DNA from: an uncultured Oleiphilaceae bacterium
GTDB taxonomy: Bacteria > Pseudomonadota > Gammaproteobacteria > Pseudomonadales > Oleiphilaceae
Length of the DNA stretch: 64,000 bases
Reading direction: 5' to 3'
Assembly (NCBI GenBank): GCA_913060665.1
Contig: CAJXUY010000003.1
Location: 124,001-188,000 of the forward strand
The translations under genes were made by a program, and so were the position numbers. Shown one piece after another: positions 1 through 64,000 of this stretch (position 1 is its first letter; each line of letters begins with the position of its first letter). The notes beneath the pieces were generated by a model. That model was given only the letters and a program-made list of their open reading frames with translations. It ran no database searches and was not told the DNA's origin.

Positions 1-2
1 CT

Positions 3-1433
3 GACGGTAACCAAGACCTATGGGTTAGGATGCGAAGCGGGTTTTCACTCGACCTTGATATAGATAACCCAAGATTCAACGCACAATTCAACTGGTATAA
101 AAAACATCAGCGTTATATTGATAGAACAACGGCCAGATCTTCACGTTACCTTTATCATATCGTTCAAGAAACTGAAAAACGCGGTATGCCACTAGAGCTT
201 GCATTACTGCCGATTGTAGAGAGTGCTTTCGATCCTTTTGCATATTCCCACGGAAGGGCTTCCGGCATATGGCAATTCATACCCGGCACTGGTAAAGCGT
301 TCGGTTTAAGGCAAGACTGGTGGTACGATGGACGCAGAGACATTGTCGCTTCAACTGATGCAGCCTTAACTTATTTACAGGCACTCGCTAATCGGTTTGA
401 TGGCGATTGGCTTCTAGCATTAGCCGCATATAATTCAGGAGGAGGAACCGTTTCAAAGGCGATTCGGTACAATAAAAAAAGAGGCCGTAAAACTGACTTT
501 TGGTCGTTAAAATTACCTAAAGAGACCCGCGCCTATGTTCCAAAACTTCTCGCTATTTCTAGGCTCATTCAGGAACCTGGTAGCTACGGTATAACGCTTC
601 AACCACTGCCCAACGAGCCCTATTTTGATATTGTTAAAGTGGGGTCTCAGATTGACTTGGCCCAAGCAGCCAAACTGGCAGACATCACGGTAGAAGAGCT
701 CTACCTTCTTAATCCAGGCTTTAACCGATGGGCTACGTCACCACTAGGCCCCCACCGATTATTGATCCCGAAAACAAATACTGAACAATTTAAGACGGCA
801 CTAGCATCAATACCAAGCAGTCAGCGAATTAGCTGGCAACGATATACAGTGCAATCCGGTGACTCACTGATACGAATCGCTAAAAAACACAATACCACAC
901 CTTCTGTTATCAAACAGACCAACAACCTTCGTTCAAATATGATACGAAAAGGTCAAAAGCTCTTAATACCGGTAGCGGCAAAAGGAAACGCTTACTACGC
1001 ATTCAGTTCCGACAATCGAATTGAGAAAAAGCAAAACACAGTTCCAAGAGGTAAAAGCACCTCAAAAGTAGAGTATACGGTCAGGTCTGGCGATACATTG
1101 TGGGACATCTCTAGAAAATACAAAGTAGGTGTAAGAAGCCTTGCCAGATCGAATAGCATGGCCCCTACAGATCCTTTAAAACCGGGCAAAAAACTCGTCA
1201 TCTGGACTCAATCAGCACCTACTAGCATTGCTACAAACTATTCACCTCCAAGTCGATCAAATATCCGTAAAGTAGGCTATCGCGTCAGGAAAGGGGATTC
1301 TCTGGCTCGAATTGCCGGTAAATTTAACGTCACAGTGAAACAAATCGTCACTTGGAATAACATTGACCCCAACAAGTACTTGAAGCCAGGCCAAAAGCTA
1401 AAACTACATGTTGATGTGACCAATGGATCTTAG
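3..1433 (+). CDS. mltD: Membrane-bound lytic murein transglycosylase D, 5' end outside window
   Basis: Cleaves the MurNAc-GlcNAc bond of peptidoglycan with 1,6-anhydro product formation, normally as an outer-membrane lipoprotein. The reading frame is open to the left edge (residues DGNQDLWVR precede the first ATG at 30), so the signal peptide and true start lie outside the window. Numbering from that ATG, the SLT domain covers about residues 35-190, with catalytic Glu64 in PIVESAFDP, then ASGIWQFIPGTG and AAYNSGGG. Three LysM peptidoglycan-binding repeats follow at about 271-315, 348-393 and 415-460, each beginning with a Y-V-x-x-GDSL/GDTL pattern. The stop lies 6 nt from the stop of the convergent gene, leaving no room for a separate terminator. 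Identification is firm. Confidence 0.96.
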   Translation, partial: DGNQDLWVRMRSGFSLDLDIDNPRFNAQFNWYKKHQRYIDRTTARSSRYLYHIVQETEKRGMPLELALLPIVESAFDPFAYSHGRASGIWQFIPGTGKAFGLRQDWWYDGRRDIVASTDAALTYLQALANRFDGDWLLALAAYNSGGGTVSKAIRYNKKRGRKTDFWSLKLPKETRAYVPKLLAISRLIQEPGSYGITLQPLPNEPYFDIVKVGSQIDLAQAAKLADITVEELYLLNPGFNRWATSPLGPHRLLIPKTNTEQFKTALASIPSSQRISWQRYTVQSGDSLIRIAKKHNTTPSVIKQTNNLRSNMIRKGQKLLIPVAAKGNAYYAFSSDNRIEKKQNTVPRGKSTSKVEYTVRSGDTLWDISRKYKVGVRSLARSNSMAPTDPLKPGKKLVIWTQSAPTSIATNYSPPSRSNIRKVGYRVRKGDSLARIAGKFNVTVKQIVTWNNIDPNKYLKPGQKLKLHVDVTNGS

Positions 1434-1439
1434 TGGGCA

Positions 1440-2882
1440 CTACCCTTTATTGGCTAATACAGCCAAACTCATATTAATTTGTGCACAGAAATGCTTAAAC
1501 CCGTTGAAATATGTATCACTCAAAGGTCGCTTAGTTTCTCCTAAGTCAGCATATAAAAAGCCTACTGGTTTTTTATTGGCTTTAATGGGTGCGATCATAA
1601 ACTGCCTCACACCTGTAACCGCAATATAGTCTGGCGTTAGTGCAGCAGTAAGCTCCTTGTCTGCTGTACCGCCAATCCACGAGGGTTTTCCTATACTAAA
1701 AAGCTGAAACAAAAAACCCGAACGACTTTTAACAAAGTTAAATTTGAATTTTTCTCGCCATTCTTCTGTTCCTTCTCCTATTACATATTTCGCAGAGATT
1801 GTCTCTCGCCCCTTATCGAAAATAGCTAAACACACTCTTTCAAGACCAACGCCTCGATGAATACCTTCTAAGACAGTTTGAAACAGCGAATTCATATCGA
1901 CCCCCTCCATCATCATGCCGGTGAGTTCTTGTAGAATTTGTAACTGTAACTCTGGGTTAGGCTGATGCTGACCTTTTGCCCCTAAGCTTGGATCATTTGA
2001 CGTTTCTACAGAGCGAGTGGCTGGAATCATAGCAACCAATACATCGCTACCATAGTTCGCGGCAACCTCTGCTGCTTCATTTGCACTCTCCCTCACCATT
2101 GCCTCTACGTCATTTACTCCACTACTAGTAAAGGCAGCTATTTTCTTAACCAATGCCTTCATCTCAGCACTATCCCACCCTTTTTTCGATACTTGACTAA
2201 CCTCTTCTCCAATCAATACAGCCTCAGCCTTACGTGACATTTTCACTGAGGGCTGCAACGACTCTTGAAGCACCCCTCCCAGTCGCCAGTTTTTAACCAA
2301 AGCCAGCCCTAACCGTTTAAAACTTACACCAATCACCTTTTCAGCGAGTCGGTCACGCTCTCTATCACTCGCACCTTCTTCATAGTACTCAGATAACTCT
2401 GCTACCTCACTTTCGCCGCTAGATAACACCAACATCTCAGCAAGGTGAAGTAACAATGTGGCGACAAATACTTCTTCCTTACCATCTGCTGACATCTTTA
2501 TGCAGATATTTCGCGCTTGTATAGCTGCATGAATGGCATCTGCCATTATTTCAAACAATCTGGTAGAAGGTTGGCCTTGTAGAATGGTTTCGAGCACTTT
2601 AATCGTTATACAAATGTTTTTTATAGTATTGAAGCCAATGGTTAATATTGAGCGACTTACAGTAGTCACCGGGCTTCCTGTAGGATTAAAGTGAACGGTA
2701 TTGGCGACCTTTAATACTTGAGTCGTCAACGAAGCGTCCTTTAGAATAACCTCAGCCAGCTGATTAGCTGATGTTTCATCTGATGACGTCAGTTCATTAA
2801 GCTCTGCGAGAATTGATGTAAGCACTACACCCTCTCCACTATCTAGGCGCTCTACCCATGCAGCTAACCCCTTCTTTTCCAC
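1440..2882 (-). CDS. HDOD domain plus C-terminal GAF-like domain signalling protein
   Basis: Protein of 480 residues. About residues 15-215 form an HDOD domain, a catalytically degenerate relative of HD phosphohydrolases found in signalling proteins; visible are the VILKDASLTTQVLKVAN stretch and the SRSILTIGFNTIKN helix pair. About residues 320-475 resemble a GAF sensor domain (LQELTGMMMEG, then VGLERVCLAIFD). There is no output enzyme domain and no signal peptide, so it is probably a cytoplasmic scaffold or sensor. It starts with GTG, supported by a GGAGG ribosome site just upstream. It sits between mltD and the yej operon, a pair that are neighbours in pseudomonads as I recall, so it looks like a lineage-specific insertion. 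Ligand and partners are unknown. Confidence 0.8.
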   Translation of the reverse strand: MEKKGLAAWVERLDSGEGVVLTSILAELNELTSSDETSANQLAEVILKDASLTTQVLKVANTVHFNPTGSPVTTVSRSILTIGFNTIKNICITIKVLETILQGQPSTRLFEIMADAIHAAIQARNICIKMSADGKEEVFVATLLLHLAEMLVLSSGESEVAELSEYYEEGASDRERDRLAEKVIGVSFKRLGLALVKNWRLGGVLQESLQPSVKMSRKAEAVLIGEEVSQVSKKGWDSAEMKALVKKIAAFTSSGVNDVEAMVRESANEAAEVAANYGSDVLVAMIPATRSVETSNDPSLGAKGQHQPNPELQLQILQELTGMMMEGVDMNSLFQTVLEGIHRGVGLERVCLAIFDKGRETISAKYVIGEGTEEWREKFKFNFVKSRSGFLFQLFSIGKPSWIGGTADKELTAALTPDYIAVTGVRQFMIAPIKANKKPVGFLYADLGETKRPLSDTYFNGFKHFCAQINMSLAVLANKG

Positions 2883-3012
2883 CCACTACCTCCAATCTCA
2901 CCAAAAATGGTGTTAAGTTTTAAATTTGTTTAACTTTAATATAGCTAATGATCCTGATAAGGTATTGATAGTTTGATAATTCGCCCTAAAAAATAATAAC
3001 TTCCGGACTCAA

Positions 3013-4950
3013 ATGCTCGATTTTACAAAGTGCTTGGTGACACAATTTTTGTCGTTATTAGCGCTAACTCACACATTATTCATCTCATCGATTATTCATG
3101 CTGCGGATATCCAAACAAGTACCAAGAATATCACCACCCGTCACGGTTTTGCGCTTTATGGGGACTTAAAATACCCTGAAGGGTTTACACATCTGAACTA
3201 TGTTAACCCCAATGCAGAAAAAGGTGGCTCTGTTCGGTTAATGGGCTTTGGTACATTCGACACCTTAAACCCCTATACGTTGCGCGGCATCAGTCCTATT
3301 AATACCCCTGGGCAATATATCTACGGATTTTCTGAAGAAACCGACTCATTGCTTGCGGGCACTGAAGGCGTAACCAGGTCAGGCGATGAGCCTCAATCTG
3401 CATATGGTCTTATTGCCGAATCTATTAGCTACCCAGCGGATTTAAGCTGGTGTATTTTCAACATTAGACCAAGCGCTCGCTTTCAAGACGGACACTCAAT
3501 CGATGCACATGACGTATTGTTCTCTTGGCAGACCTTGGTTAAAAAAGGGCATCCGCAATTTCGTCAAAACCTAAAAGCAGTCAAAGATGTTGTTGTAGTA
3601 GACCCTCTCACTGTTAAAGTCATTTTTAATCACACGAATGCCGGTACCGACCTTTTGCGCTTTGGCGAACTGCCAGTACTTCCTAAGCACTACTGGAAAG
3701 ATAAAGAATTCGCTAAAACAACTCTCACCCCACCTGTAATAAGTGGACCCTATAAAATTAAGACCGTCTCTGCAGGTAAATATATAACCTTTAAACGGAA
3801 CATAGACTACTGGGCCAAAGACCTTGGTATTAACAAAGGACGGTATAACTTTGACACCGTTCAGTTTGATTTTTTCCGCGATCAAACCATTGCATTTGAA
3901 GGTTTTAAAAGTGGTGAGTTCGATGCATTTATGGATTACACCGCTAAAAATTGGGCAGCCGGATATAACTTTCCTGCGTTAAGAGATAAACAAGTACTGA
4001 AAGAAGAAATTAAGCATCAAATACCCTCAGGTACTCAAGGCTTCTTTTTTAATACCCGCAAGGCAATATTCGATTCCGTAAAGGTGCGTGAAGGCATCGC
4101 ACTATTGTTTGATTTTGAATGGACAAATAAAAATATATTTCACGGTGCCTATACCAGAAACACGACTTATTTCCCAAACTCTATCTTTGACGCTTCTGAA
4201 GCAAAGCCTGATAAACTTGAACTGAATTTGCTTGATCAATATAAGGACATTTTACCGCCTGATCTCTACTTACGTCCCTTTTCAGCCAATACTTTTGCAC
4301 CTCTTCCGATGAGCAATGAAAAAAAGGGACGAGGCAGCATCCGGCATAAGCAAAGACAGGCACTTAAGTTATTTAACCAAGAAGGCTGGCACCTCAAAAA
4401 TGGCACTCTCTACCACTCAGAAACTGGAGTAGCATTTGAATTTGAGATTTTGCTTAGGCAACCGGGCCTCAAAAGAGTTGTCGAACCTTTTATCACAAAT
4501 TTAAGAAAGACGGGAATAAAAGCGACTGCAAGGTTAGTCGATGCTAGCCAATACAAAGTCAGACTAGACGATTTTGACTTTGATATGACGACTTTTGTGC
4601 TATCGCAAAGTCTTTCACCTAGCCATGAGCAACGAGAGTACTTTCACTCATCTACAAGAGACATTAAGGGTAGTCGCAACTATGCAGGAGTGAACCACCC
4701 TGCAATAGATCAATTGACCGAAACTATAATTAGAGCAAAAACTCGTCAGGAGCTTATAACTGCAACGAAAGCCCTTGACCGTGTGCTACTATGGAACCAC
4801 TATATCGTTCCCAATTGGCATTTGAATTATCATCGTATAGCCTACTGGAACAAGTTTAAAAAGCCTGATCAACAACCCCCATATAAATTGGGTTTTGAGA
4901 ACTGGTGGATAAAGTCTGAGCTACTAAAAACAATATCACTCGGTAAATAA
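3013..4950 (+). CDS. yejA: Periplasmic peptide-binding protein of YejABEF-type ABC importer (copy 1)
   Basis: Family 5 extracellular solute-binding protein, 645 residues, with an N-terminal signal peptide ending near HAADIQ (about residue 31). It captures oligopeptides in the periplasm for the YejBEF permease/ATPase; the E. coli system takes up peptides and microcin C. YejA hallmarks include HGFALYGDLKYP, YVNPNAEKGG, GPYKIKTV, FFFNTRKAIF, FDFEWTN and the C-terminal YHRIAYWNKF. It is the first gene of a tight operon; the next gene begins 1 nt after its stop. The divergent 130-bp gap to the HDOD gene must hold its promoter. It is a paralogue of the next gene, with the same motifs but clearly diverged residues. 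Confidence 0.92.
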   Translation: MLDFTKCLVTQFLSLLALTHTLFISSIIHAADIQTSTKNITTRHGFALYGDLKYPEGFTHLNYVNPNAEKGGSVRLMGFGTFDTLNPYTLRGISPINTPGQYIYGFSEETDSLLAGTEGVTRSGDEPQSAYGLIAESISYPADLSWCIFNIRPSARFQDGHSIDAHDVLFSWQTLVKKGHPQFRQNLKAVKDVVVVDPLTVKVIFNHTNAGTDLLRFGELPVLPKHYWKDKEFAKTTLTPPVISGPYKIKTVSAGKYITFKRNIDYWAKDLGINKGRYNFDTVQFDFFRDQTIAFEGFKSGEFDAFMDYTAKNWAAGYNFPALRDKQVLKEEIKHQIPSGTQGFFFNTRKAIFDSVKVREGIALLFDFEWTNKNIFHGAYTRNTTYFPNSIFDASEAKPDKLELNLLDQYKDILPPDLYLRPFSANTFAPLPMSNEKKGRGSIRHKQRQALKLFNQEGWHLKNGTLYHSETGVAFEFEILLRQPGLKRVVEPFITNLRKTGIKATARLVDASQYKVRLDDFDFDMTTFVLSQSLSPSHEQREYFHSSTRDIKGSRNYAGVNHPAIDQLTETIIRAKTRQELITATKALDRVLLWNHYIVPNWHLNYHRIAYWNKFKKPDQQPPYKLGFENWWIKSELLKTISLGK

Positions 4951-4951
4951 G

Positions 4952-6829
4952 ATGATTTCGAAACAACAATTTCCCATTAAACGTCGTTCAAAGGCTTTTA
5001 AGGCAGCATTAACCGGCATTAAATTCGCTGGTTTATCACTATTCATGACACTATCTTTTACTACAGACGCCCATGAGCATTCATTAGACGAAGACAGAAC
5101 GACAACACCTCAACACGGTGTCGCGATGCATGGTGACGTCAAATATCCAGCTAACTTTGAACATTTTGAATATGTTAATCCGTTAGCGCCCAAAGGCGGA
5201 ACCGTTAGACGGAGTGTTGTCTCAAACAGTTACGATAGCTTTCACCCTTTTGTTTTAAAAGGCGTTCCTGCTGCAGGCGTAAGTCATTATTTATATGACA
5301 CCTTAACGATACAGTCAGAGGATGAGGCATTCAGTCAGTACGGGCTCATAGCAGAAAAAATTGAGATGCCCGTCGATAGAAGCTGGGTGGTTTTCCATAT
5401 CAACCCTAAAGCGCGCTTTCAAGACGATCACCCCATTACACCTGAGGATGTTATCTTTACTTTTAACAGTCTTATTGAGCATGGTGCTCCTTTCTACAAG
5501 GCCTATTATGGCGATGTATCCAACGTCAGAAAAGTTGGGCAGTACCAAGTACGGTTTGATTTCAAAAACAACGAAAACCGAGAACTTCCTCTTATTTTAG
5601 GCCAACTCCCTGTATTACCTAAACACTACTGGGAGTCCCGCGACTTTTCTAAATCAACGCTTGAAGCACCTATTGGAAGTGGCCCTTATAAAATTAAAGC
5701 ATTTAACACTGGCCGCTCAATTACATATGAACGTATACCTGACTATTGGGCTAAAGACCTCCCCGTTAACAAAGGTCAGTACAATTTTAACGAAATCATA
5801 TTTGAATATTATGGTGACCAAACAATTGCTCTAGAAGCCTTTAAAGCAGGCGAATACGATTTTATTGTCGAGAATATTGCGAAAAACTGGGCCACTGCCT
5901 ATACCGGCGAGAAATTCGACCAAGGCACAATCATCAAAGAAGAGGTCGAACACCAACAACCTGTTGGAATGCAAAGTTTTATCTACAATACGAGAAGAGA
6001 CATCTTCAGTGACCCTAAGGTTCGCGAAGCAATAAGCTATGCGTTTGATTTTGAATGGACAAACAAACAACTGTTTTTTGGGCAATACAAACGAACCAAT
6101 AGCTACTTTGAAAATTCTGAACTCGCATCTTCTGACTTACCAAGCAATGAAGAGTTGGAAATACTTAGTGTGTTCAAAGATCAAATACCTGAAAGTGTGT
6201 TCACATCAGTTAACAAAACGCCAAAAACCGACGGATCAGGGAATGTTCGCAAAAACCTGCGAACGGCACTCAAGCTACTTAAAGAAGCGGGCTGGTCAAT
6301 AAAAAACAAAAAACTAGTTAACAATAAGACCTCTCAACCATTTGAGTTTGAGATCTTACTCTACCAAAAAAGCTTTGAGCGAATTATCCACCCATTTACC
6401 AAGAACCTTGCAAAACTGGGTATCGAAGCAAAAATTCGTTTGGTCGATACTAACCAGTACATAGGTCGGGTAAGAAAGTACGATTATGATATGTTTATTA
6501 TGACATTGTCGCAGTCTAACTCACCTGGTAATGAGCAAAGAGACTACTGGTACTCCACGAATACCAATACCCCCGGCACCCGAAACTATATAGGTGTGTC
6601 TGACCCTGTCGTTGATCAGTTAGTCGATATGATCATTGCTGCGCCCGATAGAGACAGCCTTGTTACTCGTACTAAAGTACTTGATAGAGTTCTGTTATCA
6701 AAACATTATGTCATACCTCAATGGCACTTACCCAGACAAAGGATAGCCTACTGGAAACGTTTAAATCACCCGAAAGTTTTCCCTAAGTCGGGGGTTAACC
6801 TAGATACCTGGTGGGCTAGCGAAAAATAA
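4952..6829 (+). CDS. yejA: Periplasmic peptide-binding protein of YejABEF-type ABC importer (copy 2)
   Basis: Second family 5 solute-binding protein, 625 residues, with a longer charged N-region (ISKQQFPIKRRSK) before the hydrophobic signal segment ending around DAHEHS. Shared signatures with copy 1 are HGVAMHGDVKYP, YVNPLAPKGG, GSGPYKIKAF, YNTRRDIF and FDFEWTNKQLFFG, so the pair arose by tandem duplication. It starts 1 nt after the upstream stop with no obvious ribosome site, suggesting translational coupling. The pair probably feeds one permease with different peptide ranges. That inference rests on divergence alone; no ligand residue can be assigned. Confidence 0.92.
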   Translation: MISKQQFPIKRRSKAFKAALTGIKFAGLSLFMTLSFTTDAHEHSLDEDRTTTPQHGVAMHGDVKYPANFEHFEYVNPLAPKGGTVRRSVVSNSYDSFHPFVLKGVPAAGVSHYLYDTLTIQSEDEAFSQYGLIAEKIEMPVDRSWVVFHINPKARFQDDHPITPEDVIFTFNSLIEHGAPFYKAYYGDVSNVRKVGQYQVRFDFKNNENRELPLILGQLPVLPKHYWESRDFSKSTLEAPIGSGPYKIKAFNTGRSITYERIPDYWAKDLPVNKGQYNFNEIIFEYYGDQTIALEAFKAGEYDFIVENIAKNWATAYTGEKFDQGTIIKEEVEHQQPVGMQSFIYNTRRDIFSDPKVREAISYAFDFEWTNKQLFFGQYKRTNSYFENSELASSDLPSNEELEILSVFKDQIPESVFTSVNKTPKTDGSGNVRKNLRTALKLLKEAGWSIKNKKLVNNKTSQPFEFEILLYQKSFERIIHPFTKNLAKLGIEAKIRLVDTNQYIGRVRKYDYDMFIMTLSQSNSPGNEQRDYWYSTNTNTPGTRNYIGVSDPVVDQLVDMIIAAPDRDSLVTRTKVLDRVLLSKHYVIPQWHLPRQRIAYWKRLNHPKVFPKSGVNLDTWWASEK

Positions 6830-6860
6830 ACTAACTTTAATCACTTAACTGAATTCACTT

Positions 6861-7949
6861 ATGTCTGTTTACATTTTACGGCGCATACTTTTAATGATTC
6901 CAACACTGTTTGGGATCATGTTACTAAACTTTATTATTATCCAAGCGGCTCCAGGGGGGCCGGTTGAACAGACTTTAGCCAAACTACAAGGGTTAGACTC
7001 AACTGTTCAAAATCGCATGGGGGATAGTATGTCGGTGGAGGTCTCCTCTTCTGGCAATGAGAACTCTTCGTATCGAGGTGCTCAAGGGTTAGACCCCGAA
7101 CTTGTTCAGGAAATTGAAAAACTCTATGGCTTTGACAAGCCTCCCTATGAACGCTTTTTCCTGATGATTAAAAGTTATATTTTCTTTGATTTTGGCGATA
7201 GTTTTTTTAGAGATCAGTCTGTAGTGGATTTAGTCGTTGAAAAAATGCCTGTTTCTATCTCACTAGGCCTTTGGTCAACACTGATTATATATCTGATATC
7301 CATCCCTTTGGGTATTAAAAAAGCAGTTCACGACGGCTCACGATTCGATGTGTGGACCAGTAGCCTTATCGTCGTTGGGTATGCGATTCCAGGCTTCCTG
7401 TTTGCCGTATTGCTTATTGTTGTATTTGCCGGCGGCACTTACCTCGACTGGTTCCCTCTAAGGGGAATTGTTTCAAATAATTTTGACGATCTAACATTCT
7501 TTGGAAAAATCGGCGATTATTTTTGGCATTTAGTGTTGCCAATAACGGCCAATGTAATTGGCGGCTTTGCCACGTTAGCATTATTAACCAAAAACTCATT
7601 TCTTGATGAAATCCGAAAACAGTATGTCGTTACCGCTCGAGCCAAAGGGCTGGAGGAGAACAAAATACTCTATGGCCACGTATTTCGAAATGCCATGCTT
7701 ATTGTTATCGCCGGTATGCCTGGGTTATTAATGGCACTGTTTTTCTCAGGTTCGTTACTTATCGAAGTGATATTCTCATTAGACGGCCTTGGCTTGCTCG
7801 GTTTTGAGTCAGCACTAAACAGAGATTACCCGGTGATGTTTGGTACGCTTTATATCTTTACCCTAATGGGCTTGTTTTTAAAATTATTAAGCGATATTAC
7901 CTATGTACTGGTTGACCCCCGCATCGACTTTGAAAGCAGGGAGGGCTAA
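6861..7949 (+). CDS. yejB: Peptide ABC transporter permease YejB
   Basis: Inner-membrane permease, 362 residues. The first membrane segment ([21 protein letters not shown]) has the typical DppB/YejB start. A hydrophilic insert of about 60 residues follows, containing the family element [12 protein letters not shown]. The binding-protein-dependent transport domain begins around residue 120 and contains the EAA-type loop [21 protein letters not shown] that contacts the ATPase. About six membrane helices are visible. It lies 31 nt after copy 2 of yejA and 2 nt before yejE, within the same operon. Confidence 0.95.
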
Positions 7950-7951
7950 TT

Positions 7952-8983
7952 ATGAATAACCCTCGTGCAATCAACCCTATTACTCAAAGAAGGCTTGATA
8001 ATTTCAAAGCGAATCGTCGAGGTTACTACTCACTGTGGATATTTGTATTTCTATTTTTATTTACATTATTTGCAGAGTTTATTTCAAATGATAAGCCCCT
8101 CTTGGTTTACTACGACGGTTCTATCTACACACCGGTATTCAACACCTACACTGAAACAGAATTCGGTGGTGACTTTGAAACAGAAGCAGACTATCGGGAT
8201 AGCTATATTCAGGAACTTATTAATGAACAAGGCTGGATGATTTGGCCACTTATTCGCTATAGCTATAGAACCATCAATTACGACCTACCTGTACCCGCCC
8301 CTGCTCCACCTTCTAGCGAAAACTGGCTCGGAACGGATGATCAAGGTCGCGATGTGGCGGCTCGCTTGATCTACGGTTTCAGAATATCTATCCTCTTTGC
8401 ACTGACCCTCACCTTTCTAAGTACCATTGTTGGCGTAATTGTAGGTGCTACACAAGGATACTATGGTGGTAAAGTAGACCTAGTTGGACAACGCCTTATT
8501 GAAATTTGGTCAGGTTTACCGGTGCTTTATCTTTTAATCATACTCTCTAGCTTTGTTCAGCCTAGCTTCTGGTGGCTATTGGGTATTATGTTGTTGTTTA
8601 GCTGGATGGGGCTGGTTGATGTTGTTCGTGCGGAATTTTTACGCGCACGGAACTTTGAATACGTAAGAGCCGCCAGAGCGCTGGGTTTGAGTAATCGAGG
8701 GATCATGTTTAAACATATGCTACCCAACGCGATGGTCGCGACCCTTACTTTTATGCCGTTTATCCTCACTGGTGCGATTGGAGGCCTCACTTCACTGGAT
8801 TTCCTTGGGTTTGGTATGCCGCTCGGCTCTCCGTCACTTGGGGAGCTCATTGCGCAAGGTAAGTCGAATCTTCATGCTCCATGGTTAGGGGTTTCTGCTT
8901 TTGTTGTATTGTCCCTGATGTTAACCCTATTAGTGTTCATCGGTGAAGCCGTTCGTGATGCTTTTGACCCTAAGAAGGCCTAA
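7952..8983 (+). CDS. yejE: Peptide ABC transporter permease YejE
   Basis: Second inner-membrane permease of the importer, 343 residues. One N-terminal helix is followed by a long periplasmic loop containing the YejE-type element SENWLGTDDQGRDVAARL. The remaining helices carry the ATPase-contact loop RAARALGLSNRGIMFKHMLP. The start codon is well supported by GGGAGGG upstream. It begins 2 nt after yejB and ends 6 nt before yejF, so the three membrane and ATPase components are one transcription unit. Confidence 0.95.
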   Translation: MNNPRAINPITQRRLDNFKANRRGYYSLWIFVFLFLFTLFAEFISNDKPLLVYYDGSIYTPVFNTYTETEFGGDFETEADYRDSYIQELINEQGWMIWPLIRYSYRTINYDLPVPAPAPPSSENWLGTDDQGRDVAARLIYGFRISILFALTLTFLSTIVGVIVGATQGYYGGKVDLVGQRLIEIWSGLPVLYLLIILSSFVQPSFWWLLGIMLLFSWMGLVDVVRAEFLRARNFEYVRAARALGLSNRGIMFKHMLPNAMVATLTFMPFILTGAIGGLTSLDFLGFGMPLGSPSLGELIAQGKSNLHAPWLGVSAFVVLSLMLTLLVFIGEAVRDAFDPKKA

Positions 8984-8989
8984 TACTTA

Positions 8990-10606
8990 ATGCAAAATAA
9001 TCCACTCATATCCATTAAAAATCTACGTATTTCATTTGCTCAAGGGGACCAGCCTATAGAGGCAGTTAAAGGCATTTCTCTCGACATAAGAAAAGGCGAA
9101 ACAATTGCTATTGTAGGAGAGAGCGGCTCAGGAAAATCAGTAACTGCGCTATCAATACTCAAACTATTACCCTACCCCAAAGCCTTTCATCCGAGCGGCG
9201 AAATAATTTACCAAAATAACGACATTCTTCAATGTAACGAAAAATCAATGCGCGCCATTCGGGGTGACAAAATCAGTATGATTTTTCAAGAACCTATGAC
9301 ATCGTTCAACCCTTTACACACCATAGAAAAACAAATAAGTGAAACGCTTCTATTGCATAAGGGGCTAACAGGCGAAAAAGCCAGAGCGCGCGTTATCGAA
9401 CTGTTAACGTTGGTCGGCATACCATCACCTGAAACACGGTTATCATCCTATCCGCATCAGCTTTCGGGCGGTCAAAAGCAAAGAGTCATGATCGCAATGG
9501 CGCTGGCTAATGAACCTGAACTTTTAATTGCTGATGAACCCACCACTGCGCTTGATGTTACTGTACAAAAGCAGGTCTTAGAGCTATTAAGGGACCTGCA
9601 AGCGAAGCTAGGTATGGCGATATTACTGATCACCCATGACCTTAATATTGTTAAACACTACTCTGACCAAGTGGTAGTAATGCACCTAGGTAATGTGGTA
9701 GAAAAAGCCAATACCGTGACGTTGTTTGAAACACCTCAACACAACTATACTAAAACATTGATTAATGCTGACCCCACAGGCAGCCCGACGCCAATATCAA
9801 CAAATGCTCCTGTACTGTTAAAGACCCATGATTTAAATATTTGGTTTCCTTTAAAAAAGAACTTTTTTGGTAAAACCACCTCATTTTTTAAAGCCGCCAA
9901 TAATATCTCTATTTCGGTCTCCAAAGGTGAAACGTTGGGTGTCGTAGGCGAAAGTGGCAGTGGTAAAACAACACTAGGGCTATCTCTGGTTAAGCTACTG
10001 CAAAGCAATGGCGATATCCATTTTAAGGACCAACCAATACACACCTATAATCAACATGAATTTCGCCCTCTCAGGCGTCAAATTCAGATTGTTTTTCAAG
10101 ATCCATATGGCAGTTTAAGCCCAAGAATGTCTGTTCAACAGATTATAGAAGAAGGTTTGGAAATACATGGAATGGGAAGCGCTGAGGAAAGGGAAGCCAA
10201 AATCATACAAGCACTCAAAGACGTCGAGCTAGACCCCGAAACACGACATCGCTACCCTCATGAATTCTCTGGAGGTCAACGTCAACGAGTCGCTATTGCT
10301 CGGGCGTTAGTATTACAACCAGAGCTCATTATTCTTGACGAACCCACATCAGCACTTGATAGAACCGTTCAATCTCAAGTTGTAAACTTACTAAGAAACA
10401 TTCAGCAGAAGTATCAGATAAGTTATTTATTCATTAGCCATGATCTTGCCGTCGTCAAAGCGCTTAGCCACCGAGTAATGGTCATGAAACAAGGTGAAGT
10501 TATTGAGTATGGGGACTGTCATCAGATTTTTGATAGCCCCAAAGAAGCATATACTCGTTCCCTAATTGAAGCATCATTTTATAACACGCTAGAAGCTGCA
10601 AGTTAG
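8990..10606 (+). CDS. yejF: Peptide ABC transporter ATPase YejF (two fused ATPase domains)
   Basis: Cytoplasmic ATPase of 538 residues with two complete nucleotide-binding modules in one chain. Module 1 has Walker A GESGSGKS at 43-50, signature LSGGQKQR and Walker B LLIADEP. Module 2 has Walker A GESGSGKT at 320-327, signature FSGGQRQR and Walker B LIILDEP. Each module ends with the oligopeptide-transporter helical tail. This fused arrangement distinguishes YejF from the DppD/DppF pair. It is the last gene of the yej operon. Confidence 0.96.
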   Translation: MQNNPLISIKNLRISFAQGDQPIEAVKGISLDIRKGETIAIVGESGSGKSVTALSILKLLPYPKAFHPSGEIIYQNNDILQCNEKSMRAIRGDKISMIFQEPMTSFNPLHTIEKQISETLLLHKGLTGEKARARVIELLTLVGIPSPETRLSSYPHQLSGGQKQRVMIAMALANEPELLIADEPTTALDVTVQKQVLELLRDLQAKLGMAILLITHDLNIVKHYSDQVVVMHLGNVVEKANTVTLFETPQHNYTKTLINADPTGSPTPISTNAPVLLKTHDLNIWFPLKKNFFGKTTSFFKAANNISISVSKGETLGVVGESGSGKTTLGLSLVKLLQSNGDIHFKDQPIHTYNQHEFRPLRRQIQIVFQDPYGSLSPRMSVQQIIEEGLEIHGMGSAEEREAKIIQALKDVELDPETRHRYPHEFSGGQRQRVAIARALVLQPELIILDEPTSALDRTVQSQVVNLLRNIQQKYQISYLFISHDLAVVKALSHRVMVMKQGEVIEYGDCHQIFDSPKEAYTRSLIEASFYNTLEAAS

Positions 10607-10612
10607 CTTCTA
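10590..10612 (+). terminator. Weak hairpin overlapping the yejF stop codon
   Basis: An 8-bp inverted repeat (TAGAAGCT and AGCTTCTA, 7-nt loop) spans the yejF stop codon. No T-run follows, so it is at best a Rho-assisted or RNA-stabilising 3' structure rather than a classical intrinsic terminator. Confidence 0.25.
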
Positions 10613-10746
10613 CACAGTAACAAAGATCTGCAAGCACGCCTTCATTGCCGTAAAGGGAATAGTGAAAGCAAGAAGGTTCGATTAACAATAGCGCTAGACA
10701 TTCGCCATCAATCTCAAATATGGCATATTTATTTAAGGAGTAAGCA

Positions 10747-11535
10747 ATGGGCCTATTAACCGGTAAAAAAGCTTTAGTAGTCGGTATAGCAAGTAAACTA
10801 TCAATTGCCACTGGAATAGCAAGAGCACTTCATCAGCAAGGTGCGGAACTTGCGTTGACCTACCAAGGGGATAAGCTCAAATCGAGAGTGGAAGGCTTTG
10901 GTAAGGAGTGGGATACAGACCTAATCTTCCCTTGTGATGTTACCGATGATCAGCAAATAGAAGACCTGTTTACACGCATCGGCGAACATTGGGATGGTAT
11001 TGACATAATAGTCCACTCGGTCGGCTTCGCTCCAGCAGACCAATTAGATGGAAATTTCGTAGATGTGACCACTAGAGAAGGGTTTTCAATTGCTCACGAT
11101 ATTAGTTCATATAGTTTTATTGCACTAGCCAAAGGTGGGCGCGAGTTGATGAAAGGCCGGAGTGGTTCTTTGCTCACTCTAACTTATTTAGGTGCAGAAC
11201 AAACCCTACCTAATTACAATGTGATGGGCTTAGCTAAAGCAAGCCTAGAGGCTAATGTACGCTATATGGCGAATAGCCTTGGCCCAGAAGGTACACGGGT
11301 AAATGCAATTTCAGCTGGGCCAATTCGCACCCTCGCCGCATCAGGAATAAAAAGCTTCAGAAAAATGCTCGCTGAAACAGAACGCAGAACACCTTTGCGC
11401 CGGAACGTCACAATTGAAGAGGTCGGTAACACCGCCGCATTTTTAACTTCTGACCTAGCTAGCGGTATCACAGGCGAAATCACCTATGTTGATGCGGGCT
11501 TTAATATCACCGCTATGAGCAGTCTTGATGATTAA
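10747..11535 (+). CDS. fabI: Enoyl-[acyl-carrier-protein] reductase (NADH)
   Basis: Carries out the last reduction of each fatty-acid elongation cycle. The 262-residue length is typical. It belongs to the divergent short-chain dehydrogenase group: cofactor-binding [13 protein letters not shown] near the N-terminus, then catalytic Tyr147 (TYLGAE), Tyr157 and Lys164 in NYNVMGLAK. This is the classical triclosan-type FabI, not FabV or FabK. The start is supported by AAGGAG 7 nt upstream. It follows yejF by 140 bp; the yej-fabI neighbourhood is also known from pseudomonads. A terminator-like hairpin follows at 11604. Confidence 0.96.
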
Positions 11536-11603
11536 GGTCCATTTTTTCTAATAATTTTGGACTACGTCACTGTAACGCTTTGTAAAAAACATTACCTTCT
11601 ATG

Positions 11604-11634
11604 GGCCTCAATATACTGACGAAAGAGGCCTTTT
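11604..11634 (+). terminator. Probable intrinsic terminator of fabI
   Basis: GGCCTC and GAGGCC form a 6-bp GC-rich stem with a 15-nt loop, followed by TTTT, about 70 nt after the fabI stop. The loop is long and the T-run short, so efficiency is uncertain. Confidence 0.5.
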
Positions 11635-11732
11635 ATGTCTCGAAACTTATTTTATTGTCTTTTTAAGCGCCGATACCGCTACACCTCACCCGTAGTGATC
11701 AGGCAATTAAAACAAAGAGTACGATTAACCAG

Positions 11733-12809
11733 GTGACTTCAGTGCAGCGAATTTATACCCCTATTTTTGTCTTATTATTTTTAGCCTTCGGTATTACCGG
11801 TTGCTCCAGTATGGGAGCGGCGATGAAGGCGAGCCCTTCATTTGTTAACTCAATAGGGTTTGCAGACATCCCTTATAATGACCTAGCTGAACGTTACACC
11901 AATGAGAACTCAAAATGGGCTGAGGTAAATGGTCTTAATATTCACTATCAGGAAGTGGGTGAAGGCCCAACGATTGTATTGGTACATGGCATTATGTCAT
12001 CACTCCAAACATGGGATGACTGGGTATTAGAGTTGAGCAAGTCCTACAGAGTAATTAGCCTTGATGTGCCGGGTTTCGGTTTAACTGGCGCACCAGAAAA
12101 AGTAAATGACTTAAACGAAGAGTATTTACTTAATACGTTCGCCAAATTTATAGACTTTATCGAGCTCGATAACTTCTCACTTGCAGGGAATTCACTCGGT
12201 GGTTATATTGCCGCTCAATATGCGTCAAACTACCCAAAACGGGTTGATAATCTTATATTACTAGACCCCGTAGCTTACCCTCAAGAAGTGCCGTGGATTA
12301 TACGCTTTTCAACAACCCCCGTAATCTCAAGTATTGGCGGCGTCTTTCAACCTCCTGCATTAGTCACCATGAACGTGAAACAAGTCTACGGTGACCACCA
12401 ACGTATTCAAAGAAAGCATATGGACCGATATGTTCATATGGCTCAACGATCTGGCGCTAAAGCAGCATATATAAGAATCATGGACATACTAGAGACAAGA
12501 AGTACTGAGGAAACCCCATTACCATTTTCACAAATTAAAGCCCCTACTTTACTGATGTGGGGTGAGGCTGACCCCTGGGTACCTGTCGAGTTATCCCAAC
12601 GCTGGAAAGAAGACATCAGGGACAGCCAATTAGTCGTTTACCCAGGCGTTGGGCATATGCCTATGGAAGAGATACCTGAGAAAACAGTAATGGACGCCAT
12701 TACTTTTTTAAATGGAGAAGTGGTTATCCAGCCAGAGCCTATTTCCAAAGAAAAAGAATTTAGTCAACCTGGTGCTTCTGAACGCCAAATCGAAGCGGTA
12801 TCAAATTAA
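11733..12809 (+). CDS. Alpha/beta-hydrolase lipoprotein
   Basis: Starts with GTG. The first 24 residues are a lipoprotein signal with lipobox ITGC (acylated Cys24), so it is probably anchored in the cell envelope. The hydrolase fold follows: HG motif in VLVHGIMSS, nucleophile Ser154 in GNSLGG, acid in WGEADPWVP and His in GVGHMPMEE. The order matches serine hydrolases of the haloalkane dehalogenase/esterase class, but the substrate cannot be deduced. It stands alone between fabI and an IS relic. The C-terminal 30 residues after the fold are polar and probably disordered. A second GTG 9 nt downstream is an alternative start. Confidence 0.8.
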   Translation: MTSVQRIYTPIFVLLFLAFGITGCSSMGAAMKASPSFVNSIGFADIPYNDLAERYTNENSKWAEVNGLNIHYQEVGEGPTIVLVHGIMSSLQTWDDWVLELSKSYRVISLDVPGFGLTGAPEKVNDLNEEYLLNTFAKFIDFIELDNFSLAGNSLGGYIAAQYASNYPKRVDNLILLDPVAYPQEVPWIIRFSTTPVISSIGGVFQPPALVTMNVKQVYGDHQRIQRKHMDRYVHMAQRSGAKAAYIRIMDILETRSTEETPLPFSQIKAPTLLMWGEADPWVPVELSQRWKEDIRDSQLVVYPGVGHMPMEEIPEKTVMDAITFLNGEVVIQPEPISKEKEFSQPGASERQIEAVSN

Positions 12810-12884
12810 GTCGTGACTCCTACACGAACCATGCTTCGATGTTAATAACTAATGTGATCCCCTCTCGATGAAGGAATCACATAT

Positions 12885-13092
12885 AAGCTGCAACATATTG
12901 TTTCAATTGACAAATACATCCAGCCTTTACCCTTTTCAGGTAGGTCACATCCCCCGCCAAAACCTGATAGGGCCTGCAGGGTTAAAATTCTGAATTAACA
13001 GGTTATCAAGCACTGAATCACTATATTTACGCTTGTTGGTGACCTTGTAGGCAATGCGCTGGGTGACCATTAACCCCAGTTGTAACAGAAAC
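12885..13092 (-). pseudogene. Decayed fragment of an IS3-family transposase (OrfB)
   Basis: Translating the minus strand through at least two frameshifts gives pieces in the order expected for an IS3-family OrfB just before and into its integrase core: LGLMVTQRIAYKVTNKRK, then NLLIQNFNPAGP, then QVLAGDVTYLK, then GKGWMYLSI. These match the family pattern (K-V-T, N-L-L-x-R-x-F, P-N-Q-V-W-x-x-D-I-T-Y, G-W-x-Y-L). No full ORF, partner orfA or clear terminal repeats remain, so this is an old relic. It abuts a truncated sensor gene, which suggests that insertion broke it. Confidence 0.7.
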
Positions 13093-13110
13093 AGGTTTTA
13101 ACTTCTGCAT

Positions 13111-13317
13111 CTAAGAGAGTAGTGTTACGCTTGAAGCTGCGTTATTAAGACCGGCAGTGGTATCACTACTAACTTGAAGTAACGACGAATCTAACTGCGT
13201 ATTCGCAAAACGATGAATAACCTCTTTTAAGTACTGGTACGAAAGTGCATTAACCACAACCAAAGGCAGAACAATCATTGGCAGTATTAATAACAAGAAT
13301 TTCGATTTAAGTTTCAC
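13111..13317 (-). pseudogene. N-terminal stub of a membrane sensor protein
   Basis: A 68-residue ORF with GTG start: positively charged MKLKSKF, one strong membrane helix (about residues 8-25), then an amphipathic SYQYLKEVIHRFANTQLDSS region. This is how membrane histidine kinases, diguanylate cyclases and chemoreceptors with a periplasmic sensor domain begin, but everything downstream is missing. The stop is followed within about 20 nt by the IS3 relic. It starts 23 nt after the PilZ gene on the same strand, so it was probably the third gene of the DUF1631-PilZ operon. Whether the stub is still translated is unknown. Confidence 0.6.
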
Positions 13318-13340
13318 TCGTTAGCCCACGAATATTCATG

Positions 13341-13730
13341 CTAATCATTCAGCCAGTTTGCTATTGCTAGTTTCCAATCAATAATCTCAGTGCCCTCTGA
13401 GTTAAACAGCATAATTCCTGCAACGTAACCTGAACCAGTACTCGAAACCCTCACCCAACGAACCTCACCCGTTAGCTCAAATCGTTCACTACTATTCGGT
13501 AACTCCAACGTCATCTGATGAATTGCGCCTGCTGTAAGTGCTTTATCCATTTGTACTTGTAACCCATTGGCCGAAAAATCTAACGTTGTACAGGCCACTA
13601 CAACAGGCCCTTCATGACTACCGGGAGCTGAAGATACGGTTTCTACAAAAAGTACCGCAGACCGATTAAGTCGCGACTCCTCGCGCCTGTCGTCATCTTT
13701 TATTAAGTCACTAATATCAAATTTTTCCAC
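13341..13730 (-). CDS. PilZ-domain c-di-GMP receptor protein
   Basis: A 129-residue single-domain protein. It carries both halves of the c-di-GMP binding signature: the RREESR arginine motif near residue 15 and DFSANG about 40 residues later. It therefore probably binds the second messenger, unlike the type IV pilus PilZ encoded at 55409. The GTG start is supported by AGGGGG just upstream. It begins 11 nt after the DUF1631 gene and precedes the broken sensor stub, so the three form one operon. Target process is unknown. Confidence 0.85.
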   Translation of the reverse strand: MEKFDISDLIKDDDRREESRLNRSAVLFVETVSSAPGSHEGPVVVACTTLDFSANGLQVQMDKALTAGAIHQMTLELPNSSERFELTGEVRWVRVSSTGSGYVAGIMLFNSEGTEIIDWKLAIANWLND

Positions 13731-13741
13731 CTATCCCCCTT

Positions 13742-15493
13742 CTATTTGCCCACTCTAAGGCGGCCAACAACCCTTGATAACGTATCGTCAAATTCAGCAC
13801 CACCACTTAAGATCATGATCTCGCCGGAGATCATCCTAGACATTAGCGCTGGTGTTTTTATTTCAAACTTCTTAAGGCCCATTTTATCAACAAAAATAAG
13901 CTTATCAGTTGCATTAATCTTTACAACCAGCTTATATTTAAGTTTTTCTTCCTCTTCAATGACTGAGATCCATGCACCTAATGATAGATCAGCTATTAGT
14001 TTTAGGGTCGATTGCTCTTGCTCCAATCGTTGTTTCTCAACGGCCTTTAATTGTTGTTCCTTTAATTTTTTTTCCGCCTCTAACTCTTTTAAACGAGCAA
14101 GCTCTTCGGCTTGCTGCTGTTCAAGTCTCAGCTGCTCGGCTTCTGCCTCTGCTTTTAACTTTGCCTTTTCTCTGGCTTCATGCTGCGCATGCGCAACTTT
14201 ACTGAGCCCCTTTAATGTCTCTTTGAATACCTGACTTAACAAATAACAGTTTTTAATCAAACTAATTTGACCTGCCGCGATACCTTGTTGAAAATCTTGA
14301 TAGGGCATAATCAACGATTTCATGCCTGCGTGGTTCAACCACAATATTTCATTCGAGTCCTCAAAGTAACGAGCAAACTTTAATCGAGCCTCAACCCCTT
14401 TTTGTTTGATAAGATACCACTTTTCAGTTAGTTCCAATAATTTCTCACGATTAGGGGTGACCTTTCTATCAAAGTTTAATTCCGGTTCCCTAATAGATAC
14501 CGAAACCCGAGCAATATCAGCACCTTGTAACACAGAGATGAGCAATTGCTGAATAGACTCCCACTCATCGTTGAGAACTTCTATTTCATATTGACTGGCC
14601 GCCACTGCTAGCTCATCAACAAGACCTTCCCCCATATTAAAAATCGAGTCTTTTTTATGCCCAACTACATCAGAGAATACAAAGACTAGCTTCTCCGTCA
14701 GGGCTACTATATCTTTCCACGGTGTATCATTGTCGCTGTCATTCGACCCATGCCTCAGCAGCGCACTCCTCAACACACACCACCACCTATCCACCAAAAA
14801 ATCGGCAATGGGGGAAGGCAAGCGCTGATTTTTAATCAACTGACCCAGTGTATGATAACTATACTCCGTCGCATACCTTGAAGAGGCAGCGCCCTGCTCT
14901 GTGATATTTAGTCGTTCAAATAGTTTAGCTATTCGTTTATCTTGTTTATCTTGTACAGCCAACCATTCTACTCTTAGTGCATTGAGAGGGTCCGGAGAAT
15001 CAGAATTGATGGCCAGAAGGGACTCATGAACGTCTGACAACCGATCGATTACGACTTGACTGACTCTTTTTGGTTCCCGGACCCACCCGAGCTGGCTAGC
15101 ACAAATAGCATCTACCAACGCCAAAACTGGACTATCGTCTGAGTCTAATAGACTAGGGTATTGGACAAATATTTTTGCTAGTGCAAATCTCCAACCGCTT
15201 AAGATGTCTTTTAGCTGACTATCAATATTTGCTTTACGATAAAACACATCAGTAAGCCGGTCACACAAAAACAGTGAGTTATAGATACGAGGAGAAAAAC
15301 GAAACTTATCACTATATACCGCAACCAACTTAATAAGAGATGTCTCACCTTTTAGTAGCGAAGGGTCACTAGCACACGCGGCAAGAAACTCACATAATGT
15401 TGAAACAATCTCTTGCGTTTCCTGATTATTACTAATTTCATATTTTAGCTCGGGAACTCTTAACTCGTTGGTAATTTTACCGATTGACGCCAC
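13742..15493 (-). CDS. DUF1631 family protein
   Basis: Protein of 583 residues. The N-terminal two thirds are helical and include the SPIADFLVDRWWCVLRSALL element typical of DUF1631. A long charged coiled coil (about residues 415-490, rich in Glu, Lys, Gln and Ala) follows, then a C-terminal domain of about 80 residues (LGAWISVIEE, LIFVDKMGLKKFEIKT) that looks like the PilZ-like tail seen in this family. Function is not established; relatives often lie near c-di-GMP genes, which fits the PilZ gene next to it. The GTG start has AAGGAAG upstream. There is no signal peptide or membrane segment, so it is cytoplasmic. Confidence 0.75.
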   Translation of the reverse strand: MASIGKITNELRVPELKYEISNNQETQEIVSTLCEFLAACASDPSLLKGETSLIKLVAVYSDKFRFSPRIYNSLFLCDRLTDVFYRKANIDSQLKDILSGWRFALAKIFVQYPSLLDSDDSPVLALVDAICASQLGWVREPKRVSQVVIDRLSDVHESLLAINSDSPDPLNALRVEWLAVQDKQDKRIAKLFERLNITEQGAASSRYATEYSYHTLGQLIKNQRLPSPIADFLVDRWWCVLRSALLRHGSNDSDNDTPWKDIVALTEKLVFVFSDVVGHKKDSIFNMGEGLVDELAVAASQYEIEVLNDEWESIQQLLISVLQGADIARVSVSIREPELNFDRKVTPNREKLLELTEKWYLIKQKGVEARLKFARYFEDSNEILWLNHAGMKSLIMPYQDFQQGIAAGQISLIKNCYLLSQVFKETLKGLSKVAHAQHEAREKAKLKAEAEAEQLRLEQQQAEELARLKELEAEKKLKEQQLKAVEKQRLEQEQSTLKLIADLSLGAWISVIEEEEKLKYKLVVKINATDKLIFVDKMGLKKFEIKTPALMSRMISGEIMILSGGAEFDDTLSRVVGRLRVGK

Positions 15494-15661
15494 TCTTGCT
15501 TCCTTGATTGTATTAAACGAGGCAACCTACCCAGAAACATTCTTTTTTATGCCTTTATTCTTCTAGAACTAACACACTGTTTATCAGTGACTAAACATAA
15601 TTATAGCTGCGTTTTTAAAAACAAATATTTATTACTGGGAATTTATTAATCCAAAACAATA

Positions 15662-15690
15662 TGATCATATTTTATACAGACGAGTATAAT
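15662..15690 (+). promoter_or_regulatory. Candidate sigma-70 promoter of the small arginine-rich gene
   Basis: A perfect TATAAT (15685-15690) lies 30 nt upstream of the small ORF, with a poor -35 match (TGATCA, 15662-15667) at 17-bp spacing. Transcription would begin around 15697. The rest of the 227-bp gap to the DUF1631 gene shows only AT-rich sequence and a short dyad (CACTG/CAGTG, around 15576). Confidence 0.5.
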
Positions 15691-15720
15691 AGTGTGGCCC
15701 GTAAAAAATAGGGGAATGTT

Positions 15721-15882
15721 ATGTATAACTTAAATTTAGATCGTCGAAAACAAGACAGACGATACGCCCACTCTACCACCAAAGGCGAAAGGTCTTCCTT
15801 AGACAGAAGAAGCGTAGAAAGGCGGTGCGATTCAAGACCGCTAAATGAGTTTCCTTACTTACCGCAAATAATCAGCTATTAG
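15721..15882 (+). CDS. Small arginine-rich protein (53 aa), function unknown
   Basis: A 53-codon ORF beginning MYNLNLDRRKQDRR, with a good ribosome site (AGGGGA, 6 nt before ATG). The peptide is strongly basic in its first 40 residues and repeats a D/E-RR motif: LDRRKQDRR and, 20 residues later, LDRRSVERR. There is no membrane segment and no cysteine pair. It has its own TATAAT-type promoter and a strong terminator 35 nt after the stop, giving a transcript of about 245 nt. It may be a small nucleic-acid- or protein-binding factor; alternatively the transcript acts as a regulatory RNA. I do not recognise a named family. Confidence 0.6.
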   Translation: MYNLNLDRRKQDRRYAHSTTKGERSSLDRRSVERRCDSRPLNEFPYLPQIISY

Positions 15883-15916
15883 GGCTTTGGTACGCCAGCA
15901 TATCAATACTTCTGAG

Positions 15917-15944
15917 ACCCGCTTAACCGCGGGTTTATTTTTTG
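15917..15944 (+). terminator. Intrinsic terminator after the small arginine-rich gene
   Basis: ACCCGC and GCGGGT form a 6-bp GC-rich stem with a 6-nt loop, directly followed by TTATTTTTTG. This is a classical Rho-independent terminator on the plus strand. It separates the small gene from the DAHP synthase gene. Confidence 0.8.
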
Positions 15945-16049
15945 TATCACTTCCTTGATTTGATCCGTTGCAATATGAAATTGAATAACGCAACATAGCA
16001 TCACATTTTTTATAGACAACACTAATCAAATAAACACTGGATAGGACTG

Positions 16050-17117
16050 ATGAGCACCTCTTCTCTCGACAACGTAAATGTTGCCAGTCAGGAAATACTG
16101 ATTACACCTGACAAATTAAAACAAGATATTCCTCTAACTGAACTCGCAGCTCAAACCATTAGTAATGGCAGAGAGACCATTAATAATATATTAGATAGAA
16201 AAGACCACCGAATATTTGTGGTGGTTGGGCCATGCTCAATACATGATGTAAAAGCGGCCAAAGAGTATGCCCTACGGCTGAAAAAACTCGCGGAAGAAGT
16301 CAGCGATACACTTGTGCTGGTTATGAGAGTTTACTTTGAAAAGCCGCGTACCACCGTAGGCTGGAAAGGATTGGTCAATGACCCTCATTTAGATGATTCA
16401 TTTGAAATTGAAGAAGGCCTACACATTGGTCGACAACTGCTAATGGATATCGCAGAAATTGGATTACCAACGGCAACAGAAGCGTTAGACCCAATATCAC
16501 CTCAGTACCTGCAGGACACTATTACCTGGAGTGCAATCGGTGCGCGTACGACTGAATCCCAAACACATAGAGAGATGAGCAGCGGGCTATCTGTTGCGAT
16601 TGGTTTTAAAAATGGTACTGATGGTAACCTTGATGTAGCCACCAACGCCTTGAACTCAGTATCACATCCTCATAGTTTCTTAGGTATTAACCCTGAAGGT
16701 CAGGTCGCCATTATTAGAACCAAAGGCAACCCATACTCCCACATCGTACTCCGTGGTGGTGGTGGAAAGCCAAACTATGACTCCGTCAATATAGCGTTAT
16801 GCGAACAGCAGCTCGAGAAGTCTGGCCTGTCAAATAACATAATGGTTGATTGTAGTCACGCAAACTCAAACAAAGACGCTAATTTACAACCATTGGTCGT
16901 ACAAGATATTGCTCACCAAGTACAGGAAGGAAACAAGTCGATTGTCGGTTTGATGATTGAAAGTAACTTGAATTTCGGTAATCAGTCGATACCAAAAGAT
17001 TTATCTGAATTGAAATATGGTGTATCGGTCACAGATGCGTGTATCGACTGGGAAACCACTGAGAAGACGCTTAAAGAAATGCGTAACAAACTAAAAGACG
17101 TCCTATCCACTAGATAG
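16050..17117 (+). CDS. aroG: 3-deoxy-7-phosphoheptulonate (DAHP) synthase, class I
   Basis: Condenses phosphoenolpyruvate and erythrose 4-phosphate, the first step of the shikimate pathway. The 355 residues match the AroF/AroG/AroH family (348-356). Visible hallmarks are VVVGPCSIHD, the FEKPRTTVGWKG phosphate-binding segment, the metal-ligand Cys in GPCS, and MVDCSHANSNK near the C-terminus. Which amino acid inhibits it cannot be read with confidence, so the symbol only denotes the family. The start has AGGA 5 nt upstream. It is a single-gene unit that converges on cysG. Confidence 0.93.
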   Translation: MSTSSLDNVNVASQEILITPDKLKQDIPLTELAAQTISNGRETINNILDRKDHRIFVVVGPCSIHDVKAAKEYALRLKKLAEEVSDTLVLVMRVYFEKPRTTVGWKGLVNDPHLDDSFEIEEGLHIGRQLLMDIAEIGLPTATEALDPISPQYLQDTITWSAIGARTTESQTHREMSSGLSVAIGFKNGTDGNLDVATNALNSVSHPHSFLGINPEGQVAIIRTKGNPYSHIVLRGGGGKPNYDSVNIALCEQQLEKSGLSNNIMVDCSHANSNKDANLQPLVVQDIAHQVQEGNKSIVGLMIESNLNFGNQSIPKDLSELKYGVSVTDACIDWETTEKTLKEMRNKLKDVLSTR

Positions 17118-17143
17118 TGTGGATACACTGCCTTTTAATCTTA

Positions 17144-17173
17144 TTGCCACCCTTGCAGACGCAAGGATGGCAA
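17144..17173. terminator. Hairpin between convergent DAHP synthase and cysG genes
   Basis: TTGCCA-c-CCTTGC and GCAAGG-a-TGGCAA pair into a 13-position stem with one mismatch and a 4-nt loop. It lies between two converging genes and could stop both transcripts. Neither side carries a long T-run, so the call is tentative. Confidence 0.4.
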
Positions 17174-17218
17174 AAAGACCACTTTAACCCAATGCAGCTT
17201 AGCCCCATCTTCGCAGGC

Positions 17219-18595
17219 CTAATCCATCCATTTTAATTTATTTCTTAAGTTGACCACCTCACCAATAATTATTAGCGTCGGAGCTTTGACCTTTTCCACT
17301 TTCACAACTCCAGGCATTGTTGCTAGTGTGCCGGTAACCACTTTTTGCTCCTTGGTCGTACCTTTAGATACGAGAGCAATAGGCATATCTGCAGACATAC
17401 CATTAGTGATTAACTGGTTACAAATAACCGTTAACCCCACGAGCCCCATATAAAACACGAGCGTTTGATTTTCTTGTACGTAGTCAGACCAAGGAAGATT
17501 ACAGGTATCATCTTTAAGGTGACCTGTTATAAAACGCACCGATTGAGAAAAATCACGATGGGTTAGTGGTATTCCAGCATATGATGAACAACCTGACGCT
17601 GCAGTAATACCGGGAACAACCTGAAATGGCACCCCTTCATCACTAAGACGGTCAATCTCTTCACCGCCACGCCCAAAAATAAAAGGATCTCCGCCTTTTA
17701 ACCTTAATACACGCTTACCTTGCTTTGCCAACGTCATCAGCAGTTCATTAATTTGCTGCTGAGGAAGTGTATGGTTTGAGCGTTCCTTACCGACATCGAC
17801 CCGCTCGGCATCAGCCCTCACTAAGTCAAGAATCGGTTGAGACACTAGGCGATCGTACAATACAATATCGGCTTGTCGCATCAGCCTAAGTGCTTTGAAG
17901 GTCAGTAAGTCTGGATCTCCAGGCCCAGCCCCCACCAAGTAGACCTCGCCTCCTGGCTGAAAAACATCATTCTTCAGAGAGTTTTCTAGAATACTAATGG
18001 ATTCGTCTTCCTGTCCCGAAAATATCTTCTCGGCAAAAAGCCCCTCAAGATGGCTTTCCCAGAACCGTCGACGCTGGTTTAAATCTGGGAACTTCTCCCT
18101 AACCTGTTCCCTATACTTTGTTGCAACATCGGCCATTCGGCCAAAAGACGAAGGAATGGCAGACTCTAATTTACTTCTTAGTAATCTAGTTAATACTGGG
18201 AGAGAACCACTGCTAGACACAGATGCGATAATAGGTGAGCGATCAATAATCGACGGAAAAATAAACGAGCTACTTTCAGCTTTATTAACTACATTTACCG
18301 GTAAATTGCGTTCAGTGGCTTTTAGCGCAATTGCATCGTCCATTTCAGCATTACCAGAAGCCGCAATTACCAACACCACATTATCAAGCAGTGAAGTATC
18401 AAACGTTGTAGCAATCAAATTGATATTTCCGCTATCAATAATCGTTTGTATAGCCGCTATGCGTACATCAGCGCACAACTTGACGTTAGCACCTGCCTTT
18501 ATCAACAAATCTATTTTTCTAGCAGCGGCGTCGCCCCCTCCTACAACAAGGGTTGATGCATTTTTAAGATCAAAGTAAAGCGGTAAAAAATCCAT
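17219..18595 (-). CDS. cysG: Siroheme synthase (trifunctional)
   Basis: Makes siroheme from uroporphyrinogen III for sulfite/nitrite reductase. The N-terminal half (about 1-210) is the precorrin-2 dehydrogenase/ferrochelatase, with NAD-binding VVGGGDAAARK and ASVSSSGSLPVL. The C-terminal half (about 213-455) is the SAM uroporphyrinogen methyltransferase, with YLVGAGPGDPDLLT, VLRLKGGDPFIFGRGGEE and GITAASG. I start at the ATG of MDFLPLYFDL, which aligns with the E. coli start; an ATG four codons upstream is the alternative. No strong ribosome site supports either. It is downstream of serS on the same strand. Confidence 0.95.
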   Translation of the reverse strand: MDFLPLYFDLKNASTLVVGGGDAAARKIDLLIKAGANVKLCADVRIAAIQTIIDSGNINLIATTFDTSLLDNVVLVIAASGNAEMDDAIALKATERNLPVNVVNKAESSSFIFPSIIDRSPIIASVSSSGSLPVLTRLLRSKLESAIPSSFGRMADVATKYREQVREKFPDLNQRRRFWESHLEGLFAEKIFSGQEDESISILENSLKNDVFQPGGEVYLVGAGPGDPDLLTFKALRLMRQADIVLYDRLVSQPILDLVRADAERVDVGKERSNHTLPQQQINELLMTLAKQGKRVLRLKGGDPFIFGRGGEEIDRLSDEGVPFQVVPGITAASGCSSYAGIPLTHRDFSQSVRFITGHLKDDTCNLPWSDYVQENQTLVFYMGLVGLTVICNQLITNGMSADMPIALVSKGTTKEQKVVTGTLATMPGVVKVEKVKAPTLIIIGEVVNLRNKLKWMD

Positions 18596-18693
18596 AACTA
18601 CAACCATTTATCACGTTATGTATACAGGGTATACGACCATAACTAACGTTCTTCAATCACTTTTCAAAGCTTGAAGAGCTCAACAATTATTAG

Positions 18694-19992
<1,299 letters not shown>

Positions 19993-20051
19993 TTAATCTT
20001 ATAAATAATTCTTCTATTACATTCTGAGCGGGAGCGCTCACAAGGTATTTT

Positions 20052-20426
20052 TTATATTAGTTTGGCAAGTGATACACCGCCCCATACAGCAAGTATGCAT
20101 AGTATAACGGAGCTTAGTATATACGTCACAGCAGTTAACAAAAGTCCTTGGCTAATGAAGTTAAAAGCCTCTAAAGAAAACGTCGAAAACGTTGTAAATG
20201 CGCCTAAAAACCCTACCACAAGTATCGACTTGAGTTCTGGTGATACGTGCATTTTTAATACTACTACGACATATAAAATGCCGATTAAAAAGGAGCCTAA
20301 TATATTTACGAACAAGGTACCAAATGGAAAGTCCTTGCCCAACCAGTCTGTCACGAGACCGATTACAAAATACCTCGACAACGCCCCAAAAGCGCCACCA
20401 CATGCTATTGCGATTACCTGTAACAT
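20052..20426 (-). CDS. crcB: Fluoride ion channel CrcB/Fluc
   Basis: Exports toxic fluoride as a dual-topology dimer in the inner membrane. The 124 residues contain four membrane segments and the family signatures GGAFGALSRYF near the N-terminus, FGTLFVNILGSFLIG, and the polar-track TFSTFS. I looked in the 212-bp upstream gap for the conserved fluoride riboswitch pattern and could not find it. It lies between rarA and serS on the same strand. Confidence 0.95.
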   Translation of the reverse strand: MLQVIAIACGGAFGALSRYFVIGLVTDWLGKDFPFGTLFVNILGSFLIGILYVVVVLKMHVSPELKSILVVGFLGAFTTFSTFSLEAFNFISQGLLLTAVTYILSSVILCILAVWGGVSLAKLI

Positions 20427-20638
20427 AGTATTAATACCTTAATTTAAGCTAACAACAATGAAACTTCCGTTAAGAATGACTAACTTTTTGTTAATTGAGA
20501 CAAGATCAATTTACACAATGATAATCTGCTAACCTTTTTGTAAACGCTATACACAGGTGTTTGATCGACGGCTAGCCATAACTGTTCGCGATAACGCTGG
20601 TTTGCGAAGTGATATTCCATATAGGAATATTTATTCAT

Positions 20639-22000
20639 TTACTTTTTACGCTTTCGCTTGTTTGAACTCTCTAAATCTAGTTTACGGAGATATTCTAGCT
20701 TATCTCCAATCTTAATTTCTAATCCGCGTGGAACCGGCTCATAAAAAATACTTCCTGAAATCTCTTCTGGCAGGTAGCACTCTCCAGCGGCATACGCTTC
20801 CACTTCATCGTGAGCGTACCTGTAACTTTCTCCATAATCCATTTCTTTCAACATAGCTGACGGCGCATTTCGTAAATGCATCGGAACGTCATAGCTATCA
20901 GGAGATTCTTTTACACATTTAGATACTTTATTATACGCTTTATAAACAGCATTACTTTTTGGCGCTGAAGCTAAGTAGGCAATGGCTTGAGACAAACATA
21001 ACTCACCTTCTGGAGAGCCAAGTTTTTCGAGTGCCTCCCAAGCGTCTAGTGATATTCTCAATGCTCTTGGGTCTGCGTTTCCAATATCTTCGCTAGCCAT
21101 TCGAACAACTCTTCTTGCAATATAAAGTGGGTCGCACCCCCCATCTAACATTCTTGCCATCCAATAAAGCGCCCCGTCAGGAGAGCTACCTCTTACCGAC
21201 TTATGTAGAGCTGAAATTTGCTCATAGAATATATCACCGCCTTTATCAAACTGCTTAAGACTACTTTGAAGTAAAACCTCAATACTTGAATCATTAATTA
21301 CACGCTTACCGTTTACACTTTCGGCAAGATCAAATGCAATCTCTATAAGGTTTAATAGACGTCTAGCATCACCGTCAGACGCATTAATTAAGGTTTGTCT
21401 ATGATTGTCAGGTAAGTCAATATTTTCATTACCTAGTCCTCTTTCACTATCATAGAGAGCAATATCCATTAACGTACTTAGCTCTTCATGATTTAAACGC
21501 TTGAGAACATACACTCTAGCACGGGATAAAAGCGCGTTATTCAACTCGAATGATGGGTTTTCAGTAGTCGCGCCGATAAACACGATTGTGCCATTCTCAA
21601 CGAACGGAAGAAAAAGGTCTTGCTGCCCTTTATTTAGCCTATGTACCTCATCAACAAAAAGTACCGTCTGAACCCCTTTACTGTCTTTTAAGTATTTTGC
21701 TTTACTAACTGCTTCACGTATTTCTTTCACACCACCAAGCACTGCAGATATAGATATAAAGTGTGCACTGCACTCTGAAGATATCATTTGAGCTAGAGAA
21801 GTTTTACCCACTCCAGGAGGACCCCAAAGCACCAAGGAATGGAGACGCCCTGTTGCGATCATTGAATGTAAAAGCTGACCTGCTCCCAGAAGATGCTGTT
21901 GACCAATATATTGATCTAACTTGTTTGGACGCAGACGCGCAGCCAACGGCTGCCATAAGTTAGAACTCTTTTTTCCTTCAAATAAATCGTAACCTGACAT
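20639..22000 (-). CDS. rarA: Replication-associated recombination ATPase RarA (MgsA)
   Basis: AAA+ ATPase acting at stalled replication forks, related to clamp loaders. Walker A GPPGVGKT is at residues 60-67, Walker B LFVDEVHR near 117, and sensor-1 GATTENPSFELN follows. The C-terminal MgsA tetramerisation domain is recognisable from GGCDPLYIARRVVRMASEDIG. The C-terminus ends in a very basic KRKRKK tail. Length (453) is normal. It lies between lolA and crcB, but separated from lolA by an unusually long 525-bp gap. Confidence 0.95.
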   Translation of the reverse strand: MSGYDLFEGKKSSNLWQPLAARLRPNKLDQYIGQQHLLGAGQLLHSMIATGRLHSLVLWGPPGVGKTSLAQMISSECSAHFISISAVLGGVKEIREAVSKAKYLKDSKGVQTVLFVDEVHRLNKGQQDLFLPFVENGTIVFIGATTENPSFELNNALLSRARVYVLKRLNHEELSTLMDIALYDSERGLGNENIDLPDNHRQTLINASDGDARRLLNLIEIAFDLAESVNGKRVINDSSIEVLLQSSLKQFDKGGDIFYEQISALHKSVRGSSPDGALYWMARMLDGGCDPLYIARRVVRMASEDIGNADPRALRISLDAWEALEKLGSPEGELCLSQAIAYLASAPKSNAVYKAYNKVSKCVKESPDSYDVPMHLRNAPSAMLKEMDYGESYRYAHDEVEAYAAGECYLPEEISGSIFYEPVPRGLEIKIGDKLEYLRKLDLESSNKRKRKK

Positions 22001-22525
22001 TTTTCAACCAGTAATACTTGGATTAGTGAGCAGCAAACCTAATACAGCTCTTAAATAGTTATCCTTCGACCAATTATATATAACAATTACTTGGTGCAAA
22101 ACAATGGCTTTACATTAATGACCTTTAACTTAAACGATCAACAAGGGTTCATAAACATGCCACCAAAATTCACATATTCCAGCTTCAAAATCCCCTTCAC
22201 CACAAAGACATATTACCCGATTCGCTTAACATAGTATTTATGTATTTGTGAACTTCCAACGAAGGTGAAGTGGTTAATAGCATGAAAGAAATACAGTCAG
22301 CCTGACAGTTTTGAGGGCGGTTAAATATCTCTCTAGTTAGGATGATAGCCGTAATCCCCCGAATGAAGGGCGCTTCTATAGAACTAGGGGCGAGCCACAG
22401 CTATGCATATGCAATTAGCCAAAAAGTTTATATTCAAGATATACTAACTAGTTTAGGGCCGAATATTGTCGTACACGAATATGAACGTAATTCTACTAAC
22501 GACGATATACCCAACGCCATCGTAT
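22001..22525. other. 525-bp gap between rarA and lolA
   Basis: No convincing gene. A plus-strand ORF of 67 codons (22342-22545) lacks a properly spaced ribosome site, runs into the 3' end of lolA, and resembles nothing I recognise. The gap must hold the rarA promoter. In related genomes, as I recall, lolA and rarA are nearly adjacent, so this looks like inserted or decayed sequence. No IS ends or repeats were seen. Confidence 0.5.
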
Positions 22526-23206
22526 TTACTGCACTAACTCCCTAATTACATCGGTTCCTTCAGGGATAACAAATTCAAACTGCTTATCAGTTAGCCCACT
22601 ATTGACCTTGGCATCACTAAAGCCAATAGTGCTTTTCTGACCCAGCGAATCTGTCAGTCTCATTTCAACCAAAATACCTTGATCAAACCGTAAACGAAGT
22701 GATTCAAATAACGAGTCAGCACCTCTCGGCATCAATACATATTGATCAACGGCATTGTCCCATTGCTTATGATGAACCAGAAAACTCTCTCCCAGTTTTT
22801 TAACATCACCGCTAAATAATAATGCGGGGGTATTAGACAGTTGCTTAGTGACCGGTTGAACAGTCGCCTGCTCAAGGTCTGGATCGTATACAATTACATT
22901 TTGACCATCCGATACGATAACTTGCTCTAAAGGAGGCTCGGTATGCCAATAAAACAAACCTGGACGTTTTGCTTTTAACACACCTCTGCTCTCTTGTACC
23001 GACGTGCCCGCCTTATCAACAACATACTGCACAAAATGTGCTTCTATTGATTGGAGTTCTTCGAGTTGCTGAATGAGTAAGGTTGTTGGCTGTTCTACTC
23101 TATCAGTCAATTCATCAGCATTACCAACAGATGCTATTAATAGCATATTGAATACGAATATGGTCCGGATAGTATTATTAAGTATTGTTTGTTGAAGCAT
23201 TCTCAT
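22526..23206 (-). CDS. lolA: Outer-membrane lipoprotein carrier protein LolA
   Basis: Periplasmic chaperone that carries lipoproteins from LolCDE to LolB. The signal peptide is visible in RTIFVFNMLLIASVGNADE. The mature part has the family pattern: IEAHFVQYV, a SRGVLKAKRPGLFYWHTEPP core and VSDGQNVIVYDPDLEQATVQ. The open frame reaches back to 23290 inside ftsK, but the first 28 residues are polar and atypical. I choose the ATG at 23206, preceded by AGGA with 8-nt spacing and 16 nt after the ftsK stop. Translation is probably coupled to ftsK. Confidence 0.94.
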   Translation of the reverse strand: MRMLQQTILNNTIRTIFVFNMLLIASVGNADELTDRVEQPTTLLIQQLEELQSIEAHFVQYVVDKAGTSVQESRGVLKAKRPGLFYWHTEPPLEQVIVSDGQNVIVYDPDLEQATVQPVTKQLSNTPALLFSGDVKKLGESFLVHHKQWDNAVDQYVLMPRGADSLFESLRLRFDQGILVEMRLTDSLGQKSTIGFSDAKVNSGLTDKQFEFVIPEGTDVIRELVQ

Positions 23207-23222
23207 CAATATATTTCCTGAA

Positions 23223-25781
23223 TTAATCCTTTGGGGGCGGTGGCGCCAATACTTCTCGCGCCCCATTGTGTCCCGCTTCGCTGACCACACCTGCTGCCTC
23301 CATTGCTTCCACTAGGTTAGCAGCTCGGTTGTAGCCAATCTTCAATTTGCGTTGCACGGATGAAATAGAGGCTCGTCGTGTTTCGGTCACAAATGCAATA
23401 GCTTCGTCAAACAATGCATCCTGCTCGTTATCACCACTACTTTCACCTGAAAGCCCTGGTATCGGTTCTGATGTATCACCACCTGATAGAATCTCGTCAA
23501 TATAATCAGGCTCGCCCCGCTGTTTCCAATCGCTAACGGTTCTATGAACCTCATCATCAGATACAAACGCACCGTGAACTCGAATAGGCATACCCGTCCC
23601 TGGCGGCATATAGAGCATATCACCATGCCCCAATAGTTGTTCCGCGCCACCTTGGTCGAGAATAGTACGCGAGTCAATTCTAGAGGACACCTGAAACGCG
23701 ATCCTAGTGGGGACATTGGCTTTAATAAGCCCAGTAATGACGTCCACAGAAGGGCGCTGGGTAGCCAAAATTAGATGGATACCGGCTGCGCGTGCTTTTT
23801 GTGCTATTCGAGCAATCAGTTCTTCAACTTTTTTACCAACAATCATCATCATGTCGGCAAATTCATCAACTACCACGACCACACAAGGTAATGTCGTTAG
23901 TTCTGGTCTGTCTTCTTCACTATTGAGTAGGTTCTCGTCGGGTTTCCAAAGGGGGTCTCTAATGGGCTCACCCACCTCTATCCCATCTTTTACCTTACGG
24001 TTATAACCCCCAAGGTTTCGAACACCTAATGCTGCCATAAGACGATAACGGCGTTCCATCTCTGCCACGCACCAACGAAGAGAGTTAGCCGCCTCTTTCA
24101 TATCTGTGACGACAGGCGTTAGTAGGTGGGGAATTCCGTCATAAATAGATAGTTCCAACATCTTGGGATCTATCATAATGAGTCGAACTTCTTCGGGTGT
24201 CGATTTATAAAGCATGCTTAAGAGCATCGCATTAACGCCAACAGACTTACCCGAGCCTGTAGTACCTGCCACCAAAAGGTGAGGCATCTTTGCCAAATCA
24301 ACCACGATCGGGTCACCCGCGATGTCATTGCCTAACGCTAGTGTTAATGGAGATTGAGATTCATCGAATTCTTTGGTTGATAGTACTTCGCTGAAACGAA
24401 CCATCTGCCTTTTTTCATTGGGTATCTCGATACCCACTACAGATTTCCCAGGAATAACCTCCACAACCCTAACACTTAGCACCGCAAGTGAACGAGCCAA
24501 ATCTTTTGCTAAGTTAGTAATACGGCTAACTTTGACCCCCGGTGCGGGTTGAATTTCAAAGCGTGTAATCACAGGGCCTGGATTAACTTCAACGACTTCT
24601 ATAGTAACACCAAAATCAGCAAGCTTTTCTTCAAGTAAGCGAGAGAGATGTTCTAGCACTTCAGTCGAATACCCTTGCTCTTTAACTTTCTCAGGAGGGT
24701 CAAGCAATGTAATAAGGGGAACCCTGCCCTCTTCGAAGGCAAATAGTTTACCTTGTTTCTCCTTAGCTACTCGCTTGCTTTCTGTTTGACTGCTCTTTTT
24801 CAGGAAAGGCGCTATTTTAAGCCCTTTACCTTTTCTGTTTTCTCCCTCAGTACTAGCAGTATCATTTTTTACTGCCTCTCCAATCACAGGGTCAACGCGC
24901 CTCGAAGACTTTGATAGTTCTGCGCTATTTGACACATCATCTTTTTGTCGCTGGCTCACCTTACTTTTGATTTTATTAAGTAATGAACGGCTCTCTTTTT
25001 CTTGATCTGTGTTAGGTTGAGGAGTGACACCTACTTTATCCATCAATATGGGAGGCTCATTGCTGTTTAACGTCTTCGTGTCAGTTTCAGTACCTTTCTG
25101 TACCTGCTTCCTCGCGCGAGCCGTCGCTATTTTTGCTGAAGCATATTCTCTAAGCTGTTTAAAAGTGGCAATAGACCTATAGGCCAGCTTCAGTGTTAAC
25201 GCGCCAGTACTATCCATCAATTTCAGCCAGGAAAGTCCGGTAAATACAGTGATAGAAAATAAAAAGATAGACACCAACAGCAGGCTACTGCCTGATAGGT
25301 TGAATGCCGATAACATACTGGATGAAATTTCCTGACCCAAGATACCACCCGATGAAATCGGGAGCCCTGCAATAGAGTAAATAGCTAATAGCCCTGTGGC
25401 GCTAATAAGTACAAGTACAAACCCCGTCAGCCTCACTAAAAAAAGAGGCCAATGAAACTCCATTTTTTTATGTCGATTATGGAACTGTAACCAGGCTTTA
25501 TATGAAATCAGTAACGGAAATAAATAGGCCACATAACCAAAAAAGTAAAACAAGACATTTGCAAACCACGCTCCTGTGAGGCCTGCATAGTTTGTTGCGA
25601 CTTGGTTATGACCCGTATTGGCCCAACCGGGATCATCTGGGTTATATGAGAACAATGCCATAAATAGGTAGACACAGAGAGCTACGAGGCCAATCAAAGC
25701 CCCCTCTCTTACACCTTGTGATATATAAGCCTGAAATCGACCTTGTTTATCTACTGTTGCTGTTGCTTCTGTGTCATTCAT
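23223..25781 (-). CDS. ftsK: DNA translocase FtsK
   Basis: Septum-anchored DNA pump that clears chromosome termini and activates XerCD at dif. The 852 residues comprise an N-terminal membrane domain with about four helices (residues 25-190), a short charged linker (about 210-365), and the motor. Motor motifs are Walker A GTTGSGKS near 505 and Walker [13 protein letters not shown]. The C-terminal winged-helix gamma domain ([20 protein letters not shown]) reads KOPS sequences. It ends in a proline run, APPPPKD. The linker is short compared with E. coli FtsK. It heads the ftsK-lolA unit. Confidence 0.97.
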
Positions 25782-25915
25782 GCCAAGTGGAATATTTTTT
25801 CAATATACAAAGATGAAGTGTATCGTTTCTAACGCGCTAAATCACCTTCGTGGTTCAACTATTGAAAAGATAAACTAAATATAGTGTTGATAGTATAAAA
25901 TGATTCTTAGGAAAG

Positions 25916-25942
25916 GGCGCTATATATATGAAAAATAGCGCC
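25916..25942 (-). terminator. Hairpin downstream of metZ
   Basis: GGCGCTAT and ATAGCGCC form a perfect 8-bp stem with an 11-nt AT-rich loop, about 30 nt after the metZ stop on the minus strand. It is followed by CTTTCC rather than a full T-run. It probably separates metZ from the ftsK promoter region. Confidence 0.5.
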
Positions 25943-25973
25943 ATTTACCCAGCGAATGGTAATCGAAAGTAGG

Positions 25974-27200
25974 TTACTCTAAACCTGCAGAAATAAACCC
26001 TAACTGAAGATCTTTTTTGATATCTTCTACCGCCTCTAAACCCACAGAAATTCTGATTAGGTTTTCGGTGATGCCACTTCGCGCTTTACTTTCATCAGAT
26101 AAACGTCCATGGGTAGTCGTAGCTGGGTGCGTAATCGTGGACTTTGTATCACCTAGATTGGCAGTAATAGATAAAAACCGAACACCATCAATAAATTTCC
26201 AAGCTTCTTCCTGGCCGCCCTTTATCCTGAAGGATAACACTCCACCAAAGCCATCTTGCTGCTGCTTAGCAAGCTCGTGCTGAACATGCGTTTCTAATCC
26301 AGTATAGAAAACCATTTCAACAGAGTCTTTTTTAGCCAACCATTTGGCAACCTTTAACGCACCCTCACTATGAGCCTTCATTCTCAAACAGAGTGTTTCA
26401 AGCCCCTTAAGAAAGACCCATGCATTAAAAGGACTCATCGTTGGGCCTGCAGACCTTAAAAACCCGTAGACCTCTTCCATATGTTCGTTTTTACCGACTA
26501 CGACTCCACCCACACATCGCCCCTGACCATCTAGGTACTTGGTCGCAGAGTGGACAACAATGTCTGCACCAAGCATGAGTGGACGTTGAAGTGCGGGTGT
26601 ACAAAAACAGTTATCTACAACTAATAGTGCATCATGCCTATGCGCTAAACCTGCAAGAACTTTAATATCGCCAATTTCACATAGCGGATTAGAAGGTGTC
26701 TCTAGAAACAATAGGCGCGTGTCCCCACTAATCGCCTTCTGCCACTGGTCGATATCTGTTAAATCAACAAATGTAGTGGTAACGCCAAATTTAGCCATGT
26801 ATTTTTCAAAAAACACATTAGTAGTACCAAAAACACTTCTAGAACAAACAACATTATCACCTTGTTTTAGCAGTGCCACACAAGTACTAAGGATCGCAGC
26901 CATACCCGATGCAGTTGCAACAGCTCTCTCTCCACCTTCCATTGCCGCAATACGCTCTTCAAACATATTGACGGTTGGATTTGTAAAACGGGAATATATA
27001 TTCCCTTCAGACTCACCACTAAATCGAGCCGCCGCCTCAGCCGCATTATTAAACACAAAGCTAGACGTCGGAAAAATAGCTTCACTATGCTCTAGTTCAT
27101 GCGTTCTATGAATGCCTGCCCTAACAGCGATAGTCTCTAACTCAGCGCCATCAATTTCAGCAACGGGAATAGAACCTTCAGTTGGTATCGTATTAGCCAT
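25974..27200 (-). CDS. metZ: O-succinylhomoserine sulfhydrylase
   Basis: PLP enzyme making homocysteine directly from O-succinylhomoserine and sulfide in methionine synthesis. It belongs to the Cys/Met metabolism family: YSRFTNPTV, the ETPSNPLCEI segment, DNCFCTPALQ and the PLP-lysine motif HSATKYLDGQGR (Lys about residue 218). Its place directly after purF is characteristic of metZ rather than metB or metC. The open frame begins at a TTG (27209), but I use the ATG three codons later, which lies 5 nt after the purF stop. Confidence 0.93.
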   Translation of the reverse strand: MANTIPTEGSIPVAEIDGAELETIAVRAGIHRTHELEHSEAIFPTSSFVFNNAAEAAARFSGESEGNIYSRFTNPTVNMFEERIAAMEGGERAVATASGMAAILSTCVALLKQGDNVVCSRSVFGTTNVFFEKYMAKFGVTTTFVDLTDIDQWQKAISGDTRLLFLETPSNPLCEIGDIKVLAGLAHRHDALLVVDNCFCTPALQRPLMLGADIVVHSATKYLDGQGRCVGGVVVGKNEHMEEVYGFLRSAGPTMSPFNAWVFLKGLETLCLRMKAHSEGALKVAKWLAKKDSVEMVFYTGLETHVQHELAKQQQDGFGGVLSFRIKGGQEEAWKFIDGVRFLSITANLGDTKSTITHPATTTHGRLSDESKARSGITENLIRISVGLEAVEDIKKDLQLGFISAGLE

Positions 27201-27205
27201 AATTC

Positions 27206-28726
27206 TCAATCGTTGTTATGAAGATCGATGACGGTATGATCATCATCAAACTCTTTGTTTTTCGTACGTTTACTACTTTCATTACGAGCAAACTCGAGAT
27301 TTTCTAGATACTCGGGAGTAATGTCGCCAGTAATATAATCGCCATTAAATACCGAGCAATCAAACCTCTCGATAGAAGGATTACCTTCGTTAGCACATTC
27401 TATCAAGTCATCAAGATTTTGATAAATCAACCAGTCAGCACCAATAGCTTCTTGAATTTGCGCCACTGTACGATTATGAGCAATCAACTCGCTTGCTGCA
27501 GGCATATCAATCCCGTATACATTTGGGAAACGCACTTCTGGAGCAGCAGAAGCGAAATACACTTTAGTCGCACCCGCATCACGTGCCATTTGAACGATTT
27601 CTTTACAAGTTGTACCCCGAACAATCGAATCATCAACGAGAAGTACATTCTTCCCCTTAAACTCTAGCTCGATTGGGTTTAACTTCTGACGTACAGACTT
27701 CTTACGCTGACTTTGACCAGGCATGATAAACGTTCGACCGATATAACGGTTTTTTATAAAACCTTCTCTAAACTTCACACCCAAACGATAAGCCATTTGC
27801 ATAGCCGATGTTCGACTTGTATCCGGAATAGGCATCACAACATCAATGTCGTAATCAGGACACTCTTTCATCATTTTTTCTGCCAGTTTCTCACCCATTC
27901 TCAGCCTAGCCTTGTAAACTGAAACCTGATCAATAATTGAATCAGGGCGAGCGAAGTATACATGCTCAAAGATACACGGGTTAAGCTGAGGGTTTTCAGC
28001 ACACTGCTGATTATATAACTGCCCATCTGTTTCTATATAGATTGCTTCTCCTGGATCAATATCTCTCACCAGGGTGAACCCTTCCGCACTTAATGCAACA
28101 CTCTCAGAAGCAATCATATACTCAGAGCCCTGCTCGGTTTCGCGCTTGCCATAACAAACAGGACGAATGCCATTAGGATCTCTAAACGCAACGATACCAT
28201 AACCTGTAACCATCGCGATGACAGCATAAGCCCCCTTACAGCGTTTGTGTACTGCTTTAACCGCCTCAAAAATTTCAACTTGGGTGGGAACCAATTTACC
28301 CTGTTTTTGAAGCTCATGAGCAAACACATTGAGCAAAACTTCAGAGTCAGAGTTGGTATTAATATGTCTTAGATCTGATCTAAGTAAACCCTCGGCAAGC
28401 TCAAGCGTATTCGTAAGGTTTCCATTGTGAGCAAGCGTAATGCCATATGGGGAGTTTACATAGAATGGCTGAGCTTCCGCTGAGCTTGAAGAGCCGGCGG
28501 TAGGATAACGAACATGACCAATCCCCACATTACCAACCAGCCTACGCATATGCCGGGTGCGAAATACATCTTTAACCAACCCGTTGTCTTTTCTAAGGAA
28601 AAAACGATCATCCTGATAAGTTACAATACCCGCGGCGTCCTGTCCCCGATGCTGTAAAACCGTCAGTGCATCATAGAGCACCTGGTTAACATTGGTTTTT
28701 CCAACAATTCCTACAATACCGCACAT
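27206..28726 (-). CDS. purF: Amidophosphoribosyltransferase
   Basis: First committed step of purine synthesis: PRPP plus glutamine gives phosphoribosylamine. The N-terminal nucleophile is Cys2 (MCGIVGIVG), with the glutaminase domain to about residue 240 ([28 protein letters not shown]). The phosphoribosyltransferase half carries the PRPP loop [13 protein letters not shown] at about 364-376. No propeptide precedes Cys2, as in E. coli. It is part of the cvpA-purF-metZ cluster, common in this group. Confidence 0.97.
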
Positions 28727-28835
28727 TAAAGCTACCTCACTTGGGCATGAACAAGATATTAAGTAAATCTTAACAGGTTTGGTTAACTATAGTGAAAAAC
28801 ATCAGGACCCATCGTGTAGACCCAGCATTCACATC

Positions 28836-29324
28836 CTAACTCATAAAAACAGAGAACTGATCCTCGAACACTGTTCTTGACCATTGCTCTAACACTTGGA
28901 GCTTAGTAATCATTACTGATTCCTGCCACCAGGTGTCATCGACTACCGGCGTTACTCTTAACAGAGCAATCGTAACAACGACAATAATCACACCTCTTGC
29001 AACGCCAAAAATCACACCTAAAAGTCTATCTGTTGTAGACAAACCGGTTATTTTAACGAGCAAACCAATTAAATTGTTAATAATAGCGCCAACAAGAAGT
29101 GTCCCTATAAACAATATTGCGAACGCTGCAACCGCGCGAAAGACAACGGTATCGATTAGGTCGACAAGAAGAGTTTGTAAATTAGGATTAAAGGTACGAG
29201 CGATGATAAAGGCAGCGACCCACGTAACGAGGGATAAAGCTTCTTTTACAAAGCCTCGCTTTAAGCTAAAAAGGCTGGATAAAGCGATGACCGCGATGAT
29301 AGACCAGTCTGCCCAATTAAACAT
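28836..29324 (-). CDS. cvpA: Colicin V production protein family membrane protein
   Basis: Inner-membrane protein of 162 residues with four hydrophobic segments, including WADWSIIAVIALSSLFS with the downstream KRGFVKEAL motif, and GVIFGVARGVIIVVV. The family is required for colicin V export in E. coli and for envelope integrity in several bacteria, but the molecular role is unresolved. It lies upstream of purF, as usual, with a 109-bp gap that may carry a separate purF promoter. Confidence 0.92.
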   Translation of the reverse strand: MFNWADWSIIAVIALSSLFSLKRGFVKEALSLVTWVAAFIIARTFNPNLQTLLVDLIDTVVFRAVAAFAILFIGTLLVGAIINNLIGLLVKITGLSTTDRLLGVIFGVARGVIIVVVTIALLRVTPVVDDTWWQESVMITKLQVLEQWSRTVFEDQFSVFMS

Positions 29325-29428
29325 ATAAATAGTTCATCTAATGATAGGTTTCAATGGCGCGCATTCTAGCAAAGAAAATACACTTAACCAACGACAATCC
29401 AAACTAGTTACCAAAAGTCCAAATCCTG

Positions 29429-30070
29429 TTACTTGAAATGAACAACCAGTGTTTTAAGCTTAAACTTCTTATCCAGTTGTTTTTTTACTTTGTCTGCATG
29501 CGCTTTGTCTGTATATGGGCCACTAAACACTCGAATTAACTGCGTCCCGTCTTTATCAACTTTAGTCGTGTGCCCGTCAAATCCATCCTTACGAAGCGTA
29601 TCTCGAAGATTATAAGCATTTTTATGATTTCCGAACGTCCCCAACTGCACCATCCAAACATTGCTTAGTTCTTTTTCCTTAAACACAGACTTCGAAGGTT
29701 TCTCACTAGCGTTAGGTTCCGCGACTTTTACCTTCTCAGCACTCTTAGGGTTAGTGCCAACTTCAACGACCTCACCTTCAACCGGATTACTTGTCACGAC
29801 AACCTCAACCACATTATTTTCAACCGCTGAAGGTCCGGCCAAAACATTTGCTGTGGTTGAGTTTTGAACACCATCTGAAGGTTCAATTATCTTAAACTTA
29901 GGCTTTTGAGGCGAGTTTAACGTTATCACCGGCAGCTCCGATTGCACGGGTATAGGGATAAGTTGTGTTTTCGACGGCTGATGTGGTTCATCAAAAATCA
30001 TTGGCAAAAATATCACTGCAAGCGATACTATTACCAAGGCACCCACTACTCTTTGCTTTAATCCATCCAT
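29429..30070 (-). CDS. dedD: SPOR-domain cell division protein, DedD-like
   Basis: Single-pass inner-membrane protein with a periplasmic septal-peptidoglycan-binding SPOR domain. Residues about 5-25 form the membrane helix (VVGALVIVSLAVIFLPMIF). A proline- and valine-rich linker follows. The C-terminal 75 residues are SPOR: VWMVQLGTFGNHKNAYNLRD and GTQLIRVFSGPY. The frame is open to a TTG at 30091, but I use the ATG at 30070, which has AAGAGAA upstream. It lies between folC and cvpA, as in related genomes. Confidence 0.92.
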   Translation of the reverse strand: MDGLKQRVVGALVIVSLAVIFLPMIFDEPHQPSKTQLIPIPVQSELPVITLNSPQKPKFKIIEPSDGVQNSTTANVLAGPSAVENNVVEVVVTSNPVEGEVVEVGTNPKSAEKVKVAEPNASEKPSKSVFKEKELSNVWMVQLGTFGNHKNAYNLRDTLRKDGFDGHTTKVDKDGTQLIRVFSGPYTDKAHADKVKKQLDKKFKLKTLVVHFK

Positions 30071-30115
30071 TTTTGATTCTCTTTTATCCAAAATACTTAA
30101 AAACGAACTACTCTG

Positions 30116-31423
30116 TTAGTCTATCTCAGATACGACATGAAAGGAGCCAAAACACATTACAATCCCGTCATTTTGTTTAGCCGCTTCGAATGCTTTTTCA
30201 TATGCCAAATCGAGTGACGCATACTCAACAAACTGTTGATCAGCCTCAGTTAGCGCGGTACGAATCTGCGATAATTCCATCGCACGAGGACATGACAATG
30301 TAGCTACATGCCATTCAGTTACCAGACCACCGAGCCCTTCAACAATCCCACTAACATCCTTATCTATCAATACCGAGAAAACAGCATAAACAGGTCGATA
30401 GCCCTTTATACTGGCTAACCGACGTGATAAAAACCTTGCAGCATGAGGGTTATGACCTACATCTAGCAAAACCAACGGTTGAGTTGAGTACACTTCAAAA
30501 CGGCCTTTAACCACAAAGCCATCAAGGCCTTTCAGGGTGCCATCACGACTAACCGGAAACCCAAGACATTCCATCGCTTGAAGCGCAGTTAATATATTGC
30601 TTTCAGGAAGCAAACTAAACGGCATAGGCTGTTCTTTTTTTACTCCACTTAAGTCACTTAAGTACCCTATAATCCGTTTATTATCTGAGGTATTTTGAGA
30701 CCGGTAGACCCAACTGTAATCTATGGCGTTGTCTGCGGTAGATTGTGTCAACCCGAACTGTTTTCGATAGATAAATAAGTTAATATTTTGAGCATCAGCT
30801 TGCTGAATGACGCTCTCAGGCGGGTTATCTCCGCCGTAAATAGAAGGCATACCCTGACGAAAAATACCCGCCTTTTCGAAACCTATACTTTCGCGATTGT
30901 CCCCTAACCATTCAACATGGTCGATGTCAACCGAGGTAATAATGGATAGATCTGAGTCTACGATATTAACCGCATCCAGTCGGCCACCTAACCCGACTTC
31001 AAGCAGTACAACATCCAGAGGCTCTTTTTCAAAACAACACAGCGCCGCTAGTGTTCCAAACTCAAAGTACGTTAAAGGCGTTCCATCACGGGCTATCTCA
31101 ACCGCTTCAAAGCTCTCAACCAGTCGTTTATCATCAACCAATTCGCCATTAACTCTTACACGCTCATTATAGCGATGGATATGAGGTGAACTATAAACGC
31201 CTACCGACTTCCCGGCATTCAACAATAATCGTTCTAGCACCGCTATAGTAGAACCTTTACCATTTGTACCCGCAACAACCACCACTTTTTTGGCAAGAGG
31301 GCCTTTTCTTAACTTAGAGTATACGGTTAGCGTTCTATCTAGCCCCATCTCAATCTCAGATGGGTGGTTTTGCTCTATTCGTTTCAACCAGTTGTTAAGC
31401 GCTTTCTGGTATGATTTAGCCAT
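30116..31423 (-). CDS. folC: Folylpolyglutamate synthase / dihydrofolate synthase
   Basis: Adds glutamate to dihydropteroate and to folates. The 435-residue Mur-ligase-like enzyme has the ATP loop [11 protein letters not shown] near residue 50, [17 protein letters not shown], the [15 protein letters not shown] core, and [11 protein letters not shown] in the C-terminal domain. It overlaps the end of accD by 8 nt, implying translational coupling, as in the usual accD-folC pair. Confidence 0.96.
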
Positions 31424-32303
31424 TATCTAACTCATCACCTTTAGGGTTTGATCGACCGGTTAGCTTTGACAAGATAGAAGCGAGCCGCACCCTTATCACC
31501 TGCCGGTGAAGAATCATATCTATAACACCGTGCTCTAACAGAAACTCACTACGTTGAAACCCTTCTGGAAGCTTCTCTCTGACGGTTTGCTCAATAACTC
31601 TTGGTCCGGCAAAACCGATTAGGGCATTGGGTTCTGACACATTCACATCCCCTAGCATCGCCAAGCTAGCTGACACACCTCCGAATACAGGGTCAGTCAT
31701 CACTGAAACAAATGGGATACCCATTGCCTTCATTCTTTCCAGTACTGCGGCTGTTTTTGCCATTTGCATCAAAGACGCAAGCGCTTCTTGCATCCTCGCA
31801 CCTCCGCTGGCACTAAAACACACAAGAGGTATGCGCTCTTCCATTGCAATATTGGCGGCTCTGGTGAACTTCTCGCCAACAACAGCCCCCATTGAGCCGC
31901 CTAAGAATTTGAATTCAAATGCAACCACCACTACAGGTATCTGAAGTACTTCACCTTGAAAGCATACCAACGCGTCTTTCTCGCCTGTCTCTTTCTGGTT
32001 TGTAGTTAATCGATCTTTGTATTTCTTGCTGTCCTTGAATTTAAGTCGGTCATTCGGTGCGAGCTCTGGCGCGATTTCTACTCGCCCCTTAGCATCCAGA
32101 AATATATCGATTCTTTTTCGAGCAGTTAAACGCATGTGATGCTGACACTTTGGACAGACCTCAAGGTTTTTCTCTAGTTCTGGCCTATATAACACGCTTT
32201 CGCACTTAGGGCATTTCTTCCACAGTCCCTCTGGCACAGTACTTTTTTGTGAGGACTCAGACCGAATAACACTGGGTACAATTTTATCAAGCCAATTGCT
32301 CAC
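31416..32303 (-). CDS. accD: Acetyl-CoA carboxylase carboxyltransferase subunit beta
   Basis: Transfers carboxyl from biotin to acetyl-CoA, together with AccA. The N-terminal zinc ribbon is visible as CPKC and, 16 residues on, a second CPKC. The crotonase-like core has [16 protein letters not shown] and [13 protein letters not shown] choose the GTG at 32303 because AAAGGAG lies 7 nt upstream; a TTG one codon earlier is the alternative. Length (295) is normal. It is the last step before folC in the minus-strand run. Confidence 0.96.
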
Positions 32304-32360
32304 CAACTTACTCCTTTAAAAAGACCGACAACCAATATTCATAGTGAATATCGTCAAATA

Positions 32361-33164
32361 TCAGGCATCCATCGCTTGACGCATTGATGAAACGATATTG
32401 TACATTTTAGCCTTAATAGCTGCATGGTTATCGATATTGGAGGCTATAGTATTTACTAAAACACTTCCTACAATCACACCATCAGCAACCTTAGCAACCG
32501 CCGCTGCAGATTCCGCATCCTTAATACCAAACCCCACGCCTACGGGTATGTCACTTTTATTTCGTATAACGGCAAGTTTTGCTGCCACGCTAGCAACATC
32601 TAGGCTTGCAGACCCTGTCACACCTTTAACTGATACATAATAAACATACCCTGAACTTGCATCACAGATTGCCTTGATTCTATCATCTGTTGTGGTCGGC
32701 GCGATCAGGTAGACCGAGTCGAGATTGTTGTTTCTCATCTCTACTAGTAGTTGATGGCCTTCTTCCGGAGGAAGGTCTACCACCAATACGCCATCCACCC
32801 CTGCACCCGCTGCTTTAGACGCAAACAGACCGTAACCCATTTTAACAATAGGGTTCAGGTAGCCCATCAATACGACAGGCGTAGAGGTGTTTGTTTCTCG
32901 AAAGCCTGACACCATCGATAATATATCGTCTAGCGAAACGTTATGCTCTAACGCTCTTTCACAGGCTAACTGAATAACTGGACCATCTGCCATAGGGTCA
33001 GAGAATGGGATGCCTAATTCGATAATATCAGCACCTGCATTAACCAGCTCATGCATCAATTCGACCGTTAATCCTGGTACTGGGTCTCCACCGGTGATAT
33101 AAGGTATCAATGCACTTTTTCCGTCACTCTTTAACTGTGACATAACCGCCTTAATTCGACTCAC
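32361..33164 (-). CDS. trpA: Tryptophan synthase alpha subunit
   Basis: Cleaves indole-3-glycerol phosphate to indole. The catalytic acids sit at Glu49 ([11 protein letters not shown]) and Asp60 (ADGPVIQ) when counted from the GTG at 33164, exactly the E. coli numbering, and GAGGAA stands 7 nt before this GTG. The open frame extends five codons further to a TTG, which I reject. The phosphate-binding [12 protein letters not shown] is intact. It follows trpB by 21 nt. Confidence 0.96.
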
Positions 33165-33185
33165 TTGATCATTCCTCAATAAAAT

Positions 33186-34406
33186 CTATACGGTTATGCC
33201 GTCAATTTCGGCAATCGTATGCATATCTTTATCGCCACGCCCTGAAAGGTTCACGATGATAATCTGATCTTTATCCATTTGTTTAGCTAGCTTCATGCCA
33301 TAGGCAATCGCGTGACTGGATTCTAACGCCGGTATTATTCCTTCAACTCTCGTTAGCGTGCGAAACGCATCTAGCGCTTCATCATCGGTGATGGCAACAT
33401 ACTCTGCACGGCCTTCATCTTTCAACCAACTATGCTCTGGACCCACACCAGGGTAATCCAAACCAGCAGAAACAGAATGAGTGGCACTAATCTGTCCATT
33501 GTTATCTGACATTAAGTACGTGCGATTTCCATGTAGAACACCAGGCTCACCGGCACACAGTGGTGCTGCATGCTCACCACTTTCCAGACCATGTCCAGCG
33601 GCTTCGACACCGTACATTTTAACACTATCATCTCCAATAAAGGGATAGAACAGTCCAATCGCGTTAGAACCTCCGCCAACACATGCGACTAACGCGTCGG
33701 GTAAACGTCCCTCTTTATCCAAGCATTGCTGTTTGGCCTCTTTACCGATAACTGTTTGGAAATCTCTCACCAGCATTGGATAAGGATGGGGTCCTGCAAC
33801 GGTTCCAATAATATAGAACGTATTATCGACGTTTGTTACCCAGTCGCGCATCGCTTCATTCATGGCATCTTTTAGTGTACGGGTTCCGCTTTCCACGGGC
33901 ACGACAGTCGCACCAAGCAGCTTCATTCTGTACACATTTTGAGCCTGACGCTGAACGTCCTCTGCCCCCATAAATACGGTACATTCTAACCCTAGTCGAG
34001 CGGCGACAGTAGCGGTTGCTACCCCATGCTGGCCCGCGCCTGTTTCAGCGATAATGCGGGGCTTTCCCAAATGCTTAGCTAGCAAGGCCTGACCAATAGT
34101 ATTATTAACCTTGTGCGCTCCGGTATGATTCAAGTCTTCACGCTTTAGATATATTTTGGCACCACCTACTTTATCGGTTAACCTTTCGGCAAAATATAGT
34201 GGCGATGGACGCCCAACATAGTCAGCCAAGTCACGATAAAACTCTTCTTGGAATTCAGGGTCATGTTTCAGTGTATTATATTGCTCTTCTAACTGCAGAA
34301 GAGAGGGCATTAATGTCTCTGATACGAATCGCCCGCCAAACTCTCCAAAATGACCGGTAGCATCCGGTATTTGCTGGAGCATATCATCAGTATATTTTGT
34401 CGGCAC
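33186..34406 (-). CDS. trpB: Tryptophan synthase beta subunit
   Basis: Condenses indole with serine, using PLP bound to Lys99 in HTGAHKVNN. Also visible are [19 protein letters not shown] and the phosphate-binding [12 protein letters not shown]. The length of 406 residues and overall pattern match the standard TrpB1. It starts with GTG, supported by AGAGGTGG upstream, and overlaps the 3' end of trpF by 20 nt, so translation is likely coupled. Confidence 0.97.
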
Positions 34407-35019
34407 TTGCCACCTCTTTCATAAATTTATAGATCTTTTCACTATCTTTAATCCCTTTGCGGACTTCGACTCCGCCACTAATATCTACCGCGTACGGCCT
34501 AATACTAGTAATAGCCACTGCAATGTTTTCAGTATCTAAACCACCCGCCAATATAATTTTTGATCTATGTTCAGGTGGTACTAACGACCAGTCGAACGTA
34601 CTACCTGTTCCGCCCGCCAATCCAGGAACATAACTGTCTATCAATATCCCGAGAGCAGCAGAATGAGCCTCAATTGCTTCGAGAATACTCTCCCTGTTTT
34701 TAGCGCGAATAGCTTTAATATAAGGTAGGTTAAAGTTTTGGCAAAACTCAGGACTTTCATCCCCATGAAACTGCAGCAAATCAATATGTACATGATCAAT
34801 CACCCGCCTGACCATATCCTCATTTGCATCTACAAAGAGGCCTACTTTGGTTACAAAGGGCGGTATCTTGCTGCAAATTTCAGCAGCTTTATCTATGCTA
34901 ACATATCTGGGGCTTTTCTCGAAAAAAACAAACCCCAAAGCATCCGCTCCGGCCCCAGCAGCAGCGAGTCCGTCACAGACTCTAGTTATACCGCAAATTT
35001 TAACGCGAGTTCGTATCAT
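34387..35019 (-). CDS. trpF: Phosphoribosylanthranilate isomerase
   Basis: Third step of tryptophan synthesis. A 210-residue TIM barrel with the family start RVKICGITR (catalytic Cys in CGIT), [29 protein letters not shown] and [10 protein letters not shown]. It stands alone from trpC and trpD, which are not in the window. It overlaps trpB and follows truA by 36 nt. Confidence 0.96.
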
Positions 35020-35055
35020 CTAACTTATTCCGCACCTGATAAATACTCAAACTAA

Positions 35056-35913
35056 TTAGCGATTAGTCTGACTTAATAAATAATAGGGTTTGATCAATGA
35101 CGGGCCAAGCTCCACTTGGGGGATATCACCGCCATCATAACCGACATGAACAAAATAGAGTCCATAGGGAGGCGCTGTAACCCCACCGGCAGTCCTATCT
35201 TTAGAATTTAAAACTTCTTCTACCCAACCCTCATGCATACACCCTGAGCCAATAGACATTAGCACTCCAGAAATATTCCTAACCATATGATGAAGAAAAG
35301 CATTGGCTTGAATGTCTAAAATGACAAAATCATTAAAGCGCCTAATATCTATAAACTCTAACGTACGCACCGGAGATTTGGCCTGACAACCGGCAGCTCG
35401 AAAGGATGAAAAATCATGCTCTCCAACCAGACACTGAGCCGCACTAGCCATTACAACCTCATCAAGCGGGCGGTAGTTCCAAGTGACCTCCCTATTATAA
35501 AGCGCAGGTCGAATGGGGTTATTATAAATAATATAACGATATCGTCTGTTTTTTGCGGAGAAACGCGCATGAAAAGCATCTGTTACATTGCCAACCCAAT
35601 GAACAGAGATATCACAAGACAAGTTTGAGTTAACCCCCAGCACCCAAGATCGCTGAGTACGAGTAACGGATGTGTCAAAGTGAACAACTTGATGAGATGC
35701 ATGAACGCCTGCATCGGTCCTGCCCGCACAAACGACTTCTATAGGGTGATCAGCGACTTTAGATAATGCTGCCTCTAGACTCTGCTGAACGGTAGGGTGC
35801 CCCGACTTCTGTGATTGCCAGCCGTGATAGCGACCACCATTATACTCAAGTACTAACGCAACACGCCCAGAGCCAATTAAGGTTCCGGGCGTGTCTGATT
35901 TTACTAAACTCAT
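35056..35913 (-). CDS. truA: tRNA pseudouridine synthase A
   Basis: Isomerises uridines 38-40 in the anticodon arm of tRNAs. Catalytic Asp67 lies in CAGRTDAGVHA. Further motifs are LEYNGGRYHGWQ near the N-terminus, FHARFSAKNRRYRY and FLHHMVRNISGVL. The N-terminal 16 residues before the conserved core are a short extension. Its position between fimV and trpF is the common one. Confidence 0.96.
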   Translation of the reverse strand: MSLVKSDTPGTLIGSGRVALVLEYNGGRYHGWQSQKSGHPTVQQSLEAALSKVADHPIEVVCAGRTDAGVHASHQVVHFDTSVTRTQRSWVLGVNSNLSCDISVHWVGNVTDAFHARFSAKNRRYRYIIYNNPIRPALYNREVTWNYRPLDEVVMASAAQCLVGEHDFSSFRAAGCQAKSPVRTLEFIDIRRFNDFVILDIQANAFLHHMVRNISGVLMSIGSGCMHEGWVEEVLNSKDRTAGGVTAPPYGLYFVHVGYDGGDIPQVELGPSLIKPYYLLSQTNR

Positions 35914-35979
35914 GAAGTTAATCTATACCTTAGTCTGCTAGGCTTGCCCTATTCGCTATAGATTACCTATTTTGAAATA

Positions 35980-38900
35980 TTAGTCCAACGTTTTAAGAAG
36001 ATCTTGTGCCTCTTGCTTTTGCTCTTCACTTCCTTCTAGCGTCACCTCTTCCAAGATGTCCCTTGCGCCATCGCCGTCACCCATATCGATATAAGCACGC
36101 GCTAAGTCAAGCTTAGTGGCAGCTTCATCAGTACCTGCCAGAAAGTCAAAATCCTCATCTTCAGTAATACCAGACTCAAAGCCATCGACGTCAACAGCAC
36201 TTCCTTCCAAATCAAGTGTGCCACCATCAATATCCAAACTGTCATCAGCATCCAAACTGTGATCAGAAACGGCATCTGAGCTAATATCGCCTGCCAAATC
36301 AAGCTCACCTAACTCTTCTGCACCCACGACGACATCATCTTCTTCAAGGCCCGGTAAGTCGCCCTCCAATAAGCTGTCGACAACCTCTTCTGGCGCAGGA
36401 GAATCTACCGATAATGTTTCGGCTATATCTTCCAACTCTTCTACTGCTGAGTCAGAACTCATTAGCTTACCATCTTCCTGCTTGGTTTCACCTTCGCCTT
36501 CAAGATCAAAACTAACATCTAAATCAGAATCGATTTTATCTAGCTCAAGATCTAGGTCATCAAGACTCAAACCGTCTTCCAAGTCACCCTCAGGCGACTC
36601 CAAATCAGTTGATTTAACTTCATCACCTGCTGGCTCTAGGTCTAAGGCTATATCATCCAATTCACTATCCAGATCTGCCAACTGAGTATCCAAATCAGAC
36701 AGCTCGCTACCCTGCACGTCCTGATCAACAACTGACAACTCGTCATCAAGACCGAGACCCTCTACATCTAACTCCAAGTCATCGGCATCTAACTCCAAGT
36801 TATCAACATCTAACTCTAGCTCATCAACATCTAACTCTAGCTCATCAACATCTAACTCTAGCTCATCAACATCTACTTCCTCAGTTGAAGTCAGTGAAAT
36901 TTCATCCGCAATATCCAGCCCTAAATCAACCTCTTCACCGGCTAACAGTGTATCTTCACCTTCTTGCTTATCCACATTCGTTGAGTCAAGCTCAAATTCG
37001 ATAGGCGCAGATTCTTCTATCGATGTGTCATCAGCATCAAGATCGATCTCATTGATATCGAAGTCAATATCCAGATCATCATCTTCTGATTCAAGATCAG
37101 ACTGACCAACCCCATCAGCAGCCAAGTCAGATTCAAGACTACTAAGCTCTTCATCAATATCAGCAGTATCATCTAACTGCTCCGATGCACTTTGTGTAGG
37201 CTCGTAGTCAATTGCGGAAATTTCAGCTTCTTTATCTTCAGCCTCTTCCGCGCCCAAACCCTCTATCTCTAGCGGCTCAGAATCCGGACCTTCCTCTGTT
37301 GATAAAAGCTGATTTTCAAGATCATCAATAGACATCATGTCATCAGCGTCAGCGTCAGCGAAACGGCTTTTGATTTCTAGCGCCTGCTCCATTGCATAGT
37401 CATCATTCAACGCTTCAACTTCGTTGAACTGTTTGTTAAATGACTCTGCCTCATTTGATTCGGCATATACCTCTAATAGTTTTAATCTAATATCAGTACG
37501 CTGGGGCTCTGAAGAGATTGCATTCTCAAGCAACTGAGAAGCCTGATCCAAGCGCCCATAAGCAATATAAATATCAGCTTCAGCAATTACGTCTTCGGTC
37601 TCAGCCTGTCCCGGCAACACTGTTTCTTCTACCGCCTCTACTGCTTCATCAACCTCTGTAACCGCTCCATTAGACTCTTCACTACCCAGTACGTCTTCTG
37701 CTCCAAAAATATCACCTGGCTCTTCGCCATCCTCATTTCTTGTTTCAAAAAACTCTTGTTCTTTTTGAGCATTTCTACGAGACAGCCCCCATACAATTAG
37801 TAGCAGCAATATCACCCCACCACCAACGGCTAACTGATACATAGGATTTTTCATCACCGTTTCAACAATCGATTGCACAGTAAGTTCTTTTTCTACTGGC
37901 TCAGTTACTGGTAATGAAGCCGGTTTAGTTTTTGGTGTTTCAGGCGCATCTACAGGCTTGTCCGCACTCACGGCTTGAGGTTCAATACCCACAATAGTTT
38001 CTGGTTCAGCGCTACCCGCCATACCTTCTGCCACAGAGGCTTCTGCTATCTTTTCAGCGTCAACGTTTGTACCAGCAGACTCTTCCTCGGAAGAGAGCTC
38101 ACCTTTCGCGGCCATATCTTCTGCCACCATCACTTCGTCAACAGTCTTAACTGAATCAATAGCCTCATCTTTACCCATCTGGGTTTGGAGGTTAGCAAGC
38201 TGATCATCTTTTAATGTTAATAAGCGTTGGAGCGTTTCTAACTGCTCTTCGAGGTCTTCTACCCTGCTATTTAATTCTCGTTTTTCTAGACTTGCTTGAT
38301 CCAGTTTCTCTAACATTACCGCTAGGTTATTCTTGAGTGCGTCTTCCGAACCATTATTTGCGGCCTCTCCCGCATGGGCACCAGATTGATTATCGGTCGC
38401 TGTATTTTCTGCCACCACAAGCTTGAGCTCGTCTCCGCTATTGACAGCAGAAGGCGTGGTAACCGGCGTTTCACTTTGGGGTGTTGCGTCAACGACATTC
38501 TTTCCCAACGCTCGCTTTTCAAAGTCTCTATTTTGTGCAATAACGCCACGTACCGCATCACGCTTAGAACGCTGCCTAATATCATTCAAGTTAGGTAAAC
38601 GGAGAATCTGCCCCTTCTTTAGGCTATTTATGTTACCGTTTATAAATGAGTCAGGATTCATATCCTGTATAGCCAGCATCGTTTGCTGCGCGGTCACTGA
38701 GCTGTCAGGTCGAACTTTTAGCGCGATCGCCCACATGGTATCGCTATTATTAGTAGGTCCGTATATATCACCTGACGACTGAGCAACAGGCGCTGAAACG
38801 TTTTGTCGTGCAGGCCTTTCATCACTTACGTCAATTTCAGGCAGCTGATTAGTCGTTAACGCCGGAGCAGACTGAACCTGCTGAACTGGAGCAAGCGGCT

Positions 38901-39303
38901 CCTCGCCGTAAATAGGGGGATCAATTAAAAGTGCATACTCTCGAAGCAAGCGACCACTTGGCCAAATCACCTCAACAAGAAAGTTCAAAAATGGCTCGCG
39001 CACAGGCTTAGCAGTTGTTAACTGAACAACCATTTTACCATTTTCGTTTCGCTGAACTTCAAACCGGACATCAGAAAGAAAGTAAATTCTCTCAACACCA
39101 GCTTTTAAAAACTCTTCTCTTGATGCTAAACCCGGGAGAATTTCATTGTCTTCAAGGTCCCGAATGTTAACCAATTCAATTTCAGCTTTGAGCGGTTGAT
39201 TAAGGGTAGACTCTACTGAAGCCTCGCCCAGTCCTAAAGCCTGTACAACACCAGCACCCAAAACGCTGACTAGTGATAGAGCAACCGCAAGCTTGCGCAT
39301 CAT
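35980..39303 (-). CDS. fimV: Polar hub protein FimV (type IV pilus/twitching)
   Basis: Large inner-membrane protein organising the cell pole, needed for type IV pilus function and cAMP control in Pseudomonas. I start at the first of two tandem ATGs (MMRKLAVALS), with AGGAAAGAAG upstream; the frame runs 16 codons further back without support. Order: signal peptide; FimV N-domain (ASVESTLNQPLKAEIELV); LysM near residue 190; coiled coil; membrane helix VGGGVILLLLIVWGL near 505; long, extremely acidic cytoplasmic region; C-terminal TPR/FimV domain (DLARAYIDMGDGDGARDIL). The acidic region holds in-frame 21-bp repeats. It is one of the longest genes in the window (1107 codons). Confidence 0.95.
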   Translation of the reverse strand: MMRKLAVALSLVSVLGAGVVQALGLGEASVESTLNQPLKAEIELVNIRDLEDNEILPGLASREEFLKAGVERIYFLSDVRFEVQRNENGKMVVQLTTAKPVREPFLNFLVEVIWPSGRLLREYALLIDPPIYGEEPLAPVQQVQSAPALTTNQLPEIDVSDERPARQNVSAPVAQSSGDIYGPTNNSDTMWAIALKVRPDSSVTAQQTMLAIQDMNPDSFINGNINSLKKGQILRLPNLNDIRQRSKRDAVRGVIAQNRDFEKRALGKNVVDATPQSETPVTTPSAVNSGDELKLVVAENTATDNQSGAHAGEAANNGSEDALKNNLAVMLEKLDQASLEKRELNSRVEDLEEQLETLQRLLTLKDDQLANLQTQMGKDEAIDSVKTVDEVMVAEDMAAKGELSSEEESAGTNVDAEKIAEASVAEGMAGSAEPETIVGIEPQAVSADKPVDAPETPKTKPASLPVTEPVEKELTVQSIVETVMKNPMYQLAVGGGVILLLLIVWGLSRRNAQKEQEFFETRNEDGEEPGDIFGAEDVLGSEESNGAVTEVDEAVEAVEETVLPGQAETEDVIAEADIYIAYGRLDQASQLLENAISSEPQRTDIRLKLLEVYAESNEAESFNKQFNEVEALNDDYAMEQALEIKSRFADADADDMMSIDDLENQLLSTEEGPDSEPLEIEGLGAEEAEDKEAEISAIDYEPTQSASEQLDDTADIDEELSSLESDLAADGVGQSDLESEDDDLDIDFDINEIDLDADDTSIEESAPIEFELDSTNVDKQEGEDTLLAGEEVDLGLDIADEISLTSTEEVDVDELELDVDELELDVDELELDVDNLELDADDLELDVEGLGLDDELSVVDQDVQGSELSDLDTQLADLDSELDDIALDLEPAGDEVKSTDLESPEGDLEDGLSLDDLDLELDKIDSDLDVSFDLEGEGETKQEDGKLMSSDSAVEELEDIAETLSVDSPAPEEVVDSLLEGDLPGLEEDDVVVGAEELGELDLAGDISSDAVSDHSLDADDSLDIDGGTLDLEGSAVDVDGFESGITEDEDFDFLAGTDEAATKLDLARAYIDMGDGDGARDILEEVTLEGSEEQKQEAQDLLKTLD
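36764..36880 (-). repeat. In-frame 21-bp tandem repeat within fimV
   Basis: Five complete 21-bp units start at 36764, 36785, 36806, 36827 and 36848, followed by a 12-bp partial unit. The last three are identical to each other; the first two differ by a few bases. The repeat encodes a heptad-like LELDVDE unit. Being a multiple of three, copy changes would lengthen or shorten the acidic tract without frameshift. Confidence 0.9.
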
Positions 39304-39701
39304 CTCTTCTTTCCTTTCTTGTTTTACACTTCGTACTAAATTTAAGAGCATTTAAGCCAGACATAATTAGACGTTAGATCATCTAATGTACTTTCCAGTT
39401 TAAAAAACTATTCCAGACAGTTGCTTTTATTCAATAAATTCTGATTTGACACAACTAGGTAACAAGTATTGTTTATAAACAGTGATTTTTCAATAATTCT
39501 TTGTGTTTCTAATTGTTAACGGCAGTCGGGGAAACCCCATATAAGGATGCCAGGTATACACCGTACAATCACCACAATATACCAAAACAGGAGAACTAGA
39601 GAGAATTAAGAAGTGGCGCCAAACGAGAGGGATAACAGGTCTTGAGTCAACAGATGTTGAGGAATAAGAAAACCTTACCCCTTAACATCCTTAGTATTGC
39701 A
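39304..39701. other. 398-bp gap between asd and fimV
   Basis: No gene seen. It must contain the fimV promoter. A short GGGG-AAA-CCCC dyad occurs near 39528. An imperfect 10-bp inverted repeat (GATGTT-g-AGG and CCT-t-AACATC, about 39652-39688) just beyond the asd stop might act as its transcript end, but no T-run follows. Confidence 0.4.
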
Positions 39702-40817
39702 TTAATCGTTTTTTAGTATAATTCTCAACATTCTGCGTAAAGGCTCTGCAGCCCCCCAAAGTAGCTGATCGCCCACTGTAAAGGCCGAAATATACTCTGG
39801 CCCCATATTTAGCTTACGAATTCTACCCACCGGCACACTTAGCGTACCCGTTACTTTTGCGGGAGTCAGCTCTTTAACCGTCAGTTCTTTATCATTAGGG
39901 ATCACTTTAACCCAATCATTTGAATCGGCTAAAATAGACTCAATCTCTGCAACAGGTAGGTCTTTCTTCAACTTAATAGTCATTGCCTGACTATGGCAGC
40001 GCATTGCACCCACGCGAACACACAGGCCATCAACTGGGATTGGCGTTTCAGATAAACCTAATATCTTGTTGGTTTCTGCTTCCGCCTTCCACTCTTCTCT
40101 GCTCTGCCCATTATCTAATTGAGAGTCAATCCAAGGAATCAAACTACCACCCAATGCGACACCAAAGTTTTCAGTAGGCAACGTATCTGAACGAATAGCG
40201 TCTGCTACAGTTTTATCAATTTCAAGAATTGCCGATGCTGGGTCATCCAACAAGCCTGATACAGAAGAGTGAATCTCACCCATCTGGCTTATCAGTTCAC
40301 GCATGTGACGAGCACCGCCACCAGACGCAGCCTGATAGGTCATGGGGCTAACCCATTCAACCAGATCATTTTCAAACAACCCACCCAGGGCCATTAGCAT
40401 CAAACTAACCGTGCAATTTCCGCCTACGTACGTTTTTACGCCTTGTTCAAGTGCATCATCAATAACTTTGCTATTAACAGGGTCTAGTACAATAACAGCA
40501 TCATCATCCATTCGTAACGATGAAGCCGCATCTACCCAATAACCATTCCAACCGTCAGCGCGCAAAGCGCTATAAACAGATTTCGTATAATCACCGCCTT
40601 GGCAAGTAATAATAACATCCATCGCTTTAAGCGCTTCAATGCTGTTCGCATCTTGAAGAGCCGAAACAGTTTTACCTACATCAGGCGCTGCCTGGCCTGC
40701 TTGTGACGTAGAGAAAAATACCGGATCGATAAAATCAAAATCGTTTTCTTCTCGCATTCTTTGCATCAGCACGGAACCCACCATGCCTCGCCAACCCACC
40801 AAACCTACTTTTTTCAT
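39702..40817 (-). CDS. asd: Aspartate-semialdehyde dehydrogenase
   Basis: Reduces aspartyl phosphate to the semialdehyde, the branch point to lysine, methionine and threonine. It is the long gammaproteobacterial type, with [17 protein letters not shown] at the N-terminus and active-site Cys135 in [10 protein letters not shown], the same position as in E. coli. I start at MKKVGLVGW (40817); the frame extends six codons upstream without family support. It lies between leuB and fimV, as in pseudomonads. Confidence 0.96.
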
Positions 40818-40918
40818 GACTAATCTCAGTGACACATTTAAATATTGAACAACTGTACTCTACGCTATCAAGATGAAGACACCACATCAATGATGTAGCG
40901 CCTTCACTGTCAGATATA

Positions 40919-42004
40919 TTACACTAATTTACCTAAGGCACTAATGACAGCATCACCCATATCAGCAGTACTGACCTTGGTGGTTCCTTCTGAATAGATA
41001 TCAGCCGTTCTAAAGCCTTGATCAAGAACATTACTAACGGCCGTTTCGATTAAATCAGCAGCCTTATTTTCAGCCAAGCTGTAACGTAACATCATCGCAA
41101 CCGACAGAATGGTCGCTAACGGATTGGCGATACCTTGCCCTGCTATATCCGGAGCAGAGCCATGACATGGCTCGTACATTCCTTTACCCTCTTCATTTAA
41201 TGAAGCTGAAGGCAGCATACCAATAGAGCCTGTTAGCATCGCGGCAGCATCAGATAAAATATCACCAAACATATTACCGGTTACCACAACATCAAACTGT
41301 TTGGGTGCACGCACTAACTGCATCGCCGCATTATCTACATACATATGGCTCAACTCTACATCAGGATACTCTTTTGCAAGATCATCCATAATTTCACGCC
41401 ACAGAACAGTTACCTCTAAGACGTTTGCCTTGTCAACAGAACAGAGCTTCCCACCGCGCTTTTGGGCTGCTTCAAATGCCACACGACCTATGCGTTTAAT
41501 TTCAGTCTCATTGTAAACATAGGTGTTGTAACCTTCGCGATCTCCATTCTCAAGAACACGAACACCACGAGGCTGACCGAAATATATTCCACCCGTTAAT
41601 TCGCGGACGATAAGAATATCAAGTCCAGACACAACTTCCGCCTTTAACGTAGATGCATCCGCTAGCTGAGGGTACAAAATAGCAGGGCGTAAGTTTCCAA
41701 ATAACTTAAGATTTGAGCGCAAACCTAACAGACCTTTTTCAGGCCTAATCGCCATATCCAACTCATCCCACTTGGCCCCCCCCACAGCACCTAGCAAAAT
41801 AGCATCTGATGCTTTCGCCTTCTCAAGCGTCACATCCGGAAGCGGCACACCAAACTCATCAATAGCAGAGCCACCTACCAATGCGCTATCAATTGCTAAC
41901 TTCAAGCCTAATGAATCGTTGAGCAGACAGAGTACTTTTTCTGCTTCCGATACTATTTCAGGTCCAATTCCATCACCTGGTAACAACAATACATTTCTAT
42001 TCAT
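40919..42004 (-). CDS. leuB: 3-isopropylmalate dehydrogenase
   Basis: Oxidative decarboxylation in leucine synthesis. The 361-residue isocitrate-dehydrogenase-type fold shows [12 protein letters not shown], the substrate loop [34 protein letters not shown] and [14 protein letters not shown] run of eight G (coding strand, 41776-41783) encodes part of VGGAKW. It follows leuD by 67 nt in the leuCDB unit. Confidence 0.97.
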
Positions 42005-42071
42005 TTCAGAGCCTTAATAACATTATTTAATCTAATTTATAACTTTATAGTTAACGAAAAAACTAGTAGTA

Positions 42072-42719
42072 CTACCCTATTGCATCAAATAACCAAGGGG
42101 ACAGTGTTCGGCTTTTCGCTTCAAATGATTTGATGGCATCAGCATCTTCTAATGTTACGCCAATGTCGTCTAATCCGTTAATTAGGCAATGCTTTCGAAA
42201 AGCATCAACCTCAAATGAAATAGCCTCACCGTTAGGTGCTTTGATCGTTTGCTGTTCTAAATCAATCGTTATCTCATAACCTTCATTGGCAAAAAGTTCT
42301 ACAAATAACTGATCTATAACAGCCTCATCAAGAGTGACCGGCAAAATACCATTTTTAAAACAGTTGTTATAAAATATATCAGCAAAGCTAGGCGCTATTA
42401 CACAGCGAAAGCCGTAATCTTCTAACGCCCAAGGCGCATGTTCCCTGCTTGAACCACAACCAAAGTTCTGCCTCGCCAGCAATACTGTTGAACCCGCATA
42501 CCGAGCCTGGTTCAGCATGAAGTCATTGTTTAGCGGTCGCCCCTCACAGCTCTGATCAGGCTGTCCTTCATCGAGATAACGAAGCTCGTCAAATAAATTT
42601 TTGCCGAAGCCTGTTCTCTTAATCGATTTCAAAAATTGTTTTGGAATTATCATGTCAGTATCGACATTTGCCCGATCCATTGGCGCAACGATACCGGTAA
42701 CCTGAGTAAACTTTCTCAT
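42072..42719 (-). CDS. leuD: 3-isopropylmalate dehydratase small subunit
   Basis: Small swivelling subunit of isopropylmalate isomerase. The 215 residues include [13 protein letters not shown] near the N-terminus and the conserved [15 protein letters not shown] loop. It is 33 nt downstream of leuC and works with it. Confidence 0.97.
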
Positions 42720-42752
42720 ACTATTGTCCTCTTACGAATCTCGGTGCCGTTA

Positions 42753-44171
42753 TTAGCTTAAGTAGTCTCTAACATCTACAAAATGACCTGCAATTGCTGC
42801 GGCTGCGGCCATTGCAGGGCTGACTAAGTGAGTTCTTCCGCCGAACCCTTGTCGACCTTCGAAATTTCTATTAGAGGTTGACGCACAGTGTTCTCCCTGC
42901 CCCAACTTATCAGCGTTCATCGCTAAACACATCGAACAGCCCGGCTCACGCCACTCCAGACCCGCTTCTGTAAATACCACATCGAGCCCTTCTTGCTCTG
43001 CTTGCTTTTTAATAAGGCCGGACCCAGGAACCACAAGCGCCTGAATAAGCGAATCAGCTACCTTGCGCCCCTTAACAACCTTCGCTGCCACTCTTAGGTC
43101 TTCGATACGAGAGTTAGTGCAAGAACCAATAAACACTCTATCCAGCTTAATACTGGTGATAGCAGCATCTGCCTGTAAACCCATATACTCTAAAGCACGC
43201 CCAATCCCTTCCTTTACAACCACATCATCGTGATCGTCTGGGTTTGGCACAAACTCATCGATAGCGACAACCATTTCAGGTGAAGTACCCCAGGTCACCT
43301 GAGGTTTAATGTCAACAGCCTCAAGCTCTACTATTTTATCGAACACCGCATCATCATCACTATGCAAGTCTGACCAGGCTTGAACTGCACTATCCCAATC
43401 TGCACCCTTAGGTGCATAAGTTCGTCCCTTTACATAATCTATTGTGGTACTGTCAACCGCGATCATACCGACCCGGGCACCCGCCTCTATCGCCATATTA
43501 CAGACCGTCATACGACCATCCATCGATAGATCCTGAATAGCTTGTCCACCAAACTCTACGGCATAGCCCGTTCCACCAGCGGTCCCGATCTTACCAATAA
43601 CCGCTAACACAATATCTTTACCAGATATACCTTCTCCAACCTGGCCATTAACCTTAACCAGCATATTCTTCATCTTCTTCTGGATCAGGCACTGGGTAGC
43701 CAATACATGCTCAACCTCAGAGGTACCGATACCATGAGCCAAGGCGCCAAAAGCACCGTGAGTAGACGTATGCGAATCACCACACACAACGGTCATCCCT
43801 GGCAGGGTCGCCCCCTGCTCTGGCCCGACCACATGAACAATACCTTGTCGTTCATCTAACATTTTGAATTCAGTGATGCCAAATTCATCGCAGTTGTCGT
43901 CAAGTGTCTTCACCTGAATGCGAGACACCGGATCGACAATCCCTTCTACTCCGCTCGAACGCTCAGTGGTAGGAACGTTATGGTCTGGCGTAGCAAGGTT
44001 TGCATCAATCCGCCAAGGCGTTCGTCCGGCAATTCGCAAACCTTCAAACGCTTGAGGCGAAGTCACCTCATGTAACAGCTGCCTGTCGATATAGATCAAC
44101 GCCGACCCATCTTCTCGCTGTTTAACCATGTGGGCATCCCACAACTTATCATATAGCGTTTTTCCAGCCAT
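42753..44171 (-). CDS. leuC: 3-isopropylmalate dehydratase large subunit
   Basis: Aconitase-family 4Fe-4S enzyme, 472 residues. Cluster cysteines are in IGSCTNSR and in the GCSMCLAMN pair. [32 protein letters not shown] is represented by its pieces CGDSHT and [10 protein letters not shown]. It is the first gene of leuCDB and is read divergently from a LysR regulator. Confidence 0.97.
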
Positions 44172-44251
44172 GATATCTCTCCGATTCTGACTATTATTTG
44201 GTTCTTAGGCCTTGTTAAGAGGCCTAATCGGTATTCATTGGGTGAATTTTA

Positions 44252-44267
44252 ATCTTCATGATAAGAT
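44252..44267. promoter_or_regulatory. Candidate LysR-type operator between leuC and its divergent regulator
   Basis: The dyad ATCTT-N6-AAGAT sits in the 145-bp divergent gap, with the T-N11-A character of LysR-family sites. It is about 50 nt upstream of the regulator start and 80 nt upstream of leuC. The site is proposed from position and symmetry only. Confidence 0.3.
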
Positions 44268-44316
44268 AAAACAAATTCATATTTTTTATAACTATTATTA
44301 CCAACTGGAATACCAA

Positions 44317-45201
44317 ATGGACATTGACGCCCTTAATGCGTTCGTTAATATTGTGGAAACCGGTTCATTTTCGAAAGCCGCTGAAGCCGTATCAATTACC
44401 CAACCCGCCATCAGTAAACGCATTGGCACGCTTGAAGATACCCTTGGGTGTAAACTTTTTGAGCGTGGACAGCGAAATATCACACTAACCAAAGAAGGCG
44501 AAGAGTTGCTTCCAAGAGCAACCTCAATTCTTAGAGAGGTTCAAAACGCCAAACAATCCATTTTAAATATATCGAGTAGCATTTCTGGTCAACTAACAGT
44601 GGTTGCCAGTCACCATATTGGGTTACATAGGCTCCCTTTTGTGATTAAACCTTTTTTACAGTCCCACCCTGATGTTGACTTAAAACTACTGTTTATGGAA
44701 TCCGAGAAGGCCTTCGAAGCACTAGACCACAATCATGCTGATATCGGTTTCATTACTGTTACCCCTGGCGCATCACCCAACTACATTGAACACCTTATCT
44801 GGGACGACCCCATGAGCATAGTGTGCTCTCCCGATCATGACCTCGCGCTAAGCCAGAATACGTCAATTGAAAAACTATCAAAATCAAATGCAATACTCCC
44901 CTCCAAAACAACACTGACTTACCAGATAATCGAAGAACTTTTCGCTCGCAGACAACTAAAACTGAATGCTACCATCCCAACCAACTACCTAGAAACCATA
45001 AAGATGATGGTATCGGTAGGCCTGGGATGGAGCGTACTACCCAATACGATGATAGATGAGCACCTCACTATACTTTCGACGCCCGAGTACAGCCCATCAA
45101 GAACACTGGGAACCGTCACCCACAAACGAAAAACAGTTAGCAACGCTGCCACAGCGCTAATTGAGCAAGCCAATAAGGTATGGGGAAATATCAGTACATA
45201 A
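44317..45201 (+). CDS. LysR-family transcriptional regulator, divergent from leuCDB
   Basis: The winged helix-turn-helix is at the N-terminus (FVNIVETGSFSKAAEAVSITQPAISKRI, seen as SFSKAAEAV and TQPAISKRI), followed by the LysR substrate-binding domain (about 90-290). The frame is open back to 44212, but the ATG at 44317 places the helix-turn-helix at the standard distance and has GGA upstream. Divergence from leuC suggests it controls leucine synthesis or itself; the inducer is unknown. A strong terminator follows. Confidence 0.9.
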   Translation: MDIDALNAFVNIVETGSFSKAAEAVSITQPAISKRIGTLEDTLGCKLFERGQRNITLTKEGEELLPRATSILREVQNAKQSILNISSSISGQLTVVASHHIGLHRLPFVIKPFLQSHPDVDLKLLFMESEKAFEALDHNHADIGFITVTPGASPNYIEHLIWDDPMSIVCSPDHDLALSQNTSIEKLSKSNAILPSKTTLTYQIIEELFARRQLKLNATIPTNYLETIKMMVSVGLGWSVLPNTMIDEHLTILSTPEYSPSRTLGTVTHKRKTVSNAATALIEQANKVWGNIST

Positions 45202-45224
45202 CCCCACCCATAAACCCTATAAAC

Positions 45225-45256
45225 AAAAAAGGCGCTAGTTGAATAGCGCCTTTTTG
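45225..45256. terminator. Bidirectional intrinsic terminator
   Basis: AGGCGCTA and TAGCGCCT pair over a 6-nt loop, flanked by an A-run on the left and a T-run on the right, so it is functional in both directions. It lies between the converging LysR and phaC genes and probably ends both transcripts. Confidence 0.85.
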
Positions 45257-45316
45257 GTTTTTCCCATCATCTACTAATGACTTTACGGCAATGCGTTTAC
45301 TATAACCCTGTATGTC

Positions 45317-47125
45317 TTAATTTTTGATAGCATCGGCTATTCGTAACTTAACATAGGCACCTGGCGCATCCTCTATTACAGTTAACTCTCTATCACCGGG
45401 AACTCTTGGGTCAACCTGCTCCCCTGCATACTGCTCAGACCATTCTTTCCAATCATTCCACCACGAACCTTTATTTTTCTCAGCCTCTTTAAACCACTGG
45501 TCTGAGTCTGCAGGAAGTTCGCTATTGGTCCAATAACCATATTTTTCTTGCGCTGGGGGGTTTACCACACCCGCAATATGACCGGAACCAGAAAGCACAA
45601 ATTTTACATCCCCAGAGTGCAACAAGGCTCCCTTATAAGTTGTCTTCCATTTAGCGATATGATCCTGAACGGTCGACAAAAAATATGCCGGTGTCTTTAT
45701 CTTGCTAATATCTATCTTCACACCTTCAAGCTCGATACCACCAGGTTTCACAAGATTGTTTTCAAGATACATATTTCTCAGATAGTAACCATGCATTTTC
45801 GCAGGCAGGTTAGTACCGTCAGAGTTCCAATATAAAAGATCAAACGGTGCGGGCTTTTCACCTTTAAGGTAGTTTTTGATCACAAACGACCAAAACAAAT
45901 CATTCTCTCTTAACATATTGAAGCTAAACGCCATTGCCCGACCGTCGTAATAACCTACTTTGTCGAGGCGCTTCTCTATATTGGTAATGGAGTTATCATT
46001 AATAAATACCCCGATACCACCAGGATCTGAAAAATCGATTAATGTAGCAAGGTAAGTCGCCGACTTAATACGTTTTTTACGTTTAGCGGTTAACCATGCT
46101 AGCGTACTCGCTAACAGCGTCCCCCCCACACAGTAACCTATCGCATTAACTTCTGTTTCACCTGTAGCCTTTTCGATTGCATCCAACGCATCAAGCGGGC
46201 CGTGACTCATATAGTCTTCAAATCCAGTATCTCTCATAGCTGGACCAGGGTTCAGCCAAGAAATAATAAACACAGTGTTACCTTGATCAACTAACCACTT
46301 GATCAATGAGTTCTTTTCTTTTAAATCAAGAATATAGTATTTGTTAATCCAAGGTGGAACAACTAACAGAGGCGTTTTATTAACCTTCTTTGTCGTCGGT
46401 TGATATTGGATCAATTGCATCATTTCATTTTGATAAACAACTTTTCCAGGCGTTGTCGCAACATTTTGACCCACCGAAAAAGCAGAAGAATCGGTCATTG
46501 AAACATTAAACATGCCCGGGTTTTTCTTATAATCATCAACAAACTGCTTAAAGCCATCGATTAAATTGCCCCCCCCCGATGAGACTGTTTTTTTCAACAC
46601 CTCTGGATTAGTCAGTGGATAGTTACTCGGTGACAGTGCATTAACGATTTGACGCGAGTAAAACATAAACTGATCGTGCGTATGGCTATTAGAGTCTTCT
46701 AAAGAGTCAACCAACTCCATCACCGCATTTGAATTAAGCAAATACGCCTGCTTGATATAGTCAAACACGACGTTATCTGACCAGTCTTCATCCCCGAACC
46801 GGTGATCACCTTTTTCAGGAATTACCACAGGGTCAGCCATTTTTCCTACCAATCGGCTCGCTGTAGAGCCTACCAGTTTGGCATGACTCTTTATTAACTC
46901 AACTTCAGTATGGGCGACTCTGAAAGGGTGAAGAGTAAGCTGTTCGGCCATATCTCTAAACGACCCCATCATATCAATAACCGTGTTTAGCTGAGAGTCG
47001 TCTACATTTGGGTTTTTCTTAAGATAGTCATCGAGTACTTTACTGTATTGGCAGGCAACATTATCAAAGCTAGAAAATACTTTTTTTATGGCATTTTGTG
47101 CCATATTATTATCAGTACTACTCAT
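45317..47125 (-). CDS. phaC: Class I polyhydroxyalkanoate synthase
   Basis: Polymerises short-chain hydroxyacyl-CoA into storage granules. At 602 residues it has the class I architecture: a variable N-terminal domain and an alpha/beta-hydrolase core. The lipase-like box GYCVGG carries Cys332; Asp488 (VQDHI) and His516 (GSGHIAGV) complete the triad, equivalent to the C. necator C319-D480-H508. The start has AGGAGGGTG upstream, one of the best ribosome sites in the window. A nine-G tract interrupts the coding strand at 46569. No phaA, phaB or phaR is present; only the phasin gene is adjacent. Confidence 0.96.
   Translation of the reverse strand: MSSTDNNMAQNAIKKVFSSFDNVACQYSKVLDDYLKKNPNVDDSQLNTVIDMMGSFRDMAEQLTLHPFRVAHTEVELIKSHAKLVGSTASRLVGKMADPVVIPEKGDHRFGDEDWSDNVVFDYIKQAYLLNSNAVMELVDSLEDSNSHTHDQFMFYSRQIVNALSPSNYPLTNPEVLKKTVSSGGGNLIDGFKQFVDDYKKNPGMFNVSMTDSSAFSVGQNVATTPGKVVYQNEMMQLIQYQPTTKKVNKTPLLVVPPWINKYYILDLKEKNSLIKWLVDQGNTVFIISWLNPGPAMRDTGFEDYMSHGPLDALDAIEKATGETEVNAIGYCVGGTLLASTLAWLTAKRKKRIKSATYLATLIDFSDPGGIGVFINDNSITNIEKRLDKVGYYDGRAMAFSFNMLRENDLFWSFVIKNYLKGEKPAPFDLLYWNSDGTNLPAKMHGYYLRNMYLENNLVKPGGIELEGVKIDISKIKTPAYFLSTVQDHIAKWKTTYKGALLHSGDVKFVLSGSGHIAGVVNPPAQEKYGYWTNSELPADSDQWFKEAEKNKGSWWNDWKEWSEQYAGEQVDPRVPGDRELTVIEDAPGAYVKLRIADAIKN
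46569..46577 (-). repeat. Nine-base poly-G tract in phaC
   Basis: Coding-strand G9 encodes part of SSGGGN (about residues 183-186). A one-base slip would frameshift phaC well before the catalytic box. An A7 run lies about 15 nt upstream on the coding strand. Confidence 0.9.
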
Positions 47126-47225
47126 ACACCCTCCTGGTGATATTTGGGTTGTTATTAAAGAGCGTATCTATACGTGTCTCTAAACATAGCATTTGCATAC
47201 TAGATAACCTTTAAGCGTAAAGATC

Positions 47226-47252
47226 GCGCCCTTTAGCAGAATAAAAGAGCGC
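47226..47252 (-). terminator. Hairpin between phasin gene and phaC
   Basis: GCGCTCTTT and AAAGGGCGC (minus strand) form a 9-position stem with one G-U pair and an 8-nt loop. No T-run follows. Lying 30 nt after the phasin stop and 100 nt before phaC, it may partially end the phasin transcript and so set phasin above synthase levels. Confidence 0.35.
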
Positions 47253-47281
47253 TATAATGATATTACTAAATAAATCTGACT

Positions 47282-47689
47282 TTATGCTTTGGTCTCTGCT
47301 TTTGCTGAAGCACTTGGCTTAACTTTAGCCTTTGGCGCTTCCTTAACCTCTTCTGTCGGGTTGTTGGCCTCAGCAATAATTTCTTCTACCTGAGTTTTGA
47401 ATTCCATACCCATCTCACCTAACGCCATCATATCTGCTATGATTTTCTGGCTCATCTCACTTGCAGATTCGCTCTGACTTAACCCGAAGTCCTTAAAAGT
47501 TTCGATATCTCGAATTCCAGCTACTTGCTTCCACTGCTTCATGGCAAGCTCGGCATATGACTTAACCGCGCCCAGCTGAAACTCTGCAACTTTCTCTATG
47601 TTAGAGACCATCAACGCGTTTATCTTGCCCATAGGACCGTAAAAAGAAGTCGCTTGAGTCGTTAAGCTTTCTAATAGATTGTCATTCAT
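47282..47689 (-). CDS. Phasin family granule-associated protein
   Basis: Small protein that coats polyhydroxyalkanoate granules. I start at the ATG at 47689 (MNDNLLESL), with AGGTGG upstream; the frame extends 27 codons further without support. The 135 residues are mostly amphipathic helix of the phasin type (AEFQLGAVKSYAELAMKQW), with an Ala/Lys/Pro-rich C-terminal tail (EAPKAKVKPSASAKAETKA). Its place directly upstream of phaC supports the assignment. Confidence 0.85.
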   Translation of the reverse strand: MNDNLLESLTTQATSFYGPMGKINALMVSNIEKVAEFQLGAVKSYAELAMKQWKQVAGIRDIETFKDFGLSQSESASEMSQKIIADMMALGEMGMEFKTQVEEIIAEANNPTEEVKEAPKAKVKPSASAKAETKA

Positions 47690-47941
47690 AACATCCACCT
47701 GTTGATATTGTATATTGTAATTTCCTTTGGCATGAGTGCCGTTTGGGATCTCACACCACCACTTTAACAACTAGTAAAGACATCGTTCACTAGCAGTATA
47801 AGAAACTGCAAGACTGAAATACTACTAACCTTTTACTGCACGTTTATTACACCATTTTATGTATATTTTTTTGTTGACAGGCATCAAAAATATAAATTCA
47901 GCTACAGAGCTTATTACTTTTTAGGTATTGATTGGCCGTAA

Positions 47942-49135
47942 TCATCCAGTTGCATGACGCTTTTCGCTAAAGGTAAATAACGCGATGAGCAGCGCTAACC
48001 CAGATACTGCTGCAGCCAAGTTAAAAGCCATGGCACTACCATACTCGCTGACAATAACACCGCTAAGGATCGCCCCTAACGCCCCACCTGCGCCAAAGCT
48101 TACACTGCTATATATGGCTTGCCCCTGCCCCTGGTTATCGGCTGAAAAATACTGATGAACAAACTGAATGGCCACGGCATGTATAGCACCAAAAGACGCC
48201 GCGTGAAAACATTGCGCCAACACCACAAACAATAAAACATCTGCAAGCGTACCAACCAACACCCACCGAATAGTCGTTAACAACAAAGACATTAAAATAA
48301 TATTTCTTAAACTAAATCGCTGAAGTAAACGATGCATGACAATAAACAAAAGAACTTCCGCCACCACACCAATAGCCCATAAAACGCCAATGGTAGAACG
48401 ATCATACTCCAGATCTTCCATGTAGATACTATAAAATGTGTAGTAAGGCCCATGAGATAATTGCAGTAGAAAATTAACCACCAGGAACGAAATAACCATA
48501 GGCGATTTAAGTGAACGGAGAAACTCCCCCTTAGGCCGATGAAGACAATGATCAGGCTGTTTAAAATTAAATAAACTAGATAACCCTATAAAGATAATGA
48601 TCACTAATAGAAAGTCAGGTAAATATGAAATAGCGACAGTATCAAAGATTGCCCCCAATAAAACCACCGACGCTACAAAACCTAGTGAACCCCACAACCT
48701 TACCCTGCTATAACGATCACGCCTAATACCTAAACTGTGCAGCGTAATCACTTCAAACTGAGGCAGCACTGCATTCCAAAAAAAACTGAACATCGCCATT
48801 GCTGACACGTACCACCAAAAGCGATCATCCAGATAGAATGCGATAAAAAACAATCCGGTTAAAAAGGAACCGTAGCGCACCAACTCTAGACGCTTACCGG
48901 TATGATCACCCACCCAGCCCCATACATTAGGTGCTATGATTTTGGTAATCATAAGCACAGAGGTAATTTGAGCAATTTCTATTGAATTAAAACCAGAATC
49001 TTCAAGATACAACCCCCAGTAGGGAGCAAGCCCTCCGAGCAATGCAAAATAGAAAAAATAGAAAGAAGAAAGTTTGAAATAAAGTCTCATATCACTATCG
49101 CTTTGGTGATATGAGACTTTATCTAGTGAAGCCAT
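47942..49135 (-). CDS. MFS transporter, HcaT/nucleoside-symporter-like
   Basis: A 397-residue integral membrane protein with about twelve helices. The N-terminal pattern YFFYFALLGGLAPYWGLYL and the loop VWGWVGDHTGKR fit the 3-phenylpropionate permease (HcaT)/MFS_1-like branch. The second half carries SFGAGGALGAILSG. Such a carrier next to aroC and prmB is also seen in pseudomonads, as I recall. The substrate is unknown and the HcaT name should not be taken as functional. Confidence 0.8.
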   Translation of the reverse strand: MASLDKVSYHQSDSDMRLYFKLSSFYFFYFALLGGLAPYWGLYLEDSGFNSIEIAQITSVLMITKIIAPNVWGWVGDHTGKRLELVRYGSFLTGLFFIAFYLDDRFWWYVSAMAMFSFFWNAVLPQFEVITLHSLGIRRDRYSRVRLWGSLGFVASVVLLGAIFDTVAISYLPDFLLVIIIFIGLSSLFNFKQPDHCLHRPKGEFLRSLKSPMVISFLVVNFLLQLSHGPYYTFYSIYMEDLEYDRSTIGVLWAIGVVAEVLLFIVMHRLLQRFSLRNIILMSLLLTTIRWVLVGTLADVLLFVVLAQCFHAASFGAIHAVAIQFVHQYFSADNQGQGQAIYSSVSFGAGGALGAILSGVIVSEYGSAMAFNLAAAVSGLALLIALFTFSEKRHATG

Positions 49136-49158
49136 TTTTTTGCCCTTGAGCGTTGATA

Positions 49159-50268
49159 CTACTCTGGCTTAGCTGGAGTAGCAGGTATAACAGGCGTTAT
49201 TGGCTCAACATCTGCATTTTGCCCTCTATTACGCATGAAATGATCCATTAACACCAAAGCCATCATCGCTTCCGCGATAGGTGTAGCACGAATACCAACG
49301 CACGGGTCATGACGGCCATGCGTAGACACTTCGATTGCATTTCCATGAACATCAACACTTCTTCCTGGCAAATGCAGGCTAGACGTTGGCTTTAGTGCCA
49401 TGCTTGCAACAATATCCTGACCGGTGCTAATACCACCCAGAATACCGCCCGCGTGGTTAGACAAAAAACCTTCAGGCGTTATTTCGTCTCGGTGCTCAGT
49501 TCCCTTTTGAGCAACACAATCAAAACCTGCGCCAATCTCAATACCTTTAACTGCATTAATGCTCATTAACGCGTGAGCAAGCTCTGCATCTAAACGATCA
49601 AAAATTGGCTCCCCTAAGCCAGGAGGGACATTTTTTGCGACAACTACAATTTTGGCCCCGACTGAGTTCCCTTCTTTATTCAAAGCCTTCATATAGTCTT
49701 CCATTGCTGGAACCTTATCTACGTCAGGGCAAAAGAACGGGTTGTTTCTAATTTCATCCCAATCAACTTTATCAATTGTGATCGGGCCAAGTTGAGATAA
49801 GTAGCCTTTGACGTCGATACCTAAACGATTCTTCAGGTACTTCTTTGCTATTCCACCTGCTGCCACTCGCATTGCGGTTTCACGAGCAGATGAACGACCT
49901 CCGCCACGATAGTCACGAACGCCATACTTGTGCATATAGCTATAATCTGCATGAGCCGGCCTAAAGGTATCTTTTATATTTGAGTAATCTTTTGAACGCT
50001 GATCAGTGTTCTCGATAGTCAACCCTATAGGCGTACCGGTTGTCTTACCTTCAAATACACCCGATAAGATTTTCACCTGATCCGCTTCACGCCGTTGAGT
50101 AGTATAACGAGAGGTACCCGGCTTTCTTCTATCCAAGTCTTGTTGTAAATCTTCTTCAGATAACTCAAGCCCTGGAGGACAGCCATCAACTATACACCCT
50201 AAAGCTAAACCATGGCTTTCACCAAAGGTGGTTACGCTAAACAGTTTACCAAATGTATTCCCAGACAT
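49159..50268 (-). CDS. aroC: Chorismate synthase
   Basis: Last step of the shikimate pathway, using reduced FMN. The 369 residues show all three family signatures: [18 protein letters not shown] near the N-terminus, the [19 protein letters not shown] region, and [16 protein letters not shown] near the C-terminus. There is a short Pro-rich C-tail ([11 protein letters not shown]). It begins 65 nt after the prmB stop. Confidence 0.97.
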
Positions 50269-50333
50269 AGTATTTTGTTTTTTCCGTAGTTATCTAGCCC
50301 ACATAAGAGCGCGATATAATTATAATAATACGA

Positions 50334-51344
50334 TTATGACAGTAGAGCGTTATATTGGTCTAGCTCCGCAGCACTCATAATAAAGACACCATGGCCACCA
50401 TGCTCAAACTCGATCCAAGTAAACGGGACGCCGGGGTACGCTACCTCGAGTGCTACCCAGCTATTACCTGTTTCGACAATCAAAATGCCATCATCGGTTA
50501 GATACTGCCGAGCCTCTGACAATATTTTACGCACAATATCGAGCCCGTCGATACCTGCTGCTAACCCCATTTGTGGTTCGTTATGGAACTCCTGAGGCAT
50601 CTCGGCAATATCATTGGCGTCTACATAAGGAGGGTTAGACACAATTATCTGATATTGTTTAGTCACATTTGAAAATACATCGGACTGAATCAACCCTACA
50701 CGACCTGTGAGCCTGTGCTTCTCGACATTTACTGCCGCTACATCAAGCGCATCCTTAGACAAATCAACTAAATCCACATGAGCATCTGCAAACATAACGG
50801 CAGACGCAATACCAATACAGCCACTGCCGGTACATAGATCTAAAATTTCGGTGACAGGGTTTACCTTCAGCCAGGGCTGGAAACCATTTTCAATCATCTC
50901 TGCAATGGGCGATCTAGGCACCAATACTCGCTCATCAACGTAGAACGGTAACCCCATAAACCACGCTTCGCGCATCAAGTAAGCTGAAGGAACTCGATCA
51001 ACGACCCTGCTTTTAAGTCTTGATAAAATGCGTTCCTTCTCAGCCTTAGTCAAGCGACTGTCCATTACCACATCTGACATATCCCAAGGTAAATGAACCG
51101 TATTAAGTACAAGTTGAACCGCCTCATCCCAAGGGTTATCGGTTCCATGTCCATAAAAAATATTTGCATGGTTAAAGCAAGACATTGCGTAACGAATGTA
51201 ATCCCTGATCGTCGAGAGTGAGCTGACCACTTCATCCGAAAACAATTCTTTTGTATCGACAATTTGCTGATCACAGGGGTCGATAGTCAACACCCCACTT
51301 GGATCACTATTACTTGACTGACTCGCTAAATTTTCAACTGACAT
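50334..51344 (-). CDS. prmB: Ribosomal protein L3 glutamine methyltransferase
   Basis: SAM-dependent N5-methylation of a glutamine in ribosomal protein L3. The catalytic SNPPYVD motif and the SAM-binding ILDLCTGSGCIGIA are intact. The N-terminal part (IRYAMSCFNHANIFYGHGTDNPWDEAVQLVL) distinguishes it from PrmC. It has an N-terminal extension of about 30 residues. Position before aroC is the usual one. Confidence 0.94.
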   Translation of the reverse strand: MSVENLASQSSNSDPSGVLTIDPCDQQIVDTKELFSDEVVSSLSTIRDYIRYAMSCFNHANIFYGHGTDNPWDEAVQLVLNTVHLPWDMSDVVMDSRLTKAEKERILSRLKSRVVDRVPSAYLMREAWFMGLPFYVDERVLVPRSPIAEMIENGFQPWLKVNPVTEILDLCTGSGCIGIASAVMFADAHVDLVDLSKDALDVAAVNVEKHRLTGRVGLIQSDVFSNVTKQYQIIVSNPPYVDANDIAEMPQEFHNEPQMGLAAGIDGLDIVRKILSEARQYLTDDGILIVETGNSWVALEVAYPGVPFTWIEFEHGGHGVFIMSAAELDQYNALLS

Positions 51345-51445
51345 GAAATAACCCAGATATAAAATACTTTAAGTTGAGTATTATAACGTTAATGTATCAA
51401 ACTGTCCTCATGGCTACTAAGTTTGCTCACCCGAATAAAAACGCG

Positions 51446-52495
51446 CTAAGTGGACTTTTCTTCATGCAAGACCAAGGCTTTTTCTGTCAGCTCTCGACCA
51501 AGCTGAATAAGCTCGGGCGCTTTATGGTAATCAAACGTTTTACACGTATCCTTTGGAATATTAACCAGAACATCTGGCGGGTAGCCTGCCAACTTGTATT
51601 GAGTCAGCGCGCTTTGCATAGCCTCAAACGACAAGTTCATAATATCAATCATGCCGAACGGTAGTTTATGGGACGCCTGAACGATCTCAAAATCATTCTG
51701 TTCAGAATCACCAATTTCATCATTACCAATTTCATCATTACCAATTTCATCATCAACCATGGGTTGCAGCACTGGGTCTGAGACCCTTTCAGTTATGTCG
51801 TCTCGATTAGCCACCTGACCACCATTAGATTCTTTATCGAACAAAGAAGATGCTTTCGTTTTCATACGACCCATCCACTGATCAATTTTCGATTCTTCCT
51901 GATGATTGTAAACATCTCGAAGTCGTATGTTAGAACCGTTCTCCCACCCTAAGTTAACTGCGACTATCAAGTCTGCATGAGATGAAATGGTGGGGAATAT
52001 AGGCAGTGGATTAAGTAGCCCGCCATCCACCAGTAATCGCTCACCCAATATAACTGGAGCCATTAAACTAGGGATAGCCACCGACGCTCTTACTGCCTGA
52101 TGTAGCGGCCCTTCTTGAAACCAGATTTCTTTATGAGCTAATAAGTCGGTGGCCACCGCGGTATAGGGTATAGGCAAGTCTTCTATATTGATTTCACCGA
52201 TTAACTCACGGACAAACGAAAATACGCGATTCCCTCTGATAGCCCCGGGGGATGAGAATGATAGGTCTACTAGTTTAAGCACATCAAGCTGGTCGAGACC
52301 TGTAGCCCAATCCTTGAACTCTGTTAGTTTATTGGCCGCGTAAACAGCACCCACCATCGCCCCAACTGAACAACCTGCGACCGCAATAACCTCATATCCA
52401 CGCTCTTGAAGGATTTCAATTGCGCCAATGTGAGCATATCCTCGCGCGCCCCCGCTGCCCAGAACTAGTGCGACTGTTTTACCGTTTCCACTCAT
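51446..52495 (-). CDS. Patatin-like phospholipase (RssA/YchK type)
   Basis: Serine lipid acyl hydrolase of the bacterial RssA-like group. The oxyanion hole GSGGARG is at 13-19, nucleophile Ser43 in GCSVG, and Asp157 in the DGG motif, so the dyad is complete. Beyond the core (about residue 200) lies an acidic linker containing three 5-residue repeats (DEIGN) and then a conserved helical tail. It has no signal peptide and is probably cytoplasmic. It follows the DUF4892 gene on the same strand. Confidence 0.88.
   Translation of the reverse strand: MSGNGKTVALVLGSGGARGYAHIGAIEILQERGYEVIAVAGCSVGAMVGAVYAANKLTEFKDWATGLDQLDVLKLVDLSFSSPGAIRGNRVFSFVRELIGEINIEDLPIPYTAVATDLLAHKEIWFQEGPLHQAVRASVAIPSLMAPVILGERLLVDGGLLNPLPIFPTISSHADLIVAVNLGWENGSNIRLRDVYNHQEESKIDQWMGRMKTKASSLFDKESNGGQVANRDDITERVSDPVLQPMVDDEIGNDEIGNDEIGDSEQNDFEIVQASHKLPFGMIDIMNLSFEAMQSALTQYKLAGYPPDVLVNIPKDTCKTFDYHKAPELIQLGRELTEKALVLHEEKST
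51710..51754 (-). repeat. In-frame 15-bp tandem repeat in the patatin gene
   Basis: Three 15-bp units (51710, 51725, 51740), the first two identical and the third differing in its last base, encode a DEIGN repeat in a linker downstream of the catalytic domain. Unit number can change without frameshift. Confidence 0.9.
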
Positions 52496-52535
52496 AATGA
52501 TTATCTCATCACGTTAAACACTGCACACTCAACAC

Positions 52536-53456
52536 TTATTTATTGACTACCAATACCTCTACGCGGTTCCCCGAATGAATCCCTCGGCCATAAGGAACCA
52601 AAGGCCCTACTCCCATAACCGTTAACCTATTCCCATCAACACCTCGTTTTTTAAGAAGCGTTGCAACCTGCTCTGCTGCTTCTGTGGATCGGACCAAGCC
52701 ATTTTTCGTAGAACTGTGCCCTAGCTGAAAATGCCCGACGATATACACATGCAATTGAGTGTCAGCCTGAGATAGCTCAATAATTTTGTTAATGTCCGAT
52801 AACGCCGGATTAATTGATACAACACCATTTAGATCATATTTAAATACAAATATAGCGTTATTATCAGCGAGCACTGTAGGCGCTACTGCTGAAGGTAAAG
52901 GAGTGTTTAGCTTCAACGTTTCTACATGTGCGTATACGCGCCTATTGCCACGCTCAACAGCATAAACACTAACTAACCATTGCTGCTGGCCTTTTTGAAT
53001 GGACGCTGAAAGATAAAACTGGGAAGCGTCTTTGCCATATAGCTTGGCGTTGTTGAAAATATCTTGAGCCCAACTACTACTTCTGGCGCAGTCTCGACTG
53101 GCGCACTGATATAGAATATTGCCACCTAGCTGCTTTATCGCTGATAGATAATGATTAAACGCCTGATCGGTGGTATGTCCATCATTAATGCGATAAGTTT
53201 CTTTCACCCCTGCCACATCGACTCTAAGCTCATTTTCAATTCGAAGCTGGTTATTAATCCGTTTGGGCACTGAATTGGGGACGAGATAATCTTCATCTTT
53301 GAACGTATCTGATGAAGAAAGGCTGGAATGTGCATACGGCGCTATTGATAACGCTTCAGCAAGCGAAAACTGACTCACCGACATGCCGACCAACCCGATC
53401 CACATCACCGTTAATAGTGACGTGAAACCTGCAGTACTGCGCTTTTCAACAACCAT
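52536..53456 (-). CDS. DUF4892 and OmpA-C-like domain envelope protein
   Basis: Exported protein of 306 residues with a signal anchor (TSLLTVMWIGLVGMSVSQFSLA, about 12-34). The DUF4892 part is about 45-190 (CASRDCARSSSWAQDIFNN). The C-terminal 75 residues are an OmpA-like peptidoglycan-binding fold: VGHFQLGHSS, RSTEAAEQVATLLKKRGV and NRVEVLV. It is probably a periplasmic protein attached to the cell wall; function unknown. It lies between the patatin gene and a hydrolase gene on the same strand, with gaps of 40 and 96 nt. Confidence 0.8.
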   Translation of the reverse strand: MVVEKRSTAGFTSLLTVMWIGLVGMSVSQFSLAEALSIAPYAHSSLSSSDTFKDEDYLVPNSVPKRINNQLRIENELRVDVAGVKETYRINDGHTTDQAFNHYLSAIKQLGGNILYQCASRDCARSSSWAQDIFNNAKLYGKDASQFYLSASIQKGQQQWLVSVYAVERGNRRVYAHVETLKLNTPLPSAVAPTVLADNNAIFVFKYDLNGVVSINPALSDINKIIELSQADTQLHVYIVGHFQLGHSSTKNGLVRSTEAAEQVATLLKKRGVDGNRLTVMGVGPLVPYGRGIHSGNRVEVLVVNK

Positions 53457-53552
53457 ATTTTAACCCTTTCCATTTTGGTGAAGTATTGGTCATACTTTAC
53501 GTGTAGTGATAGTAACTAACCTCTTCAGCCCTGATAACACTTAAAAATTACA

Positions 53553-54416
53553 TCAAGCATCGGCGTAAATAAAGTCATTAACAATCCTTCCAGTTTTCGC
53601 AACATCACCGTCTAAATGAAAGTGATGGTGACCTGAAACCAGATGAGTTTCAAGGTTCGATAGATAAGCAAGTCTTGGATTATGGTTTGTTTCTAATGAA
53701 ACATAGCCGTCAGATGCCGCAATTAGACAAACAGGGCAACCGACCGACTCCATAAAGCCTCGAACTTGCGCCTCTGAGAGGCGCACAAGCGAAGGTTCCC
53801 TGAGGCGTGAGTCTGTGGCCCACTTGTACCCCTTACCAGTTTTAACCAAGCCCCGCTGCAACAACACTCGTGCAGCGGACGCATCAATTTTACCAAAACC
53901 TCCCAGCCTTGCAGATACTGCGTCATCGAATGTTTGATAAACGGTCGAAGGTCGAGGAGTCGATAAGCAAATTTTACTAATCGCTTTCTTTAATTGCTCG
54001 GCTACTTTTTCCTCTTTATCAGTCATAGGGCCAAAAGAGTCTAGCAATATTAACCGATCGACTATGCCAGGTATTGCAGTCGCCGTCAGTAGCCCGATGA
54101 TGCCGCCCAGCGAATGACCAAGAACAACGATGTTTTTGAGTTCTAATACTCTAATAAAGCTTACAATATCAACCACATAGTCCAACAGATGGTATATTTG
54201 TCCCCGCTCTCGATGATCGCTTAAGCCATGACCCGGTAAGTCTAGTGCGATTAATCGGATATCGGACAAATCCATATTTTGTGCCAAACAATCAAATGAA
54301 GCGGCATTATCTAACCATCCATGAATGGCCAAAACGGGCGTACCCTCGGGGTTGCCCCTTTCAACAAATGCGAGTTTTATTCGATCAGTTTGGATAGTTT
54401 TATCAACAGACATCAT
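53553..54416 (-). CDS. Cytoplasmic alpha/beta-hydrolase
   Basis: Hydrolase fold with AIHGWLDNAASFD, nucleophile motif GHSLGG and terminal histidine within SGHHHFHLDG. No signal peptide, so cytoplasmic; the substrate is unknown. The frame opens at a GTG (54422), but adjacent ATGs at 54416 and 54413 are better. The family resembles serine hydrolase-like/MEST-type enzymes by the HGWLDN motif. Confidence 0.85.
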   Translation of the reverse strand: MMSVDKTIQTDRIKLAFVERGNPEGTPVLAIHGWLDNAASFDCLAQNMDLSDIRLIALDLPGHGLSDHRERGQIYHLLDYVVDIVSFIRVLELKNIVVLGHSLGGIIGLLTATAIPGIVDRLILLDSFGPMTDKEEKVAEQLKKAISKICLSTPRPSTVYQTFDDAVSARLGGFGKIDASAARVLLQRGLVKTGKGYKWATDSRLREPSLVRLSEAQVRGFMESVGCPVCLIAASDGYVSLETNHNPRLAYLSNLETHLVSGHHHFHLDGDVAKTGRIVNDFIYADA

Positions 54417-54514
54417 TAGCACTTCTGTTTATCACAAGAGTTTGATCCACAATATGGTTTAATTTAAACCCCAACGCTTAGCGAGAACCCTAGAATTCAA
54501 CAAAAACTCAGAGC

Positions 54515-55291
54515 TTATTCACTTCGATTAAACAATGAGCGATAGTTTCTCGTGGTAATATTAGCGATTTCCTCGATGCTAACGCCTTTTAGGTCAGCAA
54601 TACAACGAGCAACCTCTGGTACATACTTAGGTTCATTAGGCTTACCGCGATAAGGAACTGGCGCTAAATAAGGCGAGTCTGTTTCAATCAATATTCGGTC
54701 GAGTGGCACATTTCTCACGACTGAACGCAACTCTTCTGCATTCTTAAAGGTCACGATACCTGAAAAAGAGATGTAATAGTTCAGGTCTAACGCTTTTTTT
54801 GCCATATCCCAACTCTCAGTAAAACAGTGGAGCACACCACCGATATTAGCATCACCTTCAGAGGCAATAATATCTAACGTGTCTTTTCTTGCATCACGAG
54901 TATGAACAATAACCGGCTTACTTGTAAGCTTAGAAGCATTCAAATGAATCGCAAAGCGAGACTGTTGCTCGGCCTTACGATCTTCACTGTAATAATAATC
55001 TAGCCCCGTCTCACCGATGGCTATGACTTTTGGATGCTCCGCTAACGACAATAAGCGTTCTAACGTAGGCTCTTCACCCACATCAGTCCCCGGGTGAACA
55101 CCTACCGATGCATATACACTGCTATAGTGATCTGCAGTTGCCAATACCTTATCAATATTTTCGAGATCAATAGCGACACATAACATCTCGCTCACCCCCG
55201 CTTCTCGAGCGGCATCTATCGCGCCATCAAGCCCTGCTTCGTATTTATCGAGTTTTAAGCGGTCAAGGTGGCAGTGAGAATCAACAAACAT
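54515..55291 (-). CDS. TatD-family metal-dependent DNase/hydrolase
   Basis: Metal-dependent hydrolase of the YcfH/TatD group. The metal-binding DSHCHLD start (His6, His8), IGETGLDYYY (Glu ligand), VIVHTRDA, VLHCFTE and IETDSPYLAPVPYRGKPNEP are all present. The length of 258 residues is normal. It lies after pilZ, as in other gammaproteobacteria, but a strong terminator lies between them. Confidence 0.93.
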   Translation of the reverse strand: MFVDSHCHLDRLKLDKYEAGLDGAIDAAREAGVSEMLCVAIDLENIDKVLATADHYSSVYASVGVHPGTDVGEEPTLERLLSLAEHPKVIAIGETGLDYYYSEDRKAEQQSRFAIHLNASKLTSKPVIVHTRDARKDTLDIIASEGDANIGGVLHCFTESWDMAKKALDLNYYISFSGIVTFKNAEELRSVVRNVPLDRILIETDSPYLAPVPYRGKPNEPKYVPEVARCIADLKGVSIEEIANITTRNYRSLFNRSE

Positions 55292-55303
55292 TTAGTACTC
55301 CAC

Positions 55304-55337
55304 AAAAAAAGGCCAGCAACACCTGTCTACCAGCCTT
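55304..55337 (-). terminator. Intrinsic terminator between pilZ and tatD-family gene
   Basis: Minus-strand AAGGC...GCCTT stem extended by G-U pairs, followed by TTTTTTT. It lies 71 nt after the pilZ stop and only 13 nt before the tatD-family start, so that gene would need readthrough or an antitermination step. Confidence 0.65.
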
Positions 55338-55408
55338 ATAGTTTAATAGCTCTTGTATCCTATACCTTAAACGTAGTTCCATCCTTGTAACTTGCTTTTC
55401 ATGTATCG

Positions 55409-55759
55409 TTACATTGTATGTGTAGGGCGATCAGAGTTTAAAGACCCGGCAAGATAGGTTTCAATTTTATTTTTTGCGGTTTCGTCTTCGCCATTAAACT
55501 GAACGCCGATCCCCGCTGCGCGATTGCCTTGAGCCCCCTTAGGAGTGACCCAAATAACCTTCCCCGCGACGGGAATTTTTTCAGGCTCATCCATCAGGTT
55601 CAACAAGAGAAACACCTCATCTCCGAGATGGTAACTCTTAGATGTGGGGATAAATAACCCACCATTTTTAATAAAGGGCATATAGGCAGCATAAAGTACT
55701 GCTTTATCTTTAATCGTTAGGGTTAGTATACCGCTACGAGCACCAAAGCCAGGTGGCAT
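55409..55759 (-). CDS. pilZ: Type IV pilus PilZ protein
   Basis: 116-residue single PilZ domain needed for type IV pilus assembly (works with PilB/FimX in relatives). It lacks the RxxxR and DxSxxG c-di-GMP motifs, as true PilZ does; visible instead are YAAYMPFIKNGGLFIPT and VTPKGAQGNRAAGIGVQF. The start has AAGGAAG upstream. It sits downstream of holB in the conserved holB-pilZ-tatD order and fits the presence of fimV in the window. Confidence 0.93.
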   Translation of the reverse strand: MPPGFGARSGILTLTIKDKAVLYAAYMPFIKNGGLFIPTSKSYHLGDEVFLLLNLMDEPEKIPVAGKVIWVTPKGAQGNRAAGIGVQFNGEDETAKNKIETYLAGSLNSDRPTHTM

Positions 55760-55865
55760 TACACATTCTTCCTTTAGTTTTATTGTAGGTATCTGTTCAT
55801 TGTATATAACTGTTTATTGTAGATAAATATAAAATATAATCCAGAGTCTTCAACAAGACGCTCTG

Positions 55866-56921
55866 CTATACTGGCTTCTTCTGCATCAATTCACTCCAGC
55901 CAACCAACAAATTCTCTATCAAAATCTGATTATTAGGGTTGGTTTTACGAGCAACCAAATCACAAGACGTCTGGATTTTATCCAGTAATTCATAAAAACG
56001 CCCTGCAGGGTGCTTTCCTGCCAAATACTGAACCATCTTCAACAGGGTATCATCTTTTACCCACTGCGAGTCGCTTGTCATGGAGTAACGGATTAACTGC
56101 TGTACCCAAGTCACATTCCAGGCCAAGACAATCTGAAGTTCATATTTTTGCCACTTAGCTGCTACCGATACCACCGTCGCCTCACGTTTCAACACCTTCG
56201 CCAAGTCTTTAATCATCGACTGCTTTTGAGTCACCGCTTCACTTTCAGACATCTCGTAGGCTTTAATAGGACTACCTGCTGCAAGCTCTAGAAGATCCTC
56301 ATGCAATGAACTATTTGGCAGCGCAAGCATTAGCCAATCTAATGACTGACGATGATTAGGCATTGGAAAGTCGATAACCTGACAGCGTGACCTTATGGTT
56401 GCCAGCATGCGCCCAGGCTGATCCACAATAAGTAAAATTAAACTCTTTTGTGACGGTTCTTCAAGTGATTTTAGCAACGCATTTGCTGCATTATGATTCA
56501 TTGCTTCCGCTGGGCAAATAATCGCAATTTTATACCCACCTTGCTGGCTTGATTTTGAGATATACTCATTTAACTGACGAATCTGATCAACTTTTACAAC
56601 CGTAGACTTTTCCTCTGGTGAGAAGTAACGAATATCAGGGTGTGCCTCTGCTCCCACTAACTTACAATTTTTACAGTGCCCACATGGCGAAGGGCCTTTC
56701 GTCGCACTATCATGATCAAATGGATGCTCACATAACACTAAATTTGCAAGCGTGCCTGCGAATCGCTTTTTCCCTGTCCCCGATGTTCCGCTTAGCATTA
56801 GCGCATGAGGAAGGCGCCCTGAAGAATAGACATCTGTCAGCTTTTCCCACTGCGTCGATTGCCATGGATAATGCAACTCGGGAATACTGGCGGCCGATGC
56901 ATTGCCTAAACTATCATTCAT
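55866..56921 (-). CDS. holB: DNA polymerase III delta-prime subunit
   Basis: Clamp-loader subunit. Features are LSGTSGTGKKRFA (P-loop-like), the zinc-binding CGHCKNCK, ANALLKSLEEPS and TIRSRCQVIDFP. The frame starts with a TTG at 56936; the ATG at 56921 (MNDSLGN) is a likelier start, and neither has a strong ribosome site. Length is about 350. Normally tmk precedes holB; here a transglutaminase gene does. Confidence 0.93.
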   Translation of the reverse strand: MNDSLGNASAASIPELHYPWQSTQWEKLTDVYSSGRLPHALMLSGTSGTGKKRFAGTLANLVLCEHPFDHDSATKGPSPCGHCKNCKLVGAEAHPDIRYFSPEEKSTVVKVDQIRQLNEYISKSSQQGGYKIAIICPAEAMNHNAANALLKSLEEPSQKSLILLIVDQPGRMLATIRSRCQVIDFPMPNHRQSLDWLMLALPNSSLHEDLLELAAGSPIKAYEMSESEAVTQKQSMIKDLAKVLKREATVVSVAAKWQKYELQIVLAWNVTWVQQLIRYSMTSDSQWVKDDTLLKMVQYLAGKHPAGRFYELLDKIQTSCDLVARKTNPNNQILIENLLVGWSELMQKKPV

Positions 56922-56958
56922 AAACGTATTGTCCAAGATTACCCGCAGTCATAGAGTT

Positions 56959-59028
56959 CTACTTAATGCCTCTAGAAGTCTTAATAGCTTTAGCTAGCGC
57001 CTTCCCTTGCTGTTTCATACTGCGAAGAAGTCGCTCCCTTTCAGCCGTACTTTCAGAACCACCATACTGTAATAGATTAAAGCTTTGTGATAGGTAGTTC
57101 AGCGCATTTTGATGCTCAGGGTACAATGTACTTAAGCGGCTGGTAAACTGCCACGGTGTTTCGCCAACAGCCCTCTTTAAACCCACTTTTTCAAGAGACT
57201 TACAAATGCGTTCGAATTCTATCACGACTTTGTCTGCGGGCCCTTGTTTTTTGCTGTACCCCAACACCACAAAAGCAAGCATGACAATCCCCCCGCCTAT
57301 AATAGCCATAATCATCGCCAGTGACTGAAACGAAATAGCCCCAAACCAACGGCTTAATAAATTGTACTGAGTTTGACCATCATAACCCACGACCCATTTT
57401 TGCCAGCTGTAGTTCATCGCATCCAAGCGTAAACGCACCCATCTAATAATTTCTACATTATTATAACGTGCTGATGCAAACGCATTATCTGATAAAAAAC
57501 TGCCCTCCTCTTTTACGGCCTCTTGCAAACCTTTTTCAATACGATCAGGCGCAACCATTGCCGTAGGGTCATATCGCTGCCAGCCAAGGCCATCCATCCA
57601 TACCTCCACCCATGCGTGGGCATCATATTGATGCACCATCAGGTAACCTTCTTGTTGGTTGACCTCTCCCCCCTGATAACCCACGACTACCCGGGACGGA
57701 ACACCTGCCAACCGCAACATATACACTAAGCTGCCGGCATAATGGGCACAAAACCCTCGTCTTGTCTCGAACAAGAACCGGTCAAAAAATTCATCTTGCA
57801 TTAGAGGTGGACGAAGCGTGTAATAAAAAGGCTGCTGCGTAAAGTACGTCATTAGGTATTGCGTTAATTCAGCGGTTGTTAACCCTTGAGAGATAAGCCC
57901 AGAAACAAACGCCCTCGTTTCAGGGTTTCCTGACCTCGGTAGCTGGGTATACCGCTTGAACGCTTCGCGACTAAGCTCACCAGATAAGCGCGGTACCCTA
58001 TCACTTTCGATTTGAGGCTTAGCGCTTATTTCATCAGGGTCATATGTCAGTTTATAACGAGTGGGCTGAATAATATTACTTTTAAACCGTACATACCCAC
58101 GCTTACTCAGCTCGATATTGTTTGAAGCTAACTCAGAATTAACCAATGCATAAGCCCACTTATTGTTAGTGGGCTCGATTAATACACTATAACTCGCCAT
58201 ACCATCTTTGTTAAACGTACGCACTTCACTTAGCTTTCCCATAAATGAACGGGGTATATTTTCGCTGGAGCGCCAAGTGTCCTCTTCTAGTAGGTCCAAT
58301 TCTAACCCTCGCCAATATAATTGGTTTTGAGGTGGAACCCCCTCTGAAAACGATACTCTAAATGCTCGTGCCGATGACTGGGTTAACGCTGCAATCTGTC
58401 CCGGCGACATTGAATCACTGATCCCCGTGTAGGCCTTTCCAGTCGATAAAGGGATACTCCACAAAGGGGCTATCCTGGGGAAAAACATGAACACCGCAAT
58501 CACCAATGGCACGGCAATTAACAGCAATTTTAACAATTCAAAAAGTCTTATTTTAGGCGGTATACTTAGCTGTCCCTTATGCAGCGAAAACAATACAGAC
58601 AACACTATGAAAGCCGAACTGATCTGATAAAGAGCCGTTAAGAAAGATTGCGAAAACAAAAACTGGCATGCGCAGAGATAAAGCAATATAAAACTAAACA
58701 AGTAACAGTCTTTGGAGAATTTAACTTCAATTAGCTTCAATGAAACAGACAAGACAAAAAATGCGACCGCGGTCTCTACTGAGAACTGATGCCTGTACGT
58801 CAAATAGAACCCTGCGACTGCAATGATCACCAGCAATGTTTTTAGGGCGGTACTTGGATAACCCAACCAACCTTTAAAAATACCGCCTCGCCATAACGCG
58901 AGCGCCACTGACACCGCCACCAACCAACTCGCTACATTTCCATAATGAGGTAGCATGACAATAAAAAACGCAACCAATAAAAGGAATAACGATCTTCGAG
59001 GTACCAGCTTGTCTTGGCCTAATTTCAT
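56959..59028 (-). CDS. tgpA: Transglutaminase-like membrane protein TgpA
   Basis: Inner-membrane protein with about six N-terminal helices (DUF3488), a large periplasmic transglutaminase-like domain and one C-terminal helix (IIGGGIVMLAFVVLGY). The Cys-His-Asp triad motifs are RRGFCAHYAGS, DAHAWVEVW and RYDPTAM. In Pseudomonas aeruginosa TgpA is essential, with unknown substrate. I start at the ATG at 59028, with AAGGA upstream; the frame reaches a GTG at 59073 overlapping the DUF58 gene. It is downstream of that gene by 17 nt. Confidence 0.9.
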   Translation of the reverse strand: MKLGQDKLVPRRSLFLLLVAFFIVMLPHYGNVASWLVAVSVALALWRGGIFKGWLGYPSTALKTLLVIIAVAGFYLTYRHQFSVETAVAFFVLSVSLKLIEVKFSKDCYLFSFILLYLCACQFLFSQSFLTALYQISSAFIVLSVLFSLHKGQLSIPPKIRLFELLKLLLIAVPLVIAVFMFFPRIAPLWSIPLSTGKAYTGISDSMSPGQIAALTQSSARAFRVSFSEGVPPQNQLYWRGLELDLLEEDTWRSSENIPRSFMGKLSEVRTFNKDGMASYSVLIEPTNNKWAYALVNSELASNNIELSKRGYVRFKSNIIQPTRYKLTYDPDEISAKPQIESDRVPRLSGELSREAFKRYTQLPRSGNPETRAFVSGLISQGLTTAELTQYLMTYFTQQPFYYTLRPPLMQDEFFDRFLFETRRGFCAHYAGSLVYMLRLAGVPSRVVVGYQGGEVNQQEGYLMVHQYDAHAWVEVWMDGLGWQRYDPTAMVAPDRIEKGLQEAVKEEGSFLSDNAFASARYNNVEIIRWVRLRLDAMNYSWQKWVVGYDGQTQYNLLSRWFGAISFQSLAMIMAIIGGGIVMLAFVVLGYSKKQGPADKVVIEFERICKSLEKVGLKRAVGETPWQFTSRLSTLYPEHQNALNYLSQSFNLLQYGGSESTAERERLLRSMKQQGKALAKAIKTSRGIK

Positions 59029-59045
59029 TAAATGTTTATCCTTCA

Positions 59046-60008
59046 CTACGCCATAGCCAGAGCCCGTAAACACGCCATTTTATGACTTTCACCTTGCGAA
59101 GGTTCAATAACGCCTCCAGGAAACTCCACCCCAAAGCATAACCCCTTACGACTGAAATTCAGAACGTCATGACACAAATAACTTAGCCTCTGCTCTTTGT
59201 TTCCACCGCTATAGTCGCGATAGCGAAGCCAGCATGTAGACGAAGGCGTACCATCAAAATCTTTAACATATAACTCACCCTTCGATGCATAATGCTTCCA
59301 GGCTATTCTGGCAGGGGAGTCTCCAACAGCATAATCACGCAAACCCGCAAGTTCTTCCTCTCCTTTTACCGCCACACCTTGCGCTGACTCTTCACCTCGA
59401 AAGCCCTCAGAAAGCAGAAGATCACCTTTAATAGGCTCAGGAAATATTAATGCGGGTCTTTCGAATTCCAACCAGGTCCATGCCCGAATTAACCCCAAAG
59501 GGTATACCGTTTCCAATCGAATCCGACCCAGTGTTACAGGGCCCCTGCTCGTAGACCGCTTCGATAATTCCAGTGTAGCGACTTCGGATGCCGCGACATC
59601 AACTGTCTTTATGGGTTGTTGAGGTAGAGCAAAATTTAGAGATTCACAATATTGATTTGATTTACTCTTAAGTACAAATGAAAAAACCGCTTGTTCATTA
59701 ACAAAACACTCATTGGTTGCGACTAGCGATAAATTTAGACCAGCAAGATTCTTAAAACAAAATATAATCGAGAAAACAAACAATGCACCCAACAAAAATG
59801 TAAAAAGATAAATCAAACTACTTTGATAGTTGATAGCCGTTAATAGCAACAACAATAGTAAACCGGCGAACATGCCACCTTCTTTAGTCGGAAAAATATA
59901 CACATTCCTCTGCGTGAGTGTCTTTATATCTGACGGAGGGCTCCGTCTAACAACCCACCTGAAAAAGATTTCTCTCACCCGTGCTTTAATTTTACTAATA
60001 GCCACCAT
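59046..60008 (-). CDS. DUF58 membrane protein, partner of TgpA
   Basis: Two N-terminal membrane helices (FAGLLLLLLLTAINY and YLFTFLLGALFVFSIIF) followed by a beta-rich part and the DUF58 signature DYAVGDSPARIAWKHYA. Such proteins normally form an operon MoxR-ATPase/DUF58/TgpA. Here the MoxR gene is not upstream; the next gene is on the opposite strand. The frame begins at a TTG (60020); I use the ATG at 60008. Confidence 0.87.
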   Translation of the reverse strand: MVAISKIKARVREIFFRWVVRRSPPSDIKTLTQRNVYIFPTKEGGMFAGLLLLLLLTAINYQSSLIYLFTFLLGALFVFSIIFCFKNLAGLNLSLVATNECFVNEQAVFSFVLKSKSNQYCESLNFALPQQPIKTVDVAASEVATLELSKRSTSRGPVTLGRIRLETVYPLGLIRAWTWLEFERPALIFPEPIKGDLLLSEGFRGEESAQGVAVKGEEELAGLRDYAVGDSPARIAWKHYASKGELYVKDFDGTPSSTCWLRYRDYSGGNKEQRLSYLCHDVLNFSRKGLCFGVEFPGGVIEPSQGESHKMACLRALAMA

Positions 60009-60264
60009 AAAACCACTCAAATAAGCCCAATAATCAAACTGTTACCTACTACGGTCAGTTTCTTTACGATTAATAACAAAATATGATACACAGACACTTG
60101 AAAAACGCCCAAATAAGTCAAATACTGGGGAGTATAAGAGATACTAATAAAAAGAGCTGTACCTGAGTGCATTTGGTTCACGTTAGCCATGCTAAGGTGT
60201 TAACAACCTTTCACTCAAACCATAAAAACATCTCAATCGACTCAAACCACAAAAGAGAACGGTC

Positions 60265-60927
60265 ATGAAAAACAAAACAACATCAATCATCACTAAAGCA
60301 AGACCGAATGCTTTTGTTGGAGGACGTGCTGTTTTGGGTGTTTCAACCCTAGCCGCTTTACTATCATCTGGTGTGTCTGCCGATGTAAAATCTCTTACTA
60401 GCTCCGAGCTCACCGAAACCTATATTAAAGACTCTACCATTATAGTGACCCCGAAGAGAAAGAAAAAAGACCCCCAGAAAAAAAAGCTAGGGAGCATTAC
60501 TATATCGCCGGCAGAGCCTGAAAAAACGGAAGAAGAAGAGCGTCTCGAGTTTGCCCAAATCTTAGAAGAAACTGATGCACAAACCGAAGGCGCGATCCTT
60601 AACGTAGAAGAACAATTGAGAGAGTTAGCATTTTCGACAACAGGCCCCCAAATAGAAGCTCTTAGACCTAAAGTACCTGACGTAGAATTCCCTTATGGAA
60701 CCGCACCAGAATTCGACTTTATAGACATAAATGAGAACTTTACTTACGCTCCCATTGGGAACGACCTTGGGTTAAGCAGAACAGATAATCAGTTGACGTT
60801 TTCGTTTGGTAATTTGCCGGGGGTGAACACCATCAACATGCCACAAGGCATTAATGAAGGGCCTGTCTTGCTGGTACCCAGACAAGGTGGTGGTTTTGAT
60901 CTGACGATTGATATTCCTCAGAACTAA
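60265..60927 (+). CDS. Small exported protein of unknown function
   Basis: 220 residues with an unusually long N-terminal signal: positive region MKNKTTSIITKARPNAFVGGR, then hydrophobic VLGVSTLAALLSSGVSA with an Ala-x-Ala-like cleavage near residue 40. The mature part starts DVKSLTSSELTETYIKDSTIIV, followed by a basic patch (KRKKKDPQKKKLG), an acidic helix (EKTEEEERLEFAQILEET) and a Pro/Asp/Phe-rich tail with repeated aromatic residues. No enzyme motifs. It is read divergently from the DUF58 gene and converges on the lipoprotein gene at 61094. Function not recognised. Confidence 0.7.
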   Translation: MKNKTTSIITKARPNAFVGGRAVLGVSTLAALLSSGVSADVKSLTSSELTETYIKDSTIIVTPKRKKKDPQKKKLGSITISPAEPEKTEEEERLEFAQILEETDAQTEGAILNVEEQLRELAFSTTGPQIEALRPKVPDVEFPYGTAPEFDFIDINENFTYAPIGNDLGLSRTDNQLTFSFGNLPGVNTINMPQGINEGPVLLVPRQGGGFDLTIDIPQN

Positions 60928-60939
60928 TAGCAGAACTGC

Positions 60940-60973
60940 AAGGAGTTATACCTAAATTTAGTGATAACTCCTT
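60940..60973. terminator. Hairpin between convergent exported-protein genes
   Basis: AAGGAGTTAT and ATAACTCCTT form a perfect 10-bp stem with a 14-nt loop, 13 nt after the stop at 60927. No T-run follows on either strand. It is probably a shared transcript end. Confidence 0.5.
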
Positions 60974-61093
60974 CAAATAAGCAAACGTAAGCACGTCAGC
61001 TTAGTGGCCGTAAAATTCAATTGTATAAAATATACTGTTTTCTGACGATTACCAATAGTAAACTAATGCTCACACCTATTTAACAACAAAACC

Positions 61094-63556
61094 TTAAGGA
61101 GTGAGCTTTACGCCCTCTACTGAAAACGGTGAAATCTTATAGGTGATATTCCCCGCACTGTCATCTGTCTCCCAAAGGCCGAACACCTTGTTTGTACTAT
61201 AAACCTCCACACTTATCAAGCTATCTTCTTCAGCAGTACCAAACTGTTTATGCCAAGCAACAGCTGATTCTTCATCGTCGTTATCAATACGACTAATGAC
61301 AGCATCACTACCGCCCAAATGGGCACCAGTTTCGTATTCTCCAGGCGTCGTAGCCCCCAGATAGGCAGAAGTGGCCAAAGTAGAAATCCCTGAAGAAACA
61401 TCGTCTTGAGTAGCGTCACCAAATTGAAGTGAGCGGCTAATATTACCACTTTCATCAAAGACCAAAAAGAACGGGTCAACAGAATTCAATGCACTGGTCC
61501 CGACCAAGCCATCAGACGAAACCTCAACATCGCCCCTAGAATGCCCTGACAGTAATAACTCCGTTCTGGTAGCCTCAACTCCAGTAACAAAGTCGTCCTC
61601 ACCGGTACCAAACTGAACGGTATTACTGACTACACCATCATTAGTAAGCGTTAACAAAAATCCATCTTGTCCTCCGCTAGAACCCTCACCCATGACGCCA
61701 GAGGTTACGCCAATGGCATAAATACCTCTGGATATAAACTCAACACCAACAATCTCATCATCTCCATTTGAACCAACCTGCCGGGTCCAAAGAAGGTTAC
61801 CCAATATGTCAAATTTTCGAATAAACCCATCTCGCCCTCCAGGGTTTGCATCTGCCCCAGTAAACGTGCCTTCGGTATAACCGAATACCCAACTGTTTCC
61901 ACCGCTGTCGACTTTTACTCCATTAGCAACATCATCCTGATCTGTGCCAAATTGTTTTATCCATTTATCCGAATAATTCAAGGCACCATCCAAGCGGGAG
62001 TACAATTGCACTACAACATCTTTGTCATTGTCGGGGTTAGGAAATCCGGTAAAAGAGCCTGAGGTCGTTAACGCAACGCCAACATAATGAGTCCCCGACC
62101 GTCTATAACTCATCCCCCCAGCAACCTCTGCTTTCGAGTCTGCAGAAGCAAGAAGTGCATCCCCCCCCGCTAAGAACTTCAAAGATGTAGAACCGTTACG
62201 CTGGTTTAGAGTTACCGAAACATCACTATCTAATCCTAGACTCTGCAGCAACGTAATAACATTTCCTTCTGTATCAATCACCATATCTTTTGCAATCGAT
62301 CCGCCCCCCCCGATACTTGATGTTACTGTCACATCAGTGATCCACTCATTGATTGATATTTCCAATCTATCTAAGTTATAAATACTTACTACGGGCGATG
62401 TAACGATTAATGTTTCATCTAACTCTGTAAACACTAAATCATCTTTCACGGTAATTTCAAACTCACCCTTTTCAGTATTAGGTGGGAAGGTTATTACGCA
62501 AGTATTATCAGCAAATATATAGCTGGCATTACAGGATACCCCCCCAATCGAAAGGTCATAATCTGCTGTCGTTATGGGTGAATTGCTTTCGTTATCAACA
62601 TACACCGTCATACTAATGGGGTAATCGACTTTGTCAGACAATGTAAAACTAAACACCCTGGCATCACCCATTGTCATGGTGGTGACTTCACTATTAAATG
62701 TGACAGTTGGTTCTGAGTCAGCAATATCCACACTTGAATTTTGAGAAAAAATAGCCCACCCGGTCAAAAGCTCATCAAAGGTCAAGGTAAACCGCTCCGA
62801 GCCTTCTAATATGTCATCATCAAACAAGCTAATCGCGAATGCGCATTTAGTGACGCCAGCCTTCATTACAAAGAAGCCTTCTTGAACAAGGTAGTCAACA
62901 TCAGGTTTAGCCAACCGTAAATTAGATGCATCCCTCTCATCGAATGAGTCGTCATACTTAGATGTCATAATATAATGGAGTGTTATATCCGTTTCCGCGG
63001 GGGCATCTAGCGTTAGTGTTACAGGAAATGGATAAACTATTTTACCGCCTTCCAAATATGGGTCCATACTCGGCAACTCACAATCATCGCTAAAGTTGGC
63101 TTGCTCTAATGCCGGTGTTGTAGCGCCCTCCAAAACATCCCATGTGTTTTCATCGAATTCAATAGTATTTTTTTCGAGCACTATCTCATACGTTTCTGAA
63201 GAACTACGTCCCCCGTCGGTCACACCCAAAACAATGTCTATATTCTCTTTAGTAAACTCATCAAATGCTGCTCTGTCACCCACCGTTGGCACACCAAAAA
63301 TTCTAAATGCAGGCTTCGCCCCATTTAAATTCTCTATCTGTAACCAGTCTGGCCCCGAAATAATAGAATAACTTAACAGTCCGTCCCCACCGTCTGCACC
63401 AAACTCATATTCATAGAGTACATCAACAATTGCAGAGTCAGAGGGGGTACCTAAAATAACGGGAGTTTCAGCACTTTTTGTTTCACTACACCCATAAAGA
63501 GTAATAACTACCAACAAAACAAAAAGCAGCTGTTTAACGCTTTGAAAGAAGTCCAT
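61094..63556 (-). CDS. Large surface lipoprotein with Ig-like, Calx-beta-like and propeller repeats
   Basis: 820 residues. Lipoprotein signal with lipobox LYGC (acylated Cys23). Residues about 30-125 resemble a putative Ig/cadherin-like domain (YEYEFGADGGDGLLSYSI). About 130-400 hold two Calx-beta-like stretches (DDDILEGSERFTLTF; DDLVFTELDETLIV). From about 532 to the end come five units of about 55-60 residues with a QFGT-x-x-D-D core (WIKQFGTDQDD, WTRQVGSNGDD, VQFGTGEDD, LQFGDATQDD, WHKQFGTAEED), a SBBP-type beta-propeller. Likely a cell-surface adhesion or pilus-associated protein; I recall FilF of the Acinetobacter fil cluster having a comparable make-up, but this is not proven. Three poly-G tracts (7-8) occur in it. 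Confidence 0.72.
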   Translation of the reverse strand: MDFFQSVKQLLFVLLVVITLYGCSETKSAETPVILGTPSDSAIVDVLYEYEFGADGGDGLLSYSIISGPDWLQIENLNGAKPAFRIFGVPTVGDRAAFDEFTKENIDIVLGVTDGGRSSSETYEIVLEKNTIEFDENTWDVLEGATTPALEQANFSDDCELPSMDPYLEGGKIVYPFPVTLTLDAPAETDITLHYIMTSKYDDSFDERDASNLRLAKPDVDYLVQEGFFVMKAGVTKCAFAISLFDDDILEGSERFTLTFDELLTGWAIFSQNSSVDIADSEPTVTFNSEVTTMTMGDARVFSFTLSDKVDYPISMTVYVDNESNSPITTADYDLSIGGVSCNASYIFADNTCVITFPPNTEKGEFEITVKDDLVFTELDETLIVTSPVVSIYNLDRLEISINEWITDVTVTSSIGGGGSIAKDMVIDTEGNVITLLQSLGLDSDVSVTLNQRNGSTSLKFLAGGDALLASADSKAEVAGGMSYRRSGTHYVGVALTTSGSFTGFPNPDNDKDVVVQLYSRLDGALNYSDKWIKQFGTDQDDVANGVKVDSGGNSWVFGYTEGTFTGADANPGGRDGFIRKFDILGNLLWTRQVGSNGDDEIVGVEFISRGIYAIGVTSGVMGEGSSGGQDGFLLTLTNDGVVSNTVQFGTGEDDFVTGVEATRTELLLSGHSRGDVEVSSDGLVGTSALNSVDPFFLVFDESGNISRSLQFGDATQDDVSSGISTLATSAYLGATTPGEYETGAHLGGSDAVISRIDNDDEESAVAWHKQFGTAEEDSLISVEVYSTNKVFGLWETDDSAGNITYKISPFSVEGVKLTP

Positions 63557-63746
63557 GTTTAATACCGAATACCATTCAAAATAAAGAAAGATTACATTAA
63601 TTAAAATAATATAAAATTCAGTAACGTGCGGCTACCAATAGATGATAGAAACAAAGTATGGGTCACATTAATAGGAGGAAAAGCCCCAGACCAAGAAATG
63701 AGGTAGATAGAGGATGGAAACTACACTTGGAATTTGAATCGCATAC

Positions 63747-63768
63747 AGGGCTGAGAGAACTCAGCCCT
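63747..63768 (-). terminator. Hairpin after the right-edge gene
   Basis: AGGGCTGA and TCAGCCCT form a perfect 8-bp stem with a 6-nt loop, 18 nt after the stop of the partial gene at 63786. No T-run follows. The remaining gap to 63557 holds no gene I can see. Confidence 0.4.
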
Positions 63769-63785
63769 ATCGTTAGGTATTTATA

Positions 63786-64000
63786 CTAGTGCCCATAAAT
63801 TTCCATATGGGTATTAGTAATAGCAAGGTTATCAATAAAAACTGACCCTATTGACTGACCTCCAAGCTCAATTGACCCTATGCGAACATCCATCTCGAGG
63901 GGGTTAATATCAATGGCCAAAGCCTCACCACCAGCAGAGTTCACATTAGTTGTTGAATACATTTTAAAGTCAACATCAAAAAATGCTCGCAATTGCTGGG
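63786..64000 (-). CDS. C-terminal part of an exported-type protein, FilA/DUF6160-like (5' end outside window)
   Basis: The frame is open to the right edge; visible residues begin QQLRAFFDVDFK. The segment has alternating hydrophobic beta pattern (IDINPLEMDVRIGSIELGGQSIGSV) and ends IDNLAITNTHMEIYGH. This ending, an I-x-x-L-x-I-x-x-T-x-M-x-I-x-GH pattern, is one I associate with DUF6160/FilA-like exported proteins of marine gammaproteobacteria and Acinetobacter; the match is from memory and the N-terminus is missing. Confidence 0.55.
   Translation of the reverse strand, partial: QQLRAFFDVDFKMYSTTNVNSAGGEALAIDINPLEMDVRIGSIELGGQSIGSVFIDNLAITNTHMEIYGH

Follow-up and report, generated by a model that had tools for sequence, protein, structure and literature searches.

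A short segment of DNA lying between two unrelated genes raises the question of what it encodes: a small protein, a regulatory RNA, or a leader belonging to the gene downstream. We have examined this segment within a 64,000-nucleotide stretch, referred to below as the window, and in related genomes. On one side it is bounded by a DUF1631 gene on the minus strand (positions 13742-15493), which has a PilZ gene beside it on the same strand, and on the other side by the plus-strand gene for DAHP synthase, aroG (16050-17117); the three genes were identified by Pfam searches with the window's copies (DUF1631, PilZ and DAHP_synth_1, respectively). A preliminary description, made from the sequence of the segment, had proposed a stand-alone unit with a perfect TATAAT, a good ribosome site, a 53-codon ORF and an intrinsic terminator, which would together give a transcript of about 245 nt. 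We found each of these elements (Table 1), and the transcript would be about 247 nt long if the predicted start near position 15697 holds.

Table 1. Features of the small gene and its product in the window
Feature	Position	Strand	Basis
Small protein gene, 53 aa + stop (TAG)	15721-15882	+	ORF listing, homologues, dN well below dS
-10 hexamer TATAAT of the predicted promoter	15685-15690	+	Sequence position; -35 poor
Possible 5'-terminal hairpin	15697-15715	+	CCC at predicted mRNA start with GGG of ribosome site; weak
Ribosome-binding site AGGGGA	15710-15715	+	Read from sequence
First module DRRKQDRR, residues 7-14	15739-15762	+	R8, R9, R13, R14 invariant in 13/13
Second module DRRSVERR, residues 28-35	15802-15825	+	R29, R30, R34, R35 invariant and residue 33 acidic in 13/13
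C-terminal tail motif D-x-RPL-x-x-FPxLP, residues 37-48	15829-15864	+	Alignment of 13 members
Intrinsic terminator (stem of 8 pairs and a T run)	15915-15943	+	Stem at 15915-15936, T run to 15943

Coding status and transcription signals

The ORF begins with the ATG at 15721, five bases beyond the end of the AGGGGA element, and its stop codon occupies 15880-15882. A plain protein search of 58 relatives gave eleven stop-free and nearly full-length matches, the window's own included, together with 2 further weak matches that both contained stops; among the 37 genomes of the window's family covered by this search, 11 had the gene. A profile built from these eleven matches was then used to search 163 genomes of the family, and it detected a clear homologue, spanning nearly the whole length of the protein, in 13 of them, again counting the window's (profile E at or below 6.5e-16; the next match was at 0.004). 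The carriers are five genomes of genus g1 (every one shown), 6 of the 7 shown for g5, and one each of g6 and g8. G059, a g5 genome that lacks the gene, was searched a second time with the G058 protein and yielded no copy (best E 0.72). A single named locus in a Hahellaceae MAG, from a genome-contig collection, probably represents G004 again and was not counted as an additional member.

The reading frame is thus kept in 12 other genomes, the point on which the protein-coding proposal had been staked beforehand, and 16 alignment columns are invariant over the 13 members: M1, Y2, L4, R8, R9, R13, R14, R29, R30, R34, R35, D37, R39, F44, P45 and P48. Codon-substitution estimates, which had been suggested as a check, agree with this picture, since in the g1 pairs dN fell far short of dS. 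Over the ten g1 pairs dN ranged from 0.15 to 0.43; dS was 0.62-3.0 in five of them, giving dN/dS ratios of 0.05-0.29, and was saturated in the other five, where dN was 0.23-0.43. The pair G008-G058 had a dN of 0.32, again with dS saturated. Among four close g5 genomes, dN was zero in one of the 6 pairs and below dS by about 1.6- to 11-fold in the other five; each of these estimates is based on 2-6 changes, and little can be concluded from the pair G032-G022 (dN/dS about 0.6). Taken as a whole, the comparisons strongly support the assignment of the ORF as a genuine protein gene under selection.

Transcription signals were examined in the same set. TATAAT is kept in all five g1 genomes, and a -10 element lies 30-52 bases to the 5' side of the ATG in 11 of the 13 members (TATAAT in the five from g1, TATGCT in the six from g5); neither hexamer occurs within that distance in G011 and G009. 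A good -35 is absent, in that a promoter scan gave no 9/12 sigma-70 match in 15480-16060; TGATCA, at 17-nt spacing, agrees by eye with 3 of the 6 consensus positions. To the 3' side of the stop codon, a CCCGC...GCGGG stem with a T-rich tail could be discerned by eye in the other four g1 genomes. As judged from these promoter-like and terminator-like signals of its own, the small gene is probably monocistronic.

The preliminary description had left the choice between a protein and a regulatory RNA undecided, and the protein half of that alternative is the one that stood. If the RNA structure rather than the peptide were what matters, in a regulatory or dual-function transcript, the compact promoter-to-terminator unit would be accounted for. 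However, the whole transcript folds no better than its shuffled counterparts (z -0.23, with 77 of 200 shuffles as good), a result that lends no support to a structured regulatory RNA; there were no Rfam matches at the gathering score in the window; and amino-acid changes are strongly depleted. A possible structural element lies at the 5' end. In the lowest-energy fold, the predicted 5' end of the mRNA pairs with part of the ribosome site in 10 of the 11 members that have a -10 element (G001 is the exception), and the stem recurs with different letters in the 2 genera, CCC:GGG in g1 and GAGUCC or GGGUCC with GGACUC in g5. Yet the folding energies of the 5' regions do not differ from those of shuffles (z from -1.54 to +1.43 over the 13 members), and a hairpin over the ribosome site would in any case control the protein. 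Because of these energies, and because the transcription starts are predicted ones, we regard the 5' stem only as a lead to possible translational control, and a role resting on RNA structure rather than on the peptide as very improbable.

Genomic setting and distribution of the gene

We compared the neighbourhoods of nine carriers besides the window, using up to 17 kb of each and listing the genes within 6 kb; neighbours were identified by BLAST against the window's proteins, in combination with Pfam on the window's copies. In eight of the nine, PilZ and DUF1631 genes on the minus strand come first, followed on the plus strand by the small gene and then by that for DAHP synthase. This slot, between the divergent DUF1631-PilZ pair and aroG, is common to g1, g5 and g8, and in the remaining three g5 carriers (G022, G027 and G060) the small gene is likewise upstream of aroG. 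The exception is G009, whose copy is found on a 10.7-kb contig among other genes; its own aroG slot has DUF1631 and no copy. In G059, which lacks the small gene, DUF1631 adjoins aroG.

Such an arrangement could suggest that the ORF encodes a leader peptide of the DAHP synthase gene, with the terminator acting as an attenuator and translation of the ORF sensing an aromatic amino acid. The ORF is just upstream of aroG and reads in the same direction in g1, g5 and g8, the terminator stands between the two in the window, and the peptide ends with FPY[LI]P..ISY in g1. However, Phe, Tyr or Trp codons do not form a run, and it is arginines, spread over the entire ORF, that are under constraint. The presence of the gene away from aroG in G009, with no homologue in the aroG slot of that genome, also speaks against a leader function, as does its distribution: of the 37 family genomes in the plain protein search no more than 11 have it, and aroG persists in its absence, as checked on 21 upstream regions of aroG that do not contain the small gene. 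Further, the five g1 genomes have in common a separate conserved block between the terminator and aroG, as would be expected of a promoter. By these observations, a leader peptide is about the last explanation that we would favor.

The block just mentioned, at 15950-16005 (TTCCTTGA...TCCGTTGCA...GAATAA.GCAACATA), is strongly conserved among the five g1 genomes, contains a GTTGC/GCAAC inverted pair and is likely to be the aroG promoter or an operator. On the opposite side of the small gene, the sequence AATTATAG (minus-strand reading, CTATAATT) is retained by 4 of the 5 g1 genomes about 80 bases before the -10 of the small gene. We infer from it a promoter for DUF1631, which would diverge from that of the small gene. 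A 12-base palindrome, GTTTTTAAAAAC, at 15611-15622 between these 2 predicted promoters, is a possible operator or UP element; it is identical in 3 of the 5 g1 genomes and altered in the other two.

The distribution of the gene was examined on a tree of DAHP synthase proteins with 34 rows, representing the 13 carriers, 20 of about 150 non-carriers and one outgroup. Carriers fall in three places, so that at least four gains or losses are needed on this tree, which represents one gene, has its outgroup row inside the family and shows the g6 row on a long branch. When carrier labels were shuffled, 10.5 changes were needed on average, and none of 500 shuffles was as low as four. Because the slot is the same in three genera, a single origin followed by repeated loss appears to be the simplest reading of this distribution; lateral spread into the same slot is a possible alternative. 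A profile search of the 21 aroG upstream regions without the gene revealed no remnants (best whole-frame E 1.4), under conditions in which all four positive controls were found at E of 8.3e-22 or below. As far as these genomes indicate, the gene is selected where it is present, yet it is dispensable on an evolutionary scale, because close relatives lack it.

Arginine-pair modules and relationship to known proteins

The alignment of the 13 members defines a protein that starts with MY[ND]L, continues with two modules resembling [DE]RRxx[DE]RR, separated by 14-18 residues, and closes with a near-fixed tail, D-x-RPL-x-x-FPxLP. Conservation is concentrated in these parts. The linker sequence varies freely, its length being 14 residues in 10 members, 16 in one and 18 in two. 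A duplicated LDRR-x5-RR motif had been described from the raw sequence; the duplication is real, but the spacing was not as given, for the repeat is LDRR-x3-RR, with copies LDRRKQDRR at residues 6-14 and LDRRSVERR at residues 27-35. Within each module the second RR pair follows the first at a spacing of five residues, and acidic residues precede the pairs. Positions 7 and 33 are acidic in 13/13 members, position 12 in 11/13 and position 28 in 10/13; with residue 12 non-acidic in two members and residue 28 in three, the module consensus is strict for the arginines only. In the tail, D37, R39, F44, P45 and P48 are invariant, and P40, L41 and L47 are each found in 12/13.

Such a pair of modules is not readily produced by composition. 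Among 300,000 shuffled sequences with the composition of the protein, none had two [DE]RRxx[DE]RR modules and 211 had at least one. At the DNA level, the module pattern had 7 matches on both strands of the protein's own genome, two of which are the modules of this gene; the reversed pattern, used as a control, matched 7 times as well, so that the remaining five are no more than chance would give. An AlphaFold prediction based on the 13-row alignment placed helices at residues 4-15 and 26-35, over the modules, with a mean pLDDT of 65 and a pTM of 0.23. This low confidence makes the helices only a hint, and the model weakly suggests a protein with two helices over the modules and no fold.

By every library that we searched, the family is uncatalogued. 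The window's protein had no match in Pfam or NCBIfam at E at or below 10, and none in phages or plasmids. With all 13 members as queries, NCBIfam and PADLOC gave no match, and nothing convincing emerged from Pfam (two families, one matched by two members and the other by a single member, best E 0.038) or from PHROGs (two families, one member each, best E 0.046). PDB sequences contained no match, searches of an open-licence library turned up no relevant paper, and of 10 stretches in viral contigs that fit a pattern none was confirmed. Profile searches of the order (390 genomes drawn) and the class (369 genomes) led to no further accepted member. This outcome rests on inspection of a part of the weak matches from the order, with at least 12 selected loci of the family and order searches, and of all seven from the class. 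The best of them, locus L041 (E 3.3e-4), falls within a 326-aa ORF that is read in a different frame of that strand, and it was rejected.

Three other weak matches, L118 (E 0.0077), L115 (0.0045) and L053 (0.027), do contain two clusters of arginine pairs, but within different proteins, and they were treated as convergent. L115 encodes a DUF5658 membrane-type protein (PF18902) with DRRCGERR ... ARRRYARR before its DUF5658 part; the window's protein has no DUF5658, and the profile similarity reaches only E 0.0045, so that the likeness looks like convergence of a simple motif. DUF5658 had been considered as a parent family and was dropped, being present in only 2 of the 58 relatives and in none of the window's family. 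At L118, from the same class, a 104-aa ORF (1315-1626, plus strand) without a Pfam match has several Cys followed by DRRLEDRR...NNRRIIDRR. At L053, from the same order, a 275-aa open frame on the minus strand (760-1587) carries DRRNHERR...YERRSLQRR at its C-terminal end, a double-module layout like that of the small protein, here as a tail. The occurrence of the clusters in different proteins suggests that this simple motif arises more than once, and tandem arginine-pair modules may be a recurring peptide element.

Possible partners and functions of the small protein

The 13 proteins have 9-14 arginines and a net charge (R+K-D-E) of +3 to +7, a basic composition that fits a nucleic-acid or acidic-protein partner. 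We favor, at a probability of roughly 0.4, a small, basic adaptor, mostly unfolded or with two helices, in which the arginine pairs would bind an anionic partner (RNA or a nucleotide) and the tail would dock on a protein. Each module would form a short helix presenting its paired arginines to the polyanion, the two modules on their linker would permit bivalent binding, and docking of the D-x-RPL-x-x-FPxLP tail on a protein partner would make the peptide an adaptor or modulator. This reading draws its support from the homologues in 13 of 163 family genomes, the 16 invariant columns, the dN/dS values, the common slot and the AlphaFold helices over the modules. Against it are the lack of a homologue of known function in the libraries searched, the low confidence of the AlphaFold model, the module consensus that is strict for the arginines only, and the acidic residues in each module, which with a net charge of +3 to +7 give a charge pattern that is not purely nucleic-acid-like.

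Another role, which we consider unlikely, is that of a ribosome-associated or stress-type basic protein acting like RMF or SRA without being either. RMF and SRA are small ribosome-associated proteins that have Pfam models. Like them, the present protein is small, basic and, by prediction from sequence, transcribed as a separate unit; it differs in having no convincing sequence match to them in the Pfam searches described above, both with the window's protein and with the 13 members.

We also considered whether the modules could bind cyclic di-GMP or another nucleotide. The first motif of PilZ domains is RxxxR, and Rxx[DE] is the I-site pattern of diguanylate cyclases; each module of the small protein has the former and, in most cases, the latter, with R9xxxR13 and R30xxxR34 invariant in 13/13. 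The DRRxxxR of the small protein resembles the N-terminal RxxxR of the PilZ domain (PF07238), and DDRREESR occurs close to the N terminus of the PilZ protein encoded nearby. However, neither a PilZ domain (Pfam, E at or below 10, for the window's protein) nor a D/NxSxxG motif (in the alignment) is present, and the acidic residue at position 12 is missing from two of the 13 members. Another c-di-GMP signature, that of BldD, reportedly has the pattern RXD-X8-RXXD. The small protein similarly places two arginine-acid clusters in one short stretch, but these are further apart, and RXD-X8-RXXD was not seen in the alignment by eye.

The gene neighbourhood can be read both ways. A PilZ gene is nearby in the window, with BLAST homologues in g1, g5 and g8, and in G001 a dCache-GGDEF-EAL gene adjoins the DUF1631-PilZ pair; G002 and G004 have ORFs of 825 and 822 aa whose first residues are similar to the G001 protein. 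On the other hand, the window has only a broken copy of the GGDEF-EAL gene, none was seen in G003 or among the neighbours listed within 6 kb in g5 and g8, and the small gene of G009 lies elsewhere. Moreover, a DUF1631 homologue adjoins aroG in 19 of the 21 upstream regions without the small gene; since the two are neighbours whether or not the small gene is present, the neighbourhood is weak evidence for nucleotide binding. In the aggregate, we think it improbable that the protein is a small binder of c-di-GMP or another nucleotide. Slightly more doubtful is the specific form of this proposal, in which a stand-alone mini-receptor of about 53 residues, without a PilZ domain, would hold c-di-GMP or another nucleotide second messenger between two helical RRxxxRR clamps and signal through its FPxLP tail to a partner, possibly a product of the DUF1631-PilZ pair. 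The rest of the probability, beyond the five readings named in this report, belongs to roles that are not nameable from sequence.

What had been a guess from raw sequence is now a defined family of 13 small proteins, which has a clear consensus and a conserved place in the genome. The finding is modest though uncatalogued: a small, basic, arginine-rich protein that is restricted to one lineage and retained in a few related genera. Its twin arginine-pair modules and near-fixed tail make the choice of sharp mutants easy. If the partner is a nucleotide second messenger, the protein would stand out as a receptor of unusually small size; if not, it would be another lineage-restricted accessory protein.

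One further observation concerns the GGDEF-EAL gene of genus g1. The window retains a remnant of it on the minus strand, at 13048-13317 and 12851-12883, which matches residues 1-96 of the 823-aa G001 protein (55% identity) and, weakly, its last 11 residues (E 0.012). In G003 there is no such gene between the hydrolase-like and PilZ genes. From these sequences, the c-di-GMP enzyme seems to be decaying in g1.
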